DNA from: Aggregatimonas sangjinii
GTDB taxonomy: Bacteria > Bacteroidota > Bacteroidia > Flavobacteriales > Flavobacteriaceae
Length of the DNA: 64,000 nt
NCBI RefSeq assembly: GCF_005943945.1
Contig: NZ_CP040710.1
Span: 4,075,501 to 4,139,500 of the forward strand
Direction: 5' to 3'
Shown here: positions 1 through 64,000 of the stretch, piece after piece
How the letters are laid out: each line of letters begins with the position of its first letter
Numbering within the stretch: position 1 is the first letter of the stretch
Notes under the pieces: model-generated
The model's database searches: none
Told to the model about the DNA's origin: nothing
What the model saw: only the letters and a program-made list of their open reading frames with translations
Program-made: the position numbers and the translations under genes

Positions 1-2250
1 AGGAGTATGTAATCGTTTCGTTCTATACAGTATTTCCAATAAAGCGGCCCCTATCTTTTTGGTTTTCCCATAGGTATTGCCAAAGAGGAAATACAATTTG
101 ATCGCCTTATAGGTTTTCGGAGCCAGCGCGATAAAAATCCCCGCCAAGAAAAGATATGCAAATTGCAATACCCCCTTCGTAACCAGTGTTCCGATATGCT
201 TTGCCAAAAATTCGGGGAAAAACAATCCCGCTCCTACAACTACTTCGACCAACAAATATTTTGAAGCACTTCCCCAGCGCAATCTTTTGGCTTCCTTGAA
301 CGGTACTTTATCGAGGTAAGGGATTTTCACTTCCCGGACGAGCACGCTTCCTTTTGAAATCGCATCGAACCAACGCGTTTTCAATGCTTCCCTCTGCTTC
401 GCTACATGAACCATCTGTGCATTTAATCCATCTAGGGATACATCGGCATCAAAATGAGTGGGAATCTGAAGGCGCTCCAAACCATTTTCAATATAGGGCG
501 TGCCCGAAAGGGATACTCCGGAAAACGCTTCAAAACGTCGATTCAATTTTTCCCAATCCTTACCACCATCCGCCGCGGTGGGATCAAGACATGCCAAATG
601 CCAAATATTTCCTGTCTTATCAGGGGCCTCGCCATCGATGCGAATGGCGCGCCCGCGCATTTGGTTAGATGAAACAAAAGAACCTACATAAGATGCCAAA
701 ACCAAGGTATTGATCGCCGGAGCATCCCAACCTTCGCCGAGTAGCGCTTTTGTACCGATGAGCACCTTGATAATCCCTTTTTGAAATAGTCTGGTGATAC
801 TATCTACAATGCTGTTCTTGACGTTCCCGAAAGAATTGATCAGAACAAATTCTTCATCGGATGGTAAGGGTACCGCATTAAAATTTGAACTGTTTGTCTG
901 TAGTTCAAAATCATTCAGTGCACTCCTATGCAGGATAACAAGCGACCCCGTCAGTACGGCGATATCTTTTTTTGAATGCCCTTTTATTCTCAGATACTGA
1001 AAAATCGATGCCACCCCCAATCTCTTTAATTCGGCAGTATCCGTTCCCTTAAAATCCAAGTACTCTTTTCGTATAAAATCGGTGAGTATGACCGCTTTAA
1101 GCTTTTCCTCCAAACAATCCTTTTCGTGCTTTAGGATTTCCGATATACTCTTCAGCTTTGATGGGCTATTGGCAAGGGTTCGGTACAGCTGTTCGTCCCC
1201 AATAAAGTTGACCCTCTTTTTACTGAAAACCCCTATTCGAGCCAATTGCCTTTCGATATCGAAAAGCAGTTCTTCATGTTCCATTAAGGCTTCCCTTTGG
1301 TCAACGAGCAGTTGCTGTAATAATATCTCCATCCACTCATAGCTCAAATTCGGGAATTCGATCTTACCTCCCTCAAACCCTAAAAATTTCAATTTTCTTC
1401 TGTCGACTACATGCCCACTTGCCTTTAGAAAAATCAATACGGAAGAGAAAAATTCCGGATGCTCATACAGTAGTTCCAAATTTTCTTCCGATCGGGCATA
1501 AATGGGATGCTCCAGTAGCATACTTTTGAACCGTTCATTGGCAACTAGGGCATTGGTAAAGGCGATGATCTGTTCCCGATAGGAGACGATATATTTTATT
1601 TGCGCCTCATCGGGTTGTGAGAAATATACAAAGTCTTGGTGCGGACAAAGGTCTCCATTTGCGATGAGATCCGGTACCGCAATTTCATCATCCAATGGCC
1701 CGCAAAGCTCGAAATATTTGTTCAGTTCTTGTGCCGTACTATCATAAGGTGGGGTGGCGGTAAGCGAAATCACCGTCAAGTGCTCTAATTGCTTTAGCTT
1801 GAAAAGGCTGGTCCACCAGGTATTTTTTAGGTGATGGGCTTCATCTAGAACAAGGGTCCGAATCCCGTGCTTCTCTATATATTTCAGGAGTGATTCTTGA
1901 TTTTCGGTCATGGATTTATCCAAGGCATGCAAAGATTGATAGGTAGAAAAGGTGAGAAAAGACGGATTCTTTAGATCAAGGGTATATTCCTCCCAATCGC
2001 TATCCGTTAGAAAAAAAGATTCCAAGCGGCTTTTCCATTGGTTGCGTATGGTCAAAGTTGGCGAAAGCACCAAGCTAGGTTTCGCGACCCTTAGCAACAT
2101 TTCCAATCCCAAAATAGTCTTGCCCGACCCCGGTGGGGCCACAATATGAAGGTGATCGTCCTGTATATGACTTTCAAAACGACTTAGAAATTGTTCCTGA
2201 TAGCTACGCCAAGTGAATTTAAACTTCAGTTTTTTATCGAGCTCGATCAA
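1..2250 (-). CDS. DEAH-box superfamily II helicase with C-terminal membrane segments (3' end outside window)
   Basis: Reading the minus strand gives a long open frame that leaves the window at base 1. Seen in it: Walker A APPGSGKT (bases about 2110-2140), motif II DEAHH (about 1840), motif III SLTATPP (about 1750), motif V GEGWDAP (about 735) and motif VI QMRGRAIR (about 650). These make it an SF2 helicase or restriction-type translocase. Between motifs III and V there is a long helical insert. After motif VI, bases about 70-250 encode two hydrophobic stretches that look like membrane helices, which is unusual for this family. No ATG lies near the 5' end; the TTG at 2250 is the best start, and the frame stays open to about 2302. 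It diverges from hemB with about 70 bases between. Substrate and role are unknown; a DNA repair or defence function is possible. Confidence 0.75.
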   Translation of the reverse strand, partial: MIELDKKLKFKFTWRSYQEQFLSRFESHIQDDHLHIVAPPGSGKTILGLEMLLRVAKPSLVLSPTLTIRNQWKSRLESFFLTDSDWEEYTLDLKNPSFLTFSTYQSLHALDKSMTENQESLLKYIEKHGIRTLVLDEAHHLKNTWWTSLFKLKQLEHLTVISLTATPPYDSTAQELNKYFELCGPLDDEIAVPDLIANGDLCPHQDFVYFSQPDEAQIKYIVSYREQIIAFTNALVANERFKSMLLEHPIYARSEENLELLYEHPEFFSSVLIFLKASGHVVDRRKLKFLGFEGGKIEFPNLSYEWMEILLQQLLVDQREALMEHEELLFDIERQLARIGVFSKKRVNFIGDEQLYRTLANSPSKLKSISEILKHEKDCLEEKLKAVILTDFIRKEYLDFKGTDTAELKRLGVASIFQYLRIKGHSKKDIAVLTGSLVILHRSALNDFELQTNSSNFNAVPLPSDEEFVLINSFGNVKNSIVDSITRLFQKGIIKVLIGTKALLGEGWDAPAINTLVLASYVGSFVSSNQMRGRAIRIDGEAPDKTGNIWHLACLDPTAADGGKDWEKLNRRFEAFSGVSLSGTPYIENGLERLQIPTHFDADVSLDGLNAQMVHVAKQREALKTRWFDAISKGSVLVREVKIPYLDKVPFKEAKRLRWGSASKYLLVEVVVGAGLFFPEFLAKHIGTLVTKGVLQFAYLFLAGIFIALAPKTYKAIKLYFLFGNTYGKTKKIGAALLEILYRTKRLHTP

Positions 2251-2288
2251 GAGATAGGGAGTTTTAAGAATCGTACTAGGATAATAAG

Positions 2289-2296
2289 TAACTTTG
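2289..2296 (+). promoter_or_regulatory. -7 box TAACTTTG upstream of hemB
   Basis: The octamer matches the Bacteroidetes -7 consensus TAnnTTTG exactly and lies 24 bases before the hemB ATG. No convincing -33 TTG was seen. Confidence 0.45.
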
Positions 2297-2319
2297 ATTT
2301 TTCAAAAATAGGCCAATCT

Positions 2320-3309
2320 ATGTATCCCTTAAGAAGAAACCGCAGACTAAGAACTAACGACGCCATACGCCATTTAGTGCGCGAGACCATTTTGACCCCA
2401 AGTGATTTTTTGGTACCCTTGTTCGTGGTCGAAGGCAAGGGGATAAAAGAGGAAATCGCATCAATGCCCGATTACTACCGATTGAGCTTGGACAATCTCG
2501 AAAAAGAAGTGAAAGAGCTTTGGCAGATGGGGCTCTGCGCCGTGTTGCTTTTCGTAAAGGTTCCGGACAATTTAAAGGATAATAAAGGTACCGAAGCCCT
2601 TAATTCGAACGGACTCATGCAATTGGCCATAAAAACGGTAAAAAATGCATGTCCGGAAATGTTGGTCATGACCGATGTGGCCCTCGACCCCTACTCCTCG
2701 CTTGGTCACGATGGTATCGTTCAGGATGGGGAGGTCATAAATGACGATACGGTGGAGGTATTGGCCGAAATGAGCGTTTCACATGCCATGGCCGGAGCCG
2801 ATTTTGTCGCCCCAAGCGATATGATGGACGGGCGCATTCTAAGTATTCGGGAAGCATTGGAGGATGAAGGCCTCGTAAACACCGGTATTATGAGCTATAG
2901 CGCAAAGTACGCCAGTGCCTTTTATGGCCCTTTTCGGGATGCATTGGATTCCGCTCCCGTTGATATGAAAAACGTACCTAAAGACAAAAAAACGTATCAA
3001 ATGGACTCCGCAAACCGTTTTGAGGCCATTACCGAAACACAGGCCGATATCGATGAGGGGGCAGACATTGTTATGATAAAACCCGGACTTTGCTATTTGG
3101 ATATCGTGCGCGAGATACGCAACGAGGTAGACGTACCCATTGCCGTGTATCAAGTCAGTGGCGAATATGCCATGCTCAAAGCTGCCGCAGAAAAAGGTTG
3201 GCTGGATCATGATAGCGTAATGATGGAGCAATTGATTTCCATCAAAAGGGCCGGTGCGAATATCATTGCGAGCTACTTTGCAAAGGATGCGGTAAAATTA
3301 ATGGGATAA
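2320..3309 (+). CDS. hemB: Delta-aminolevulinic acid dehydratase (porphobilinogen synthase)
   Basis: The enzyme condenses two 5-aminolevulinate molecules to porphobilinogen in cytoplasmic heme synthesis. The 329-residue protein has the usual family length. Visible are the Schiff-base lysine in SYSAKY (K196), the second active-site lysine in MIKPG (K254) and the loop DVALDPYSSLGHDG at 119-132. That loop has Asp/Ala where zinc-type enzymes carry cysteines, so this is the form without the active-site zinc triad. The frame is open upstream to 2191, but the ATG at 2320 gives the standard family N-terminus (YPLRRNRRLR) and follows a good -7 box. The serine hydrolase gene follows 25 bases downstream and may be co-transcribed. 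Confidence 0.96.
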   Translation: MYPLRRNRRLRTNDAIRHLVRETILTPSDFLVPLFVVEGKGIKEEIASMPDYYRLSLDNLEKEVKELWQMGLCAVLLFVKVPDNLKDNKGTEALNSNGLMQLAIKTVKNACPEMLVMTDVALDPYSSLGHDGIVQDGEVINDDTVEVLAEMSVSHAMAGADFVAPSDMMDGRILSIREALEDEGLVNTGIMSYSAKYASAFYGPFRDALDSAPVDMKNVPKDKKTYQMDSANRFEAITETQADIDEGADIVMIKPGLCYLDIVREIRNEVDVPIAVYQVSGEYAMLKAAAEKGWLDHDSVMMEQLISIKRAGANIIASYFAKDAVKLMG

Positions 3310-3334
3310 CGTATTGGGTATTTGGAAAAGGCGA

Positions 3335-4666
3335 ATGCAAAAGATTACAAATATACTGATTGGTTTAATACTGCTGAGCACCTATGCCCAGGAAGAAGAG
3401 AAGGTAAATGTTCGAATACCGAGGGGCGATATTCTTTCGTACGCAAACCCTTCGGAGGTGGGATTCGATTCACTCTATATTCACACCAAAGTCGACAGTA
3501 TTATAACGAACGGTATAAAAGAAAGAGCGTTTCCCGGTGCTCAGGTTTTGGTCGCAAAGCACGGACGTATAATTTTCCATAAGGCCTACGGTCATCACAC
3601 CTATGACAAGCTTCAAGCTGTCGCCTTGGACGACATCTACGACCTTGCCTCGGTAACCAAGATTACAGCGGCCTTGCCCGCTTTGATGAAATTGGTAGAT
3701 GAACAAAAAATAGATCTTGACGCCCCTTTCAGCACGTATTGGAAACCGTGGCGGAAAATCGATACTAAAAAAGACATTACCCTGCGGGAAATATTGGCCC
3801 ATCAGGCAGGACTTCAGCCCTATATCGTTTTTTTAAACCGCCTTTATAGGAAAAATGGCAAGTTGAAAAAGCGATTTGTAAAGAAGCGCGCCAATCGGCG
3901 ATTCACAAATCAAGCCTACGACGGTATTTTTATCAAAAACAAGTTCAGAAAGAAAATGTACCGCGAAATAGCCAAATCGCCCGTTTCGGCAGATCGAACC
4001 TACAAATATTCCGGCCTGTCCTTTTTGATTTTCCCCGAACTGATAGCGGAATTGACCGGAAGCGATTTTGAAGGCTACCTGCAGCATCAATTTTACATAC
4101 CGCTTGGGGCCACGACCATGGCGTTTCGACCTAATACAAAGCAATTCGAAAACCACATCGTTCCTACCGAAGTTGACACCGTATTTCGAAAAACACTCAC
4201 CCGAGGTTGGGTACACGACGAAAATGCCTCCCTTCTTGGCGGTATCTCGGGAAATGCAGGGCTATTTGCCACGGCCACCGATCTGGCGAAGATGATGCAA
4301 ATGTATCTACAGTACGGGACTTATGGCGGTAAACGTTATATTTCGGAGGCCACGGTAAAGGAGTTCATTCGTGTGCAATACCCGGAGAACGACAATCGAA
4401 GGGGTCTGGGTTTCGATAAGCCTTCTTTGGGCAATGCCGATTTATCCTTATCAAAGGCCTACCCGGCCCCGGAAGTCAGCGAAGAAAGTTTTGGCCATAG
4501 CGGTTTTACGGGTACTTTCGTCTGGGCAGACCCCGAAAATGAACTGGTCTATATTTTTCTGTCAAACCGGGTGTATCCTTCACGCGCACAACGAAACCTT
4601 TATAATTTGAACATACGCCCCGCAGTACAACAGGTATTTTACCGGGCTGCTTTGCCGCTGCGATAA
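3335..4666 (+). CDS. Secreted beta-lactamase-family serine hydrolase
   Basis: This 443-residue protein belongs to the class C beta-lactamase/penicillin-binding-like serine hydrolases. The three family motifs are present in order: SVTK (S106, K109, nucleophile and general base), YSG (Y225) and HSG (388-390). Residues 1-18 form a signal peptide ending in STYAQ, so it is exported to the periplasm or cell surface. An upstream TTG at 3314 is in frame, but the ATG at 3335 places the signal peptide correctly. Members act as esterases, peptidases or beta-lactamases and the substrate cannot be read from sequence. A basic insert at about 170-215 (many Lys/Arg) is unusual. Confidence 0.85.
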   Translation: MQKITNILIGLILLSTYAQEEEKVNVRIPRGDILSYANPSEVGFDSLYIHTKVDSIITNGIKERAFPGAQVLVAKHGRIIFHKAYGHHTYDKLQAVALDDIYDLASVTKITAALPALMKLVDEQKIDLDAPFSTYWKPWRKIDTKKDITLREILAHQAGLQPYIVFLNRLYRKNGKLKKRFVKKRANRRFTNQAYDGIFIKNKFRKKMYREIAKSPVSADRTYKYSGLSFLIFPELIAELTGSDFEGYLQHQFYIPLGATTMAFRPNTKQFENHIVPTEVDTVFRKTLTRGWVHDENASLLGGISGNAGLFATATDLAKMMQMYLQYGTYGGKRYISEATVKEFIRVQYPENDNRRGLGFDKPSLGNADLSLSKAYPAPEVSEESFGHSGFTGTFVWADPENELVYIFLSNRVYPSRAQRNLYNLNIRPAVQQVFYRAALPLR

Positions 4667-4742
4667 GGAATTTTTAACGTAGAAACGATATCCTTTATAC
4701 TTAAAGTGGTATTATTGGTATCTTCGCCTTCAAACAAAAGCA

Positions 4743-5891
4743 ATGGGATTACTATTATTTTACGCCCTTATTTCTATCTTTTTTTCCTTTTTATGTTCCA
4801 TCCTTGAGGCCGTGCTGTTGAGTATCAACCCGACATTCATCAATATCAAAAAGAAGGAAGGCAAAGGGTACGCCAGAACATTGGAAACACTGAAAAAAGA
4901 TGTAGACCAACCCCTTATCGCCATCTTGACCCTCAATACCGTGGCACATACGGTCGGGGCTATTTTGGTAGGGGTACAGGCTAAAGTGGCCTATGCACAA
5001 CTGTACGGGAACACTACACGGAGTGTTTTTGGCATCGAATTTACCGAAGACCTTATGGTTGGGGTTGTTTCAACCTTAATGACCCTTCTTATTCTGATCG
5101 CATCCGAAATCATCCCAAAGACCATTGGGGCTACCTATTGGCGACAACTATCGAATTTTACGGCAAAAGCGCTTAAAATAATGGTGCTCGTCCTAAAATA
5201 TACCGGAATATTATGGCTGTTGCAGTTGTTCACAAAACTTGTGGGCGGCAAAGGCCACCATGGCAGTGTGCTCAGCCGTGAAGATTTTACCGCCATGGCC
5301 GATATCGCGCAGGAAGATGGTGTTTTTGAGAAATCGGAATCTACCATCATCAAAAATTTATTGCGTTTTGACGAGGTTTTGGTCAAAGATATCATGACCC
5401 CGAGAACGGTAATGAAAATAGCCCGGGAAAGCCGGAGCATTCAAGAATACTATGACGATAATCCTAAAATGCGCTTTTCCCGGATTCCGGTATTTAGCGA
5501 AAAGGAAGACCATATTACAGGCTTCGTGCTAAAAGACCATATTCTAGAGGAGCTTGTACGGGGGAATGGGAAAACCCCGTTGTCAGAAATAAAACGGGAA
5601 CTCCTGGTGACCAAAAGGAGTACGCCTATTCCGCAATTATTCGATTTGTTGATTGCCAAACGGGAACACATCGCCCTGGTCATTGACGAATACGGTTCGG
5701 TAAGCGGTTTGGTCACAATGGAAGACATTATCGAGACGCTCCTAGGGCTGGAAATTATCGACGAGAGCGACCACGTAGCCGATTTACAGCAATTGGCCCG
5801 TAAAAACTGGGAAACCCGTGCCAAGGACTCCGGCATTATCGAAGAAACCAAGGACACCAGTATTATCGAAGAAAGCAAAAAACCGCGCTAA
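4743..5891 (+). CDS. CNNM/CBS-domain membrane protein (CorC/HlyC-like family)
   Basis: The protein has a CNNM (DUF21) membrane domain at about 1-180 with roughly four hydrophobic segments, then a CBS-domain pair at about 210-330 (DIMTPRTVMKIA near its start, VIDEYGSVSGLVTMEDIIE near its end). Relatives are linked to divalent-cation (Mg2+, Co2+) homeostasis; the gliding protein GldE is a related paralogue type. At 382 residues it lacks the C-terminal CorC_HlyC domain usually present and ends instead in a short duplicated acidic tail (IIEETKD, IIEESKK). Its stop codon overlaps the start of the methyltransferase gene by one base (TAATG), suggesting translational coupling. Confidence 0.85.
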   Translation: MGLLLFYALISIFFSFLCSILEAVLLSINPTFINIKKKEGKGYARTLETLKKDVDQPLIAILTLNTVAHTVGAILVGVQAKVAYAQLYGNTTRSVFGIEFTEDLMVGVVSTLMTLLILIASEIIPKTIGATYWRQLSNFTAKALKIMVLVLKYTGILWLLQLFTKLVGGKGHHGSVLSREDFTAMADIAQEDGVFEKSESTIIKNLLRFDEVLVKDIMTPRTVMKIARESRSIQEYYDDNPKMRFSRIPVFSEKEDHITGFVLKDHILEELVRGNGKTPLSEIKRELLVTKRSTPIPQLFDLLIAKREHIALVIDEYGSVSGLVTMEDIIETLLGLEIIDESDHVADLQQLARKNWETRAKDSGIIEETKDTSIIEESKKPR

Positions 5892-6367
5892 TGGAAGCCG
5901 TTTTTATGAAAACTCCCTTGGGGATGGCAAAGCTGGAAGGCGATGCCGATGGTCTAGCCTCCATTACCGTGTTGGACGACGATGCGGCCGCCATAACCCC
6001 GATTATTCCCGAGGTATTGGAAGATGCAGTCTATCAGCTTAGGGAATATTTCGAAGGCAATCGCCAGACCTTTGACCTTGAACTGAACCCAAACGGAACC
6101 GATTTTCAAAAAAAAGTATGGGAGGCATTGTTGGACATCCCTTTTGGGAAAACCAGTTCCTATATGCAATTATCCAAAACCCTTGGTGATCCGAAAGCGA
6201 TTCGCGCGGTTGCCGCCGCTAACGGAAAGAATCCCCTGTGGATTGTCGTACCTTGCCATAGGGTCATAGGCAGCGATGGTTCCCTTACCGGTTATGCCGG
6301 CGGCCTACACCGTAAAAAATGGCTCTTAGAGCATGAAAGCCCGGCCAAACAACAATCGCTTTTTTGA
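5891..6367 (+). CDS. ogt: Methylated-DNA--protein-cysteine methyltransferase
   Basis: A suicide DNA repair protein that moves the alkyl group from O6-alkylguanine to its own cysteine. The 158-residue protein carries the diagnostic IVVPCHRVI motif with acceptor C122, preceded by the helix-turn-helix region (KAIRAVAAANGKNP) and followed by GYAGGLHRKKWLL. The start overlaps the stop of the CNNM gene by one base. It could be called Ogt or Ada-C type; there is no N-terminal Ada regulatory domain. Confidence 0.93.
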   Translation: MEAVFMKTPLGMAKLEGDADGLASITVLDDDAAAITPIIPEVLEDAVYQLREYFEGNRQTFDLELNPNGTDFQKKVWEALLDIPFGKTSSYMQLSKTLGDPKAIRAVAAANGKNPLWIVVPCHRVIGSDGSLTGYAGGLHRKKWLLEHESPAKQQSLF

Positions 6368-6608
6368 TGTAAAAACGACCGACCGGTCTGCTACTAAGTT
6401 TGAAGCGTCGATCAACGCCTTTGCATTACGTTTGAACGAGAGATTTAGGCCTTCGATTCTTTCCATGATAAGTGAAAACCAACCAGGCGGTTGGTTCAAG
6501 GATTTTAGGCCCCACCGTACTAAATGCATGCTATTCCCTGAAAATAGGGAGGCTGTGATACTGAAATAAACCTAATTTCGTTCTTGTAAAGACCCTAAAC
6601 CTTTAGCG

Positions 6609-8411
6609 ATGCGTTTATTTTCCCTTTCAGAAATCACCGGTAAGGCACAGAATGCGATCAAGCGTTTTCCCGTAACGCTCGTTTGGGCCATTTGTGGAAC
6701 CCTTTTCTGCATTGTGGTAGTCAATGATGGATCACGAGATCTCTTCGATGATTATTCTGCGGTATTCCTCACCTTGGTATTGGGCATCAGCTGGTTGATC
6801 GGCATGCAGTTTTTATTGGAGCAAACGGCACGACCCAAAAAATGGATTTGGCTCAAAGCCGTCATTCTTTTGTTGTTGTTCGCATTTTATTGGCACCTGC
6901 CCGACAGTTTCCGAATTGAAAACGAGCCGGAGTATCTCCTGCGATTTTTCCTCTATGGTATCGCCGGTCACCTTTTCGTTTTGTTCGCGCCTTTTCTCTT
7001 CAACTGGAATAAGGAAGCGTATTGGAACTACCTCAAATCAATCGGAACGGCCATTCTCAGAAGTGGTTTTTTTTCCGGGGTATTGTTTTTAGGCTTGGTT
7101 TTAGCACTGGTGGCCATTGATGCCTTGTTCGATGCTAAAATCGATGGCAAACGCTATGGACAACTGTTTATATTCTGTTTGGGCATTGTGAATACATGGA
7201 TTTACCTCTCCGATTTTCCGAAGAGTATACAACAAGACACGACCATCATCTTTAACAAGGCCTTGGAGGTATTCGTAAAATACATTCTTATTCCGTTGGT
7301 GCTGCTCTACTTGGCCATCCTGTACGCTTACGGGGGTAAGATACTCCTTGAATGGGAGTTGCCGAAGGGCTGGGTCTCCTACTTGGTTACGGCCTTGGCC
7401 TTATTAGGCTTTGTGGTTCAAATCATTATCAATCCTGTACAAAAGACCATGAAATCGTGGACGATACGCGTCTTTCATCCATTTTTCTACATTTTGCTAC
7501 TCCCTTTAGTAGCTCTTTTGTTTGTGGCGATTTATAGAAGAGTTTCCGATTACGGAATAACCGAAAATCGCTATTTCGTTATCGTCTTGGCATTCTGGAT
7601 TCTTGGTATGGCCCTTTACCTGTTGTTGGCGAAAAATCGGCGCCTGATCCTGCTACCCTTCTCACTTTTCTTAATCGCCCTACTAACTTCATTTGGATAT
7701 TGGAGTGCGGTTAGCGTATCGCTGCGAAGTCAATTCGGGCAATTCCAAAACGTATTGGAAAGCGTGAAGGCAAATGAAAATGTTTCTTCACCGGAACAGC
7801 ATGAGCAACTACGGTCTATTTTGGAGTATATGTACAACCGACGTGCGCTATCCAAGCTCGACCCGATTACCAATATGGCTATGGAAGAGACATTCGTTGA
7901 CACCACCGATGGAAAGTTATACGGATACCGTTGGTTTAATACACGGCGTGTTCTGGATTCTTTAGGGATATCCATCGATCCGGAAGCCCTAAATCCTGAT
8001 GGCGAATATGGCATACCATATAACTATTTCGATAATGAATACGCCATGGAACAGAGTTATCGTATCGGTGATTTTGATTACTTTATGCCCCTGCAACTGA
8101 ACCGGTACACCGAAAAAACGATATCGTTAGGTAGCATTTCCGCCCAATATGACAATAGCAGGAATACCCTTATTTTTATCGAAAGCATCGACTCTACCGA
8201 AGTATTTGAGCTATCCTTGAGGGAAAAATTGTTGGAATTGACGAAATTCAACTCCCAACTTCCAAAAGAGGCTTATGACCAATTGACCCTAAATTTCAAA
8301 AATGAACGTATCTTAGGGAAACTGATCTTCAAAGATTTGAGCTATAACATCAAAAATGATTCGATATCCTTGGACCATTCGAGAGCCTATCTGTTTTTAA
8401 AGCTACGTTAG
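6609..8411 (+). CDS. DUF4153-type multi-pass membrane protein
   Basis: The first two thirds of this 600-residue protein hold about ten hydrophobic segments, alternating with short loops from residue 25 to about 375. A soluble C-terminal portion of about 220 residues follows (YMYNRRALSKLDPI, RYTEKTISLG). This layout and the N-terminal sequence fit the DUF4153 family of unknown function. A weak -7 box TAATTTCG at 6573-6580 lies 29 bases before the ATG. The exonuclease gene begins one base after the stop codon region, so the two are probably co-transcribed. Confidence 0.8.
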   Translation: MRLFSLSEITGKAQNAIKRFPVTLVWAICGTLFCIVVVNDGSRDLFDDYSAVFLTLVLGISWLIGMQFLLEQTARPKKWIWLKAVILLLLFAFYWHLPDSFRIENEPEYLLRFFLYGIAGHLFVLFAPFLFNWNKEAYWNYLKSIGTAILRSGFFSGVLFLGLVLALVAIDALFDAKIDGKRYGQLFIFCLGIVNTWIYLSDFPKSIQQDTTIIFNKALEVFVKYILIPLVLLYLAILYAYGGKILLEWELPKGWVSYLVTALALLGFVVQIIINPVQKTMKSWTIRVFHPFFYILLLPLVALLFVAIYRRVSDYGITENRYFVIVLAFWILGMALYLLLAKNRRLILLPFSLFLIALLTSFGYWSAVSVSLRSQFGQFQNVLESVKANENVSSPEQHEQLRSILEYMYNRRALSKLDPITNMAMEETFVDTTDGKLYGYRWFNTRRVLDSLGISIDPEALNPDGEYGIPYNYFDNEYAMEQSYRIGDFDYFMPLQLNRYTEKTISLGSISAQYDNSRNTLIFIESIDSTEVFELSLREKLLELTKFNSQLPKEAYDQLTLNFKNERILGKLIFKDLSYNIKNDSISLDHSRAYLFLKLR

Positions 8412-8412
8412 C

Positions 8413-9126
8413 ATGCTAGACCGCGTCAACCTGGAACATATCTTGTTCCTCGACATTGAAACCGTTCCCGAGAAATCGTCTTTTACCGAACTTGATGACG
8501 ATAAAAAGGAGCTTTGGGCCCAAAAATCGAAATACCAACGGAAAGATGAATTTACGGCCGAGGAATTTTACGAGCGTGCGGGCATTTGGGCGGAGTTCGG
8601 AAAAATCATTTGTATCTCGGTCGGCTATTTCAAGTTTCAAGGTGATATACGCAGCTTCAGGACCACCACCTTTCACGGCGAAGAAACAAAACTCCTCAAA
8701 GAATTCAAAAATCTGTTGATTACCCATTTCAGTAGTACCAAACACCTGTTGTGTGGCCATAATGCCAAGGAATTCGATTTTCCCTATATCGCTAGGCGTA
8801 TGATCATTCAGGGTATCGAACTGCCTTACAAGCTTAATCTATTTGGCAAAAAGCCTTGGGAGATTCCGCATCTCGATACGATGGAATTATGGAAATTCGG
8901 GGACTACAAACACTTTACCTCCTTAAAGCTATTGGCAAATATTCTAGGAATCCCCTCACCCAAACAGGATATTGACGGGAGCATGGTACGGCAGGTGTAT
9001 TACGAGGAAAACGATTTGGACCGTATCATCACCTATTGCGAATTGGATGTCGTCACCACGGCCCAGGTTTTCCTACGGTTACGGAACGATGAATTACTGA
9101 TCGATAGCGAAGTAAAAAGCGTATAG
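8413..9126 (+). CDS. PolB-like DEDDy 3'-5' exonuclease
   Basis: The 237-residue protein is a stand-alone 3'-5' exonuclease related to the proofreading domain of family B DNA polymerases. It shows the DEDDy pattern: ExoI FLDIET (D14, E16), ExoII GHNAKEFDFPYIARR (D122) and ExoIII YCELD (Y208, D212). No polymerase domain follows. It is likely cytoplasmic and acts in DNA repair or nucleotide turnover. It directly follows the DUF4153 gene. Confidence 0.9.
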   Translation: MLDRVNLEHILFLDIETVPEKSSFTELDDDKKELWAQKSKYQRKDEFTAEEFYERAGIWAEFGKIICISVGYFKFQGDIRSFRTTTFHGEETKLLKEFKNLLITHFSSTKHLLCGHNAKEFDFPYIARRMIIQGIELPYKLNLFGKKPWEIPHLDTMELWKFGDYKHFTSLKLLANILGIPSPKQDIDGSMVRQVYYEENDLDRIITYCELDVVTTAQVFLRLRNDELLIDSEVKSV

Positions 9127-9263
9127 CATTACACTGTACAAGGAGGCAGTACCAAGAAAGCTGCGCTTTAAGAGCCAAGAAGCTAAACTTAAAAATAGTT
9201 GTTTGGGCTACTACTGAGCCCCTCGGCCTAAACGATTGATTACCGCGTAAAGATTGATTCCTT

Positions 9264-9323
9264 TCTTGCCTCTTGCCTCTTGCCTCTTGCCTCTTGCCTC
9301 TTGCCTCTTGCCTCTTGCCTCTT
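9264..9323. repeat. Heptanucleotide tandem repeat (TCTTGCC, 8 full units plus a partial)
   Basis: Eight perfect copies of TCTTGCC run from 9264 to 9319, followed by the partial unit TCTT. The array lies in the 251-base gap between two convergent genes, so no frame is affected. The 7-base unit suggests slippage-prone growth. Confidence 0.95.
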
Positions 9324-9377
9324 AAAATTAAGCGACATGTGGACTGTCATCCACATTCCGAAGTGGTAAATAGAATG

Positions 9378-10355
9378 CTATGTATTGAACTTCAATTGAA
9401 TATACACCGGAAAATGATCGCTATACCCTCCTATATATTTACGACCGGCATAGGTGCGATAGGGGGTTCCCTTATATTTTCCTTTGAACTCCATCAAGAA
9501 CTTTTCGTCGAAAATGTTGGCGTGTGCAAAACTATGTGTGCCTTTCTCGTGATTTAGAAAACTGTGTGAAACCATAATCTGGTCGAATAAACTCCAGCTT
9601 TTTTGGTAGTTGGCACTACCCCGTTGCACGGGAATGTGCAACTTTTCCATAGGGTTATACAAGTCCCGACCGTTTACCAAATGTTGTATGCTTTCCGATT
9701 GCGGGTCATCGTTAAAGTCGCCCAGCACAATATAGTTCGGGATTTCATAACGGGTTTCCAATTGTTGCATAAATTCACTTATCGTCTGCGCCGCCTTGAT
9801 CCGTTTATAGTCTGTTTCCATTTCCCCGTCACGCCGGGAAGGCCAATGATTGACAAAAATATGAACCTCCTCCTTGTTCAACGTTCCGTGCACATACAAA
9901 ATATCGCGGGTCGTATCGCGAACTCCATCGGGGTTATTAACATACAAGGTTATGGGCTCGGAGTGCAATACGCTGAAATATTCTTTGTGGTAAAGTAAGG
10001 CCGTATCGATACCGCGCTCATCGGGACTATCGTAATGCACATACCCATAATCTATGTCCCGTAACGGCTCTGCACCGATAAGATCTTCGATGACCCCATC
10101 GTTTTCGACCTCGGCGATACCAATGATTACAGGTGGGGTCGTAGCACTTTTATTGCCAACTTCCGAAATGGTCTTCGCCAATTTGTACAGTTTGCGTTTG
10201 TACCGTTTCATCGACCATTTCTTGAAACCATCTGGTGTAAAGTCCTGATCTAATTTATTGGGGTCATTTTTGGTATCGAAAAGATTTTCGAGATTGTAAA
10301 AAGCAATCGTATACAAATTGTCCTTTGGTTTTCTCTTAAAGAATGAAAATAGCAT
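9378..10355 (-). CDS. Endonuclease/exonuclease/phosphatase family protein
   Basis: A 325-residue metal-dependent phosphoesterase of the EEP fold (DNase I/exonuclease III-like). Conserved elements in order are FYNLEN, GIAEVEN (metal-binding Glu), RGIDTALLY, NHWPSR, GDFNDDP and SDHFPV (catalytic His). No clear signal peptide is present; the N-terminus is short and basic. Substrates in the family range from DNA to phospholipids and cannot be decided here. It is transcribed divergently from hflX. Confidence 0.88.
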   Translation of the reverse strand: MLFSFFKRKPKDNLYTIAFYNLENLFDTKNDPNKLDQDFTPDGFKKWSMKRYKRKLYKLAKTISEVGNKSATTPPVIIGIAEVENDGVIEDLIGAEPLRDIDYGYVHYDSPDERGIDTALLYHKEYFSVLHSEPITLYVNNPDGVRDTTRDILYVHGTLNKEEVHIFVNHWPSRRDGEMETDYKRIKAAQTISEFMQQLETRYEIPNYIVLGDFNDDPQSESIQHLVNGRDLYNPMEKLHIPVQRGSANYQKSWSLFDQIMVSHSFLNHEKGTHSFAHANIFDEKFLMEFKGKYKGTPYRTYAGRKYIGGYSDHFPVYIQLKFNT

Positions 10356-10499
10356 GGTATCGGGTGATTGGGATAGTGAATTTACGAAAATCGTCGGGTT
10401 ACATTCCTAGAACGGGTCGTGACTTTATCTTTTACCCACAATTTTTAGTCGTAAAGCCCAAAAATCAGGCTTCCGAATTAAAAGTCATGAGGAGTTCCT

Positions 10500-10507
10500 T
10501 AGATTTG
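10500..10507 (+). promoter_or_regulatory. -7 box TAGATTTG upstream of hflX
   Basis: A perfect TAnnTTTG match 16 bases before the hflX ATG, which would give a very short leader. Confidence 0.45.
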
Positions 10508-10523
10508 CAGTCTAATCGCCCTT

Positions 10524-11735
10524 ATGATAGAGAAGAAGTCCATCGAATATGAAAAGTCAGTGCTTATCGGTATCATCAACCAAGAGCAAAGCGAAGCCAA
10601 AGTGAACGAATACCTAGACGAGTTGGAGTTCCTTACCTATACGGCCGGTGGCGAAGTCTACAAACGTTTTGTGCAACGTATGAACGTGCCCAATCCGAAG
10701 ACCCTTATCGGTAGTGGCAAGATGTTGGAAGTCGCGGCTTACGTAGAAGAGCATGAGATCGGTTCTGTAATTTTCGACGACGAGCTTACTCCTGCCCAAC
10801 AACGAAATATTGAAAAACAGCTGCGTTGCAAGATCATCGACCGGACCAGTCTGATCCTCGATATTTTTGCACAGCGCGCCCAAACCAGCTATTCCCGTAC
10901 CCAGGTTGAACTGGCGCAGTACGAGTACCTACTCCCTCGCCTTACCGGATTATGGACACACTTGGAACGGCAAAAAGGGGGTATCGGCATGCGCGGCCCG
11001 GGGGAAACCGAAATCGAGACCGATAGACGTATCGTTCGGGATCGTATCAGCCTCCTTAAAAAGAAACTCCTAAAGATAGATCGTCAAATGGAAACCCAAC
11101 GCGGAAACCGCGGCGCGATGGTGCGTGTGGCTTTGGTAGGCTACACCAACGTAGGCAAATCCACCTTGATGAACGTAGTGAGCAAAAGTGACGTCTTTGC
11201 CGAAAACAAACTCTTCGCCACTTTGGATACGACGGTGCGAAAGGTCGTTATCGGCAACCTACCCTTTCTGTTGAGCGATACCGTAGGATTTATCAGAAAA
11301 CTGCCCACACAACTGGTCGAAAGTTTTAAGAGTACGTTGGATGAGGTTAGGGAAGCAGATCTCTTGCTGCATGTGGTCGATATTTCACACCCACAGTTCG
11401 AGGAGCATATCGATTCGGTCAACAAAATATTGGCCGAAATCAAAAGTGCCGATAAGAAGACCATCATGGTCTTTAATAAAATAGATCAGTACGAGAATGA
11501 GACCATAGACGAAGACGACCTCATAACGGAAAGGACTAGTGCACACTTTACTCTTGAGGAATGGAAGAATACCTGGATGCAGCGTGTCGGCAACAATGCT
11601 CTGTTCATTTCTGCGTTGAACAAAGAGAACTTAGATACCTTTCGCAAACGGGTTTATGACGAGGTGCGCGACATACATGTAACCCGTTTCCCCTACAATA
11701 ACTTTCTCTATCCCGAGCATTTAGACGAGTTTTAG
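10524..11735 (+). CDS. hflX: Ribosome-associated GTPase HflX
   Basis: HflX is a GTPase that binds and splits stalled 70S ribosomes under stress. The 403-residue protein has the HflX N-terminal domain (about 20-105), a linker with GGIGMRGPGETEIETDRR (about 152-169) and the G domain with G1 GYTNVGKST (206-214), G3 DTVGFIRKLP and G4 FNKID. Length and order of domains are as expected. It has a TAnnTTTG promoter box just upstream and diverges from the EEP gene. Confidence 0.95.
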   Translation: MIEKKSIEYEKSVLIGIINQEQSEAKVNEYLDELEFLTYTAGGEVYKRFVQRMNVPNPKTLIGSGKMLEVAAYVEEHEIGSVIFDDELTPAQQRNIEKQLRCKIIDRTSLILDIFAQRAQTSYSRTQVELAQYEYLLPRLTGLWTHLERQKGGIGMRGPGETEIETDRRIVRDRISLLKKKLLKIDRQMETQRGNRGAMVRVALVGYTNVGKSTLMNVVSKSDVFAENKLFATLDTTVRKVVIGNLPFLLSDTVGFIRKLPTQLVESFKSTLDEVREADLLLHVVDISHPQFEEHIDSVNKILAEIKSADKKTIMVFNKIDQYENETIDEDDLITERTSAHFTLEEWKNTWMQRVGNNALFISALNKENLDTFRKRVYDEVRDIHVTRFPYNNFLYPEHLDEF

Positions 11736-11919
11736 CGGTAGTCTTTTTAGAAAGTCCTCGTGCATGTATTATGGAAGCTGTTCATTTGACGCATTGAGGT
11801 AAAGTACAACTCCAACTTTCCCTTTTATTATAGGGCTAATCCGTCGTGATTTCGCTACATCTATGCTGACCGGTTTTAGGAGAGGAGATCAGTATCACGA
11901 TACATCCTTAAATTAAATT

Positions 11920-12222
11920 TTACTTAAGGTGTTTTGGAAAATCCATCCTACCACCAAGGATTCTAACAATGAATATTCCTTTGCTTTCGATATAATAAAA
12001 AACTACATGTGATTTGTATCTGTACCGCAATAGCATTTTATCTTTGACGGCGACATATCTCCTACCCAACTCCGGATTATTTGCTAATTCCCATAAAATA
12101 TCTTTAAGGCCGTTCGCATATTTCAAAGATTGACTCTCTCCAAATTCCTTAATCGTGTATTTGGCAATGGACTTGATATCACCTCTTGCCTTGGCACTTA
12201 TTACATAACTACTTTTCAGCAT
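11920..12222 (-). CDS. parE: ParE/RelE-family toxin
   Basis: A toxin of about 100 residues from the ParE branch of the RelE/ParE superfamily; relatives poison gyrase. Typical features are the N-terminal SAKARGDIKSIAKYT, the central NPELGRR and the C-terminal strand pattern RYRYKSHVVFYYIESKGIFIVRILGGRMD. A start at 12231 is also in frame, but the ATG at 12222 fits family N-termini better. Either start overlaps the antitoxin gene, which indicates coupled translation. Confidence 0.88.
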   Translation of the reverse strand: MLKSSYVISAKARGDIKSIAKYTIKEFGESQSLKYANGLKDILWELANNPELGRRYVAVKDKMLLRYRYKSHVVFYYIESKGIFIVRILGGRMDFPKHLK

Positions 12223-12460
12223 TATGCTCATTTATGGCCTCCTCCCAAATACTATCTACCGTGGCGTCGGATGGGCCACTTTCGATTCCCTCGATGAGCG
12301 CTTCGTTCAAATCTACAATACGCTTTCTTCGTTCTTGGTCTTTCCGAATTATATCTCTGACATATTCGCTGTCGTTCGTATAAAAACCCTGCTCGATTAA
12401 GCTTTTAACATAAGCTTCCTGTTGTTCTGTAAACGTGATTGACTTTCGGATTACTCCCAT
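12209..12460 (-). CDS. parD: ParD-type (ribbon-helix-helix) antitoxin
   Basis: An 83-residue antitoxin upstream of and overlapping parE. The N-terminal RKSITFTEQQEAYVKSLIEQG with YVRDIIRKDQ is a ribbon-helix-helix DNA-binding segment. The acidic C-terminal half (ALIEGIESGPSDATVDSIWEEA) should bind and neutralise ParE. Such pairs repress their own promoter. The locus sits in a low-coding stretch beside the small-transcript module at 12.69 kb. Confidence 0.9.
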   Translation of the reverse strand: MGVIRKSITFTEQQEAYVKSLIEQGFYTNDSEYVRDIIRKDQERRKRIVDLNEALIEGIESGPSDATVDSIWEEAINEHNAEK

Positions 12461-12501
12461 AATGCACCAATATTATCATTATTGATGCAAATTAGCATTA
12501 T
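12459..12501 (-). promoter_or_regulatory. Possible ParD operator (inverted repeat ATAATGC / GCATTAT)
   Basis: ATAATGC at 12459-12465, overlapping the parD start codon, is matched by GCATTAT at 12495-12501. The AT-rich stretch between them should hold the promoter. ParD proteins commonly bind such repeats; the assignment here is inference. Confidence 0.3.
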
Positions 12502-12693
12502 TTTCAGAATCGACCAAATTACCGAGTATTGATATCTTTAGAATCGAATCATCATAAGTAATCCGTCCCAAACACTTTATAAAAAATTAATTGTCTCCCA
12601 ACATCTTTCTCGTAATAAAAAGATACCGCTACACCCTCCCCGATGTCAGATAAGATCCCCCGAGCACCAAAAACTTTTGCCCGAGTCATACCG

Positions 12694-12789
12694 TTCGTCG
12701 AAGAAAACAATCACTTCGTATTTTTCACAACACAACTGCTATAGTTCACAACAATAATTTAGCCGGATCGAATTGTGGTTCTATATTTA
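12694..12789 (+). promoter_or_regulatory. Promoter module A: TTCGTCGAA box, TTCACAACA direct repeats, -7 box
   Basis: TTCGTCGAA lies at 12694-12702, TTCACAACA at 12724-12732 and again at 12745-12753 (period 21, spacer 12), and the -7 box TATATTTA at 12782-12789. The spacings are 30, 21 and 28 bases. They are identical in modules B (16529-16624) and C (16826-16921). A normal -33 TTG is absent at the right distance, so the repeats look like an activator site. Confidence 0.7.
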
Positions 12790-12822
12790 CAGTGTAATTA
12801 AGTAAGCAACTGTATCCCAAAC

Positions 12823-12873
12823 ATGAACTTAACCGAATTGCAAAAACTAATAAAAAAACATACACCAGATTAA
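12823..12873 (+). CDS. Micropeptide ORF A, MNLTELQKLIKKHTPD (16 residues)
   Basis: This tiny ORF starts 41 bases after the beginning of the -7 box, exactly as its homologue B does. The first nine residues MNLTELQKL are identical in both and the tails are basic. It resembles no protein I recognise. It could be a micropeptide, a regulatory leader or a chance ORF in a structural RNA. Confidence 0.4.
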   Translation: MNLTELQKLIKKHTPD

Positions 12874-12919
12874 CCTACTTTCAGTACAAACCACATTAGA
12901 TCAAACCTACTTTAACAGC

Positions 12920-12947
12920 GCCCGACTCCCCAAGTCGGGCTTTTTTT
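12920..12947 (+). terminator. Intrinsic terminator of transcript A
   Basis: An 8-bp perfect stem GCCCGACT/AGTCGGGC with a 5-base loop, followed by seven T. Confidence 0.9.
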
Positions 12948-13032
12948 GTGTTTTGCTTTTGTATTACACTGTCTGTGAATTGTCCCAAACTTAGACAAGC
13001 CGAAAAAGATATAAAGCGGTGACTAGGAATAC

Positions 13033-13662
13033 CTATTCCTCCAGCGAATCTCCTGTTTTTCGCTTTGCTTCCCTTTCCAAGCGCTCTGCTTCCCTTTTCA
13101 GCCGTTCGGCTTCCCGTTGTAGTCTTTCCGCCTCCTGTATTTTTTGTTCGGCCTCTCTTTTCAACTGCTCTTGATCTCGTTGAAGCGCCTCTTGATCTCG
13201 TTGCGCATCGGATTTGCCTGAAGTGTAACTTTTTATATTTTGGGTAATCGTTTTGAACTTATTGAATAACGCTTGGGAAGTGAGCTCCTTATTAACAAAT
13301 ATTCGAAGACTACCATCATCCAATTTTACCTCATAGCCGGTATCGCCATTGTAATCCACCTTCCAAATAACCTTACTCCCGGAGGTGGTCATGTTGTTTT
13401 GGCCCAATTCCTCCAAAAGATAGATTCTGACCTTTGCTGTTTTGTTGTCATTGTACTTCGCCCGCACCTTATAGGTGTTTTCGGAATCGCTGGTCGAGAA
13501 ATAGCTTCTTTCATTCTTTGAAACCGATGACACCTCCCCGTTAACGGAAATTGAGGAAATCGAGTTCGTTTTTTCCTCGGTCGTGGTGGTCTCCGATTCT
13601 TGGGAGTGGGTACGCAACATGCCGAGCAATAGGCTTAATAATATATATAATACAATTCTCAT
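13033..13662 (-). CDS. Secreted coiled-coil protein of unknown function (paralogue of the upstream gene)
   Basis: A 209-residue protein with an N-terminal signal peptide (to about residue 20), a Ser/Thr-rich stretch, a beta-rich middle and a charged heptad-like C-terminus (about 155-205, repeats of REAERL/KREAERL) that should form a coiled coil. The middle (VIWKVDYNGDTGYEVKLDD, then FVNKEL) aligns in pattern with VWTRTASKGKPMYTIELKD in the 13675 gene, so the two look like diverged tandem paralogues. It is the last gene of the kinase/regulator operon, 12 bases after its paralogue. No known domain recognised. Confidence 0.7.
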   Translation of the reverse strand: MRIVLYILLSLLLGMLRTHSQESETTTTEEKTNSISSISVNGEVSSVSKNERSYFSTSDSENTYKVRAKYNDNKTAKVRIYLLEELGQNNMTTSGSKVIWKVDYNGDTGYEVKLDDGSLRIFVNKELTSQALFNKFKTITQNIKSYTSGKSDAQRDQEALQRDQEQLKREAEQKIQEAERLQREAERLKREAERLEREAKRKTGDSLEE

Positions 13663-13674
13663 GATTTCTGTTTT

Positions 13675-14130
13675 TTAATTGTTTATGACGGTTATGGACT
13701 CTTGTCCAAGGGTATTCAACATATGATATGCCTCTGCATCCATTCGTTTTCTAAATACTTCGATTTTGAGTTTGTTGTCTTTCAATTCAATGGTGTACAT
13801 CGGCTTTCCTTTGGATGCCGTTCTCGTCCAAACCATTTTACCGTATCCCGAAGAAGCATCGGTACCCTCTAAAATTCTGGAAACCACTTGTTGTAGCTGT
13901 TCGCTTTTGGATGCTTCGAACAGCAGGTTGATTTTATAAACTTTATTCGTGAGTTTTACGGTATACGCATCTTCGAACTCATATTCGACCAGCGAGCCCT
14001 TGGTAGCCGCCTCGAAGCTATACACTTTTACGTTTTCAGGTCCTATCTTAAAGGTATTGTCCTTGGTTTGTGCGCTCATATCCGCGATGGTTACAAGCAC
14101 AAAAAATAACGTGATTTTAAAATAATTCAT
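13675..14130 (-). CDS. Small secreted protein of unknown function in the two-component operon
   Basis: The 151-residue protein begins with a signal peptide (NYFKITLFFVLVTIADMSAQ). The rest is beta-rich, with an SSGYGKMVW segment and a C-terminal TLGQESITV. An in-frame start exists at 14157, but the ATG at 14130 puts the signal peptide at the N-terminus. It follows the response-regulator gene by 78 bases and precedes its coiled-coil paralogue by 12. Co-transcription suggests it is an output or periplasmic accessory of this two-component system. Function unknown. Confidence 0.7.
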   Translation of the reverse strand: MNYFKITLFFVLVTIADMSAQTKDNTFKIGPENVKVYSFEAATKGSLVEYEFEDAYTVKLTNKVYKINLLFEASKSEQLQQVVSRILEGTDASSGYGKMVWTRTASKGKPMYTIELKDNKLKIEVFRKRMDAEAYHMLNTLGQESITVINN

Positions 14131-14208
14131 GATTTGATTTTTACTACCGGGCCCCAAATAGTAAGACCCCGTATGGATTGATGAAATAAACTCCTTTTGT
14201 GAACTTCC

Positions 14209-14904
14209 CTATGATGCTTTAGGGGGATCGATCTTAAATGTTAGCCCTACCCCGCGCACACTTTCTATGGCAATCGATGCATCTTGCTTAAAGTATTTCC
14301 GAAGTCGGCTTATAAATACGTCCATACTTCTTCCGGAAAAGAAGTCGTCGTTGCCCCAAACGTCTTTGAGGAGGTCTTCGCGCTTTATCATGCTGTTTTT
14401 ATATTGATGTAAATACTGAATCAGGACCGTTTCTTTTTCGGTCAACCGCTGCTCTTGGCCCCTAAATTGCAGTTTGTGATTGATCGAATCGAATGCGTAG
14501 GCACCGATCTTCACCAACGCTTCCTTTTTAGGTTGCACCCTTCGAGTGCGTTTGAGAATATTCCGTAATCGTAGGACCAGTATATCGGCTTCAAAGGGTT
14601 TTACGATATAGTCATCGGCCCCTAATTTTAAACCCGTTACGCGGTCCGCTTTCAATTTCTTTGCTGTTAAAAAAACGAACGGTATTTCCGGATTTAAGGC
14701 AACCGTTTTCTCAGCTAGGGTAAATCCGTCCATTTTGGGCATCATCACATCGAACACACAGATATCGAAATCATTTTTGGTAAAACATTCGAACGCCTCC
14801 TTACCATCTTTGGCCCAAGTAACCTGATGGTCATGAATTTCTAAATACTGTTTTAGGATACTCCCAAAATCAAAATCATCTTCCGCCAATAATACGTGTG
14901 CCAT
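14209..14904 (-). CDS. OmpR/PhoB-family response regulator
   Basis: A 231-residue regulator with a receiver domain (about 1-120; acidic pair EDD at 8-10, phospho-acceptor D52 in VFDVMMPKMDG, switch region VFLTAKK, KPFE lysine) and a C-terminal winged helix (about 135-228, with GRSMDVFISRLRKYF as recognition helix). It lies 4 bases after its kinase gene. It somewhat resembles RprY-type regulators of Bacteroidetes, though that name is not certain. The GTTAACGG repeat upstream of the kinase gene is a candidate binding site. Confidence 0.92.
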   Translation of the reverse strand: MAHVLLAEDDFDFGSILKQYLEIHDHQVTWAKDGKEAFECFTKNDFDICVFDVMMPKMDGFTLAEKTVALNPEIPFVFLTAKKLKADRVTGLKLGADDYIVKPFEADILVLRLRNILKRTRRVQPKKEALVKIGAYAFDSINHKLQFRGQEQRLTEKETVLIQYLHQYKNSMIKREDLLKDVWGNDDFFSGRSMDVFISRLRKYFKQDASIAIESVRGVGLTFKIDPPKAS

Positions 14905-14908
14905 AATC

Positions 14909-16306
14909 TCAGTTTACAGGTATGGTGATGGTAAATATGGTGCCCTTGTTCATTTCACTTTTACAGGAAATAGTTCCCTCATGGGCATCTATCACCTGTT
15001 TCGTGTAGTACAATCCCAACCCCAGCCCTTTTACGTTATGTATATTTCCGGCAGCGATACGAAAGAATTTATCGAAAATGAACTTTTGGTCCTTTGCCGA
15101 AATGCCTGTGCCATTATCCGAAATTATAATCTCGTAATGATTGTTCTTAAGTTGTGTTGTAAGGGTTATTGCTATGGATTCTTTTCCGTATTTCACCGCA
15201 TTTTCAAGAATATTGAACAATGCAGTGGTGAACAAAAATGAATCGATGCGCAGCAGAATTTCTCTAGGTTCGATATGTTGATGAATGGTCAGGTCTTGGC
15301 TCTGTACCGAGAGCGAAAAATCATCGATCAGATTTTTAAAGTAGGTATCATCTATTACCTGTTCCTTGTTCAAGACCAATTCTTCAGAACCAAGGCTATT
15401 TGTCATTACTTGGTCTATAAGCTTTTGCAATCTGGAATTTTGACGCTCGACTATTCCTACGGTCTTTCCAAATGCTTCCGGGTTCTCTAAAATTTCCTTT
15501 TTTCTTAAACTTTTAGAAGCAATGCTTAATGTAGCCAAAGGGGTTTTGAGTTCGTGGGTGATGTTATCTATAAAATCCGTTTTTACCTCGGCCACTTTTT
15601 TCTGTTTGATGAGATTTTTAATCGAATAATAGAAAAGACCCACCACAAAGAGTAACAATATCCCAGAGGCCGTTAATAAGCCCGCCATGCTGCCCAAAAC
15701 AATTCGATTCCATTCCGAAATATTCATTCGATTTTCGGTGATGACCATAAATTCGAAATCCCGGGATTCATCATACGGCACACCCTTCTTTTCTTCATAA
15801 AAGGTAGACTGCCAACTAGTAGTTTTCGTCTGATAGCCTAGTTCATCGTCAAAAGTACCGCCGACCAGCCGAATTTTTTCACCATCGTTCAAGGGGACGA
15901 CCGTATCGTTTGCAACGCTATCCAAAATAACCAAACCGATAAGGTTCTTTTTAAAACCGACTTCGTACCCAAGGGCGGTCTTTTGTACCTCCTGTTGATA
16001 GCGCACATTATACCTACTACCTATAGAATCGGATGTGCGCGTAAGCTGCGCCACAAAATTTTCCTTCGACACGTCCTCGTATTTGTAAGCGACGAGTAAC
16101 TCCACCAGCCGCTCGGCCCAGAGATTTTCCAAATCCAAAAGGTCGGGTGTTGCATCATCGATTTTATTTAATGCTTTCTTGGTTTCGTTCAAGAACGATT
16201 TTTTCTTTAACTCATAGGTATTGTAAATTAGATAGGCCTGTATACCCATAAGCGCGAAAAGCGTTACAATCGCAGTAATAATCAGAATGTTTATGCGTTG
16301 CTTCAT
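14909..16306 (-). CDS. Membrane sensor histidine kinase
   Basis: The 465-residue kinase has a transmembrane helix at about 6-28, a periplasmic sensor region at about 30-200, a second helix at about 204-228, a HisKA domain with H-box THELKTPLATL (H251) and an HATPase domain with N-box ILENAVKYG, G1 ISDNGTGIS and G2 KGLGLGLYYTKQVI. The sensor region is not recognisable. It is the first gene of a four-gene operon with its regulator and two secreted paralogues. A -7 box and an 11-bp-period repeat lie upstream. It is similar in layout to RprX-type kinases. Confidence 0.92.
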   Translation of the reverse strand: MKQRINILIITAIVTLFALMGIQAYLIYNTYELKKKSFLNETKKALNKIDDATPDLLDLENLWAERLVELLVAYKYEDVSKENFVAQLTRTSDSIGSRYNVRYQQEVQKTALGYEVGFKKNLIGLVILDSVANDTVVPLNDGEKIRLVGGTFDDELGYQTKTTSWQSTFYEEKKGVPYDESRDFEFMVITENRMNISEWNRIVLGSMAGLLTASGILLLFVVGLFYYSIKNLIKQKKVAEVKTDFIDNITHELKTPLATLSIASKSLRKKEILENPEAFGKTVGIVERQNSRLQKLIDQVMTNSLGSEELVLNKEQVIDDTYFKNLIDDFSLSVQSQDLTIHQHIEPREILLRIDSFLFTTALFNILENAVKYGKESIAITLTTQLKNNHYEIIISDNGTGISAKDQKFIFDKFFRIAAGNIHNVKGLGLGLYYTKQVIDAHEGTISCKSEMNKGTIFTITIPVN

Positions 16307-16334
16307 GGCAGGGTCGGTTTGTTTCCCAATGCAT

Positions 16335-16342
16335 CAAAAATA
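16335..16342 (-). promoter_or_regulatory. -7 box TATTTTTG upstream of the kinase gene
   Basis: On the minus strand TATTTTTG matches TAnnTTTG 28 bases before the kinase ATG. Confidence 0.45.
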
Positions 16343-16376
16343 GCCTAAAGACCATAATCGGCATAACAATCGGTTG

Positions 16377-16395
16377 CCGTTAACCCACCGTTAAC
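16377..16395 (-). promoter_or_regulatory. Direct repeat GTTAACGG, period 11 (candidate response-regulator box)
   Basis: On the minus strand GTTAACGG occurs twice with a 3-base spacer, 34 bases upstream of the kinase -7 box. An 11-bp direct repeat is the usual layout for OmpR/PhoB-type dimers. Its place upstream of the kinase/regulator operon suggests autoregulation. Confidence 0.5.
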
Positions 16396-16528
16396 GTTAA
16401 TTTCAAAACAATATCCTTTTGGCGTGGGGTTATTGCAGGATGGTTAATAAGATGCTTAACATACCGAAAGCCTTCACTCGCTAAAAATTCCGAACCCTGA
16501 TATCCAATTTGATGGTTGATGCGTGCAT

Positions 16529-16624
16529 TTCGTCGAAGAAAACGAACCGCTTATGTGATACACAACATGCTGGGGCAGGTTCACAACAATATTTTAGACA
16601 GACCGAACCCTCGTTCTATATTTA
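16529..16624 (+). promoter_or_regulatory. Promoter module B: same layout as module A
   Basis: TTCGTCGAA is at 16529-16537, TACACAACA at 16559-16567, TTCACAACA at 16580-16588 and TATATTTA at 16617-16624. Spacings of 30, 21 and 28 bases equal those of modules A and C. Confidence 0.7.
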
Positions 16625-16657
16625 CAGTGTAATTAAGTTAGAAACAGCGTCCCAAAC

Positions 16658-16705
16658 ATGAACTTAACCGAATTGCAAAAACTTAAAAAGCAAACACCAA
16701 ATTAA
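16658..16705 (+). CDS. Micropeptide ORF B, MNLTELQKLKKQTPN (15 residues)
   Basis: Homologue of micropeptide A: identical first nine residues, and the same distance of 41 bases from the -7 box. Relative to A, one codon (Ile) is missing in frame and several third-position and conservative changes appear in the tail. An in-frame length change gives weak support for coding. Confidence 0.4.
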   Translation: MNLTELQKLKKQTPN

Positions 16706-16752
16706 CCTACTTTAGTACCAAACAACATTCGATCAAACCTACTTTAAGAATG

Positions 16753-16777
16753 CCCGACTCCCCAGTTGGGTTTTTTT
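16753..16777 (+). terminator. Intrinsic terminator of transcript B
   Basis: The stem CCCGACT/AGTTGGG (one G-T pair) with a short C-rich loop is followed by seven T. Confidence 0.85.
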
Positions 16778-16825
16778 ATTCCCTATAGTGTTGGTCAAGC
16801 ACAGAAAACCAATATAAGAGTGTAT

Positions 16826-16921
16826 TTCGTCGGACAAAAGTGCATTTTAACGTATTTCACAACAGCTGGGGCCATTTTCACAACAAAAATTTACACTTCT
16901 GTACCAAGGCGGCTACTTTAG
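16826..16921 (+). promoter_or_regulatory. Promoter module C: same layout as A and B
   Basis: TTCGTCGGA is at 16826-16834, TTCACAACA at 16856-16864 and 16877-16885, and the -7 box TACTTTAG at 16914-16921. Spacings are again 30, 21 and 28 bases although the sequence between the boxes has diverged. This argues for selection on the boxes. Confidence 0.7.
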
Positions 16922-16927
16922 TCTCGG

Positions 16928-17055
16928 ATTTAAGATTTAGTGTTTGATCCCAAATCAGCATTCAACCAAAAAGTTCGATTTACATTGACTGTGTAACCAA
17001 ATTCAACAAAATCTACTTAACAAAAAATCCCCGACCAGAGTCGGGGATTTTGTTT
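16928..17055 (+). ncRNA. Small transcript C (predicted, about 128 nt)
   Basis: Bounded by the module C promoter and the terminator at 17026-17055. It keeps only short matches to A and B (CCCAAA near the front, CTACTT near the end). It lacks an ATG ORF at the conserved position. Short GTG- or TTG-started frames exist but are unrelated to MNLTELQKL. Confidence 0.45.
17026..17055 (+). terminator. Intrinsic terminator of transcript C
   Basis: A 10-bp perfect stem AATCCCCGAC/GTCGGGGATT with a 4-base loop and a T-rich tail. The convergent DUF3078 gene ends at 17105, so it could also serve that gene. Confidence 0.85.
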
Positions 17056-17104
17056 TTAGAATAGCACCCATCAAATCGGGCTCGATAAACAAGTATTCTA
17101 TTTC

Positions 17105-18037
17105 CTAGAACGAGTAGTTCAATCCTATCAAATAATAACTTTGCGTTTTCACATCTATATTATCGAAGGTGGGTGTAGGTGTAATGGCCGGATCTTGGCC
17201 AAGCGCGTTGGCAAGTTCTTCCTGTTTGTTGTTCCGCAGACCGAATTCAAACCCGATTCCGATTCCGTTCCAAAGAGTGTATCCGAACGAGTTGATCCAC
17301 GTCCAGTTTGAAAAATCGCTGCTCTTATAACTCTGAAAAGTAGAAAAGTTGGTTTTAAAGCTGACCGCTCCCAACTGGCGGGTGTAATCGACAACTATTT
17401 TCGCACCTGCCGAAGATTCGAAAACACTATCCTCATCGGCGAAAACGAAATTGTAGTTCAACGGATGGATGACAACCACCATATTTTCAATTGGCGTCCA
17501 GGTCGCACCTACCCCAATGTCTAAATATCCGGGGTTATTGAAATTATTGATAACCGATGTACGATATTCACCCAAAGCAGAAATCGCGAACTTCTTACTG
17601 AGTTTATAGCCGTATAAGGAGGTGATGTTGAAAACATCGGTTGTTCCGTTGAAACTATCGTCATCGGTATCAATGTCTTTATTGTCGATTTTCACCCACT
17701 GTAAATTTACGTTGAGCGAGTTGCGCCAAAAGAACTTATCCTTATCCAAATTGGCAAATCCGTTCAAGGTAATACCTACATTACCGGCCGAGTTATTCGG
17801 CGTACCTTGATTGTACCAGTTGTTCGCTCCAGAGAAATTTGCCCCGATAGTACCGAACATCCCTTTTTTCCAGCCTGGGAATTTGTCTATTTGTCCTTGA
17901 AGTGCATCTACTCGCCCTTGAATAGCCGCGATTGAATCTTTTTTCGCTGCTTTCTCTGCTTTCAATTCGTCTAAAGTCTGTGCTTGTGTCGCTGATATAG
18001 CCAACATTGCACAGACTGCAATTGCTAATTTTTTCAT
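17105..18037 (-). CDS. DUF3078 outer-membrane-type protein
   Basis: A 310-residue protein with a signal peptide (to about residue 20, ATQAQ), a short Lys-rich coiled segment (DELKAEKAAKKDSIAAIQ) and then a long series of amphipathic strands ending in an aromatic C-terminus (YYLIGLNYSF). This is typical of an outer-membrane beta-barrel, and the sequence fits DUF3078. Function unknown. A perfect TAnnTTTG box at 18071-18078 suggests its own promoter although it lies at the end of the SUF gene group. Confidence 0.85.
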   Translation of the reverse strand: MKKLAIAVCAMLAISATQAQTLDELKAEKAAKKDSIAAIQGRVDALQGQIDKFPGWKKGMFGTIGANFSGANNWYNQGTPNNSAGNVGITLNGFANLDKDKFFWRNSLNVNLQWVKIDNKDIDTDDDSFNGTTDVFNITSLYGYKLSKKFAISALGEYRTSVINNFNNPGYLDIGVGATWTPIENMVVVIHPLNYNFVFADEDSVFESSAGAKIVVDYTRQLGAVSFKTNFSTFQSYKSSDFSNWTWINSFGYTLWNGIGIGFEFGLRNNKQEELANALGQDPAITPTPTFDNIDVKTQSYYLIGLNYSF

Positions 18038-18070
18038 GGTTTTACAATTTTAAAATGTGTGTTTAGACTA

Positions 18071-18078
18071 CAAATGTA
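18071..18078 (-). promoter_or_regulatory. -7 box TACATTTG upstream of the DUF3078 gene
   Basis: A perfect TAnnTTTG match on the minus strand, 33 bases before the ATG. Confidence 0.5.
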
Positions 18079-18115
18079 TGAATTGTCAACACAAAATAAA
18101 CAACCTTATTAACAA

Positions 18116-18622
18116 TTATTTTCTTTTGAACAGTGGCACAGAAGAGCATGCTTCACCGTACATAAGACTCTTTACCAGCGGTTGTAACAGTGCGGTTATT
18201 AACAAATATGCATTGGGAGGAACCGGTTTTTTGCTACATCCTTTAATGATGACAGATTTGTCTTTGTAGACCGACAAATCCAACTGCTGTAGCATTTCTT
18301 GGTAGATAACCGTTTCCAGTTGTTCCAGGTTTCCCTGTACAATTTTTTTTGCGAAGGGCTGTAGTTTGCTTGTTAAGAGCATAAAGGCCCATCCGGGAAG
18401 AATGGCATCGGTTGAACACTTAAGTGCTACATAAGCATCGGTGTATTGCTGCCAATCATGATTTTCGGCATACGCCCGAAACTCCTTTTCCCTTAAAATA
18501 AAGCCCTCGAACAGCCAATCCTTCATATCGAAAAGCATGCGTTCCCCTTCCGGATACAGCTCTTCCAAATCAAAAGTCACAAGTTTGCTTTGAGCGACTC
18601 TATTTACAATTTCCTCCGACAT
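18116..18622 (-). CDS. DUF2480 family protein
   Basis: A 168-residue cytoplasmic protein without signal peptide. It fits DUF2480, a Bacteroidetes family of unknown function regularly found beside sufT/sufE-type genes. Visible conserved parts are TFDLEELYPEGER, DMKDWLFEGFILREKEFR and the C-terminal IIKGCSKKPVPPNAY, where a lone cysteine could act in Fe-S or sulfur chemistry (inference). It follows the DUF59 gene by 44 bases. Confidence 0.85.
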   Translation of the reverse strand: MSEEIVNRVAQSKLVTFDLEELYPEGERMLFDMKDWLFEGFILREKEFRAYAENHDWQQYTDAYVALKCSTDAILPGWAFMLLTSKLQPFAKKIVQGNLEQLETVIYQEMLQQLDLSVYKDKSVIIKGCSKKPVPPNAYLLITALLQPLVKSLMYGEACSSVPLFKRK

Positions 18623-18666
18623 ACTAAGTTAACTTTAGTCGATTTCGGTCTTAGTGAAAATAAAAA

Positions 18667-18996
18667 CTATAACAGTCCCAGTTCCAATTTCGCCTCTTCA
18701 CTCATGAGGTCCTGTGTCCAAGGTGGGTCAAAGGTGATTTCTACCTCCGCATCCTTGATTGCGTTCAATGACTTGACTTTCTCCTCGACCTCTACTGGTA
18801 GGGTTTCCGCTACGGGACAGTTCGGTGAAGTAAGGGTCATCAGGATTTTCACTTCATTTTCCTCATTGACCAGGACATCATAAATCAATCCCAACTCATA
18901 AATATCGACGGGGATTTCCGGATCGTATATGGTCTTGAGGATTTTTACTATTTTCTCTCCCAGTTCCTGGGTATCTATTGTCGCTTCTTCGCTCAT
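18667..18996 (-). CDS. sufT: SufT-like DUF59 (MIP18) Fe-S assembly protein
   Basis: A 109-residue MIP18/DUF59 protein of the kind that assists Fe-S cluster maturation. The core IYDPEIPVDIYELGLIYDV and LTSPNCPVAETLP (conserved cysteine) followed by FDPPWTQDLMSEEAKLELG match the family. It lies within the SUF region and has its own candidate -7 box at 19049-19056. Confidence 0.9.
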   Translation of the reverse strand: MSEEATIDTQELGEKIVKILKTIYDPEIPVDIYELGLIYDVLVNEENEVKILMTLTSPNCPVAETLPVEVEEKVKSLNAIKDAEVEITFDPPWTQDLMSEEAKLELGLL

Positions 18997-19048
18997 TCTT
19001 TTAAAGTTTATAGGTTGAGAAGTTCATGGGTTTATGGGTATCAACTCA

Positions 19049-19056
19049 CAAACATA
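19049..19056 (-). promoter_or_regulatory. -7 box TATGTTTG upstream of sufT
   Basis: A perfect TAnnTTTG match on the minus strand, 52 bases before the sufT ATG. Confidence 0.45.
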
Positions 19057-19087
19057 GCTAAAGGCCATAATAAATGCATAAACAATT

Positions 19088-19510
19088 TCAACTCAACTGT
19101 GTTTGGTACGCCACTGCGTATAGCTTTAATTGCTTAATCATACTAACCAAGCCATTGGCACGGGTTGGACTCAAATGCTCCTTTAACCCGATTTCGTCAA
19201 TAAATTCGGTATCGGCGTCGATGATGTCCTGCGGTTTTTGATTGCTGAAGGCACGAATCAAGATAGCGATGATACCTTTGGTAATAATAGCGTCGCTATC
19301 CGCCGTAAATACCAATTTGTCATCATCAAGTTCGGCATGTACCCAAACCTTGCTCTGACAACCTTTTATGATGTTATCGTCGGTCTTGTATTGTTCATCG
19401 ATTAAGGGCAACGATTTTCCAAGATCGATCATGTATTCATACCGCTGCATCCAATCTTCGAACATGGAAAATTCGTCAACGATTTCCTCTTGAATTTCCT
19501 GTATACTCAT
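19088..19510 (-). CDS. sufE: SufE sulfur acceptor protein
   Basis: SufE takes persulfide sulfur from the cysteine desulfurase SufS and passes it to the SufBCD scaffold. The 140-residue protein has the acceptor cysteine in IIKGCQSKVWV (C51) and the C-terminal GLKEHLSPTRANGL typical of the family. It is separated from sufS by the lipoprotein and protease genes and has its own candidate promoter. Confidence 0.93.
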   Translation of the reverse strand: MSIQEIQEEIVDEFSMFEDWMQRYEYMIDLGKSLPLIDEQYKTDDNIIKGCQSKVWVHAELDDDKLVFTADSDAIITKGIIAILIRAFSNQKPQDIIDADTEFIDEIGLKEHLSPTRANGLVSMIKQLKLYAVAYQTQLS

Positions 19511-19524
19511 TTAACGATTTTAGA

Positions 19525-19555
19525 CAAAAATACAACAATGGCAACGGTTAATCAA
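19525..19555 (-). promoter_or_regulatory. Candidate sufE promoter (TTG, 20 nt, TATTTTTG)
   Basis: On the minus strand TATTTTTG (19525-19532) is preceded by TTG at 19553-19555. This gives a Bacteroidetes-type -33/-7 pair 14 bases before the ATG. Confidence 0.45.
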
Positions 19556-19982
19556 CCGTTTTCGCTAGTGCAATAATTTTGTCGATTACCCATCTTAATT
19601 CATCTGGCGGGTGGCCTTCATCAAAAGCTTTCGATTCATATTCCATTTCGTCAACTGAAATGACCAAATTGGCTATTCTAGAACGATCCGAAGCACTTAA
19701 AGCAGTTGATGATTGAAGCTGACCGATATCTTCTAAATTTAGCTTATGTACGCTTTCACAAATATCCTTCCATTCGTCAGCCATTATTTTCCTTCTTTTT
19801 AAAAACGGTTCATCACCTTGGAATTCGACGACTATTTGGTTGCTATCTATGATACAGGAGAAAGAGGATCCCCTTGTAATAGCAGAATACTCCACAAAGT
19901 CGATTCCTTGCACGTCCTCCATATTATCGGAGCATCGGTTACATGAAAGGAAGAGGGTGCAAATGAGGATTAAAATTTTCAT
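19548..19982 (-). CDS. Small lipoprotein of unknown function
   Basis: A 144-residue protein with a lipoprotein signal (LILICTLFLSC, lipid-bearing Cys at about 14). The remainder is mixed alpha/beta with an acidic character (DEWKDICESVHKLNLEDIGQ). No known domain recognised. It lies between sufE and the metalloprotease gene, just past that gene's terminator, so it is probably not part of the protease transcript. Confidence 0.65.
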   Translation of the reverse strand: MKILILICTLFLSCNRCSDNMEDVQGIDFVEYSAITRGSSFSCIIDSNQIVVEFQGDEPFLKRRKIMADEWKDICESVHKLNLEDIGQLQSSTALSASDRSRIANLVISVDEMEYESKAFDEGHPPDELRWVIDKIIALAKTVD

Positions 19983-20008
19983 TGATCTTTCTTTAAAAAT
20001 ATGGGACG

Positions 20009-20033
20009 AAAAAGGCGCCTTTTGAGGCGCCTT
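20009..20033 (-). terminator. Intrinsic terminator of the M43 protease gene
   Basis: An 8-bp inverted repeat AAGGCGCC/GGCGCCTT with a 6-base loop. On the minus strand it is followed by a T-run. Confidence 0.8.
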
Positions 20034-20058
20034 GTATGGAATAAGTATTGAATCGTTT

Positions 20059-21108
20059 TTAATTCACGAAACCGACCCTCGGCTGGCCTGGAACAAAGAG
20101 CGCTCGCATTCTATCATTCTGACCAGCAGTGAACATATACATACAGTCGTCCTGCACATAGTCCATATAATTCATGGTCATATCGGCACTTCTACAATGT
20201 GTAGTAGGGAAAGAAGGACAATTGTAGTTGGCTCTGTCGGAAGTCGGGGTATCACTAACGAAATCGTCTCTGTTGCATCTACCGTCTCCCCAGATATGAC
20301 GCAGGTTCAACCAGTGACCTACTTCGTGAGTACCCGTCCTTCCCTTACCGTAAATACCGCCTGCAGCATTCTCGCCAAAGAAATCAGTTCCGATGACTAC
20401 GCCGTCGGTGGCAGATGCTCCGCCAGGAAATTGGGCGTACCCTAAGATACCACCACCAATCTCACAAACCCATAGGTTCATGTTATTTTCAGGGTCTGTA
20501 GCCCCAATTCCGCCTTGGGAGGGATCTTTCATGGCGTCGTTCGTTCCCCAAGAAGATCTCGTATTAACGACCCGATTAACGGTTCCCAACACAAAAGAAA
20601 TATTCACATCGGCTACCAAATTAGCGAATGCCGAGGGCACACTGCTCGTATTGGAATTGTTGTTGTTAAAATCTTCATTTAGAATACGAATCTGGGAATT
20701 GATCTGGGCCTGTGTTACCTCGCCAGCAAATTTCTCGATAATATTAACAACTACGGGAATAGTAACGGCACCTTCAAAGATTGGGGGAGGTGTACCGCCG
20801 CCGCCACCTGGTTTTCCACCACCTTTTTTCTGGGCAATGGCCTTTCTGGTGTTGTACTCAATATCGTACATCTTTTTTGCGAGACCTTTGTTTTTGGCCA
20901 AACGGTATTCCAAATTTCTCATGGATACACACTTTTCTACACCGTTTGCCGATTTTCCGGTCAAATCATCTTTGTCAACGTAAAGCGTAAAGTCGCTCAT
21001 GTCAACAGTAATTTCTTGAGAATCAATCGATTCTACTTCATTTTGCTCTTTTTCACACGACGCCACGAAAAGGGAAATCGCACATAAGCCTAGGAGAACT
21101 TTTTTCAT
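20059..21108 (-). CDS. Pappalysin-type (M43) zinc metalloprotease lipoprotein
   Basis: A 349-residue secreted protease. It has a lipoprotein signal (LFVASC, C18), a Gly-rich hinge at about 96-108 and an M43 catalytic domain. The zinc motif is HEVGHWLNLRH (H261, E262, H265, H271), followed by GDGRC and a Met-turn region MNYMDYVQDDCMYMFT. Two cysteine pairs around the active site probably form disulfides. It sits between sufS and sufE but has a 204-base gap upstream and its own terminator, so it is likely an independent unit. Confidence 0.9.
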   Translation of the reverse strand: MKKVLLGLCAISLFVASCEKEQNEVESIDSQEITVDMSDFTLYVDKDDLTGKSANGVEKCVSMRNLEYRLAKNKGLAKKMYDIEYNTRKAIAQKKGGGKPGGGGGTPPPIFEGAVTIPVVVNIIEKFAGEVTQAQINSQIRILNEDFNNNNSNTSSVPSAFANLVADVNISFVLGTVNRVVNTRSSWGTNDAMKDPSQGGIGATDPENNMNLWVCEIGGGILGYAQFPGGASATDGVVIGTDFFGENAAGGIYGKGRTGTHEVGHWLNLRHIWGDGRCNRDDFVSDTPTSDRANYNCPSFPTTHCRSADMTMNYMDYVQDDCMYMFTAGQNDRMRALFVPGQPRVGFVN

Positions 21109-21312
21109 AAAATTTTACAATTAGATTAGAATTAATGTGGCGCAAGATACTAATTATTAACAATCCATTAACTAATTGTTAAATTTTTATTAAAATAGCA
21201 CAAGTAAAAAATCAGAATTATTTGACTAAGGCCTTTAAAACCTATAAGTACTTTCGTACAAAAGTTATCAACAAAAAGCGTCTTAGAGGAAAATAACTTC
21301 CTAAAAGTACAA

Positions 21313-22527
21313 TCAAAGTAGCATTTTCATGGCTCGCTCTACACCTTTCACAAGCACATCTATCTCCTCTTTAGTGTTGTAAAACGCAAAGCTAGCCCGT
21401 ACCGTACCGGGGATTTTGTAGTAATCCATTATGGGTTGCGCACAGTGGTGCCCCGTTCGTACGGCGATACCAAGCTTATCGAGAATCGATCCGATATCGT
21501 AGGGGTGCAGGCCTTTAATATTGAAGGAAACGACCGATGTCTTCTTTTCGGCCGTACCGTATATCTTAAGGCCGTCGATTTTCAATAGTTCGTTCGTGGC
21601 GTATTTCAGTAGTTCGTTTTCGTAAGCCGCTATTGCATCAAAGCCGATCGCGTTCATATAGTCGATTGCCGCACCGAAAGCGATACCTCCGCAAATGTTA
21701 GGAGTACCCGCTTCAAACTTATGGGGGAGATCGGCGTAAGTCGTCTTTTCGAAAGTAACCTCGGCGATCATTTCACCGCCACCTTGGTAAGGCGGTAATT
21801 TACCAAGCCATTCTTCTTTGCCATACAACATGCCCACTCCGGTCGGACCACATATTTTATGTGCCGAAACGGTATAGAAGTCCACATCGAGCGATTGCAT
21901 GTCGGCCTTGAGATGAGGCGCAGCCTGGGCCCCGTCGATTAAAACCGCAGCACCCACCTTATGGGCGGCATCGATAATTTCTTGAATCGGGTTAATGGTG
22001 CCCAAGGCGTTGGAAATATGATTACAGAACACCAATTTCGTCTTCTCCGACAGCATTTTATGGTAATCCTCCATGACCAATTCGCCCTGAGCGTTCATCG
22101 GAATAACCTTAAGTTCGGCCCCAGTACGCTCGCACAGCATCTGCCATGGCACGATATTGGAATGGTGCTCCATGGCCGAAACTAGCAGCTCATCACCTTC
22201 TTTCACCAAAGAACTGAACCCGTTCGACACCAGATTAATGCTATGGGTCGTACCGGAAGTCATGATGACCTCATGTGCCTTCTTAATATTGAAGTGTTCT
22301 TGAATCTTTATCCGCGCTTGCTCATATTTATCCGTTGCTTCCTGGGAAAGGGTATGCACCCCTCGGTGAATATTGGCGTTGTAGTTGGCGTAATAATCTA
22401 CAATCACATCTATCACCTGTTGCGGGGTTTGGGAAGTAGCCGCATTATCCAAGTAAACCAGAGGTTTTCCGTTGACCTCACGATTTAATATGGGGAAATC
22501 CTTGCGAATATTTTGTACGTCGAACAT
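21313..22527 (-). CDS. sufS: Cysteine desulfurase SufS
   Basis: A PLP-dependent group II cysteine desulfurase that supplies sulfur for Fe-S clusters. The 404-residue protein shows YLDNAATSQ, the PLP-lysine region SAHKICGPTGVGMLYG and the catalytic cysteine in RTGHHCAQP near residue 355. An upstream in-frame ATG at 22557 would add ten residues; the start at 22527 (MFDVQNIRKDFPIL) fits the family. It belongs to the sufA-to-sufS gene series on the minus strand. Confidence 0.95.
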   Translation of the reverse strand: MFDVQNIRKDFPILNREVNGKPLVYLDNAATSQTPQQVIDVIVDYYANYNANIHRGVHTLSQEATDKYEQARIKIQEHFNIKKAHEVIMTSGTTHSINLVSNGFSSLVKEGDELLVSAMEHHSNIVPWQMLCERTGAELKVIPMNAQGELVMEDYHKMLSEKTKLVFCNHISNALGTINPIQEIIDAAHKVGAAVLIDGAQAAPHLKADMQSLDVDFYTVSAHKICGPTGVGMLYGKEEWLGKLPPYQGGGEMIAEVTFEKTTYADLPHKFEAGTPNICGGIAFGAAIDYMNAIGFDAIAAYENELLKYATNELLKIDGLKIYGTAEKKTSVVSFNIKGLHPYDIGSILDKLGIAVRTGHHCAQPIMDYYKIPGTVRASFAFYNTKEEIDVLVKGVERAMKMLL

Positions 22528-22604
22528 AGTCACAAAGATACCGTCTATCGGTAACATTTACATACCACAACGGTAGTATTTACTAGTGAATTTCGTGTAA
22601 AAAT

Positions 22605-23195
22605 CTAAAAGTGGAACCCTATACCAAACTTGATGCGATTGATTGGACTATCCCGGTCAATATCAATGACCTCTCCATCTAAAAACACGCGATCTTTGAT
22701 ATTAAGGTTTATAAAATCATACTTCACCTGTATGAACAGTCTTTTGGTAATGTCATAGGATAATCCTGCGTCGAAACTAAAACCCCCGTCACCTCCCTTA
22801 TCGGTCAAATCTAGATCTCCACTATTTCCAGTGGTATCGAAACGGACTATACTATAGCCCAGTCCTACGCTGGGGTGCAACTTGCTGATAAAGGGCAAAT
22901 CAAATTCAGCAAACACCTTAGGCTGGTACAAAAAACGTTTGTTTTCGATATTTAAACTTCTTCCCGAAAAATCCGGATTGTAATAATTGAAACCTAAATT
23001 CAAATCCAAGCCTAGATGAACCAGTGGCGTATTGATAAAGCGGTATTTGACGCCCACATCGTAGACACCATTCGCAAAATATTCAGCGTCGGATACATCA
23101 ATAGAATAGTTTGCCTCGACGCTCAATTTTTTATTTTGAGCGGTGGCTTGTAATGCAAAAAGGAAAATACATGCGAGAAATAGTTGTTTAGTCAT
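22605..23195 (-). CDS. Outer-membrane beta-barrel protein
   Basis: A 196-residue protein with a signal peptide (MTKQLFLACIFLFALQATAQ) followed by about eight predicted amphipathic strands and a C-terminal IKFGIGFHF. This fits a small OmpA-/OmpW-like barrel. The TTG at 23204 is in frame, but the ATG at 23195 is preferred. It lies between sufD and sufS, where its role is unclear. Confidence 0.75.
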   Translation of the reverse strand: MTKQLFLACIFLFALQATAQNKKLSVEANYSIDVSDAEYFANGVYDVGVKYRFINTPLVHLGLDLNLGFNYYNPDFSGRSLNIENKRFLYQPKVFAEFDLPFISKLHPSVGLGYSIVRFDTTGNSGDLDLTDKGGDGGFSFDAGLSYDITKRLFIQVKYDFINLNIKDRVFLDGEVIDIDRDSPINRIKFGIGFHF

Positions 23196-23321
23196 CCTTA
23201 TCAATTTGGTCCATATATTGTTGAACCAAAAATAATCCTAAGCAAAAGCAAAAAACGAAACAAAAGGTTAATTATCGCACAATGAAACGTTAACTTTTAC
23301 TACGTTCGTTTCGCGGACAAC

Positions 23322-24638
23322 TTAAAGATTGAACCCTAGATTCACTCCCAATTTCTTGGCAATCAGCTTGTTGATACGCGTCTTTAATTCGGGAATACGG
23401 ACGCTTTCCAATACATTATTGGCAAAAGCATACATCAACAAGGCACGGGCCTCTTTTTTGGGAATTCCACGAGACTGTAGGTAGAAAAGTGCGTCTTCGT
23501 CCAACTGACCGATGGTACAGCCGTGCGAACATTTTACATCGTCGGCAAAAATTTCCAATTGGGGCTTGGTGTTTATGGTAGCCTTATCGCTGATCAGGAT
23601 ATTGTTATTCTGCTGAAAGGCATTGGTCTTTTGAGCGATCTTGTCCACAATAATTTTTCCGTTAAAAACACCGGTGGAGTTCTCTCCGTAGATACCCTTG
23701 TAATCTTGATGACTTTCACAGTTGGGCTCTATGTGATGCACCAAAGTATGGTGGTCTACGTGTTGCTTTTCGCCTAGAATGGTGACACCTTTCATGGTAG
23801 AGTCCATATACTCCCCATTTTGGTAAAAGTTCAGGTTGTTGCGTGTCAATTTTCCGCCAAAAGAGAAAGTATGTACGTTCACATTACTTTTATCTTTTTG
23901 GTTGATATAGGTATTATCGATTAAAGAAGCCGTACCGTTATCGTTTTGCACCTTGTAATAATCTACAATTGCATTTTTGGCGGCAAATATTTCGGTGACC
24001 GAATTGGTAAGCACTTCGTTAGAGGTGAGGCTTTGGTGCCTTTCGATAATTTGCAGTTCGGCATTTTCCTCTACTACAATCAAATTACGTGGTTGTAATA
24101 AGAGGGATGCCTCATTACCTGTAGCGAAATGAACGATTTCCACTGGTTTTTTAGGCATCTTGTGCTTGGGAATATAAATATAGGCACCCTCTCTACTGAA
24201 AGCGGTGTTCAAGGTCGTTAACGACTCATCTTTCGAAGCGACTTTATTGAAATACACATCAATGACCTGTTTGTACATAGGTTTGGTCAGGGCCGAACTC
24301 ATCAAACAAATATCAACACCGTCGTGTGTCGTTTCGGATAGGTAGGAACTGTACACCCCATCGATAAAAACGATTTTATAGGTATCGATTTCATGCAAGA
24401 AATATTTCTTGACCTCATGGTATTCCAATGCGTTTTCCGCCTTTGGAAAAATACTAAAGTCTATTTTTTGCAAGCTATTGAGCGAGGTATACTTCCAAGC
24501 CTCTTCCTTTTTTGAAGGGAAGCCCTTCATCTCAAAATTCTTCATTGCCTCGGTGCGCACATCGTGAATGGGATGATCAACATCCACATTGTTCTCGAAA
24601 GCCATAAAGGAGGAAATTAATTTGTCTTTTAAATCCAT
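23322..24638 (-). CDS. sufD: Fe-S cluster assembly protein SufD
   Basis: SufD forms the SufBC2D scaffold. The 438-residue protein has the N-terminal FPSKKEEAWKYTSL, the beta-helical core (KGVTILGEKQHVDHHTLV) and the C-terminal DDVKCSHGCTIGQLDEDALFYLQSRG with the conserved His/Cys region. Length is typical. It follows the four-helix bundle gene by 38 bases. Confidence 0.95.
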   Translation of the reverse strand: MDLKDKLISSFMAFENNVDVDHPIHDVRTEAMKNFEMKGFPSKKEEAWKYTSLNSLQKIDFSIFPKAENALEYHEVKKYFLHEIDTYKIVFIDGVYSSYLSETTHDGVDICLMSSALTKPMYKQVIDVYFNKVASKDESLTTLNTAFSREGAYIYIPKHKMPKKPVEIVHFATGNEASLLLQPRNLIVVEENAELQIIERHQSLTSNEVLTNSVTEIFAAKNAIVDYYKVQNDNGTASLIDNTYINQKDKSNVNVHTFSFGGKLTRNNLNFYQNGEYMDSTMKGVTILGEKQHVDHHTLVHHIEPNCESHQDYKGIYGENSTGVFNGKIIVDKIAQKTNAFQQNNNILISDKATINTKPQLEIFADDVKCSHGCTIGQLDEDALFYLQSRGIPKKEARALLMYAFANNVLESVRIPELKTRINKLIAKKLGVNLGFNL

Positions 24639-24676
24639 GTATAAAAGTTTCAGGTTTCTATAGTTTCAAGTTCATT

Positions 24677-25066
24677 TCACTTGAACTTAGTTCCCTTATT
24701 ATCCTTCTTATTTAAATAATTCATGAAGTTCGCAATCCTTCGACTTAGTACTTCATATTCTGAAGTCAATTTTTGCAATTCTTCGTTCGATATATAATCG
24801 TTGTCAAAAACACGATACAATTGCGACCTTGACTCACCAGCCGAACCCTTAGCTGTGGAAAGAAACTGTCGAAATTCGAGATTTCCATCTCTTTCGAGCC
24901 CTTCGGCAATATTATCCATGACAGAACCCGAAGAACCTTTAATCTGGTCCCTTAACTTAAAGTCGCTTTTAAGGTCAGTTGATTTTGTCAATTTGATTAC
25001 TTCTTTAGAAAGCCTTCGCGCCTCCTGCCAAATTTCCAAATCCTCGAATCTTTTTATAGTTGCCAT
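24677..25066 (-). CDS. Four-helix bundle protein (23S rRNA intervening-sequence protein family)
   Basis: A 129-residue helical protein of the S23/IVP family: the N-terminal FEDLEIWQEARRLSKEVIKLT, the middle IAEGLERDGNLEFRQFLSTAKGSAGESRSQL and the C-terminal LSRRIANFMNYLNK are diagnostic. These proteins form pentameric four-helix bundles and their function is unknown. Here it is inserted between sufC and sufD with gaps of about 37-38 bases on each side and no terminator, so it is probably co-transcribed with the SUF genes. Confidence 0.9.
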   Translation of the reverse strand: MATIKRFEDLEIWQEARRLSKEVIKLTKSTDLKSDFKLRDQIKGSSGSVMDNIAEGLERDGNLEFRQFLSTAKGSAGESRSQLYRVFDNDYISNEELQKLTSEYEVLSRRIANFMNYLNKKDNKGTKFK

Positions 25067-25103
25067 AACCGACCTGAAACCAGAAACAACAGAAACTTTA
25101 AAC

Positions 25104-25856
25104 CTATACGGTCGCTTCCTGTTTTAACCAATCATAACCTTTCTCTTCCAGCTCCAAAGCCAGTTCCTTGCCGCCTGATTTTACGATTTTACCATTGTGC
25201 AGCACATGTACAAAATCAGGAACAATGTATTCCAATAGTCTTTGGTAGTGGGTGATGACGATAACAGCGTTGTCTTTGCTCTTTAGTTTGTTCACTCCAT
25301 TCGCAACGATACGCAAGGCATCGATATCGAGCCCCGAATCGGTTTCGTCGAGAATGGCTAGTTTGGGTTCGAGCATGGCCATTTGAAAAATTTCGTTGCG
25401 CTTCTTTTCTCCGCCAGAAAAGCCTTCGTTCAGTGATCTGGACAAGAATTTACGGTCTATTTCCAGCATTTCGGCCTTCTCACGAATAAGCTTTAACATG
25501 TCTTTTGCCGGCATATCTTCCAAGCCCCTTCCTTTTCGCGACTCATTAATCGCCGTTTTCAAAAAGTTCGTTACCGAAACACCGGGAATCTCAACGGGAT
25601 ACTGAAACGATAGGAAAACACCTTTGTGTGCCCGCTCTTCCGGAGCGTCATCTTCCAAATCTTCACCATTCAGCTCAATAGAGCCTTCGGTGACCTCAAA
25701 TTCTTCCTTTCCGGCAATAACCGCGGCCAAAGTACTTTTCCCGGAGCCGTTAGGTCCCATAATCGCATGTACTTCCCCTGCATTCACGGTCAGGTCGATT
25801 CCCCTTAAAATATCCTTATCTTCTACTTTTGCATGTAGATTCTTGATTTTCAACAT
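25104..25856 (-). CDS. sufC: Fe-S cluster assembly ATPase SufC
   Basis: The ABC-type ATPase of the SufBCD complex, 250 residues. Walker A MGPNGSGKST (33-42), the signature region NEGFSGGEKKRNEIFQM and Walker B LAILDETDSGLD are all present, together with the ITHYQRLL switch histidine. It follows the MBL-fold gene by 6 bases. Confidence 0.96.
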   Translation of the reverse strand: MLKIKNLHAKVEDKDILRGIDLTVNAGEVHAIMGPNGSGKSTLAAVIAGKEEFEVTEGSIELNGEDLEDDAPEERAHKGVFLSFQYPVEIPGVSVTNFLKTAINESRKGRGLEDMPAKDMLKLIREKAEMLEIDRKFLSRSLNEGFSGGEKKRNEIFQMAMLEPKLAILDETDSGLDIDALRIVANGVNKLKSKDNAVIVITHYQRLLEYIVPDFVHVLHNGKIVKSGGKELALELEEKGYDWLKQEATV

Positions 25857-25862
25857 CGTCTC

Positions 25863-26741
25863 TTAATTTAAATAGTTGGGTGCCTTCGGCATTTTATTAA
25901 AATCCTCTTTCTGGTGCTGTAGGTATACTTTGGCATTTTTTTCCTTTGCAAAGGCTTCGAAAGCCTCCATACTTTCCAAGGTCTGCTCTACATCGAAATT
26001 AAATATCGGAACTCTTTTGTGTTCCCGGTTCTCGTATAGATGGTATAAATCCCCGGTCAATAAGGTCGGTCCGTGAACAGGTAAATCCATATACAGTACT
26101 TGATGCCCCGGTGTATGGCCCGGCATCGATTTAATGACTACACTTCCATCCCCGAAAACATCCAAATCCCCATTTAGTTTTTTGGTCTTGTTCAGCGCTT
26201 TGATGGCATTGTAGTTATCGGTATTCGTTTTTTGGGATGTTTCACTGGTTATGGAGTCGTACTCTATTTCCTGTACCAGCCATGTCGCGTTTTTGAACAC
26301 ATTTGCATGACCGCTATGGTCGAAATGGGTGTGCGATAATGCAATAAAATCGATATCATCAACTCCCATTCCTATGGTTTTCAATTGGTTGACAACGGAA
26401 TCTTTTCTTGAAACCGTAAAAGCACCACTAGGGTCGGTAAACGGTTCCGGCATGCCTACCAGCGCTTCGGGAAGTCCCGCATCCCACATCAAATTACCAT
26501 CGGGATGACTGATGACGTAAAACGCATCCGCAAATTCTTTAGTCTGGCCTTGATAGGTGGTATCCTGCGAGAACAGCTCCAGGTTATTTACCATAACGGT
26601 ACCGCCATCGAATGTATACAGTTTCACATCGGGCTTTTTTAGCTCCTCGGAAGTATTCGCTGTCTGGGCATTTTCTTTTTTGCCTTCTTTGCACGAAAAG
26701 ATGCTTATCGCAATAACTACTAAAAATATATACTTCTTCAT
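25863..26741 (-). CDS. MBL-fold lipoprotein, N-acyl homoserine lactonase-like
   Basis: A 292-residue metallo-beta-lactamase-fold hydrolase with a lipoprotein signal (ISIFSC, C17). The metal motif SHTHFDHSGH (H137, H139, D141, H142), later GHTPGHQ and TGDLYH, and the front segment LMWDAGLPE resemble the AiiA-type lactonase group. It should be exported and membrane-anchored. The natural substrate is unknown; lactones or other esters are possible. It lies between sufB and sufC with short gaps (28 and 6 bases), which is unusual for an exported enzyme. Confidence 0.85.
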   Translation of the reverse strand: MKKYIFLVVIAISIFSCKEGKKENAQTANTSEELKKPDVKLYTFDGGTVMVNNLELFSQDTTYQGQTKEFADAFYVISHPDGNLMWDAGLPEALVGMPEPFTDPSGAFTVSRKDSVVNQLKTIGMGVDDIDFIALSHTHFDHSGHANVFKNATWLVQEIEYDSITSETSQKTNTDNYNAIKALNKTKKLNGDLDVFGDGSVVIKSMPGHTPGHQVLYMDLPVHGPTLLTGDLYHLYENREHKRVPIFNFDVEQTLESMEAFEAFAKEKNAKVYLQHQKEDFNKMPKAPNYLN

Positions 26742-26769
26742 TCGTTTGTATTTCTTGAAGTTTCGGGGA

Positions 26770-28215
26770 TTAACCGACCGAGCCTTCCAAGCTTATTTCC
26801 AACAGTTTTTGCGCTTCTACGGCAAACTCCATCGGCAATTTGTTCAATACCTCTTTGCTAAAACCGTTTACAATCAAGGCAATAGCCTTTTCAGTATCGA
26901 TTCCCCTTTGGTTGCAATAGAAGATTTGATCTTCCCCGATTTTACTGGTCGTCGCCTCGTGTTCTATCTGTGCCGATTTGTTCTTCGCTTCAATATACGG
27001 AAAGGTATGTGCGCCGCATTCATTCCCCATTAGCAACGAATCGCATTGTGAAAAGTTACGGGCGTTTTCGGCCCGGCTACCAATCTGTACCAACCCACGA
27101 TAGCTGTTCTGCGATTTTCCAGCCGAAATCCCCTTGGAGATGATGGTGCTGCGGGTATTTTTACCGAGGTGGATCATTTTCGTACCCGTATCGGCCTGTT
27201 GGTAGTTGTTAGTGACCGCAATGGAATAAAACTCCCCAACAGAATTGTTCCCTTTTAAAATACAGGAGGGATATTTCCATGTGACGGCCGAACCGGTCTC
27301 TACCTGCGTCCAAGAAATTTTCGCATTATTTTCGCATATGCCGCGTTTGGTCACGAAGTTGTACACGCCGCCTTTACCGGCTGCATTGCCAGGATACCAA
27401 TTTTGTACCGTTGAGTATTTTATTTCGGCATCGTCTAGGGCAATAAGCTCTACAACAGCTGCGTGCAATTGATTTTCATCTCTTGAGGGCGCCGTACAAC
27501 CTTCCAAATAACTGACATAGCTACTCTCATCGGCTATCACCAAAGTTCTTTCGAACTGGCCGGTACCTCCTTCGTTTATTCTGAAGTAGGTCGATAATTC
27601 CATCGGGCATTTTACCCCTTTCGGGATGTAGCAAAACGATCCATCCGTAAATACGGCCGAATTTAAGGCGGCGTAAAAATTATCCGTTTTTGGGACTACG
27701 GTCCCCATATATTTTTTGACCAATTCCGGATGCTCTTGAATGGCCTCGGAAATAGGCATAAAAATTATTCCCTTTTCGCCCAGGGTCTTTTTAAAGGTGG
27801 TCGCCACCGATACGGAATCCACAACGATATCTACGGCGACATTTTGCAGTTTTTTTTGCTCATCTACGGAAATCCCCAATTTTCGGTACATTTCCAGCAA
27901 TTCGGGATCTACGTCTCCCAACGTTTTATTGGGATCCGCTTTTTTGGGCGCCGAATAATAACTAATTGCTTGAAAATCGGGTTTTTCGTAGTTTACGTTC
28001 GCCCAATCCGGCTCTTCCATTTTTTCCCAAACGCGAAAAGCTTCCAACCGCCAATCGGTCATCCATTGTGGCTCGTTCTTCTTTTTTGAAATTGCCCGAA
28101 CAATATCTTCGTTCAACCCTTTTGGAAAAGTATCCGACTCTATATTCGTGTAGAAACCGTATTCGTACTCTTTGGTTTCCAGTTCTTTCTTTAATTCTTC
28201 TTCTGTATATGCCAT
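26770..28215 (-). CDS. sufB: Fe-S cluster assembly protein SufB
   Basis: The scaffold subunit on which the cluster is built, 481 residues as expected. Conserved parts include PEWMTDWR-like [46 protein letters not shown] and the C-terminal [18 protein letters not shown]. It follows sufA across a 131-base spacer carrying a dispersed inverted repeat. Confidence 0.96.
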
Positions 28216-28345
28216 AAGCCCAGCCCCTAACCCCCAAAGGGGGAATTAATATTCGTTAAACTCAATATTGAACTCATTTCAACTATTTTTTACTGTTTAA
28301 AAATTTTGTAGCGACAGACTAGTTCCCCCTTTGGGTACTAGGGGG
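28216..28345. repeat. Inverted pair of a CCCCAAAGGGGG-type dispersed repeat between sufA and sufB
   Basis: CCCCTAACCCCCAAAGGGGG near 28224-28243 is matched in inverted orientation by TTCCCCCTTTGGG...CTAGGGGG near 28323-28345. A similar unit occurs in brnQ at about 36005-36026. The pair could fold the sufA-sufB spacer of the transcript into a long hairpin. Confidence 0.7.
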
Positions 28346-28346
28346 C

Positions 28347-28676
28347 CTATAACGAAAAACTCTCCCCACATCCACAGGTGCGTTGGGCGTTCGGGTTATT
28401 GAATACGAACCCTTTGCCGTTCAGCCCACCGGAATATTCCAAAACCGTGCCCACGAGGTACAAGAAACTCTTTTTATCTACGATAATGCGAACATCGTTG
28501 TCCTCAAAAACCTTATCGGTTTCACGCATTTCCTTATCAAAATCCAATTCATAGCTTAAACCGCTACAGCCACCGCTTTTGACGCCTACCCGAACATAAT
28601 CGCTGGTAGCATCAAAACCCCCTTCTGACATGAGGTCGATAACTTTTTTCTTTGCCGTTTCCGAAACTTGAATCAT
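28347..28676 (-). CDS. sufA: HesB/IscA-family A-type Fe-S carrier
   Basis: A 109-residue A-type carrier with the three conserved cysteines: GGCSGLSY (C37) and TCGCGESF (C101, C103). It transfers clusters to target proteins and is the first gene of the SUF series. A perfect -7 box lies at 28730-28737. The name sufA is by context; erpA/iscA-like would be equally valid by sequence. Confidence 0.92.
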   Translation of the reverse strand: MIQVSETAKKKVIDLMSEGGFDATSDYVRVGVKSGGCSGLSYELDFDKEMRETDKVFEDNDVRIIVDKKSFLYLVGTVLEYSGGLNGKGFVFNNPNAQRTCGCGESFSL

Positions 28677-28729
28677 TGTTTTCTACTATTTAAATAAAGA
28701 ATTTATTTGGTATGATTCTAAATAGCTTA

Positions 28730-28737
28730 CAAATATA
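28730..28737 (-). promoter_or_regulatory. -7 box TATATTTG of the SUF gene series
   Basis: A perfect TAnnTTTG match on the minus strand, giving a leader of about 45 bases to the sufA ATG. Confidence 0.5.
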
Positions 28738-28820
28738 CGCTATACGTCTCTTTTTATCACTAAACCTAACATTATTATAACTTATGTTCGGATAGTTGTT
28801 CTCTACTGAATAGTGCGCAT

Positions 28821-28850
28821 AAAAAAACGGCCAACATCAGAAGGCCGTTT
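28821..28850 (-). terminator. Intrinsic terminator of the 31.65-28.87 kb transcript
   Basis: On the minus strand AACGGCC and GGCCGTT pair around a 10-base loop, followed by a T-run. Confidence 0.75.
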
Positions 28851-28873
28851 CAAATCGATAAATCTCAGCTACT

Positions 28874-29060
28874 TTAATTGTCGTCCCCTATCTCTTCGAT
28901 GGTTTCGTCAATTTCCTCATTGGCCTCTTCATCCAATTTCTCACCTGCCTTTTCAAAAGTGCCCTTATCCTCTTCTACTTCCTTTTCGATGACGACGGTT
29001 TTTTCTTTGGATTCCCCGTTTGAGGTGAGTGTTGACAAGGTGAGGCTAGTACGAATAGTA
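28874..29060 (-). pseudogene. Frame-disrupted small acidic secreted protein (remnant or mis-started gene)
   Basis: An open frame ending at 28874 encodes an acidic, helical tail (VVIEKEVEEDKGTFEKAG ... EEIGDDN). The expected signal peptide (KHTVLLFVLAS) lies just upstream in a different frame, and no ATG precedes it. This looks like a short secreted protein broken by a one- or two-base frameshift near 29040, or a sequencing error. It lies between the propeller gene and its terminator, so it was probably the last gene of that operon. Confidence 0.4.
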
Positions 29061-29087
29061 AAACAGTATGTTTTATTCGTTGAACCG

Positions 29088-30443
29088 TTATTTTATGTGA
29101 AGTACGACAACGTCGGTTTTACCGTGGTTCGGAAAGTCCAGAAAATTTTGACTTGAGGTTTCCCCAACCAAAATGATACCGCCACCATCAGTTTCAAAGG
29201 CATCAAAACCATAATCCAACCCGTCACCACCGAAAGTTTTTTGCCAAACCATCTTGCCATTGGCATCGGTCTTGATCAACCACATATCATTTTCACCGGC
29301 ATTGGCCGAAACGTCCATACTCGTACTTTTTGAATTGCCCGAGATGATAAAACCCCCATCCGCACTCAACGAAACGCCTTGGGCGGCATCAAAGGCACCC
29401 CCTCCAAAATTTCGCTCCCAGACCAAGTTGCCTTCATCATCAATTTTGATCATCCATACATCGGCTTCGCCGTGGTTTTTGTTTACATCCTGATCATCGC
29501 TAAACGTATGCCCCACGACCACATAACCGTTATCGGCTGTTTTGGTGATATCGTAGGCGATGTCGATACCGGAACCCCCATAAGAATTCTGCCATATCAG
29601 TTCGCCTTCCTCATTTATTTTTACTACCCAAAAATCGTAGCTCCCACGGCTATTTTTGATATCAAAATCATCACTTTCGGAAAAGCCCGAAAGCACGAAA
29701 CCGCCATCTTCCGATTGTACGACGGCATGGGAACGGTCATTGTTGGTGCCGCCAAAAAACTTACGCCACTCCATATTGCCTTGCGCATCGAGCTTCGTAC
29801 CCCAAAACTCCCCAACACCATGGGCAGTTATAGAGCCATTGCCTTTTTCAGTATACCCGTCAGCCTGAGCGGAAGTAATATCCAAAAATCCCGAAAAAAA
29901 GAGTCCGCCGTCCTGTGTTTCGATAATATCATACGAATGGTCATGACCCGAAAAGCCAAAACTCTTTTCCCATTGTAAGGTGCCCTGGGCATCCAATTTA
30001 ATGACCCAATTGTCGTGAAACCCATTATTTACGCTTCCGTCACCATCGCTGCTCATGGCATAGCCGGTAAGGGAGTAACCTCCATCCGCTGTTTGCACGA
30101 GACTTTGCCCGCGGTCATCCTTACTACCACCGTAGGTCTTGCTCCATTCCAGATTTCCATCGCTATCTAATTTCAACAGCCAATAATCGTTTACGGGAAT
30201 GGTTTTGCCGGCGAGGTCCCCATCAGTACTATTGGTAAACCCTAGCACCGCATAACCCCCATCTGCAGTTGCAATTACGGCCTGTGCGGACTCTTCTCCC
30301 GAGCCCCCAAAATTCTTGGTCCACTCCAACTCCCCTAAAAATACCTTCTCCGATACTGGAACGGGTGCAACACCCTCGTCATCCGCAGTGCACGCCCCAA
30401 GAGAGAAAAGGATAATACTTATCAGTATTTTTTTTAAGCCCAT
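29088..30443 (-). CDS. Secreted beta-propeller lipoprotein with repeated GGSG-D motifs
   Basis: A 451-residue protein with a lipoprotein signal (LFSLGAC). It is built of about seven repeats of roughly 55 residues, each with a pattern like LEWxKxFGGSxDDxxxxVxxTxDGGYxxxGxTxSxDGD and a WxxKxDxxG ending. The repeats should form a surface beta-propeller. Function is unknown; similar proteins are common in gliding marine flavobacteria. It follows the choice-of-anchor B gene by 2 bases, so the two form an operon. Confidence 0.85.
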   Translation of the reverse strand: MGLKKILISIILFSLGACTADDEGVAPVPVSEKVFLGELEWTKNFGGSGEESAQAVIATADGGYAVLGFTNSTDGDLAGKTIPVNDYWLLKLDSDGNLEWSKTYGGSKDDRGQSLVQTADGGYSLTGYAMSSDGDGSVNNGFHDNWVIKLDAQGTLQWEKSFGFSGHDHSYDIIETQDGGLFFSGFLDITSAQADGYTEKGNGSITAHGVGEFWGTKLDAQGNMEWRKFFGGTNNDRSHAVVQSEDGGFVLSGFSESDDFDIKNSRGSYDFWVVKINEEGELIWQNSYGGSGIDIAYDITKTADNGYVVVGHTFSDDQDVNKNHGEADVWMIKIDDEGNLVWERNFGGGAFDAAQGVSLSADGGFIISGNSKSTSMDVSANAGENDMWLIKTDANGKMVWQKTFGGDGLDYGFDAFETDGGGIILVGETSSQNFLDFPNHGKTDVVVLHIK

Positions 30444-30445
30444 TC

Positions 30446-31654
30446 CTAATTCGATTTTTGAATGACAAAAAGTCCCCTATCGATATCACTCACTACGATC
30501 TTTCCACTTGAGAAATAGGGGTAGACGTTCCAAACCCCATCAAAGGCCGCATTATCGTTCGACGGAAAGGTGTCGAAGAACCCCTTTTCGGTGATGATAC
30601 GGTTTGCAATGCCTGAAATATCAAGAACACGCACTCCTGCACGATAGCTAGCCAGGAAAAACTCATCTCCCTTTACATAGCCATTATGGTCGATAGCGCT
30701 ATTGGTTCCTAGATATTCCTCATGAACCACGGGATTTTCCAAATCGGAAAAATCGAAAATTATCGTCCTTGTCCGAAAACCGCGCTCCGTCTCATCCAAT
30801 TCATCCCCTAGTAAAAAGTACCGCTGGTCCTCCGTAAACCAGCCTTGATGGGTATAGCCGATATTCGAATAGTTTATAGTAGAAATGGCAGTAGGATTGT
30901 TTTTGTCGGATACATCGGCGATAACCACTTCATTCTCATTTGCACCGATGAAAATCTCCTTTCCTTGATGTTCGGTATCGGGACCATTGTAGGTAACCAC
31001 CTGTGCGTCATGAGCGTAGCCCCTTTCGGAATAACCATTCTCGGCCAGTGGATTCTTCGGGTCCTGGATGTTCAAAAAATGAACGCCGCCATTAAAGGCA
31101 TCATTCCGGGCGGTACCTACCGCATACGCATAGCCGGATGCCTCATTGATTACGATATTGTGGGCATTCCCAAATCCGGTATAGCGGGCATCTGCCTCAA
31201 AGATTTGGGGCGTGTCGGTAACCGTTCGGAGTTTTGTCAGATCGAATACCTGCATACCATGGCCTGAAGCCTCCGAAACTATAAACGCATGGTCTCTATA
31301 TACTTTTACATCGCGCCACGAACTTGGTCCAGTGGCGGAAGGAAGTTTCCCCAAATACGACAAACCATCGGAGATATCAACGAAGACGGTACCATTGTCT
31401 ACACCCATAATGGCATATTCCCTTCCCGTTGAGCTATCCGTCCATCCCCAACTATCGTTACCAGAACCGGCATCGAAGGTGTCCAAAGAAATGTTGCCGA
31501 CCAAATCATAGCCGCTACAGGGGTACACCCCTGCCATTCCATTCTCACAAGGTATAAAACCAGATAGGTCTACCTCCGGCGCAGGATTACCATCGTCAGG
31601 ATCGCAAGCAAAGACAAAAACTAGCAATAGTAGGTAGAACGGGCGTTTCTTCAT
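30446..31654 (-). CDS. Choice-of-anchor B / LVIVD-repeat lipoprotein
   Basis: A 402-residue lipoprotein (LLVFVFAC signal) with LVIVD-like propeller repeats. The segment YPCSGYDLVGNISLDTF followed by NDSWGWTDSSTGREYAIMG is characteristic of the choice-of-anchor B family. Later repeats contain VFDLTKLR, IADVSDKNNP and VLDISGIAN. It is exposed on the cell surface or in the periplasm, with unknown ligand. It starts the operon with the 29088 gene. Confidence 0.88.
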   Translation of the reverse strand: MKKRPFYLLLLVFVFACDPDDGNPAPEVDLSGFIPCENGMAGVYPCSGYDLVGNISLDTFDAGSGNDSWGWTDSSTGREYAIMGVDNGTVFVDISDGLSYLGKLPSATGPSSWRDVKVYRDHAFIVSEASGHGMQVFDLTKLRTVTDTPQIFEADARYTGFGNAHNIVINEASGYAYAVGTARNDAFNGGVHFLNIQDPKNPLAENGYSERGYAHDAQVVTYNGPDTEHQGKEIFIGANENEVVIADVSDKNNPTAISTINYSNIGYTHQGWFTEDQRYFLLGDELDETERGFRTRTIIFDFSDLENPVVHEEYLGTNSAIDHNGYVKGDEFFLASYRAGVRVLDISGIANRIITEKGFFDTFPSNDNAAFDGVWNVYPYFSSGKIVVSDIDRGLFVIQKSN

Positions 31655-31839
31655 AGCGATTTTACTTTTATGACCAAAGATAGAATATCTTGAGGAACGG
31701 ATACGATGGTAAAACAGCCGTATGGCCGTTTACCCTACTGTGGATTATTTAGAAGTTCTTTGTGAACATGCTCTTGCATAAAAAACGTTAGTAGCGCCGA
31801 TAAAGTACACTAACACCAAAATACCCTTATTTTTGCATC

Positions 31840-32886
31840 ATGTTAGAAGATAAAAAACAAGAACGGATTTCCTTGGAAACCCTAGGGGAGTTCGGATTGA
31901 TACGTCATTTGACCGAACATTTTACCATACGGCATAAATCGACCCTCAAAGGTATCGGAGATGATGCGGCCGTCTTAGATTTTACGGACAAAACTGTGCT
32001 GACCACTGACCTTTTGGTTGAGGGTGTGCACTTTGACCTCAGCTATATGCCACTCAAACATTTGGGATACAAGGCAATTGCGGTCAACCTATCCGACGTA
32101 TATGCAATGAACGCAAAGGCCACTCAGGTTACGGTTTCGATAGCGGTTTCGAATCGTTTTCCACTGGAGGCACTCGAGGAACTATATGCCGGGATCGCCT
32201 TGGCCTGCAAAAAGTTCGGGGTAGACCTGGTAGGGGGCGATACGACTTCATCCCAAAAAGGAATGCTGATCAGTATTACCGCCTTGGGTGAGGCCAAGGA
32301 AGCCGATATTGTCTACCGCAGCGGTGCAAAACCGAACGACCTTTTGGTCGTATCCGGAGATTTGGGTGGCGCATACATGGGGCTACAGGTGCTGGAGCGG
32401 GAAAAAGAGGTTTTTAAAGTCAATCCGAACAACCAGCCCGATTTGGAACCGTATTCCTATATCGTGGAACGACAATTGAAACCTGAAGCACGAAAGGACA
32501 TTCCGGAGTTATTGAAAGCCTTAGTTGTACGACCCACCGCGATGATCGATATTAGCGACGGCCTCTCTTCTGAAATCCTGCACCTGTGTCAAGAAAGCAA
32601 GGTAGGCTGCAATTTGTTCGAAGAAAAAATACCTTTGGATCCTACGGTTATTGCGGCATGCGAGGAATTTTCTATGGATAGTACCTTAGTCGCCCTGAGT
32701 GGTGGTGAAGACTACGAACTGCTCTTTACCATCGACCAGCAAGATTTCGATAAAATAAAGGGAAATCCGCATTTGACGGTGGTGGGCCATATGACCGATG
32801 CCTCGGAAGGAACGCATCTGGTTACGAGAGCGAACACTAAAATTCCTTTAACGGCCCAGGGCTGGAATTCTTTTGAGTCTGAATGA
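31840..32886 (+). CDS. thiL: Thiamine-monophosphate kinase
   Basis: ThiL phosphorylates thiamine phosphate to thiamine diphosphate. The 348-residue protein has the N-terminal GEFGLIRHL, the metal/ATP segment GIGDDAAVLD, TTDLLVEGVHFDL, the VGGDTT loop and the C-terminal SGGEDYELLFT. Length is slightly above average but normal for Bacteroidetes. No other thiamine gene is nearby. The alpha/beta hydrolase gene follows after 33 bases. Confidence 0.95.
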   Translation: MLEDKKQERISLETLGEFGLIRHLTEHFTIRHKSTLKGIGDDAAVLDFTDKTVLTTDLLVEGVHFDLSYMPLKHLGYKAIAVNLSDVYAMNAKATQVTVSIAVSNRFPLEALEELYAGIALACKKFGVDLVGGDTTSSQKGMLISITALGEAKEADIVYRSGAKPNDLLVVSGDLGGAYMGLQVLEREKEVFKVNPNNQPDLEPYSYIVERQLKPEARKDIPELLKALVVRPTAMIDISDGLSSEILHLCQESKVGCNLFEEKIPLDPTVIAACEEFSMDSTLVALSGGEDYELLFTIDQQDFDKIKGNPHLTVVGHMTDASEGTHLVTRANTKIPLTAQGWNSFESE

Positions 32887-32919
32887 AATATCTTTTTTGA
32901 ACATGAAGTCAAGCCTCGT

Positions 32920-33960
32920 ATGAAAATCCTAAAAAAAGCCTTCAAAATTTTCGGTTTGGTCGTATTAGCGCTGATGGCATCGATATGTATCTATGCCTGT
33001 GCCTCGGTTCCTAAGCTTTCGAAGTCTGACAAGGCGATGATCGCTGCTGTAATGCAAGCGCCCCTACCGGAACTTGTTAACGGGGAAACCGGCTTTGCCG
33101 ATTCGCAATCACACCGCATCTGGTACGAGCGTATTCGACCCGAAAAGAATGTAAAAGGTAGCGTTCTTTTGATCATGGGCCACGGGAACGACGCCCTCAG
33201 CTGGCCCCCGGATTTTATTTCGGGCTTTACAGATCAAGGCTATGAAGTGATTCGTTTCGACCATCGCGGTACCGGTTTGTCTACTTCCACCGAAAAATGG
33301 AAAAAGAAAAATGCCTATACCCTGACCGATATGTCTGAGGATGTCATTGCCATCTTAAACACAATTGGACTTAAAAAAGCCCATATTGTCGGAGTTTCCA
33401 TGGGAGGAATGATCGCACAGCTGGTCGCGATCAACCATCCCGAAAAAATCGAAACCCTTAGCTTGATCATGACCACCGGCGATGCCTTGGGCGAGGAGCC
33501 CGAGCCCATGTCGGAAGAGTTGTTACCTAAAATGATCAGCGCCGTTCTGAAACACGGTGTTTTTGGTGGTAAAAAAGGAAAAATCAAACTACAGCTCGTT
33601 CAGCGCAAACTGTTGATGGGCGATGCCACTGGAGATATAGATGTGCAAGAAATGGCAGAAACCTCGCTTTACAATCAAGTGAAAAGGGATGGGTATCATT
33701 TTATCACGGCCAGACACCATCAGCAAGCCATTCTCTTATCATCTTCACGTTATGCCCCACTTCAAAAAATACAGCTTCCAACATTGGTCATCCATGGGGA
33801 GCTAGATCCGGTCATCCCAATCTCCCACGGTAAAAAGTTGGCGGAAACCATCCCCAATACATCGCATTTTTGGGTAGCGAATATGGGCCATGACCTTCCC
33901 GAAGCCGCCATTCCCGAAATTTGTGAAGAAATGATGCTACATTTTGAGCAATCGAAATAA
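32920..33960 (+). CDS. Alpha/beta hydrolase lipoprotein
   Basis: A 346-residue alpha/beta-hydrolase with the oxyanion region MGHGNDALSWPP, FDHRGTG, the nucleophile elbow GVSMGG (S160), the acid HGELDPVIP and the histidine NMGHDLP. The N-terminus has a membrane segment ending in IYACAS, a probable lipobox (C27). A cap domain lies between about 190 and 260. The substrate is unknown. Confidence 0.88.
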   Translation: MKILKKAFKIFGLVVLALMASICIYACASVPKLSKSDKAMIAAVMQAPLPELVNGETGFADSQSHRIWYERIRPEKNVKGSVLLIMGHGNDALSWPPDFISGFTDQGYEVIRFDHRGTGLSTSTEKWKKKNAYTLTDMSEDVIAILNTIGLKKAHIVGVSMGGMIAQLVAINHPEKIETLSLIMTTGDALGEEPEPMSEELLPKMISAVLKHGVFGGKKGKIKLQLVQRKLLMGDATGDIDVQEMAETSLYNQVKRDGYHFITARHHQQAILLSSSRYAPLQKIQLPTLVIHGELDPVIPISHGKKLAETIPNTSHFWVANMGHDLPEAAIPEICEEMMLHFEQSK

Positions 33961-34074
33961 AAACCATGAAAAACCCCGGCACCTGGGAAACTTCGGACAC
34001 CTATCTGCCGCTGTCACGACATGGTACGGTTTCTAATTTTCCCCACCCTAAGCCTTATGCAATCCGCTGCTTTA

Positions 34075-34106
34075 AAAACAAAAACCCCGACACAAAAGTG
34101 TCGGGG
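34075..34106 (-). terminator. Intrinsic terminator (stem CCCCGACAC/GTGTCGGGG)
   Basis: A 9-bp perfect stem with a 4-base loop. The T-run follows on the minus strand, so it most likely ends the transcript of the 34273 gene. Confidence 0.85.
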
Positions 34107-34272
34107 CGTATAAAAATTCCTAAAAATTAAAGGGCAATCCAACTTTACCATTGTGGGGCGAACGATAATAAAGTTATAGTGATCGGCTTCATTTTCAGGA
34201 AATTCCGTAGTTGCGGTCCACTGAGCACAGCAAGACCTTGCCAAAGCATTGGGAATCCCATATTTCGGAGGC

Positions 34273-34491
34273 TTACGCTACTTGTTGTGCGTCTCTATGC
34301 CTTCTCTGATAAATACGTTCCAAGGTGTTATTGATATCCTGTAATTCAGGAGTAAGTGCAGAAAGGTTTCCGCTTACATCTGTCGTCACTTGCTTATTAC
34401 AATGAATACATTTGTACTCTTTGATGTGCTGTGTCACTTTCTTTGAAACGGAATAGTGATGTCCGAAGAGGTTACAAAATACTTTTTTCAT
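34273..34491 (-). CDS. Small zinc-ribbon-like protein
   Basis: A 72-residue protein with Cys/His spacing suggestive of one zinc site: CNLFGHHY near the start and YKCIHCNKQVTTD at about 29-41. The C-terminal half is helical and charged. It has its own terminator downstream. Function unknown. Confidence 0.6.
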   Translation of the reverse strand: MKKVFCNLFGHHYSVSKKVTQHIKEYKCIHCNKQVTTDVSGNLSALTPELQDINNTLERIYQRRHRDAQQVA

Positions 34492-34845
34492 GCGAGTAGG
34501 TTTAAAACGTTCCGGAACATGTGGGGAATCCCGGAGCGAGGAATTCTTAGATTTGGCTCACTTTGAAAACATCCTCTTTGCGAATGCTTTTAAATCAAAC
34601 GGCAAACCCCTTATTTTTATTTGAAAAAAAATCCTGAACTACCAATTTTTTCGATGAACGGGATATTTTTCGATAAAAAGATACAAATGATCGACAAATC
34701 GCACTGTAAAGGTTATCAACAATTTAGGCCCTTTATAATTATTAAATTCTAAGCAACACCGTTTAAAATTTACGATTTGCATATCTTTCAGGCTTAACCC
34801 AGAATGGTTGATAAACTCTTTTTAAGTTTACAACTTTAGTTGCCA
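34492..34845. other. Intergenic region between the divergent zinc-ribbon gene and brnQ
   Basis: AT-rich, non-coding on both strands. It should hold the promoters of both genes, but no TTG/TAnnTTTG pair with normal spacing was found. A TAAGTTTA at 34823-34830 is the closest -7 candidate for brnQ. Confidence 0.5.
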
Positions 34846-36129
34846 ATGCACTCGAACAAAGAGATTTTCGTTACGGCTTTCGCCCTTTTCTCGCTTTTTT
34901 TTGGTGCGGGTAATTTAATACTGCCTCCCTTGCTCGGGTTTCAGGCCGGAGGTCTTTGGTGGCTCGTCGCTTTGGGCTTTTGCCTATCGGCGGTATTGAT
35001 TCCAATTTTTGGCATTTTGGCGCACGCCAAATTGCAAGGCACCATTTTCGATTTTGGAAAGAAGGTGTCCCCTACCTTTAGCTTAGTCTATTCCATTTTG
35101 ATCTACGCCATATCGGTGAGCTTACCATCACCGCGAACGGCTGCCGTTACGCACGAAATAGCCATTGACCCCTTTTTCGGATCGTCGCCTTGGTACACCA
35201 GTATCGTTTATTTTGCCTTGGTATTCCTCTTTGTCATCAACCGGTCTAAAATTCTCAGCATCATAGGGAAATTATTAACGCCGGCCATTATCATCATTTT
35301 ACTACTCATTATTGGGGTTGCCTTATTTTCCCATGACTTCGCTTTTGGGATAACGATTTTTGACAGTCCGTTTACCGATGGGATTCTTGAAGGGTATCAG
35401 ACGTTTGATGCCATTGGCGCTGTGGTCGTGGGCGGGGTAATCATTGTTTCCATCAACATCAAAAAAAAGGATGCCCCCTATGAAGAAAAGAAGACGCTTA
35501 TTCGCCGTGCAGGCTGGTTGGCTGGTCTAGGGCTTTTCTTGATCTATGCCGGACTCATTATCACAGGTGCTTTAATGCATGGCGAATTCGACGCAGGTAT
35601 TTCGCGTACGGCGTTGCTAAGTGGCATCAGCACAAAAACATTGGGCGGCACGGCCAATCTATTTTTAAGTATTTTGGTAAGCCTCGCATGTTTTACCACG
35701 GCGGTAGGCATCGTAACAGGTACTGCAGATTTTGTAAAACACCGCTTTCGAGATTCGCAGCAGGCTTATTTGATTACGGCCCTAATCGGCTGTGTGCTCG
35801 GGGTGGTCATGGGACAGTTTAATGTCGACTACATCATTGCGGTCGCGCTCCCGGCACTTATGTTCCTTTACCCGATTACCATAGTCTTGATCCTCTTAAA
35901 TGTCGTTCCCGAACGATTCGCGGCTCCCAAGGTATTCAAGGCCGTGGTTATCGCGACCTGTATTTTTAGTATTCCAGATTTTATGGGGAGTGTTGGTTTC
36001 CCCCTATTCCCCAAAGGGGGAACTTTCTCTTGGATACCGTTACAGGACTATAGTATGGGATGGGTATTGCCGGCATTGGTGGTTTTCGTTGTTTCGAATT
36101 TGAATACTACCCCACAAAAAAAAGTCTAG
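34846..36129 (+). CDS. brnQ: Branched-chain amino acid transporter BrnQ (LIVCS family)
   Basis: A Na+- or H+-coupled carrier for Leu, Ile and Val in the inner membrane. The 427-residue protein has about twelve hydrophobic helices and the family start FALFSLFFGAGNLILPPLLG. A TTG six bases upstream (34840) is in frame, but the ATG at 34846 is preferred. Near residue 390, the segment PLFPKGGTFSW is encoded by a copy of the dispersed CCCCAAAGGGGG repeat. Confidence 0.94.
   Translation: MHSNKEIFVTAFALFSLFFGAGNLILPPLLGFQAGGLWWLVALGFCLSAVLIPIFGILAHAKLQGTIFDFGKKVSPTFSLVYSILIYAISVSLPSPRTAAVTHEIAIDPFFGSSPWYTSIVYFALVFLFVINRSKILSIIGKLLTPAIIIILLLIIGVALFSHDFAFGITIFDSPFTDGILEGYQTFDAIGAVVVGGVIIVSINIKKKDAPYEEKKTLIRRAGWLAGLGLFLIYAGLIITGALMHGEFDAGISRTALLSGISTKTLGGTANLFLSILVSLACFTTAVGIVTGTADFVKHRFRDSQQAYLITALIGCVLGVVMGQFNVDYIIAVALPALMFLYPITIVLILLNVVPERFAAPKVFKAVVIATCIFSIPDFMGSVGFPLFPKGGTFSWIPLQDYSMGWVLPALVVFVVSNLNTTPQKKV
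36005..36026 (+). repeat. CCCCAAAGGGGG repeat unit inside brnQ
   Basis: TATTCCCCAAAGGGGGAACT resembles the arms of the inverted pair between sufA and sufB. It lies in frame in brnQ, in a loop between late membrane helices. Confidence 0.5.
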
Positions 36130-36145
36130 TAAGGCATTTATTTCC

Positions 36146-39100
36146 TTATTTCACTACCGCAATGTTGTCTATTTCACCGATTTTTTCAAATAAATCCGTA
36201 ATAACATGTTGCTGACCTTCTGGCGTTACATCTTTGAAGCAATTCAGCAAATCTTTCGTTGTAGCATAGCGTTCTGTTTCCATTTTAAGTGTGCCACTCT
36301 GCGTATTCCAATCCTTTAAAAATCTTCTTAAGGCCAAATTGACTTTCTTTTCGCCTATGGCCTCTTGCAATACGTACATATTGATTGCTCCTTTTCGGTA
36401 GTAGATGTATTCTTGATTTTCGACCAAACTAAGTGGAACTTCCTGGCTTTTGTCCCGAAGCCTCCCCGCTTCATAACGCTTCTTTTCACCTGCCAAGAAC
36501 TGCTGTACCTTTTCCTTGGAGTACTTTTCTTTTAAAACCATGGTCGCTGAATATTGGGCCAATGTTTCCAATATCATATTGCGTCCTTGAACGTTTGCAG
36601 CCTCTACCTGCAAACCCCACCACTGATGCGCCAACTCATGGGCGGTGATAAAAAAGGCCATATCCACATCTTCTTCTTCATCAATATTCAATACAAAACC
36701 CAAGGCTTCGGAAAACGGAACCGCGGTAGGAAACGACTGCGCGAACTGAGCATAACGTGGAATTTCCATAATTCGCATCTGCTTGTATGGGTACGGACTA
36801 AAATTCTTACCATAATAATCGAAGGAAAAGTGCATCGATTCCAACATTCTGTCCAAATTATATTCATGGCCTTTGTGGTAATAAATTTCCAAATCAATAG
36901 GATTTCCCAAGCTATCGTTTTTAGGAGTCCAAACATCCTTCAAAACTTCATATCGGGCAGATACGATAGAATAAAAATTAATCATAGGCCTATCCATTTT
37001 ATAATGGAAGTAATTCCGCTCGTTCTCGACCCAGGTTTTCACCAAATTCCCTGGGGCGATTGCAGTTTGGCCAAGGGCTGTTCCAATGATAATTTCAAAG
37101 TTGATTCCGTCGGAATCACTCCCTGATCTGGCGTTCAACAATTCTCTTTTATCTTCCCTGGATTTTTTACCCGTAGCATTGGCTAACCCATATGCCACCC
37201 GTTCATCGGTATCCCGCAGCTCATAATTATTGTTGTATCCTAAAGTTGGAAAATGTTCATTCGTTAAAAAGGTGCCGTTGTAAACGATTTTTGTATCCGA
37301 ACTTCCTACTTCAAAACCTTTTGTAGTGTACGTTTGCCTAAAATTCATTTGAATAGAATCGCCAAAAAGTAAAGGTTCTTTTAGCATATATTTGTTGTAA
37401 TCATAGTCCGCATACTGACTTTGTAAGACAGCTCCTCCTTCAAAATCTACATTGTACAAGCGCACGTTATCTTCTATCGCTTTTTGAACATGAACTTCAA
37501 CTATGGGGTCTTCATTGGTATTTTTTAGAGTGTAATACCCATCCAAAACATAATCCCTTGATTCAGGATATAGTTCCATTTTCAAATTCACGCTAACAAT
37601 TTTAGGCTGGGGGTAATATTCCAACGGCTTAAGTTCTTTCTCATAGGATGTTCTGAATGCGTTTTCTTTAGAATTCGACCAATAGGTATTTAGAATATTG
37701 GTGTTGTAGAAGTTATATGCACCAACGACCATAAATAGAACAAGCACCGAAATTCCGAAGCTAAAGAGCGGTTTGCTCCACTTGTTTTTTGATAATCTCA
37801 TGCGTTTCCAAAACCTTATGTCGGTTCCTCTCACCGAAAAAACAGCCGCGAGTAGCAATAAGATCATTCCGAAAAGTGCCCAATAGATTTTGATAAATAG
37901 GTAAGGTTTTAGGAAATGGCCGTACCCGTTCATATCGGAATATTTGCCTAAAGCGTTCCCACCGAAAAAATAGAGATCATGATCAAGCCCAAAAGTTCCG
38001 AAGGCAAGGTTGCCAATGAAAAGTGCTATAACCAAAATGATTCCTATAAACTTCTGATTCGTAATGACCTGCACGAAAAAGGCCAAAAATGAATATAGCG
38101 CCAAAAAGGGGAATAGCTCCAGAAAGAAACCATAGAAATACACCTGTACCTCAAATTGGTAATAGCCATTCATAGTTTGAAATACGATTCCCGATACAAT
38201 CAAGGAAACCATGAGCGCAGCATACATCAACAAAAGGCTACAGTACTTGCTCATCAATTGTACAAAATCGGAAATTGGCGTAGCATCATGAATCAATTCC
38301 ATTTTTGCCCTTCTCTCTTTCCAAATCAATTCTGCAGAATAAAAGACCAATATGATAATGAAGAAGTAAATGGAGTTTTCTTGAAGTTCCTCCACAATAA
38401 AATAGGTGGTAGGATGGCTGTCAACTTCATATACTGTTCCTAAGCTGACCGAATTGATAAAAATAATAAGCATCCCACAGATCAGAATGGCCCAAAAGGA
38501 AGCCTGTTTCGTAATTCCCCTAAAATGAAACCATGAAAGATGGGCAAATTGCATCCACTTCGCTTTAAAATCTTGATGTAGCGAAACGGTGGGGATTTGC
38601 ACTTCCTGTTCCGAAAAAGAACGTAATGTCCTGAAGATTGATGCTTCCTTCTTTTTTCGACCGTTTTGTACACCGTGAAAATTGAATTTATGGTAGCCTA
38701 TGCATAGGCTCACTACGCCCAATACAATCCATAAAAACTTATTGTAAAGCAGCACACCTTCCAGGGGGATACTCCTCAGGTTACGTTCGTCAACCGTCCA
38801 TAATGCCGTAATATCGGTTAAAGTCGTCAGGGAAAAAGGATCCAAAAGAGATTGTGTAAACTCATTTTCAATTGCCTTTGTCAGCATAAACCAAACAAAA
38901 AGAACAATTCCTTGGGTGTAGACCACTACTAATTTTCGACTTAACGCCCCACCAACAAAAAATAAGGAAGCCCCAAAAAACAGGAGAGGTAATGCGATAA
39001 TTGCAAAGGTTTGTAAATAGGGAAGTGCACCAAAGGGAAAATAATCATCGGGATTGTGCCATGGCATACGTTCTCCTAGCATCATTCCGATTAAAACACC

Positions 39101-39448
39101 GCTAAAGATAAGCAGTAGTATCACAAACGATCCTAAAAACCGCCCTAGCAAATAATCACGTTTTTTTATCGGATTTATAAATAGTATAGCTTCCATTCGA
39201 TATTCAAAGTCCCGCAATACCGAAGTCCCCATTATCATTGAAGCCAACATCATAAAAATTCCCGTAATCACCCCCATCGTTTTGGCAATGACCAAAGGCG
39301 CATTTCGTTTGACAGGGCCAAAATCGATGCCCTCAAAAACAAAATCAACACCCACCATCGAAAATAAAAGAAGGAAGAGGAAAAAGACGTAAGTATCTAG
39401 GCGTTTTAGCCGATACCTTAGCTCAAACTTGAATATTTCGTAGCACAT
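36146..39448 (-). CDS. ABC transporter permease fused to an M1-family aminopeptidase domain
   Basis: A 1100-residue protein. About residues 1-570 hold two ABC-2-type permease blocks of roughly six helices each; about 600-1080 form an M1 peptidase domain. The peptidase has the zinc motif HELAHQWWG with the third ligand in ETLAQYS about 18 residues later, and a MRIMEIPRYAQF-type substrate segment. The peptidase part should face outside. Such fusions are known in Bacteroidetes, with unknown substrate. Its partner ATPase gene lies 5 bases upstream, and a LytS/LytTR pair diverges from them. Confidence 0.9.
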   Translation of the reverse strand: MCYEIFKFELRYRLKRLDTYVFFLFLLLFSMVGVDFVFEGIDFGPVKRNAPLVIAKTMGVITGIFMMLASMIMGTSVLRDFEYRMEAILFINPIKKRDYLLGRFLGSFVILLLIFSGVLIGMMLGERMPWHNPDDYFPFGALPYLQTFAIIALPLLFFGASLFFVGGALSRKLVVVYTQGIVLFVWFMLTKAIENEFTQSLLDPFSLTTLTDITALWTVDERNLRSIPLEGVLLYNKFLWIVLGVVSLCIGYHKFNFHGVQNGRKKKEASIFRTLRSFSEQEVQIPTVSLHQDFKAKWMQFAHLSWFHFRGITKQASFWAILICGMLIIFINSVSLGTVYEVDSHPTTYFIVEELQENSIYFFIIILVFYSAELIWKERRAKMELIHDATPISDFVQLMSKYCSLLLMYAALMVSLIVSGIVFQTMNGYYQFEVQVYFYGFFLELFPFLALYSFLAFFVQVITNQKFIGIILVIALFIGNLAFGTFGLDHDLYFFGGNALGKYSDMNGYGHFLKPYLFIKIYWALFGMILLLLAAVFSVRGTDIRFWKRMRLSKNKWSKPLFSFGISVLVLFMVVGAYNFYNTNILNTYWSNSKENAFRTSYEKELKPLEYYPQPKIVSVNLKMELYPESRDYVLDGYYTLKNTNEDPIVEVHVQKAIEDNVRLYNVDFEGGAVLQSQYADYDYNKYMLKEPLLFGDSIQMNFRQTYTTKGFEVGSSDTKIVYNGTFLTNEHFPTLGYNNNYELRDTDERVAYGLANATGKKSREDKRELLNARSGSDSDGINFEIIIGTALGQTAIAPGNLVKTWVENERNYFHYKMDRPMINFYSIVSARYEVLKDVWTPKNDSLGNPIDLEIYYHKGHEYNLDRMLESMHFSFDYYGKNFSPYPYKQMRIMEIPRYAQFAQSFPTAVPFSEALGFVLNIDEEEDVDMAFFITAHELAHQWWGLQVEAANVQGRNMILETLAQYSATMVLKEKYSKEKVQQFLAGEKKRYEAGRLRDKSQEVPLSLVENQEYIYYRKGAINMYVLQEAIGEKKVNLALRRFLKDWNTQSGTLKMETERYATTKDLLNCFKDVTPEGQQHVITDLFEKIGEIDNIAVVK

Positions 39449-39453
39449 CTTTT

Positions 39454-40347
39454 CTAGCTCTTTAGAATTGAGGCCTCTTGCCCATAAATTTGCGAGAAGT
39501 ACACATGTTCCAAATCTGCCTTTACAGGCACAAAACCATTTTCTGGATGCTTATCGTGAATCACATGTATGATCGGTTTCCCCTGAAAGAATTTTTCACT
39601 GATTACCCGATATTTCTTTTGGTAAAGTTTCAGTTCATTTTTTTCAATGGTTTTTTGGTAGACTTTACCCTCCAGTCTTGCTATCAATTGCAAAGGCTTT
39701 CCTCTTAACAAGACTCGCCCCTGATTGATGATGGCCATATTGGTACAGAGCTCCTTTACATCATCAACAATATGGGTGGAGAGAATTACGACCGTGTTTT
39801 CACCCAACTCACTCAATAAATTATAGAAACGATTCCGCTCTGCCGGATCTAAGCCTGCGGTTGGTTCATCTACAATAAGCAGCTTTGGATTGTTCAATAA
39901 AGCTTGGGCGATGCCGAAACGTTGTTTCATACCGCCAGAGAACCCCCCTAGATTCTGTTTTCTGACGTCATATAAATTAGTTTTGTACAAGAGCGCTTTA
40001 ACGATTTCTTGTCGTTCTTTCTTATCGGTAATTCCTTTGAGCACCGCCAAGTGATTTAGCAATACTTCACTAGAGATTTTGGGGTATAACCCGAACTCCT
40101 GTGGCAAGTACCCCAGCACATTTCTAACTTCGTTTTTTTGGGTCAATACATTAAGGTTACCAAGCGAGATAACCCCTTCATCGGGGTCTTGGAGTGTTGC
40201 CAAAGTTCTCATTAACGTAGATTTCCCGGCACCGTTCGGGCCGAGCAAACCGAACATCCCCTTTGGGACATCCAATGAAATATTGTTTAGGGCTTTAATC
40301 CCGTTTGCATAGGTTTTTGTAAGGTTGGAAATACTAAGCGTATTCAT
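39454..40347 (-). CDS. ABC transporter ATP-binding protein
   Basis: A 297-residue ATPase with Walker A LLGPNGAGKSTLMR, the signature LGGFSGGMKQRFGIA and Walker B LLIVDEPTAGLDP, followed by the switch STHIVDD. A C-terminal extension of about 80 residues is typical of CcmA/NatA-like exporters. It is the first gene of a two-gene operon with the permease-M1 fusion. Confidence 0.94.
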   Translation of the reverse strand: MNTLSISNLTKTYANGIKALNNISLDVPKGMFGLLGPNGAGKSTLMRTLATLQDPDEGVISLGNLNVLTQKNEVRNVLGYLPQEFGLYPKISSEVLLNHLAVLKGITDKKERQEIVKALLYKTNLYDVRKQNLGGFSGGMKQRFGIAQALLNNPKLLIVDEPTAGLDPAERNRFYNLLSELGENTVVILSTHIVDDVKELCTNMAIINQGRVLLRGKPLQLIARLEGKVYQKTIEKNELKLYQKKYRVISEKFFQGKPIIHVIHDKHPENGFVPVKADLEHVYFSQIYGQEASILKS

Positions 40348-40380
40348 TTAAAGAATATTTTGAGCAAACCTGATGTTATA

Positions 40381-40420
40381 TTCGAAGTATTCGAAATAAT
40401 TGTGATGACACGATTCACAA
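40381..40420. promoter_or_regulatory. Repeats between the ABC and LytS/LytTR operons
   Basis: TTCGAAGTATTCGAA at 40381-40395 is a palindromic direct repeat. TTGTGA at 40400-40405 pairs with TCACAA at 40415-40420 over a 9-base spacer. Both lie in the divergent promoter region and may bind the regulator encoded at 41337. This is inference. Confidence 0.35.
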
Positions 40421-40545
40421 GGGGTTTGTAAAGCAGTCTTGGCGTTATGAGATGCTTTTGTCACCGCCCATGAACACTTCGTCCTCCTTTGGCATCTGTT
40501 TGTCAACTTATTTGTCAGGCGGACTTTCTTTCCCTAATATTGAAC

Positions 40546-41340
40546 ATGGATTTCCAGTTCTGGAAGAGCAACAAACGATTAAAAAAATGGGTGCTCCGTG
40601 TCTTTCTCGTCGGAACGGCCCTGCTCATCGTTATTTTTAATGATGCTTTTGGCGACAACGAGCCGTTCCAAATCTTTGCCGTATTCTATTTTCTACTTCT
40701 TATTTTTCTGTTCATTCGTTGGACTTTCAAACAGCTAAAAACGATCATCAAACTCAAAAACGAAAAGGCCAAAACCGAATTGCAGCATCTCAAAAGTCAA
40801 GTCAATCCACATTTCTTTTTCAATACGCTGAACAATCTCTACGGACTAGTTGGAAAGGACCCTGATAAGGCGCAAAACCTGATTTTAAAACTTTCCGATA
40901 TGATGCGTTACAGTATTTATGAAGGGGAACGCGAATTTGTGACGATAGAAGAGGAAGTGGCCTATCTCAAAAACTATATTGAATTGCATAGAATGAGATA
41001 CCATAAGACGATTGACATTCGGCTTGAAGAGGACATTAAAAAGCAAGGTTTCCTTATTATGCCGTTACTGTTTATCTTGCTTCTAGAGAACGCCTTTAAA
41101 CACGGTGTTGAAAATTTAAGGGAAAATGCATTTGTTCATATAGGATTGGTGGTGAACGAAAAAGAAGTTCAGTTTACAGTGAGGAACAATTTTGATGCTT
41201 CAGAGGTGTCCGTAGCATCGGGAATCGGATTAAAAAATCTTAAGCGAAGATTGGAATTGGCCTATCCCGATAACCATTCCTTGGCCATTAAAAGTAAAGA
41301 GGGAGTTTATACGGCCCAATTATCCCTAAAGCGACAATGA
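40546..41340 (+). CDS. LytS-family sensor histidine kinase
   Basis: A 264-residue kinase with two N-terminal membrane helices (about 14-60), then the His_kinase domain LKSQVNPHFFFNTLNNLY and a compact HATPase (LLLENAFKHGVENL, then SGIGLKNLKRRLELAYP). There is no separate sensor domain. A TTG at 40489 is in frame, but the ATG at 40546 fits better. It overlaps its regulator gene by 4 bases and diverges from the ABC operon, which it probably controls. Confidence 0.9.
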   Translation: MDFQFWKSNKRLKKWVLRVFLVGTALLIVIFNDAFGDNEPFQIFAVFYFLLLIFLFIRWTFKQLKTIIKLKNEKAKTELQHLKSQVNPHFFFNTLNNLYGLVGKDPDKAQNLILKLSDMMRYSIYEGEREFVTIEEEVAYLKNYIELHRMRYHKTIDIRLEEDIKKQGFLIMPLLFILLLENAFKHGVENLRENAFVHIGLVVNEKEVQFTVRNNFDASEVSVASGIGLKNLKRRLELAYPDNHSLAIKSKEGVYTAQLSLKRQ

Positions 41341-42038
41341 TGCGATATCTTATTATTGACGACGAGCATATGGCCCATGACATTATCAAGGGGTATTGCG
41401 ACCTCTTGCCCAATATGCAGCTGCTGAGAAATTGCTATGATGCTTTAGAAGCTTTTGAATATTTGACTACGCATCAGGTAGATCTTATTTTTCTCGACCT
41501 CAACATGCCCAAATTGAAAGGTTTCGACTTTCTGAAAACACTATCGAACCCACCTAAAGTGATTGTGACCACGGCTTACCAAGAACATGCGCTGGAAGGT
41601 TACGAACTTGCTATAGTGGACTACTTGCTTAAACCATTTGGTTTTGAACGTTTTCTGAAAGCGATCAATAAGGCCGCTGGTTCAACGGCCAATTTACCAG
41701 CGGTGAATTCAAAGGAAGATTGGACATCAACTAAAACGATTTTCCTTCGGGAAAATAAAAAATACGTTCAGGTTGCTCTGGAGACCATATACTATATAGA
41801 AGCCGCAGGAAACTATACTAAAATCCTAAGCACTGAAGGCAGTATTACAGTTCGGGAGAAGTTTTCCGATGTTTTGGCTTCATTGGAAACAGAGGGAATC
41901 CTTCAAGTTCACAAATCCTTTGCCGTTGCTACCAAACACATTAAAAGTATTGAGGGCAATCGAATTCATATTGCCAATACTACGATACCCATAGGAAAGA
42001 TGTATAAAATGAACGTTACTCGGCTAATGGGTGGTTAA
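41337..42038 (+). CDS. LytTR-family response regulator
   Basis: A 233-residue regulator. The receiver domain has acidic pair DDE at 8-10, phospho-acceptor D54 in IFLDLNMPKLKG and the KPFGFERF segment; the C-terminal LytTR DNA-binding domain runs from about 135 (KTIFLRENKKYVQV, YIEAAGNYTKI, LQVHKSFAVATKHIKSI). LytTR proteins bind two 9-bp direct repeats spaced about 12 bp. It is translationally coupled to its kinase by an ATGA overlap. Confidence 0.93.
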   Translation: MMRYLIIDDEHMAHDIIKGYCDLLPNMQLLRNCYDALEAFEYLTTHQVDLIFLDLNMPKLKGFDFLKTLSNPPKVIVTTAYQEHALEGYELAIVDYLLKPFGFERFLKAINKAAGSTANLPAVNSKEDWTSTKTIFLRENKKYVQVALETIYYIEAAGNYTKILSTEGSITVREKFSDVLASLETEGILQVHKSFAVATKHIKSIEGNRIHIANTTIPIGKMYKMNVTRLMGG

Positions 42039-42074
42039 AGCCTAGGTGAAATAACCTTCTTATCTAAAAATGGC

Positions 42075-43367
42075 TTACTTCGCCATCAACCCCTCGATCT
42101 CCTCTACCTCAATCGGAATATTCTTCATTAAATTGAACGGCTCGCCACTTTCCTGAATGACCACATCATCCTCTAGCCGAACACCCATTTTTTCCTCCGG
42201 AATGTAGATGCCCGGTTCTACGGTAAAGACCATATTGGCCTTCATAGGGGTTTTTAGTTCGCCGTAGTCATGTGTATTCAGACCGATATGATGGCTGGTA
42301 CCGTGCATAAAGTATTGTTTGTAGGCCGGCCAATCGGGATCCTCGTTTTGTACGTCGGCCTTGTCCAACAAACCGAGCCCCAACAGTTCGGATGTCATCA
42401 GCTTACCACATTCCTTATGGTACTCGGCCCATAGGGTTCCGGGAACTAAAAGCTTTGTGGCTTCGTTCTTTACACGAAGCACCGCATTGTATACTGCCTT
42501 TTGCCTATTGGTATAACGCCCGTTTACCGGTATCGTTCGCGTTAGATCACTTGAATAATTGGCGTATTCCGCGGCGACATCCATCAAAATCATATCCCCG
42601 TCCTTACATTGTTTGTTGTTCTCCAAATAGTGAAGCACATTGGCATTGTTCCCCGAAGCGATAATTGGCGGGTAGGCGAACCCTTTCGAACGATTGCGCA
42701 CGAATTCATGCAACAGCTCTGCCTCGATTTCATATTCCCAGACTCCCGGTTCAACGAATTGCAACAACCGTCGAAATCCTTTTTCGGTGATGTTGCAGGC
42801 CGTCTGCATCAACTCAAGCTCCTCGGGTTCCTTGACCCCTCGAATATTCTGAAGAATCGGAAAACTCTTGGCAACCTTATGTGCGGGATATTTTCGCTTG
42901 CACTCTAGAATAAAACGATCTTCACGTGTTTGTAATTCCACCGCCTGCCGATAGTGTTCATTCGTGTTGAAGTACACTGTTTCCGCTTCGGTCATCAAAT
43001 CGAAAAACACCTTGTCAAAGTCCGATAGCCAATAAATCGTTTGTATTCCCGATACTTCGGTCGCTTTTTCCTTGGTCAGCTTTTCCCCTTCCCATACGGC
43101 GATATGCGCATTGGTTTCCCTTACGAACAGTACATCCTTATGTTTGGCATCCATAGCATCGGGAAATAGAATCAAAATGGTTTCTTCCTGATCTGCCCCG
43201 CTCAGATAAAAAATATCGCGATGCTGCTCAAAAGGCATCGTACTATCGGCACTGATCGGATAAATATCATTGGAGTTGAACACTGCAATACTCTTTGGGG
43301 CCATTTGGGCCATAAACTTTTTGCGATTCTTTATAAATAGGGAATTTGGAATCTGATGGTATTTCAT
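42075..43367 (-). CDS. Aminopeptidase P family protein (Xaa-Pro aminopeptidase)
   Basis: A 430-residue M24B metallopeptidase that removes N-terminal residues before proline. The N-terminal creatinase-like domain (MKYHQIPNSLF...) is followed by the metal-binding pita-bread domain with DVAAEYANYSSDLTRTIPV, HGTSHHIGLNTHD, FTVEPGIYIP and VRLEDDVVI. An in-frame start at 43412 would add 15 basic residues; the ATG at 43367 fits the family start. No signal peptide. Confidence 0.93.
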   Translation of the reverse strand: MKYHQIPNSLFIKNRKKFMAQMAPKSIAVFNSNDIYPISADSTMPFEQHRDIFYLSGADQEETILILFPDAMDAKHKDVLFVRETNAHIAVWEGEKLTKEKATEVSGIQTIYWLSDFDKVFFDLMTEAETVYFNTNEHYRQAVELQTREDRFILECKRKYPAHKVAKSFPILQNIRGVKEPEELELMQTACNITEKGFRRLLQFVEPGVWEYEIEAELLHEFVRNRSKGFAYPPIIASGNNANVLHYLENNKQCKDGDMILMDVAAEYANYSSDLTRTIPVNGRYTNRQKAVYNAVLRVKNEATKLLVPGTLWAEYHKECGKLMTSELLGLGLLDKADVQNEDPDWPAYKQYFMHGTSHHIGLNTHDYGELKTPMKANMVFTVEPGIYIPEEKMGVRLEDDVVIQESGEPFNLMKNIPIEVEEIEGLMAK

Positions 43368-43532
43368 AAATGGTAATTTTGAAAAGGAAAAGACCTTAGC
43401 GCGTCGAGGCATCCCAATAATTATCGGGACGGAGCAGATTGTCTGACGGCACTCAGGTTCAAATCTCGATTATCGAGTAAATTTAAGGATTACGACTTGG
43501 GTGTACGAAGAATTTCTAGAACTTTTTACTCG

Positions 43533-43562
43533 TTTGAATCTGCATAATATTCTTTACTTTCG
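43533..43562 (+). promoter_or_regulatory. Promoter TTTG, 18 nt, TACTTTCG upstream of the M28 gene
   Basis: TTTG at 43533-43536 and TACTTTCG at 43555-43562 form a good Bacteroidetes -33/-7 pair, about 42 bases before the ATG. Confidence 0.55.
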
Positions 43563-43604
43563 GACTTATTAATACAGTGCCAATTTAAAATAATATGCTT
43601 TCCT

Positions 43605-45056
43605 ATGAAAAAAATGACCGCTTTGACCCTGTTCATAGTACTACTAATCTCGTGTAACGAAGGTGAAAAAGAAGAAACCCAAGCCGAACTTTTCGCCAGG
43701 CTGGATACGGAAATCAAACAAAACTCCAAAGCCTATAGTACGCTGGAAGAAGCGACCAAAACCATTGGCCATCGGCTGACCGGTTCGGAAAATGGCGCGA
43801 AGGCCGAAGAATATACCTATAACAAGTTTAAAGAATACGGTTTTGAGGATGTAACATATCAAATTTTCGAGGTAGAGGCATGGGCACGAGGAACTGTTTC
43901 ACTTGAAGTAAATGGGAGGGATACGAAAGTCGTTACCTTGGGCCACTCGCCGGTCAAAGCCGAGGTTGCAGGGGAAATCGTAGATATGGGGAATGGCTTG
44001 GAGGCTGATTATCAGGCCAAGCCAGATGCCGTAAAGGATAAAATTTCGCTCGTTTATATCGGTATCCTCCCAGAAAGCGACGCAGGGCTGAGCAATTTGC
44101 ACCGTAGCGAAAAAACGGCACTGGCCATTAAATATGGGGCCAAGGGAATAATCATCATCAATCAGGTCGATAATGGGGTGTTATTAACCGGAACGGCCTC
44201 GGTGACAGGGGAATTGATTCCCATTCCAGCGGTCTGTATCGGTAAAGAGGATGGAATGGCACTCAAAGCGTCCCTACAAACGGAAACTGCAACCGCCACC
44301 ATCAAAATGACCAATAAGAGCGACATGATCAAGGCGAGAAATGTCATCGCTACGCTCAAAGGAAGTGAACTACCCGATGAAGAAATCATAATCGGCGGGC
44401 ATCTCGATTCTTGGGATTTGGCAACAGGCGCCATCGACAACGGTATCGGCTCGTTTGCGGTCTTGGATATTGCACGGGCCTTTAAGGCAAACGAGCTACG
44501 ACCTAAGAGAACCGTCAAATTCGTGATGTTCATGGGAGAGGAGCAGGGTTTGCTAGGCTCCAAATATCTGGTGGAACAAACGATAGCATCCGGTACAATC
44601 GATAACATCAAGTATATGATGAACCTTGATATGTCGGGCAATCCCATCGGTATGAACGCTGGAGGACAACTCGACAATGCCGATTTTTTCACGGAATTAG
44701 GGGCAGCGATTCAAGAGCAGGATACGATTTACAAAAACGATTTTTCAAACCGCTCGGGACTGCACAGCGATCATCAGCCCTTCATGCTCGAAGGCGTTCC
44801 CATTTTGTCGGTACACAGTAATCTCGACCGCTCCATTTACGGATGCTATCATTCCGATTGCGATGATTTCAATCTGGTCGACAAAAATCATATCACGAAT
44901 ACGGCGCGATTCGGTACGATGATGCTTTACGCTTTGGCCAACGCCGAGAAACTCCCCGCCACGAAGATGGACAGTGAGACCACAAAAGAATTTATGATAA
45001 AGAACGATTTAAAGGAAAAACTGATTATCGGGAACGATTGGAAATGGGAGGAATAG
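43605..45056 (+). CDS. M28-family zinc peptidase lipoprotein (carboxypeptidase Q-like)
   Basis: A 483-residue exported peptidase with a lipoprotein signal (FIVLLISC). A PA-type insert lies at about 120-235, then the M28 domain with zinc ligands GGHLDSWD, DNGIGS, MFMGEEQGLLGS, NLDMSGNP and SGLHSDHQPF. The arrangement matches carboxypeptidase Q/glutamate carboxypeptidase-type M28B enzymes. It should cleave peptides in the periplasm or at the surface. Confidence 0.92.
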   Translation: MKKMTALTLFIVLLISCNEGEKEETQAELFARLDTEIKQNSKAYSTLEEATKTIGHRLTGSENGAKAEEYTYNKFKEYGFEDVTYQIFEVEAWARGTVSLEVNGRDTKVVTLGHSPVKAEVAGEIVDMGNGLEADYQAKPDAVKDKISLVYIGILPESDAGLSNLHRSEKTALAIKYGAKGIIIINQVDNGVLLTGTASVTGELIPIPAVCIGKEDGMALKASLQTETATATIKMTNKSDMIKARNVIATLKGSELPDEEIIIGGHLDSWDLATGAIDNGIGSFAVLDIARAFKANELRPKRTVKFVMFMGEEQGLLGSKYLVEQTIASGTIDNIKYMMNLDMSGNPIGMNAGGQLDNADFFTELGAAIQEQDTIYKNDFSNRSGLHSDHQPFMLEGVPILSVHSNLDRSIYGCYHSDCDDFNLVDKNHITNTARFGTMMLYALANAEKLPATKMDSETTKEFMIKNDLKEKLIIGNDWKWEE

Positions 45057-45062
45057 CGATCT

Positions 45063-45638
45063 TCAATTCGGGTTATACCCCAGAGCCCCAAGCTCCTCTT
45101 TGGTTTTATGGATGATATTTACATCCAAAGTAATCGGTGTGAGCGGCTGATCAATGGAATCGCGTTCAACTTGAACAATGGCATCAATGACATCCATTCC
45201 CTTGATTACCTTTCCAAAGACAGTATAGTCTCCGTCCAGTCGATGCTCGCCCTCCTTATTTTGAATGACGTAGAATTGACAACGGGCCGATAATTTCTGC
45301 GGATTCCCATCCCTGCCCGCACCGAGGGCTCCGTATTCATGTAGCAATTCGGAATCGAATTCAGGTTCCAAGAGGTATTCGGGATCGTTAAATCCTTCCG
45401 GGGTGTCCGGGCAACCGCCTTGCACTACAAAATCAGGAATGACCCGGTTAAAAGTAAGCGAATCCCAATAACCTTCTCGCGCCAATTGAATAAAACTATT
45501 TTTGTGTTTGGGCGTTTTATCACTCAACCAGACCAAAATATCCCCTTTAGGGGTTTTGATTTCCCCGATTTCGAAAGTTTCTTGGGCATTACAGCCCAAA
45601 AGGACTAAAACCAACAGCAAGAATAGATAATTTTTCAT
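45063..45638 (-). CDS. Cyclophilin-type peptidyl-prolyl isomerase lipoprotein
   Basis: A 191-residue exported cyclophilin with a lipoprotein signal (LVLVLLGC). Conserved parts are FNRVIPDFVVQGG, the ARCQFYVIQN segment and DGDYTVFGKVIKGMDVID. It catalyses cis-trans isomerisation of prolyl bonds in envelope proteins. It is convergent with the M28 gene, 6 bases apart. Confidence 0.92.
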   Translation of the reverse strand: MKNYLFLLLVLVLLGCNAQETFEIGEIKTPKGDILVWLSDKTPKHKNSFIQLAREGYWDSLTFNRVIPDFVVQGGCPDTPEGFNDPEYLLEPEFDSELLHEYGALGAGRDGNPQKLSARCQFYVIQNKEGEHRLDGDYTVFGKVIKGMDVIDAIVQVERDSIDQPLTPITLDVNIIHKTKEELGALGYNPN

Positions 45639-45681
45639 ACGTTACGCTTTGTACCTCCTCAAATATACCCTTTTCCCTCAC

Positions 45682-45710
45682 AAAAAAAAGAGACCCGTTC
45701 CGGGCCTCTC
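45682..45710 (-). terminator. Intrinsic terminator of the glycine-rich protein gene
   Basis: On the minus strand GAGAGGCCCG and CGGGTCTCT form a hairpin with a short loop, followed by eight T. Confidence 0.85.
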
Positions 45711-45732
45711 TTCCTAAGTGGTGGTCGGTTAA

Positions 45733-46074
45733 TTACTTCTTTGAAATGATATTTTTCAGGGTACCGACAATGGCCATAATGACACCACCGCCAACACCGC
45801 CACCTGCAACACTACCCAGAATGGTCGACAGGTCCATTCCTCCAGCCGCCGCTTCTGAAGAGGCATTCACGGCTTCGGTGGTATCGACCCCCGTTGATGC
45901 CCCTGCCCCAAGACCGAGCATTCCAATAAGATAGCCGCCTAAACCGCCCCCTAGAATACCGGAGATTGCATTCCCTACAGTACCTAACGAAGCTTTATTG
46001 AACAGTTTCCCGGCCGTGATGCCCCCAAGGCCACCCGACACCAGCTGAATGATTAATGGTAAATACTCTTCCAT
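45733..46074 (-). CDS. Small glycine-rich membrane protein
   Basis: A 113-residue protein with three hydrophobic Gly/Ala-rich stretches (LVSGGLGGITAGKLF, GILGGGLGGYLIGMLGLGAG, ILGSVAGGGVGGGVIMAIVG) resembling glycine-zipper segments, and a basic C-terminus (KNIISKK). It should insert in a membrane. The start at 46074 is preferred over the in-frame 46104. It resembles small hypothetical proteins common in flavobacteria; function unknown. Confidence 0.7.
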   Translation of the reverse strand: MEEYLPLIIQLVSGGLGGITAGKLFNKASLGTVGNAISGILGGGLGGYLIGMLGLGAGASTGVDTTEAVNASSEAAAGGMDLSTILGSVAGGGVGGGVIMAIVGTLKNIISKK

Positions 46075-46256
46075 TTTAAAAAGATTTAGTTGTTTGTATG
46101 ACATAAATTTAACGATATATTTTAATTTTTATCAATTTAAAGTATTGAATATTACGATTTTATCAATCGCGCTTGAATTGAATAGCTACTCTAAAATGGG
46201 TTTGTGGCTGGTCAAGGGAATTCCTATCTTCCCAACTCCAATTTAATAGCCGTACG

Positions 46257-49106
46257 ATGAAAAAAATGTTATTTATATTCTCCCTTACCTTTCCCCTTTT
46301 CTTTTTCGCACAATTGAATGCTACCGCGGCAACTCAAGTGAAAGCAGCGCTTGAACAGAAGAAAGCGATGCATGAAAATTCCCTGGTTAAGAATATCCCG
46401 CTTAAAAATATTGGCCCGACGGTCATGAGCGGTCGCGTGGTAGATGTTGACGTAAATCCTCAAAATCCAACGGAATTCTATGTAGGTTATGCATCAGGTG
46501 GCCTATGGTACACCAATAATAATGGCACTTCTTTTACGCCCGTATTGGATAATTCGCAAACGCAGAATGTCGGTGATATCGCTGTAGACTGGTCGAAAGG
46601 CACTATATGGGTAGGGACTGGCGAGAACAATGCCTCGCGCTCGTCCTATGCCGGTATTGGCATCTTGAAGTCTACGGATAAAGGGGAAACCTGGCAGCAT
46701 ATGGGGCTTACCGATTCACATCATATCGGACGGATTATCATCAATCCCGAAAATCCGGACGAAGTGGTCGTCGGCGTAACGGGGCATTTGTATACGCCCA
46801 ACGAGGAACGTGGCATCTTTAAAACGACGGATGGGGGTCAAACATGGCAGAAAACCCTTTTTATAAGCGATTCAGTGGGAATTATCGATGTCGCAACCGC
46901 ACCCTATAATTTTAATGTGCTCTACGCCGCTTCTTGGCAGAAAGATAGAAAAGCATGGGATTTTCAAGGCAATGGCAACGGCTCGGCTATCTACAAGAGT
47001 ACCGATGGAGGCACCAGCTGGAACAAAATTTCCACTCCTGAAAGTGGTTTTCCCACAGGGGATGGTGTAGGTCGTATTGGCCTTGCGGTCTTCAACGACC
47101 AAACGGTCTATGCAGTGCACGACAGCCAATTCAGACGTGAAAAATCAAAGGAAGATTATAAGAAATCAGACGGACTCACCAAAGATGACTTCAAGTCGAT
47201 GTCGAAAGATGCTTTCCTAAGACTCGAGGACAAGCAACTGAACGACTATCTTAAAACCAACGGATTTCAAGAAAAGTACAGAGCCGATAACGTGAAACAA
47301 CTCGTACGCAGCGGTACGGCGCAACCCGCCGATTTGGCGAAATACCTCGAAGATGCCAATTCGATGTTGTTCGACACTCCGGTGGTGGGTGCCGAAGTAT
47401 ATCGTAGCGACGACGGTGGCCTTACATGGAAAAAACAGAACGAAGAGTATATAGACGACCTTTTTTACAGCTACGGTTACTATTTTGCCCAAATTCGGGT
47501 CGATCCGTCAAATATCGATAGGATCTACCTTGCGGGAGTTCCTATCATCAAATCTAACGATGCTGGAAAAACCTTCTCCAATATTAATGGCGAAAATGTA
47601 CATGCCGATCATCATGCCCTATGGATCAATCCGAAAATGCCAGGGCATCTCATCAATGGAAACGACGGGGGCATCAATATATCGTACGACGATGGGAAAA
47701 ATTGGATCAAGAATAACTCCCCGCAAGTGGGGCAATTCTACGCTATCAACGTAGACAATCAAGAACCCTATCATGTATACGGCGGTTTGCAGGACAACGG
47801 CGTATGGGCCGGGCCGCATAACTCTGAGGAAGATAGTGGTTGGCACCAGTCTGGAGACTATCCTTGGAAAAGGTTGATGGGCGGCGACGGCATGCAAGTT
47901 CAGATTGACAGTCGTAACCACAATATCGTTTACACCGGCTTTCAATTTGGGAACTATTTTCGGATAAACAAGGAAAACAAGGCGCGTAAGGCCATTCAGC
48001 CCAAGCATGAATTGGGTGAAACGCCCTATCGCTTTAATTGGCAGACACCGATTCTACTCTCGCCCCACAATCAGGATATCCTGTATTTGGGTGGAAATAA
48101 ATTGCACCGATCAATGAACCAAGGCGAAGATTGGGAGACGATTTCTGATGATCTTACCCAAGGTGGAAAACCGGGGAATGTTGCCTACGGCACCTTAACG
48201 ACCCTATCCGAATCCCCTTTTCAATTCGGATTGCTCTATACGGGAAGTGACGACGGTTTGGTAAAAGTCACGCAGAACGCGGGCGGAAGCTGGAATACCA
48301 TTTCAAACTCCTTACCTCAAAATTTGTGGGTAAGTCGCGTTGCAGCTTCCAAACACAAGAAAGAACGTGTGTATGCGACGCTGAATGGGTATCGCAACGA
48401 TGATTTTACACCCTATGTATATGTAAGCGAAGATTACGGCACTACTTGGAAACCCATTTCCGATGGGCTTCCCGCATCACCCGTTAATGTCATTGATGAA
48501 GACCCCGAAAATGAAAACCTGCTTTTTCTGGGAACCGATAACGGACTCTATGTTTCCTTTGACCGCGGCGATTCTTGGGAAGTCTTTCAAAACGGAATGC
48601 CCAATGTAGCCGTTCACGATTTGGTGATTCAACCAGAGGCCAAGCACCTCTTAGTGGGTACCCACGGGCGCAGTATCTACAAGGCCGATATTTCACATCT
48701 CCAAAGCCTGACCTCGGATATATTAAGCAAAGAACTACACGTATTCCAACCCGAAAATATGAAGCATTCGGAGCGTTGGGGTAATTCTTGGAGCTCATGG
48801 GGAAAGCCGCAGACCCCAGGGTTAGATATTGTTTTATACAGTTCGACGCCAACTAACTTTAAAGCAAAAATCTATACAGTGGATGGCATTATCGTTAGCG
48901 AAACGGAAATACAGGGCGACAAGGGCCTCAATATCCTATCGTATGACATGGCATTTTCAAAATTAGGGAAAGCGGCCTATTTGAAAAAGAAAAAAGTCGA
49001 GTTGAAGGAAGCTAAAAATGGAAAGACCTATCTGCCAAAGGGTAAGTATGTAGTTGAAATCGATGGGGATGGAACCGAGGAGGAAGTCGAGTTTGAAATT
49101 GAATAA
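46257..49106 (+). CDS. BNR/Asp-box (sortilin-like) beta-propeller protein
   Basis: A 949-residue secreted protein with a signal peptide (to about 25). At least eight Asp boxes are visible, such as STDKGETW, TTDGGQTW, STDGGTSW, SDDGGLTW, SYDDGKNW, SEDYGTTW and SFDRGDSW. They form one or two large propellers like VPS10/sortilin or BNR glycosidase-type proteins. A C-terminal beta domain from about 860 follows. Enzymatic activity cannot be inferred. The GyrI-like gene starts directly after its stop. Confidence 0.85.
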   Translation: MKKMLFIFSLTFPLFFFAQLNATAATQVKAALEQKKAMHENSLVKNIPLKNIGPTVMSGRVVDVDVNPQNPTEFYVGYASGGLWYTNNNGTSFTPVLDNSQTQNVGDIAVDWSKGTIWVGTGENNASRSSYAGIGILKSTDKGETWQHMGLTDSHHIGRIIINPENPDEVVVGVTGHLYTPNEERGIFKTTDGGQTWQKTLFISDSVGIIDVATAPYNFNVLYAASWQKDRKAWDFQGNGNGSAIYKSTDGGTSWNKISTPESGFPTGDGVGRIGLAVFNDQTVYAVHDSQFRREKSKEDYKKSDGLTKDDFKSMSKDAFLRLEDKQLNDYLKTNGFQEKYRADNVKQLVRSGTAQPADLAKYLEDANSMLFDTPVVGAEVYRSDDGGLTWKKQNEEYIDDLFYSYGYYFAQIRVDPSNIDRIYLAGVPIIKSNDAGKTFSNINGENVHADHHALWINPKMPGHLINGNDGGINISYDDGKNWIKNNSPQVGQFYAINVDNQEPYHVYGGLQDNGVWAGPHNSEEDSGWHQSGDYPWKRLMGGDGMQVQIDSRNHNIVYTGFQFGNYFRINKENKARKAIQPKHELGETPYRFNWQTPILLSPHNQDILYLGGNKLHRSMNQGEDWETISDDLTQGGKPGNVAYGTLTTLSESPFQFGLLYTGSDDGLVKVTQNAGGSWNTISNSLPQNLWVSRVAASKHKKERVYATLNGYRNDDFTPYVYVSEDYGTTWKPISDGLPASPVNVIDEDPENENLLFLGTDNGLYVSFDRGDSWEVFQNGMPNVAVHDLVIQPEAKHLLVGTHGRSIYKADISHLQSLTSDILSKELHVFQPENMKHSERWGNSWSSWGKPQTPGLDIVLYSSTPTNFKAKIYTVDGIIVSETEIQGDKGLNILSYDMAFSKLGKAAYLKKKKVELKEAKNGKTYLPKGKYVVEIDGDGTEEEVEFEIE

Positions 49107-49607
49107 ATGTTCCTAAGAATAGAGAAGCTTCCGGAAAAATTAATGGTCGGTAAATCCGTTCGTATGTCCTTGATTGAAAATAAGACCGCGGAGGTATGGC
49201 TCTATTTTATGCGTAACCGGTCAAGACTTAACAATACTGTGGGTAGCGATCTGTATTCGATTCAAGTGTATGATCAACTGAATTATTTTGAACACTTCAA
49301 TCCGCATACTAAATTCTTAAAGTGGGCGGCTATAGAAGTTGAAAGCATAGGTAATATACCGGATGATTTTAAGGCCTTCACCCTAGACCCTGGGCTGTAT
49401 GCCGTTTTTTTACATAAAGGCCTCGCGAGTGAATTTCAGAAAACGGTTCAATACATTTTTGGCCAGTGGTTGCCCCAATCTTCTTACGAATTAGACGACC
49501 GACCACACTTTGAGCTTTTGGGTGGGAAATACAAAAACAATGACCCCAACTCCGAGGAGGAGGTTTGGATACCGATAAGAGACCTAAATAGAACAGCTAA
49601 AATTTGA
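49107..49607 (+). CDS. GyrI-like / effector-binding domain protein
   Basis: A 166-residue stand-alone GyrI-like (AraC effector-binding) domain. The C-terminal pattern YIFGQWLPQSSYELDDRPHFELLG followed by EEEVWIPI is diagnostic. No DNA-binding domain is attached. Such proteins bind small molecules. The ATG directly abuts the stop of the BNR gene. Confidence 0.85.
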   Translation: MFLRIEKLPEKLMVGKSVRMSLIENKTAEVWLYFMRNRSRLNNTVGSDLYSIQVYDQLNYFEHFNPHTKFLKWAAIEVESIGNIPDDFKAFTLDPGLYAVFLHKGLASEFQKTVQYIFGQWLPQSSYELDDRPHFELLGGKYKNNDPNSEEEVWIPIRDLNRTAKI

Positions 49608-49611
49608 ATCG

Positions 49612-50589
49612 ATGAAAAAAGTTACCCTTCTACTTTTAATTGGCTTGATGACCTTCGCCGCCCTTCCCTCTTGTTCCCAAACAGAAAACACTACCATTCA
49701 AGTTTTGATTCTCGATGGGCAGAACAATCATGTGCAATGGCCGAAAATTACCTTCATGCTCAAGGAGTATCTCGAGGAAACCGGGTTATTTTCGGTGGAG
49801 GTAGCTCGTTCGGCCTATACTTGGAAAGGGGAGCAATTCCTTGACGAATTTCCCATCGAAGGAATGGAACAGACCGAAGCCTTGGAAAAACCCAAAACAG
49901 ACCCGAGTTATAGTCCCGATTTCTCGAAATACGACGTGGTCATCTCCAATTTTGGGTGGAATGCGGCTGATTGGCCCGAGAAAACCCAAAACGCCTTTGA
50001 AGCATACATCGAAAATGGTGGCGGATTGGTCGTTTTTCATGCTGCCGATAATTCCTTTCCCAACTGGGAAGCGTACAATAAGATGATCGGACTCGGCGGT
50101 TGGGGCGACCGTACCGAAAAAGACGGCCCTTATGTGTACTACAATGATTCAGGCGAGGAAATCAGGGACGAAACTCCGGGAAAAGCGGGCGCCCATGGCC
50201 CCCAGAGCGAATACCAAATCAGAATCAGGAATAGTGAGCACCCCATCACCAAAGGCATGCCCGAAATTTGGATGCATACCAAGGATGAATTGTACAATAG
50301 CCTTCGAGGCCCGGCCGAAAATATGGAGATTTTGGCCACGGCTTATGCCGACCCGAACAACAAGGGTACCGGTCGTCATGAACCTGCTTTAATGGTCTTG
50401 AACTATGGCAAAGGGCGTATTTTCCACAATATTATGGGACATATCGACTATTCGGTGAACTGTGTCGGCTTTATCACGACCATGCTTCGCGGTACCGAGT
50501 GGGCAGCGACAGGGATGGTAACCCAAGAGATTCCCGAAGATTTTCCGTCTGCAGAGCAATCCAGGTCGAGAGAAATCCTAAAAGAGTAA
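49612..50589 (+). CDS. ThuA domain-containing lipoprotein
   Basis: A 325-residue exported protein with a lipoprotein signal (AALPSC) and a ThuA domain: VLILDGQNNHVQWP, YDVVISNFGWNAADWP, GGGLVVFHAADNSFPNW and HIDYSVNCVGFITTMLRGTEWAATG. ThuA proteins have a class I glutamine amidotransferase-like fold and are linked to sugar utilisation. It overlaps the next gene by one base (TAATG). Confidence 0.9.
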   Translation: MKKVTLLLLIGLMTFAALPSCSQTENTTIQVLILDGQNNHVQWPKITFMLKEYLEETGLFSVEVARSAYTWKGEQFLDEFPIEGMEQTEALEKPKTDPSYSPDFSKYDVVISNFGWNAADWPEKTQNAFEAYIENGGGLVVFHAADNSFPNWEAYNKMIGLGGWGDRTEKDGPYVYYNDSGEEIRDETPGKAGAHGPQSEYQIRIRNSEHPITKGMPEIWMHTKDELYNSLRGPAENMEILATAYADPNNKGTGRHEPALMVLNYGKGRIFHNIMGHIDYSVNCVGFITTMLRGTEWAATGMVTQEIPEDFPSAEQSRSREILKE

Positions 50590-50975
50590 TGGAACTATCG
50601 TTAAGTATACCCGCCTTATTGTTTCCTGCAATATCATTGACCATGTTGGCCTACAATGCCCGCTATTTAGCCATTGCGGCACTGATTCGTCAGTTGCATG
50701 GGAAATTTCAGGAAACCGAATCGAAGTCGGTGGCGTTGCAGGTGCGTAAACTTCGAAAGCGGTTGACTATTATCAAGAATATGCAAGCAACAGCCATCAT
50801 CAGCTTTTTGCTGGCCGTTATCACCATGGCGCTCATTTACTTTGCATTGACCACTCTGGCCAATATTATTTTTGGTATCAGCCTCTTTGCGCTTATGGTT
50901 TCGCTGGTATTGAGCTTGATCGAAGTGCAACTTTCTACCAAGGCACTATCGATACAATTAAAGGATATGGAGTAG
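50589..50975 (+). CDS. DUF2721 family membrane protein
   Basis: A 128-residue protein with an N-terminal hydrophobic helix (FPAISLTMLAYNARYLAIAALI), a basic helical linker and two further membrane helices. This fits DUF2721, whose function is unknown. An upstream in-frame start at 50499 overlaps the ThuA gene and is unlikely. Confidence 0.75.
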   Translation: MELSLSIPALLFPAISLTMLAYNARYLAIAALIRQLHGKFQETESKSVALQVRKLRKRLTIIKNMQATAIISFLLAVITMALIYFALTTLANIIFGISLFALMVSLVLSLIEVQLSTKALSIQLKDME

Positions 50976-51130
50976 GTGTAAATGGGGGCACACTGTTTTC
51001 AGTGAGCGATATTCCCATTAAACCGTGTCAAAATGATTATCGCTCATTTCTAAATTTGTATTTCGTGAAATTGGTCGTACTACAGCGTCTGATTTTGCGT
51101 TAGTTGCTTACACCTAATACCCTAAAACCT

Positions 51131-52273
51131 ATGTTGCAAGACGCTATAAGAGCTAAAGACTTTGAAAAAGCCAAGGAAATCATAACCTCAACAAACAATC
51201 CGTTCGAGGGAATGCAGGAGTATCACATCACTGGAATCTACGACACCCTTGTCAGGGAAAAGGCCTTTGAGGTCATCGATGCACTCATCGAAAAGGGTAC
51301 CATTGAGCTCGATATCTACGAATACGATAGTTTTAATAAAACGATTTTCATGAGCATCATCAAAAATTTGGATGTTACTGAGGAATCAATCTCATTTTTA
51401 AAAGATTTTATTTCCAGAACACAAAGCTTGAACGATGAGTTGGAAGGAAAATCCCTCCTAAGCCTAGCCATTGAAAACGAAGTAGCGATCGCTTTTGTTA
51501 AAACCTTGGTCGAAAGCGGTTGTGCTATCGACATCATTGACCGTTCCGAAGGAAATCTCATCCATCAAATCGTCAAGAAGTACACAAGAACGTACGATAA
51601 AGGTTTGGCTTATCTTGATTTTCTTTATGAGCAAGGTCTTGACATCGATAAACCAAATGTAGTTCAGGAAACGCCGCTTCATATTGCCGTAAAAGAGCAT
51701 CGTAATCCGTATATCAAATGGTTACTGGAAAACGGTGCGGATCCCAACCTACAAAATAAAGACGGTGAATCTCCATTTTTCCTGGCAGTAAGCCAAGGTG
51801 GAACCACTGAAAAATATGAGCTAATGAGAGAATTCGGAACTCCTGATTTTGACCAAGTCAATGTTCGGGGCGCAACGGTCTTTGGGGCTTCCGATTTAAA
51901 TCATCTCAAGTTGCTTCTGGAAGATGGTGCCGACCTTTATCAATCCAGTACAGATACCTACGGCAATGAATTTACGAAAATGGATGATCTGGCCCGTGCG
52001 ACCACGGAACATCTTCAGGCCGCCATAGACTCCGGACAGCTGGATGTAAACCGTAAAGACGATGACGGCAACACTATTTTGCATAAAATATGTGCGAGAG
52101 AAACGCTGCATGAAGAAAAAAGGGCCAAAGAAGTATACCGCATGGTAAAACTGATGTTGGGTGCCGGGGCGGATGCAAATACGACCAACGATGCCGACGA
52201 GACCCCAATAATGATTGCCGCAAAGGACAATCTGAAAACCAAAACCGTAGAAATTCTATTGAGCCACAAATAA
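51131..52273 (+). CDS. Ankyrin-repeat protein
   Basis: A 380-residue cytoplasmic protein with about seven ankyrin repeats; clear ones are ETPLHIAVKEHRNPYIKWLL, GADPNLQNKDGESPFFLAVSQG and GNTILHKICA...GADANTTNDADETPIMIAAK. A TTG at 51104 is in frame, but the ATG at 51131 is preferred. It is followed after 20 bases by a second ankyrin gene and then a SUFU gene. Binding partner unknown; no toxin domain is present. Confidence 0.88.
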   Translation: MLQDAIRAKDFEKAKEIITSTNNPFEGMQEYHITGIYDTLVREKAFEVIDALIEKGTIELDIYEYDSFNKTIFMSIIKNLDVTEESISFLKDFISRTQSLNDELEGKSLLSLAIENEVAIAFVKTLVESGCAIDIIDRSEGNLIHQIVKKYTRTYDKGLAYLDFLYEQGLDIDKPNVVQETPLHIAVKEHRNPYIKWLLENGADPNLQNKDGESPFFLAVSQGGTTEKYELMREFGTPDFDQVNVRGATVFGASDLNHLKLLLEDGADLYQSSTDTYGNEFTKMDDLARATTEHLQAAIDSGQLDVNRKDDDGNTILHKICARETLHEEKRAKEVYRMVKLMLGAGADANTTNDADETPIMIAAKDNLKTKTVEILLSHK

Positions 52274-52293
52274 CCTCTTAAAAGCTACCAACT

Positions 52294-53640
52294 ATGTCCA
52301 TGTCATTTATAAAAGCCTGTGAGGGCGGTAAACGAAAAATAGCCGAAATACTACTCAAGAATAAAGAAGTAGATGTCTCCTATACCGATGAAAAAGGGCG
52401 AACAGCGCTTCATTACGCCGCCCATCGAGGGTATTTGGATATCTGTAAAATATTGATCGATGAAGGTGCCGAGCTGGATTATGAAGATCATGCAGGCGAA
52501 ACCCCTTTCTACTTTTCCTGCCTTCAAAAACAGAAACAAACGGCATTATACCTTTTGGAGCAGGGGGCAAAGACCGGGATAAAGGATTACCAGGGCAACA
52601 GTTTGCTGCATCTTTTGTCTAAAAACGGACAAGTAGAGATCATGACCAAGCTACTCGAGCAAGGTATGGAAGTGGATATCGAAAACAATGAGGCCGAAAC
52701 CCCACTTTTGTGCGCCGCCGCAAACAGAAACCGAAAAGTCGTAGAATTGCTGTTGGAGAACGGGGCCGATATCGCCACCACCGATAAACAAGGAAACACA
52801 CCCTTGCTACTGGCGGTAAAATCCAAAACACTCCCAATGGTCGAGTTACTGCTTGAAAAAGGAGCCGATGTCAATTATGTAAACCATGCCGAAGAGAGTC
52901 CGTTATTGATTGCCTGTTATTCCGGTAATCGGATGTTGATCAAATTATTGGCCGAAAAAGGAGCCGACATGCTGGTTTCGGGTAAGAACGGCCTGTCGCC
53001 TATTTGGTATGCCTGCTCGGCCAATCAAAAGGAAATCGTGAAATTATTTTTAGACCATGGCGTTGATGTCAACTATGGTAAGCCAATGGGAGGCAACGAA
53101 AGCAGTATGAGCTCCTATTTGGATTGGGTCGAGTCTGCAAACGATATTTCGGTTACTGCAGGTTATTCGCTGAAAATATCGAATACGCTGGGCGGCGAAA
53201 GCCTACTTCATGTTGCCACCAAAAGTGGACACTTAAGCATGGTAAAGTTGTTGCTCGAGAGAGGGGCCGACATCAACGTACAGGATGAAAGCGGTAACAC
53301 CCCTTTGCATTACGCTTCGGCGAATGGTAAAAAGGATGTAGTAAACTATCTACTGGAAAAGGGAGCCGACGTGACCATAGTCAACACAAAAGAACAATTG
53401 GCCATCGATTATTCGAATATCAAAGGATTTAATGAGATTACGGAACTGATTTTGTCAACCAAGGGAGCCAAACCCCCGTCCGCGGCTCCAAAAACGACAG
53501 CCGGACCATCCATAGAAAAAACGGAAGCGCCGATGGTGGATAAAAAGAAGGCCTTACTTGACCTAAAGGACTTATTGGATGTTGGCGTGCTCACCCAAGA
53601 AGAATTCAACAGCGAAAAAGCGAAGATTCTAAAAGGATGA
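52294..53640 (+). CDS. Ankyrin-repeat protein with C-terminal SHOCT-like motif
   Basis: A 448-residue protein with about ten regular ankyrin repeats from residue 3 to about 385 (for example GRTALHYAAHRGYLDICKIL, GNTPLHYASANGKKDVVNYL). A Pro/Thr-rich linker follows, then a SHOCT-like ending, LLDLKDLLDVGVLTQEEF...KAKIL. No signal peptide. Its stop overlaps the start of the SUFU gene by 4 bases, so the two are translationally coupled. Confidence 0.9.
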   Translation: MSMSFIKACEGGKRKIAEILLKNKEVDVSYTDEKGRTALHYAAHRGYLDICKILIDEGAELDYEDHAGETPFYFSCLQKQKQTALYLLEQGAKTGIKDYQGNSLLHLLSKNGQVEIMTKLLEQGMEVDIENNEAETPLLCAAANRNRKVVELLLENGADIATTDKQGNTPLLLAVKSKTLPMVELLLEKGADVNYVNHAEESPLLIACYSGNRMLIKLLAEKGADMLVSGKNGLSPIWYACSANQKEIVKLFLDHGVDVNYGKPMGGNESSMSSYLDWVESANDISVTAGYSLKISNTLGGESLLHVATKSGHLSMVKLLLERGADINVQDESGNTPLHYASANGKKDVVNYLLEKGADVTIVNTKEQLAIDYSNIKGFNEITELILSTKGAKPPSAAPKTTAGPSIEKTEAPMVDKKKALLDLKDLLDVGVLTQEEFNSEKAKILKG

Positions 53641-54353
53641 AACTAATTCTGGCCATGCTGCTAGTGGTACAACTGGCCTATTCACAAGAAATAAGAATGG
53701 ATAAAGAGACGTACTTAAAAACATTTACCGAAGAGGATGCCGTTGGCTGGTTGCGAATAGATGCTGCCTTAGAGAAGGTATATCCCGAATTGGAACCCAG
53801 ACATTATGGGCCTTTGTGTGGAATTCATTACGCTGTCGGAGGTTCCGACCCTATTGATGGGGTCAGTATCTATGATAACGAAAATCAGGAATTTCATCGC
53901 CATATCATAAGTTACGGGATGTCTGAACTGTATTACGATCCAGAAAAGGCGGGTGGAGAATTCAGCGCATGGGGTTTTGAGTTTACCTTTCGTATCAAAC
54001 CTTTCGAAGGTGACGAGAATGACCCCTTGTGGGCAGTTCAAATCATGAACAACCTGGCGCGTTACGTGTTTAAAAGTGGCAGATGGTTTGAGGAAAACCA
54101 ATTCATTCCGGCGAACGGGCCCATTCGTTTGGATACCGATACCGATATTGTTGGCCTTGTTTTTACCTTAGACCCGGAACTGGGTAAAATAATGACCCCT
54201 CATGGCGAGGTCACTTTTATTCAAATGGTCGGTATTACTTCTAAAGAATTGGAAAAGCTACAAGAAAGCCCTAGTCAAGAAGCCGTAAAGGCACTTTTGG
54301 ATGAAATGCGCACAGAAAACCCGCTCCTCATAACCGATTTGACCCGTAGATAG
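53637..54353 (+). CDS. Suppressor-of-fused (SUFU) domain protein with signal peptide
   Basis: A 238-residue protein with an N-terminal signal peptide (LILAMLLVVQLAYSQ). A SUFU domain follows: YGPLCGIHYAVGGSDPIDGVSIY, HIISYGMSELYYDPEKAGGEFSAWGFEFTFRI, then FTLDPELGKIMTPHGEVTFIQMVGIT. Bacterial SUFU proteins are known mainly as immunity-type proteins of polymorphic toxin systems; here it is exported and no toxin is near. It is coupled to the ankyrin-SHOCT gene. Confidence 0.85.
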   Translation: MKLILAMLLVVQLAYSQEIRMDKETYLKTFTEEDAVGWLRIDAALEKVYPELEPRHYGPLCGIHYAVGGSDPIDGVSIYDNENQEFHRHIISYGMSELYYDPEKAGGEFSAWGFEFTFRIKPFEGDENDPLWAVQIMNNLARYVFKSGRWFEENQFIPANGPIRLDTDTDIVGLVFTLDPELGKIMTPHGEVTFIQMVGITSKELEKLQESPSQEAVKALLDEMRTENPLLITDLTRR

Positions 54354-54736
54354 TGCAAACGATTTACTTCACTTTCTAAAAATGCAATTACAACCAATAC
54401 CGACCTGAGAGTCGGTTAAACGTTTTCATAGAAGAGTAGAAAATTGGAGAGCGTCGTTGTCATGCCGGTAAGTGTCGTTGAAACACCCATATTCGTTGCG
54501 CTGATCGACCAAAAATACCCGATACAGACCAAGTAGTTGGTTTAATTTTTGATTCATGTCATTTTCTTTAGTACTGATGGGGTCATTACAAGTACGAATG
54601 AACACGAAAAAGGCCTTCAGAATTCTAGGCAATACTCAAAACGATTTCCAGGGGGCATTAGGTTATGGAGTATTTTATAGCTAAAAGTACATTTGACGTC
54701 GTTTTTACCTTCTTGGTCCGAAATCTGTGAACATAT
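54354..54736. other. Intergenic region with hairpin and possible Dps-like remnant
   Basis: ACCGAC/GTCGGT at 54399-54416 forms a small hairpin that may end the SUFU transcript. On the minus strand, 54557-54426 encodes a short frame starting MNQKLNQLLGLYRVFLVDQR, which weakly recalls the first helix of Dps proteins and then loses similarity. Nothing else was recognised. Confidence 0.35.
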
Positions 54737-55696
54737 TTATTCTGGATAGCCAATATGAAAAAGAGCATCACCCTGATTAACAACGGCCTGATGATTGACG
54801 CAGCAAACCAAGCCGTCAAACGGTGCTTTAATCGGTTTTTCATGTTTGGCAAAAGTATCGGTGACGATGCCCATTTCCTGCCCCTCCTTAAACTCGCTAC
54901 CATTGGTAATTTTGGGTATGAACATCCCCGCCGTAGGAGCCCGCAACCACTTGCGACCTGTTAAATAAACGGTTTTGTTCCGCTCAACATAGGCAGGCTC
55001 GATTTTCGAGATCATTCTGAAGTGCTTCAGCACATTCAATATCCCTTGCATCCCTTCCAGTATGGAATAATCATCAAAACGCATGCTCTCGCCTGCCTCA
55101 AAGACAACCGTTGGTTTTCCTAGACGAAAAGCGGCGTCTCGAAAAGAGCCCGCTATGAGGTTAGAGGAGAACGAAATGGGGGCATTAAAAACTTTGGCCA
55201 ACGATACGCTCATTTGGTCTTCTTCGGTATATCGTATTTGGGGGAAATTATGACGTTGTCCTCCACCCGTATGCAAGTCGATGCCAAAATCAATTTGATT
55301 TAGGATTTCCGTTACATAATGATAGGCAATGCGATTCGCCATAGAACCTGTTTTAGAGCCTGGAAAACTGCGGTTGACGTCTTTTCCGTCCGGCACATCC
55401 CTAGAAAAGTGGATAAATCCGAAAATATTGAGCACTGGCACGGCGATTACCGCTCCACATTCAATGTTGAACCGTTTTTCAGCCAACATACGCCTAACGA
55501 TTTCGATGCCGTTGATTTCATCGCCGTGCAAGCCTGCCTGTACCAAAATCGTCGGGCCTGGTTTTTTGGCGTTGAAAACATATACCGGAATATCGATCAA
55601 GGTTCCCGTCGGCAAACGGTCGATATTGATGTTCAGTAGCTTGTTCTCTCCTGGTTTTACAGCTTCCCCGCTAATCGTGATTGTTCTATTTTCCAT
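54737..55696 (-). CDS. Succinylglutamate desuccinylase/aspartoacylase-family protein
   Basis: A 319-residue zinc-dependent M14-like deacylase. Metal ligands are visible in GLHGDEING (His, Glu) and IDLHTGGG (His). VFEAGES holds the probable catalytic Glu. A C-terminal beta domain follows (WLRAPTAGMFIPK, VNHQAVVNQGDALFHIG). It starts 3 bases after the stop of rimK on the minus strand, so the two are co-transcribed. It may hydrolyse an N-acyl amino acid or a RimK product (inference). Confidence 0.9.
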   Translation of the reverse strand: MENRTITISGEAVKPGENKLLNINIDRLPTGTLIDIPVYVFNAKKPGPTILVQAGLHGDEINGIEIVRRMLAEKRFNIECGAVIAVPVLNIFGFIHFSRDVPDGKDVNRSFPGSKTGSMANRIAYHYVTEILNQIDFGIDLHTGGGQRHNFPQIRYTEEDQMSVSLAKVFNAPISFSSNLIAGSFRDAAFRLGKPTVVFEAGESMRFDDYSILEGMQGILNVLKHFRMISKIEPAYVERNKTVYLTGRKWLRAPTAGMFIPKITNGSEFKEGQEMGIVTDTFAKHEKPIKAPFDGLVCCVNHQAVVNQGDALFHIGYPE

Positions 55697-55699
55697 GTA

Positions 55700-56590
55700 T
55701 TATCTCCTTCGTTTTCGCCCATTTCGTTCAACGTATAAAATGATTTCCTTGGCGATGTTCACACCAGTAGCGCTTTCGATACCTTGTAGCCCGGGCGAGG
55801 CGTTTACTTCGATCAATAAAGGCCCTTTCTTGGAACGGATCAAATCTACCCCCGCAACACCCAGACCAATGTGTTTCGTAGCATTCAGGGCAATAAATTC
55901 CTCTTTTGGGGAAAGTTGTACGGTTCCGGTAGTACCTCCCCGATGCACATTCGAACGAAATTCTCCGGCCTCACTCGTACGTTTCATACTAGCGACGATT
56001 TTATTGCCAACGACCAAAATACGAATGTCTTCCCCATTGCTTTCTTCGATATATTTCTGCATGAGGATACTCGTATCCATTTTGTAAAAGGTGTCGATGA
56101 TCGATTTTGCCGATTTCTTGGTTTCCGCTAAAATAACTCCGAGACCTTGGGTACCTTCTTGCAGTTTGATAATGACCGGGGTTCCACCGAGAATCTCTAT
56201 CTGCTCTTTAATGTTATCCGGATTGATTGAAAATAAGGTTTCAGGAATGGGAATGCCCTTTCTGGCCATAATCTGAAGGGTTCTTACCTTGTTGCGTGCC
56301 CTTAAAATACTTAAGGAACGAGCGGTACTGAACGTCCCGTTCATCTCAAATTGCTTTACGATGGCCGCACCATGCCTAGATACTTTCGCACCGATCCTGG
56401 GAATGATCGCGTCAAATTCATTGGTGATTTCTTCTTCTCCCAAATAAATAAACGGTTTGCCCGCTCCCAATTTCACCGAGCATCTTGTGTGGTCGACCTG
56501 CTCTATATAGTGCCCAAGTTTTTCGGCCTCTTCCGCTATTCTCTTTGTGGAATAGACGTTCATACTGACGGAAAGCAAGGCGATATTCAT
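55700..56590 (-). CDS. rimK: RimK-type ATP-grasp ligase (ribosomal protein S6 glutamate ligase family)
   Basis: RimK adds glutamates to the C-terminus of ribosomal protein S6. The 296-residue protein has the pre-ATP-grasp part (MNIALLSVSMNVYSTKR, IIPRIGAKVSRHG) and the ATP-grasp part with PVIIKLQEGTQGLGVILAE, MQKYIEESNGEDIR and LLIEVNASPGLQGIE. Whether S6 is the true substrate is not shown; relatives make other glutamate or amide linkages. The linked aspartoacylase-like gene suggests modification and removal of the same group. Confidence 0.9.
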   Translation of the reverse strand: MNIALLSVSMNVYSTKRIAEEAEKLGHYIEQVDHTRCSVKLGAGKPFIYLGEEEITNEFDAIIPRIGAKVSRHGAAIVKQFEMNGTFSTARSLSILRARNKVRTLQIMARKGIPIPETLFSINPDNIKEQIEILGGTPVIIKLQEGTQGLGVILAETKKSAKSIIDTFYKMDTSILMQKYIEESNGEDIRILVVGNKIVASMKRTSEAGEFRSNVHRGGTTGTVQLSPKEEFIALNATKHIGLGVAGVDLIRSKKGPLLIEVNASPGLQGIESATGVNIAKEIILYVERNGRKRRR

Positions 56591-56923
56591 GGTCGGTGTT
56601 CGCTTGAGTTTGGATTTGGTATGTAATATCGTTCAAAATTCGCAATATGCAATTCCAAAATAGAAAAGCTATCCATTTTTAGCGCCTGTTTTGAACTATC
56701 GCATTGATTTTCGTTAGCCTCCCTAATGTTCAGCAGTTCATACTACAATGAACCAAAGGCACATTGCGACCTCAACAGCGCTGGGCGAACAGGATAATCT
56801 GAATTGGATTCTTGCTTTTTCAAGATATACAGGAAACACTTACATTCATACATCCTACAAGGCAGTTAATACACAATTAATTGATAATCAATATTTTATA
56901 ATTATACTGCACAAGTAAAATCA

Positions 56924-56953
56924 GTTACATTTCTTTTATACTTTGTTACATAT
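56924..56953 (+). promoter_or_regulatory. GTTACATtT/GTTACATAT direct repeat, period 21 (candidate hybrid-regulator operator)
   Basis: GTTACATTT at 56924-56932 and GTTACATAT at 56945-56953 are 21 bases apart. The second ends exactly 27 bases before the -7 box at 56981. The same layout precedes the serine protease gene. Confidence 0.65.
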
Positions 56954-56980
56954 GGGACATGTTACCGATGTGCTTCGGTC

Positions 56981-56988
56981 TAGTTTTG
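56981..56988 (+). promoter_or_regulatory. -7 box TAGTTTTG of the hybrid two-component gene
   Basis: A perfect TAnnTTTG match, giving a leader of about 140 bases. Confidence 0.55.
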
Positions 56989-57133
56989 AGGATTGATAAA
57001 AATAAAGCGTATTCCTGTCTGAAGTAGGGCAAGAAAAAGCAGATAACTATTTTCAAACTGTAACCAAGTGAACATCGAGCCTTTCGGAAATGTATGATAT
57101 ACTTCCCTGTAACCAAGTATAAACGCCACTCGA

Positions 57134-60100
57134 ATGCAGCTAACCACTATAACTATGCGGACTATTCTTATAAAGGTCTATTGTCTTTTAGCCCCATTGG
57201 CTTCGATGATTGCCCAGGAGAATGGGAAAATGACGTTTTCGAAAATAGAAAACGGCTTGTTCAACTCTTGGATATCCTGCATAGAACAGGACGAAAATGG
57301 GTTTATTTGGGTAGGCACCCAAGACGGACTACATCGCTACGATGGCCATACTTTTGAGGTCTTTAGGAATTCTGCCAAAAACATCCCGTCATTAGGAGGA
57401 ACTTGGATACGTACCATAACCATAGATTCCAAAAAAAATTATTGGATCGGCACCTACGGGGGCGGGCTCATTAAATTTTCACCGGAAAATACATCGTTTA
57501 AGAATTTTGCCCAAGATAATCCCGAAGACTTCCCGGCAAGGGTAATACACCAAACAATGCTCATTGGTAAACACGCTATTCTAAGCGCTACCGACAAAGG
57601 ATTCCAACTTCACAATTCGGAAACGGACACTGTTTCCAATTTTGGATTCGGAAAAAATAGCTCGGAAATGGCCCTGGCCGAGGGCGAGCTATTCATAAGC
57701 GAAGAAGAGCGGTTATTCAAATACGATATTCCAACACGAGAAAAGAAATTGGCCTATTCGTTCGAATCACCCATCAAAATACTGAAATACATACCCGGTC
57801 ATGGACTTCTAGTCGGGTTAGCAGGAAAAATGCTGCTCTTTGAACAAGGAAAACCAACAAGAGAGAACCTTCTTGAAAATGCTATTGTCTCTTTAGCACC
57901 GGATAAAAAAGGGAACTATATCGCGGCTACCGCAAATTCTCTGTTCAGGTTCGATCCAGAATCGTTCGATCTTACCCCTATCGATACCGATTTCAATTTT
58001 GAAAAACACAATATTATAACCATTTATTTAGATCGGCAGAACAACTTATGGCTTGGTACTGACAAGGGGCTTTATAAGGAACGGAAATACAACAAAGCAT
58101 TTATCGGAACGGGTGTTGATGTGCATGCCCGACGAATCGTAAAGCATGAAAACTCTTTATATTTTGGCGGAAATCAGGGTTTGTTCAGAGCAGTGAACGG
58201 CGCTACTTCGAAGCAGTTGTCCGGCTCCAAAACTACCGCCCTATATGGGGAGGGTAACCAACTATTTGCGAGTGGGGACCAATCCTTGGTGTACACCTAT
58301 ACCAACGATATTCTACATTCAACCATTGAAAATTTCAGCCAAAAAGAGGGCATGACCACCTATGGTCTCGCCAAAGATGGCAGACAAAGACTATGGGTGG
58401 GCTCTTGGGAAGGGCTTTATATTTTTGATGCACAACATAGGTTGTTAAAATCGATTCCTTTAAAAACCGATAGTAGTGGTCGCGATTCAAAAATTATAAA
58501 GATCCATCTCGATGCTAAAGACCGTTTGTGGATCATTACCGCTGCTTATGGTGTCTACATGATTGAAGGGGCTTCGGATATGGACTTGGATTCGGTCGCT
58601 TCAAGAATCGTCAATTTTCGGGCCAAGAAAGGGGTCGCGAATACCCTAACCTCCGATGTAGTATTAACACTGGAAGAAGATCAGGAAGGTCAGCTTTGGT
58701 TTGGCACGGGACTAGGTGTAGTGCGCTATCTCGAAGAAACCGGGGACTTTTCTCGCCTACGCTACCAAAATGATTTGTTTGACAAAAAGGTAATGGCCCT
58801 CCGTAAGGACGGCAATCGCAACCTTTGGATCTCTACGATCAATGATGGTCTGTACGTTTACGATGAAAAGGAAGGGAACATTCACCACTATACCGAAAAC
58901 GACGGTCTTATTTCGAATGCGTTTCTCTTTGGTTCGGGATTTTATGATGCAGCAACCGATTTCATGTATTTTGGAACGGATGAAGGGGTACAAAAAATAG
59001 ATCTATCCCGCTATTACACGCCTAGAAAGGATATCGTACCCCTAATTACGGACATTCAGGTGAGTAACCGGGAAGGCAAGACGATTTTCGCGCCCATGCA
59101 GGCCCCCTATTTACAGGAAATCGTACTCGAGCCCTCCCAAAATGATTTCTCCACTCGGTTTTCTGCCATGGATTTCGAGGCACCCGAGAAAATCTGTTAT
59201 GCTTATTCCTTGGATGACGCACCTTGGAAAATGACCGATCTGCAGACCGCTTATTTTAGCAATGTGCCCTACGGAAGGCATGAGTTAAAATTCAAAGCGT
59301 TGCAGGATGGAATTTCCACAAATGAACATCCCGAAACTCTTCGTATAGATGTCCGACCCCCTTGGTATCTTAGTCGTACGGCTAAAGTCATGTACCTTTT
59401 TCTATTATTGTTCGCGGCCTGGGGAGTCTACCAATACTTGAAATGGCGGTGGAGAATGCGCTATAACTTGAAACTGAAGGAAGAGGAGGCTGTCAGGCTA
59501 AAGCAATTGAACGACCACAAATCTAAATTATATACCAATATCGCCCATGAGTTTAAAACCCCGTTAACCCTTATTGCCGGGCCTATTGACAGTAAACTTC
59601 GTGACGGAAACATATCGGACCGAGATCGCACTAGTCTCTCCATTGTACACCGAAACGCAAACCGGTTGACCACCTTGGTAGATCAATTACTCGAACTTGC
59701 GAGTTTGGAAAGTGGGGTCCTGAGTTTAAATATTGCCTCCGGTAATCTAGGCCTCTTTCTAAAAATCCTCTCAAAGTCCTTTGCATACCAAGCGCAATTA
59801 AAACGAGTTTCATACGATATTGAGGTAGAGGTAGTCAATGAAGTTTGGTACGATGAGGATATCATTGAAAAAATAGTGACCAATTTGCTTTCCAACGCCT
59901 TAAAGTACGTGCCTGAACAAGGCAAATGCTGGTTTAAAGTAGCAAAAAATCAAGATTTTATTGAAATAAGTGTAAAAAATACGGTCCGAGACAGTGCTGC
60001 TCTACGGCTCGATAAATTGTTCACGCGGTTTTATCAAGACAATTCCTTTTCCGAAGGTATTGGCGTGGGTCTCGCATTGGTAAAAGAATTGGTGACCTTA

Positions 60101-61045
60101 TACGGGGGGTCTGTGGACGTTGCACTTGAGGATGGTGAAGTTATTCGGTTCCTTGTGCGACTTCCATACCTTAGGGATGCCTTTAAGACAGCTAATCTCG
60201 CAAATAATGGAGCTCATACCAATTGTGGGAATCTTGAAGAGCAAATCGAACCAAAAATTCAAAGCGCCACTTCGATAAATGGGGAACTTCCGTCACTACT
60301 ACTTGTTGAGGACCATGCCGAGATACGTACATTCGTTAAGCAAGCACTACAGCAGCAGTACCGAATCTTGGAGGCGGATAATGGTTTATCAGGCCTGGAA
60401 ATCGCCTTGTCAAAGGTTCCGGATATTATCCTATCGGATATTCAGATGCCCCATTGTAGCGGTATCGAACTATGCAATGCCTTGAAAGCGGACGAAAAAA
60501 CCAGCCACATTCCCATCATACTGCTTACGGGAAGTGGTGGTGAAGAAAGTGAATTAAAAGGTCTAAACTCCGGAGCTGACGATTTCGTCACCAAACCCTT
60601 TAAAGTACGGGTTTTGGAAAGGCGTGTATCCAACTTAATCCATCAGCGAAAAAAACTGCGCGATCGTTACAGCAAAGAGCTCATTTTAAAACCAAAGGAC
60701 ATCGTTGTCTCCTCAACGGATGAAACCTTTCTAAATAAGGTCCAAGAAATATTGGATCAACATCTATACAATCCATCATTTAACGCGGAAACCTTTAGTA
60801 AAAAGGCTTTAATGAGTAGAATGCAGCTACACAGAAAGCTATTGGCCTTTACAGGACTTTCTACATCCGCATTTATCCGTTCCCAGCGATTAAAGCAGGC
60901 TATAAAACTTTTGGAAACCTCCGATATGAATATCAATGAGGTAGCTTATGCCACTGGTTTCAACACCCCGACCTACTTTATGAAATGTTTTAAGGAAACA
61001 TTCAAAAAAACACCTTCCGAATACTTGTTATCCCTTCAGGATTAG
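57134..61045 (+). CDS. Hybrid two-component system regulator (sensor propeller, kinase, receiver, AraC output)
   Basis: A 1303-residue one-protein signalling system. In order: signal peptide (about 1-27), two-component propeller repeats (about 30-650; FIWVGTQDGLHRYDG, LWLGTDKGLY, LWFGTGLGVVRY), Y_Y_Y domain (about 660-745), a membrane helix (about 755-775), HisKA with HEFKTPLTL (about 802), HATPase with NLLSNALKY (about 915), a receiver domain with acceptor Asp in LSDIQMPHCSG (about 1100), and an AraC-type HTH (about 1205-1300; NEVAYATGFNTPTYFMKCFKETF). The HATPase G1 box (usually D-x-G-x-G) reads KNTVRDSAALRL. An alternative start is the ATG at 57155. It probably controls the downstream secreted-protein operon and itself. 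Confidence 0.95.
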   Translation: MQLTTITMRTILIKVYCLLAPLASMIAQENGKMTFSKIENGLFNSWISCIEQDENGFIWVGTQDGLHRYDGHTFEVFRNSAKNIPSLGGTWIRTITIDSKKNYWIGTYGGGLIKFSPENTSFKNFAQDNPEDFPARVIHQTMLIGKHAILSATDKGFQLHNSETDTVSNFGFGKNSSEMALAEGELFISEEERLFKYDIPTREKKLAYSFESPIKILKYIPGHGLLVGLAGKMLLFEQGKPTRENLLENAIVSLAPDKKGNYIAATANSLFRFDPESFDLTPIDTDFNFEKHNIITIYLDRQNNLWLGTDKGLYKERKYNKAFIGTGVDVHARRIVKHENSLYFGGNQGLFRAVNGATSKQLSGSKTTALYGEGNQLFASGDQSLVYTYTNDILHSTIENFSQKEGMTTYGLAKDGRQRLWVGSWEGLYIFDAQHRLLKSIPLKTDSSGRDSKIIKIHLDAKDRLWIITAAYGVYMIEGASDMDLDSVASRIVNFRAKKGVANTLTSDVVLTLEEDQEGQLWFGTGLGVVRYLEETGDFSRLRYQNDLFDKKVMALRKDGNRNLWISTINDGLYVYDEKEGNIHHYTENDGLISNAFLFGSGFYDAATDFMYFGTDEGVQKIDLSRYYTPRKDIVPLITDIQVSNREGKTIFAPMQAPYLQEIVLEPSQNDFSTRFSAMDFEAPEKICYAYSLDDAPWKMTDLQTAYFSNVPYGRHELKFKALQDGISTNEHPETLRIDVRPPWYLSRTAKVMYLFLLLFAAWGVYQYLKWRWRMRYNLKLKEEEAVRLKQLNDHKSKLYTNIAHEFKTPLTLIAGPIDSKLRDGNISDRDRTSLSIVHRNANRLTTLVDQLLELASLESGVLSLNIASGNLGLFLKILSKSFAYQAQLKRVSYDIEVEVVNEVWYDEDIIEKIVTNLLSNALKYVPEQGKCWFKVAKNQDFIEISVKNTVRDSAALRLDKLFTRFYQDNSFSEGIGVGLALVKELVTLYGGSVDVALEDGEVIRFLVRLPYLRDAFKTANLANNGAHTNCGNLEEQIEPKIQSATSINGELPSLLLVEDHAEIRTFVKQALQQQYRILEADNGLSGLEIALSKVPDIILSDIQMPHCSGIELCNALKADEKTSHIPIILLTGSGGEESELKGLNSGADDFVTKPFKVRVLERRVSNLIHQRKKLRDRYSKELILKPKDIVVSSTDETFLNKVQEILDQHLYNPSFNAETFSKKALMSRMQLHRKLLAFTGLSTSAFIRSQRLKQAIKLLETSDMNINEVAYATGFNTPTYFMKCFKETFKKTPSEYLLSLQD

Positions 61046-61058
61046 CACTTTACACTCC

Positions 61059-61123
61059 GTTACATATCAATAGCAGTTTGTTACATATCAGCAGTTGCAG
61101 GTAAAAGTCTACCCTTACTTTTG
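61059..61123 (+). promoter_or_regulatory. GTTACATATCA direct repeat (period 21) plus -7 box TACTTTTG before the serine protease gene
   Basis: GTTACATATCA occurs at 61059-61069 and 61080-61090. The 9-mer core ends 27 bases before the perfect -7 box TACTTTTG at 61116-61123. Period and spacing equal those upstream of the hybrid regulator gene, so this is a likely site for that regulator. Confidence 0.7.
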
Positions 61124-61313
61124 TATAAGTTGCCCGTCAGGAAAAACAATACCCCTTTACTAGTTTGCCTGAAAAACTATTGGCACTACTTCCTCCCAAT
61201 ACCAAAAAACAGCTCTTTTTGAGGTACTAACCCTTCCCTTGTCGAAGATACGGGCGAACCGTTTTTCAAATAGTAAAAGTTTCTCCCACATATTAACCTT
61301 TAATACGAATATT

Positions 61314-62276
61314 ATGAAAATCATTAGAAAACAAATAGTGCTAAGAGTGCTATTCTTTTGTTCGATAGCATTGGTCGGCAACGGTTGTTCCGAACTGTTA
61401 CCGGAAATCTACGGCAACCCAGATGGGCAATGCGAGAGTATTTGTGACAATAGTCAGGGCATACTGATCATCGGTTGCGACAATAGGGTGGTCAAACCGG
61501 ATGATATCGATAGCACCGAAGAACAACCATGGAGTTTTATCGGGCGTTTTGACGGTGTCACCTGCACCGGAACCTTAATCGAAGACCGGTATGTATTGAC
61601 TGCGGCACACTGCCTTCAAAATTGGGGAGATAGTCCGCTCGGCTTTGCCCTTGGGCAAACGGCGAACCATGTGAGTCAACGTCCCTTTGGAACAAACGGG
61701 GCACGCCGGATCTTCGTTCCGCATGCCTATCAGGATAGTAACGATGAACTCGATCAGGCCTACGATTTTGCGATTGTAGAGCTTTGGGAGCCTGTAGCAG
61801 GTGCTACACCTGCGGAATGGGGCCACGTAGATTGGGATATCCTTCAATTTAAGCCCGTATTCACGGCAGGGTACCCGGGCACACCACCAGATGGAGGGGT
61901 TTTGGGAAGGGCATGGATCACCGAAGGGGACTATCTGGACAATCAGCCTTTTGGATGGATCAATGGTGGGGAATCCGGTCTACTCTACACCGATCTTGAC
62001 GGCACTGGGGGCCAAAGCGGCTCTCCAGCCTATTCATTACTGACACCGTCACAGCACTCCGGAGAAGGGGTAATCAGAAAGGTAAACGGCGTATTTATCG
62101 GCAGTCCCGAAGCGGCCTGCGAAGAAGGGCAGAATTGGGTAGCGCGCTTGACGCCAAGAGTGGTTGAGCACATAGAGAACGCCATGCAATACCCGAGTGT
62201 GGCCGATATCTTTTTCTGGGAAGTAATCGAACTACCCTTTAGCGAAACAACTGATCAAGGCGAAGAATGGCCTTAA
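61314..62276 (+). CDS. Trypsin-like (S1) serine protease lipoprotein
   Basis: A 320-residue exported protease. The signal ends in GNGC (C25, lipobox). The catalytic triad is visible as LTAAHC (H99), AYDFAIVEL (D151) and GGQSGSP (S235). Extra cysteines in the first 60 residues probably form disulfides. An in-frame start at 61239 is open, but the ATG at 61314 places the signal peptide correctly. It is the first gene of a putative operon with two collagen-like lipoproteins and a Kelch-type protein, downstream of a candidate hybrid-regulator operator. Confidence 0.9.
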   Translation: MKIIRKQIVLRVLFFCSIALVGNGCSELLPEIYGNPDGQCESICDNSQGILIIGCDNRVVKPDDIDSTEEQPWSFIGRFDGVTCTGTLIEDRYVLTAAHCLQNWGDSPLGFALGQTANHVSQRPFGTNGARRIFVPHAYQDSNDELDQAYDFAIVELWEPVAGATPAEWGHVDWDILQFKPVFTAGYPGTPPDGGVLGRAWITEGDYLDNQPFGWINGGESGLLYTDLDGTGGQSGSPAYSLLTPSQHSGEGVIRKVNGVFIGSPEAACEEGQNWVARLTPRVVEHIENAMQYPSVADIFFWEVIELPFSETTDQGEEWP

Positions 62277-62327
62277 ATAAAACCCTCCTTCAAATTAAAT
62301 GAATGATAATCCTTTAAAGCAACAATT

Positions 62328-63002
62328 ATGAAAACAAAAATGAAATTTATTCGAAGATTTTTTAGTGTAGTATGTATTGCTAGCCTACTTCTGGCTTGCG
62401 AAAAAGATGTGGTCGAGGGCCCTGTTGGGCCACAAGGACCACAGGGAGAACAGGGTGAGCCTGGACCTCAAGGCGCCGATGGCGTGGACGGCGAAGCACA
62501 AGGTGTACCTGGGCCCCAAGGGGAGCAAGGACCCCCAGGAACAGACGGTGTAGATGGGGCCGACGGGCAGGATGGGGAACAAGGCGAACCTGGCACTGCA
62601 AACGTGATATATTCCGATTGGATTCCATCTGAATTTCCAGACCCAATCAACGATACATTTGATCAATGGGAGATATTCGCCCCTGAACTGACCCAAGAAA
62701 TTCATGATACCGGAGTAATCTTGGTCTACGCCCGTATCGGGACTCTAATCCATCAACTACCCGATTCATTTTTTACGGGTGTTCAAGAGCACTGGAATTT
62801 TAGACTCTTGGACATTAATGATGACCTTATCGCCATTCGTGTACATTCCATAAATGGAAGTAATATCGGAACACCCTATTTGAACGGGGATTTCAGGTAT
62901 GTCATCATTCCAGGTGGCATATCGGCAAGTGCAAAATCTTCCCTTGACTACACCAAAATGAGTTATGAGGAAATAGCCGAACGGTTTAATATTCCCGACT
63001 AG
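62328..63002 (+). CDS. Collagen-like lipoprotein (longer paralogue)
   Basis: A 224-residue lipoprotein (signal ending LLLAC). About 20 Gly-X-Y triplets lie at about 32-90 (GPQGPQGEQGEPGPQG and similar), broken once by GEAQGVPG. A C-terminal domain of about 130 residues begins YSDWIPSEF and ends MSYEEIAERFNIPD. The triplets should form a trimeric stalk with the C-terminal domain outward. It is closely paralogous to the next gene. Confidence 0.9.
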   Translation: MKTKMKFIRRFFSVVCIASLLLACEKDVVEGPVGPQGPQGEQGEPGPQGADGVDGEAQGVPGPQGEQGPPGTDGVDGADGQDGEQGEPGTANVIYSDWIPSEFPDPINDTFDQWEIFAPELTQEIHDTGVILVYARIGTLIHQLPDSFFTGVQEHWNFRLLDINDDLIAIRVHSINGSNIGTPYLNGDFRYVIIPGGISASAKSSLDYTKMSYEEIAERFNIPD

Positions 63003-63072
63003 ATAAACAGTTCGTACGAGTAAACACGAAAAAGAAGTATTCCCCAAGAAAAATATCCTTAAAACAAGAATT

Positions 63073-63654
63073 ATGAAAACATATGCAATTTTCAAAATAG
63101 TTGGCCTTTCACTAATAACATGCTTCGCCTTGGCCTGCGAAAAAGATGGGGTAGAAGGCCCTGTTGGCCCGCAAGGGCCGCAGGGTGAACAGGGTGTCGC
63201 CGGACCGCAGGGCGAACCTGGAGAGGATGGGGAAGATGGGGAACCAGGGGCTGCCAACGTCACCTACTCCGATTGGATTCCTTCCGGGTTTGCGGAGAAT
63301 ATTGAATCAGGTACAGCCACATTCGCTATAGATGCCCCATTGCTAACCGATGAAATACGTAACGACGGGATTATCCTGATGTACGCCCGAAATGACGAAA
63401 GCAATACGATATACGGCATTCCGATAACGTTGGGTGTTTTTCAGGAAAGTTATTTTTTTAGAACACCACAGGCCGGGGAACTCGTCCTACGGATTCACTC
63501 CCTTGACGGAAGTAATATCGGTTCCACCTTTTTTGATGTCTACAGGTATGTTTTAATACCTAGAGGGACTACTACCGGTAAATCGGCTGTTGCGGAGGAT
63601 TATTCCGAAATGAGCTACGATGAGATTGCGGAACGCTTTCAAATTCCCGAATAG
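63073..63654 (+). CDS. Collagen-like lipoprotein (shorter paralogue)
   Basis: A 193-residue lipoprotein (signal ending FALAC) with a shorter Gly-X-Y stretch (about 27-60) and the same C-terminal domain: YSDWIPSGF near the start and MSYDEIAERFQIPE at the end. Tandem duplication is evident, with the collagen region free to vary in length. It is probably in the same operon. Confidence 0.9.
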   Translation: MKTYAIFKIVGLSLITCFALACEKDGVEGPVGPQGPQGEQGVAGPQGEPGEDGEDGEPGAANVTYSDWIPSGFAENIESGTATFAIDAPLLTDEIRNDGIILMYARNDESNTIYGIPITLGVFQESYFFRTPQAGELVLRIHSLDGSNIGSTFFDVYRYVLIPRGTTTGKSAVAEDYSEMSYDEIAERFQIPE

Positions 63655-63726
63655 TTACACGCACGCCCAGATGTTTATTCCACTGTAGATGCGTACCTCC
63701 ACCATCAGTTTTATGGAATACTATTT

Positions 63727-63750
63727 ATGAAAACAAAAAACTTGAAATAA
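63727..63750 (+). other. Seven-codon ORF (MKTKNLK) overlapping the Kelch-type gene start
   Basis: The small frame ends TAA at 63748-63750, sharing its last A with the next ATG (TAATG). Its sequence resembles the true start MKTKMK of the paralogue at 62328. It may couple translation or be a remnant of the duplicated 5' end. Confidence 0.35.
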
Positions 63751-64000
63751 TGAAATTGATAATAAAATTCTATTTTTTGATATTACTGCTTTCGTTTGCT
63801 TCCTGCAATAAGGAAACCATCGATGCCCAAGATGATGTCGATATTGGTAAAGCTGCTCTAAAATTCGATTTTGGAATCGAAAAAAAAACCTTAACAGCAA
63901 AAGAATGGACCAAAAGAGCCTCCCTAGACCCAAGATATGAACATACTTCCCTGGTATTCGACAACAAGATGTGGATAATCGGGGGGAGAGGCGATTCGGA
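63750..64000 (+). CDS. Kelch-type lipoprotein (5' part only)
   Basis: The window ends after 83 codons. Seen are a lipoprotein signal (LLLSFASC) and a first Kelch-like motif (WTKRASLDPRYEHTSLVF, then KMWIIGGRG). The complete protein is probably a secreted beta-propeller. It is likely the fourth gene of the serine protease/collagen-like operon. Confidence 0.7.
   Translation, partial: MKLIIKFYFLILLLSFASCNKETIDAQDDVDIGKAALKFDFGIEKKTLTAKEWTKRASLDPRYEHTSLVFDNKMWIIGGRGDS

Follow-up and report, generated by a model that had tools for sequence, protein, structure and literature searches.

Three look-alike promoter modules, A, B and C, lie on the plus strand of the 64,000-nucleotide stretch of Aggregatimonas sangjinii DNA analysed here (the window), on both sides of a minus-strand kinase/regulator operon. 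This raises the question of what these promoters transcribe and which regulator acts on them. We consider it likely that they are activator-dependent promoters of the sigma-A type for three sibling sRNA genes, most likely run by a LytTR regulator encoded far from the locus.

Three promoter modules of common layout

The modules described in an earlier sequence-only reading were recovered at the same coordinates, all on the plus strand (Table 1). TTCGTCG[AG]A is followed 30 nt on by the first repeat, and the second repeat (starting at 12745, 16580 and 16877) begins 21 nt after the first and is separated by 28 nt from the -7 box. Allowing ≤1 mismatch, the repeat pair occurs three times in the window compared to 0.00 on average over 100 dinucleotide-shuffled versions, and its pattern was found in none of 300 order-2 Markov windows. 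The genome search that the sequence-only reading had asked for returned only these three copies of the exact full module in the 4.72 Mb genome and none in the control. Pairwise identity across the 96-nt promoter amounts to 0.70 for A–B, 0.53 for A–C and 0.55 for B–C, which bears out the proposed divergence between fixed boxes: the boxes are retained while the intervening sequence drifts.

In relatives, 136 unique sites were found, of which 128 were kept and 8 on the other strand were left out. The upstream box (TTYRTCS, sought 16–40 nt before the repeat) is present in 103 of the 128, at a distance of 30 nt in 63, 29 nt in 22 and 31 nt in 18. Where a -7 box was recognised (122 sites), its spacing from the repeat is 28 nt in 96, 29 nt in 25 and 31 nt in one. 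Base-exact spacing, as claimed before, thus describes A, B and C, where the distances are identical, whereas across relatives 30 and 28 are modal and not invariant; the 21-nt spacing between repeats is there imposed by the search pattern.

Table 1. Features of the locus, in window coordinates
Feature	Coordinates	Strand	Remarks
hflX	10524..11735	+	conserved border of the sRNA interval
Module A, upstream box	12694..12702	+	TTCGTCGAA, TTYRTCS class
Module A, direct repeat	12724..12753	+	TTCACAACA-N12-TTCACAACA, proposed LytTR-regulator site
Module A, -7 box	12782..12789	+	TATATTTA
Predicted sRNA A	12794..12947	+	start (~12794) estimated from -7 box; ends in an intrinsic terminator
CCTACTT copies in predicted sRNA A	12874-12880, 12906-12912
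Kinase/regulator operon	13033..16306	-	encodes HisKA kinase, OmpR-type regulator and two secreted-type proteins; outside the core system
Module B, upstream box	16529..16537	+	TTCGTCGAA
Module B, direct repeat	16559..16588	+	TACACAACA-N12-TTCACAACA
Module B, -7 box	16617..16624	+	TATATTTA
Predicted sRNA B	16629..16777	+	intrinsic terminator
CCTACTT copies in predicted sRNA B	16706-16712, 16738-16744
Module C, upstream box	16826..16834	+	TTCGTCGGA
Module C, direct repeat	16856..16885	+	TTCACAACA-N12-TTCACAACA
Module C, -7 box	16914..16921	+	TACTTTAG
Predicted sRNA C	16926..17051	+	intrinsic terminator; no ATG ORF
TCTACTT in predicted sRNA C	17012-17018
DUF3078 protein gene	17105..18037	-	second conserved border; converges on sRNA C

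A distant LytTR regulator as candidate activator

The candidate activator gene lies at 2138781 (2.139 Mb), 1.95 Mb away from the modules and beside a TPR/HisKA_2 sensor kinase. Of 16 LytTR matches in the genome it alone lies less than 1 kb from a site, at 170 bp; for the match that comes second in proximity the distance is 24.9 kb. In every one of the nine genus genomes in which this gene or its ortholog was located, repeat pairs flank it. The same holds for 20 of 22 family genomes, with 36 pairs in total compared to 0 in shuffles. A TA..TT -7 box is found at 27–29 nt in 34 of these 36. All 23 genomes with the strict module (nine in one set, 13 in another, and G002) contain the LytTR regulator, and none of the 98 sampled genomes without it, as defined by an E cut-off of 1e-60, has the strict module (Fisher p 4.8e-8, uncorrected for ancestry); 78 of the 98 entered this count without individual listing. 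The strict module is missing from 13 of the 22 LytTR-positive genomes of the sample, for which the strictness of the pattern may be the reason. Co-occurrence of regulator and module also tracks clade membership.

The 9-N12-9 arrangement in A, B and C fits the published layout of a LytTR site, two imperfect direct repeats of 8–13 bp about 12 bp apart (PMC4064291). The distance from site to core promoter is nearly fixed, with N28 in A–C and 28–29 nt in 121 of the 122 sites. The LytTR base consensus has a GTT core. By eye, TTCACAACA agrees poorly with this consensus, the likeness being one of layout; the consensus in Bacteroidota may differ. The -7 box can be compared to the sigma-A consensus TAnnTTTG, which is positioned at -12 to -5 (PMC9723704).

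The LytTR regulator alone does not account for the TTYRTCS box. Primary control of the sRNAs could be exerted through this box by another regulator, with the LytTR repeats as a shared, co-activating input. Such an sRNA-specific role would agree with its position at 29–31 nt in most sites of relatives and with its absence, by eye, from that place beside the LytTR gene and at most other sites of the own genome. However, 25 of the 128 sites have no recognised TTYRTCS box, many of these retain repeats, terminator and motif, and the repeats are the best-conserved element of module C. We regard primary control through this box as unlikely.

The bracketing by the operon had suggested that its own OmpR-type regulator binds the modules and that the sRNAs are outputs of this local two-component system. 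Two-component systems commonly regulate neighbouring genes, and operon kinase and regulator are present at the locus in six of ten genus genomes. Outside the genus, in G034, the OmpR-type regulator is once more found ~2 kb away from a module; its association with the locus may therefore be more than coincidence. Against this, three of the ten genus genomes lack the operon in the interval, and a fourth has another kinase/regulator in its place. These four (G002, G004, G007 and G009) carry 2–4 intact modules, and no close ortholog of the operon regulator was found elsewhere in them (best match 42–43%; G004 is 87% complete). Leaving aside the genome of the window, only one of 22 genomes with a strict module (G002 and G007 are included in the 22) has this regulator, and the same repeat sites flank the LytTR gene elsewhere. 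The proposal that the modules serve the bracketed operon is therefore not supported, and we rejected the local regulator as very improbable.

Predicted small RNAs behind the modules

Behind every module lies a unit of 126–154 nt with an intrinsic terminator at its end and no conserved ORF, a feature absent from the sequence-only reading. Short predicted length, a predicted promoter of its own and an intrinsic terminator are sequence criteria for an intergenic trans-acting sRNA, and each unit shows all three. The motif [CT]CTACTT directly precedes the terminator in A, B and C. From these features, modules A–C probably start short RNA genes that are likely non-coding. The terminator of sRNA C sits between sRNA C and the DUF3078 gene that converges on it.

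The interval between hflX and the DUF3078 gene holds 33 units of module and RNA over all ten genus genomes; three of 36 rows were left out of this count (two chance hits on the minus strand of the window and one L034 hit outside the interval). A terminator follows all 33 modules (32 by script, the last by eye and then by script as L116), and [CT]CTACTT precedes the hairpin in 32. Over the 128 unique sites, 124 have a terminator, with the motif close to it in 107 of the 124 compared to 0.46% of random windows. On average the motif is unpaired to a greater degree (0.67) than the other 7-mers upstream (0.52), and it exceeds them in 81 of 109 cases. This accessibility is an average property; the minimum-energy fold of RNA C pairs part of the motif.

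A and B have a 15–16 codon frame with a similar start (MNLTELQKL...) in common, which could point to micro-peptides in place of functional RNAs. RNA C, however, is devoid of ATG ORFs, and among 32 scored genus RNAs the length of the longest ATG ORF ranges between 0 and 40 aa, with no conserved coding frame. In the alignment the A/B frame is not retained while RNA-level features are, and micro-peptide genes were rejected as highly improbable. In the C family of ten genomes, the mean majority-base fraction is 0.96–0.99 in the repeats, 0.88 in the RNA and 0.40 just past the terminator; this sharp drop, together with conservation of -7 box, RNA body and terminator, makes it scarcely credible that the modules are relics or decoys whose repeats titrate the regulator without being productive promoters.

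The 9-mer complementary to the motif, AAAGTAGGT, is not enriched before ATG in ten genomes (336 vs 436 in the reversed control), a count that includes complements of the sRNA genes and is blind to few or shorter pairings. Pairing to mRNA via this 9-mer is hence unsupported. Rfam gave only five hits at E<=5 in the window stretch, all under their gathering scores, as were all hits beside the LytTR gene. At gathering scores no module RNA was covered in six and five related loci. A known RNA family was rejected, given that no Rfam match covers the modules.

Conservation of the boxes in related genomes, which the sequence-only reading had named as decisive, was found in 10/10 genus genomes and in other Flavobacteriaceae, with further units in Maribacter, Zobellia, Arenibacter, Kriegella and others. 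A new convergent-strand site is present in 52 of 80 named loci, six more being contigs of genus genomes already counted, and the other 22 gave none at ≤2 mismatches. With looser matching, six of these 22 gave a hit, three of which we judged plausible degenerate copies (L083, L133 and L152). Three Cellulophaga loci (L118, L128 and L143) have the repeats with no recognised terminator or -7 box. The units appear to represent an sRNA family of Maribacter/Zobellia-type Flavobacteriaceae, repeatedly duplicated in tandem between hflX and the DUF3078 gene.

Wider regulon and proposed mechanism

The expectation of a dedicated activator with a regulon beyond the window is supported: repeat-N28-(-7 box) at ≤3 mismatches has 16 matches in the own genome compared to 0 in the reversed control, and the repeat pair at ≤2 mismatches has 144 in the ten genus genomes compared to 13. 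The repeat geometry is found upstream of an ECF sigma gene in 10/10 genus genomes; it also stands before a second family of small RNAs and before a type IX secretion operon. In the G008 stretch L079, the only site found lies before an sRNA of this second family.

We propose that the phosphorylated LytTR response regulator most likely binds both direct repeats (~-70 and ~-49 relative to the predicted start) and would then help RNA polymerase to use the -7 box. In the transcripts, [CT]CUACUU next to the terminator is a likely seed for pairing or protein binding. The LytTR regulator probably also drives its own kinase, the second sRNA family, the ECF sigma factor and the type IX secretion/gliding-type operon, and the extra upstream box may serve a second regulator or a further contact. 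Tentatively, we consider it quite possible that this is a LytTR/HisKA_2 switch of marine Flavobacteriaceae that acts largely via two expanded families of sibling sRNAs and ties these to an ECF sigma factor and type IX secretion/gliding adhesins. The TTYRTCS box would then give the hflX–DUF3078 sRNAs a separate second input (an AND gate).

Comparison with known systems

That no described system has this layout, as stated in the sequence-only reading, was not borne out, since the LytTR repeat layout is published (PMC4064291) and the available text on a C. difficile sRNA promoter provides a precedent (PMC10602386). Our literature search, with subscription papers mostly outside its reach, found no identified activator for any Bacteroidota sRNA family and nothing on this system among reports on LytTR with sRNA, gliding or Bacteroidetes. 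Marine-bacterial sequence here yields a proposed binding site, a promoter geometry, a candidate for the regulator and dozens of genes for predicted sRNAs, which makes regulator, signal and RNA targets directly testable, and the predicted sRNAs become tied to type IX secretion and gliding genes. Several of the bacteria with predicted sRNA genes are named type strains.

Acting through a regulatory RNA is also the mode of the direct-repeat regulator AgrA with RNAIII. VirR/VirS of C. perfringens similarly acts in part via several regulatory RNAs (VR-RNA, VirT and VirU), with a direct-repeat regulator atop the cascade and with spacing and helical phase being critical (PMC2838878). In contrast to VirR/VirS and AgrA as described in the available sources, which have other RNAs and targets, the present case combines numerous sister copies with a -7 promoter of Bacteroidota and a TPR/HisKA_2 kinase. 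LisR of Listeria is taken to be an OmpR-type regulator. The LisRK system resembles our proposal in that a two-component system turns on sibling multicopy sRNAs, LhrC1-5 (PMC4132741, PMC5880928), in another phylum and likened by description, not by RNA sequence.

Within Bacteroidota, the Bacteroides sRNAs FopS/GibS with RbpB are multicopy as well and combine a single-stranded 5' part and a shared seed with a Rho-independent terminator (PMC11697453). FopS RNAs carry their seed at the 5' end, whereas the motif here is beside the terminator; FopS promoters are canonical, with a further regulator given as unknown in the available text, whereas here a candidate activator site is defined (PMC11697453). 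Rfp of Flavobacterium psychrophilum represents experimentally mapped Flavobacteriaceae sRNAs with the same -7 consensus; LytTR and direct repeats go unmentioned in the main text, and the comparison is by description only (PMC9723704).

The VirR-like regulator RgaR of C. difficile drives the promoter of the SpoZ sRNA through direct repeats with critical bases at -72 and -51 (PMC10602386). It differs from the present case in sequence and phylum and in controlling one sRNA, with no sibling array or extra upstream box described in the available text. The geometry is alike: repeats whose critical bases lie 21 nt apart activate an sRNA promoter in C. difficile, and those found here, at ~-70 and ~-49 of the predicted start, would do the same (PMC10602386).

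Modules and their predicted short transcripts

Modules A, B and C on the plus strand each consist of a TTYRTCS-class box, a 9-N12-9 direct repeat, N28 and a -7 box. They lie at exactly the coordinates of the sequence-only reading, with identical internal spacing; the window corresponds to G000:C1:4075501-4139500 of the own genome. The repeat pair is found three times in the window compared to a mean of 0.00 in 100 shuffles, and its pattern is absent from 300 Markov windows. Within the 4.72 Mb of the own genome, the exact full module occurs at this locus only (three forward matches; control 0). The expectation of a regulon beyond the window is borne out by the geometry of repeat, N28 and -7 box, which occurs 16 times in this genome at up to three mismatches and never in the control. 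For module C, the mean majority-base fraction over ten genomes is 0.89-0.99 in box, repeats and -7 box and 0.63-0.70 in the N12 and N28 spacers. The layout had been regarded as undescribed; this does not hold, since a pair of direct repeats with about 12 bp between them is already in print for LytTR regulators (available text of PMC4064291).

In the window, no long ORF lies 3' of any of the three -7 boxes on the same strand; each module is followed by a short predicted sRNA (table). In the nine other genus genomes, 30 further units lie between hflX and the DUF3078 gene, giving 33 in total and 2-4 per genome. A terminator is recognised in 32 of the 33 by a first script, and in the remaining one by eye and a second script. 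Directly before the terminator stands [CT]CTACTT, again in 32/33. ORFs in the 32 scored RNAs span 0-40 aa, and their frame is not conserved. For RNA C, the mean majority-base fraction over the ten genomes is 0.88 within the RNA and 0.40 immediately past the terminator. RNAs A and B are predicted to fold into a weak 5' hairpin and the terminator with the CCUACUU copies single-stranded, while the minimum-energy fold of RNA C partly pairs the motif. Over 109 motif-bearing RNAs the motif is unpaired at 0.67 versus 0.52 for other upstream 7-mers, and is higher in 81 of them. A plain test for motif-complement targets before start codons gave no enrichment (336 versus 436 in the control). RNAs A and B have a similar frame of 15-16 codons in common (MNLTELQKL..., window 12823-12872 and 16658-16705); relatives do not keep it, and the conserved element looks like GAACTTAACCGAA.

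Features associated with the repeat-pair geometry. L-numbers are sequence stretches from the own genome (G000) or relatives.
Feature	Location	Strand	Description
Predicted sRNA A	ends 12947 (window)	+	short unit, G+C-rich hairpin and T run at end
Predicted sRNA B	ends 16777 (window)	+	short unit, G+C-rich hairpin and T run at end
Predicted sRNA C	ends 17051 (window)	+	short unit, G+C-rich hairpin and T run at end
ECF sigma factor gene	L047:1384-1965 (own genome), orthologs L227-L235		preceded by site TTCACATCA-N12-TTKACAACA-N28 in 10/10 genus genomes
T9SS sorting-domain gene, PorP/SprF family gene, large DUF11-repeat adhesin-like gene	L051 (G000:C1:4277200-4287200)		variant sites, same geometry
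Second predicted short-transcript family	L069:4050-4800 (G000:C1 ~2.138 Mb), L071-L080, L070:3770-4320		core CATTTTCATATAGTGTTCTCGTAAAAGAG and terminator
Two further second-family units	G000:C1:3570770 and 3571159		each with own site

Distribution in Flavobacteriaceae

Among the best 80 named DUF3078 loci of a longer list, 52 carry one or more new repeat-pair sites, at up to two mismatches, on the convergent strand, 22 have none at this stringency, and six are contigs counted before. The sites, frequently in tandem groups of 2-4 at intervals of about 300 bp, occur in Maribacter, Zobellia, Pseudozobellia, Arenibacter, Kriegella, Pricia, Ulvibacterium, Eudoraea and others. A terminator follows 124 of 128 unique sites, and the motif is near it in 107 of these 124, compared to 0.46% of random windows; at three Cellulophaga loci the repeats are present and the terminator is not recognised. 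The TTYRTCS box accompanies 103/128 sites, always 29-31 nt before the repeat (16-40 nt searched). The strict full-module pattern matches 23 of 299 family genomes (control 0). Matches to the Rfam Flavo-1 RNA (RF01705) fall in the gap that separates the hflX end from the first module, on the strand opposite to the modules (L034:9288-9367 and L039:11849-11930, plus strand of these stretches).

The same geometry precedes protein genes. Through the site before the ECF sigma gene, the regulator could be tied to a sigma cascade, by analogy to PorXY-SigP of P. gingivalis (available text of PMC4800418). At the type IX locus, the site is present at the sorting-domain gene, which a PorP/SprF family gene follows, in the own genome and three other genomes compared; the nearby DUF11-repeat gene shows it in two of these three as well as in the own genome, the third stretch ending short of the gene. 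The second repeat of these variant sites is CCCACAACA or ACCACAACA, and GCCACAACA or GACACAACA in the relatives compared.

Candidate regulator

The HisKA kinase, the OmpR-type regulator and two secreted-type proteins (13033..16306, minus strand) do sit between the modules, as the sequence-only reading described; their role as partner of the modules was not supported. G002, G004 and G009 of the genus have modules between hflX and DUF3078 without this operon, and the interval of G007 contains a different kinase/regulator of 27-34% identity. In a search of six of the ten genus genomes, no close ortholog of the OmpR-type regulator was found elsewhere in G002, G004, G007 and G009 (best 42-43%; G004 is 87% complete). 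Besides the window's own genome, only one of 22 strict-module genomes, G002 and G007 among them, has this regulator. In that one, G034 from outside the genus, a module is once more only about 2 kb away from the regulator gene, therefore some linkage exists. Given the three genomes without the operon, the fourth with a different kinase/regulator, the failure to find a close ortholog elsewhere in these four and the 1/22 count, we reject the local operon as module regulator. Directly upstream of module A, a ParE/ParD-type toxin-antitoxin pair (Pfam; 11920-12460) is encoded, with no match at E 1e-5 in the matching loci of nine relatives.

The better candidate, judged from genomic association, is the LytTR response regulator at 2138751-2139503 of the own genome. 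Two of the 16 geometry sites adjoin it, and no other of the 16 LytTR matches in this genome has a site within 1 kb. Between this regulator and its neighbour kinase, TPR/HisKA_2 by Pfam, one site stands before a second, highly conserved short unit and the other before the kinase. For this second family, no Rfam match above threshold was obtained in L069 or L070. At the same stringency, both sites are found in six and one in three of the nine genus genomes with a located regulator. A family sample of 120 genomes, inferred to lie within the 299, contains 22 that are regulator-positive; in 20 of these the regulator gene is flanked by repeat pairs (36 pairs; shuffles 0), 34 of which show a TA..TT -7 box at a distance of 27-29 nt. 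All 23 strict-module genomes contain the regulator. The other 98 genomes of the sample, 78 of them not individually listed, lack it at E 1e-60, and no strict module is present in any of them (Fisher p 4.8e-8, kinship ignored); 13 of the 22 regulator-positive genomes are without a strict module.

Proposed mechanism

These sequence comparisons support that sites, RNAs and LytTR regulator belong together; we infer phosphorylation, regulator binding, transcription and RNA action. The TPR/HisKA_2 kinase would phosphorylate the regulator, two molecules of which would occupy the repeats, one at about -70 and the other two helical turns away at about -49, and bring polymerase to the -7 box. With several sister sRNAs produced simultaneously, gene dosage would be multiplied, and the [CT]CUACUU stretch of these RNAs would pair with RNA or bind protein. 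The TTYRTCS box, special to the module sRNA family, may take a second input.

Comparison with known systems

AgrA-RNAIII is, beside VirR, among the near mechanisms. The closest published mechanism found is RgaR-SpoZ, an sRNA promoter with two repeats whose critical bases are at -72 and -51 (PMC10602386), compared to about -70 and -49 of the predicted start here; VirR with VR-RNA, VirT and VirU is next (PMC2838878). Multicopy sRNAs are under a two-component system in LhrC/LisRK (PMC4132741, PMC5880928) and are known in Bacteroidota from FopS/RbpB, where a further regulator is called unknown (PMC11697453), all according to the available portions of these papers. The combination seen here was not found in the literature searched, with most subscription journals outside its scope.
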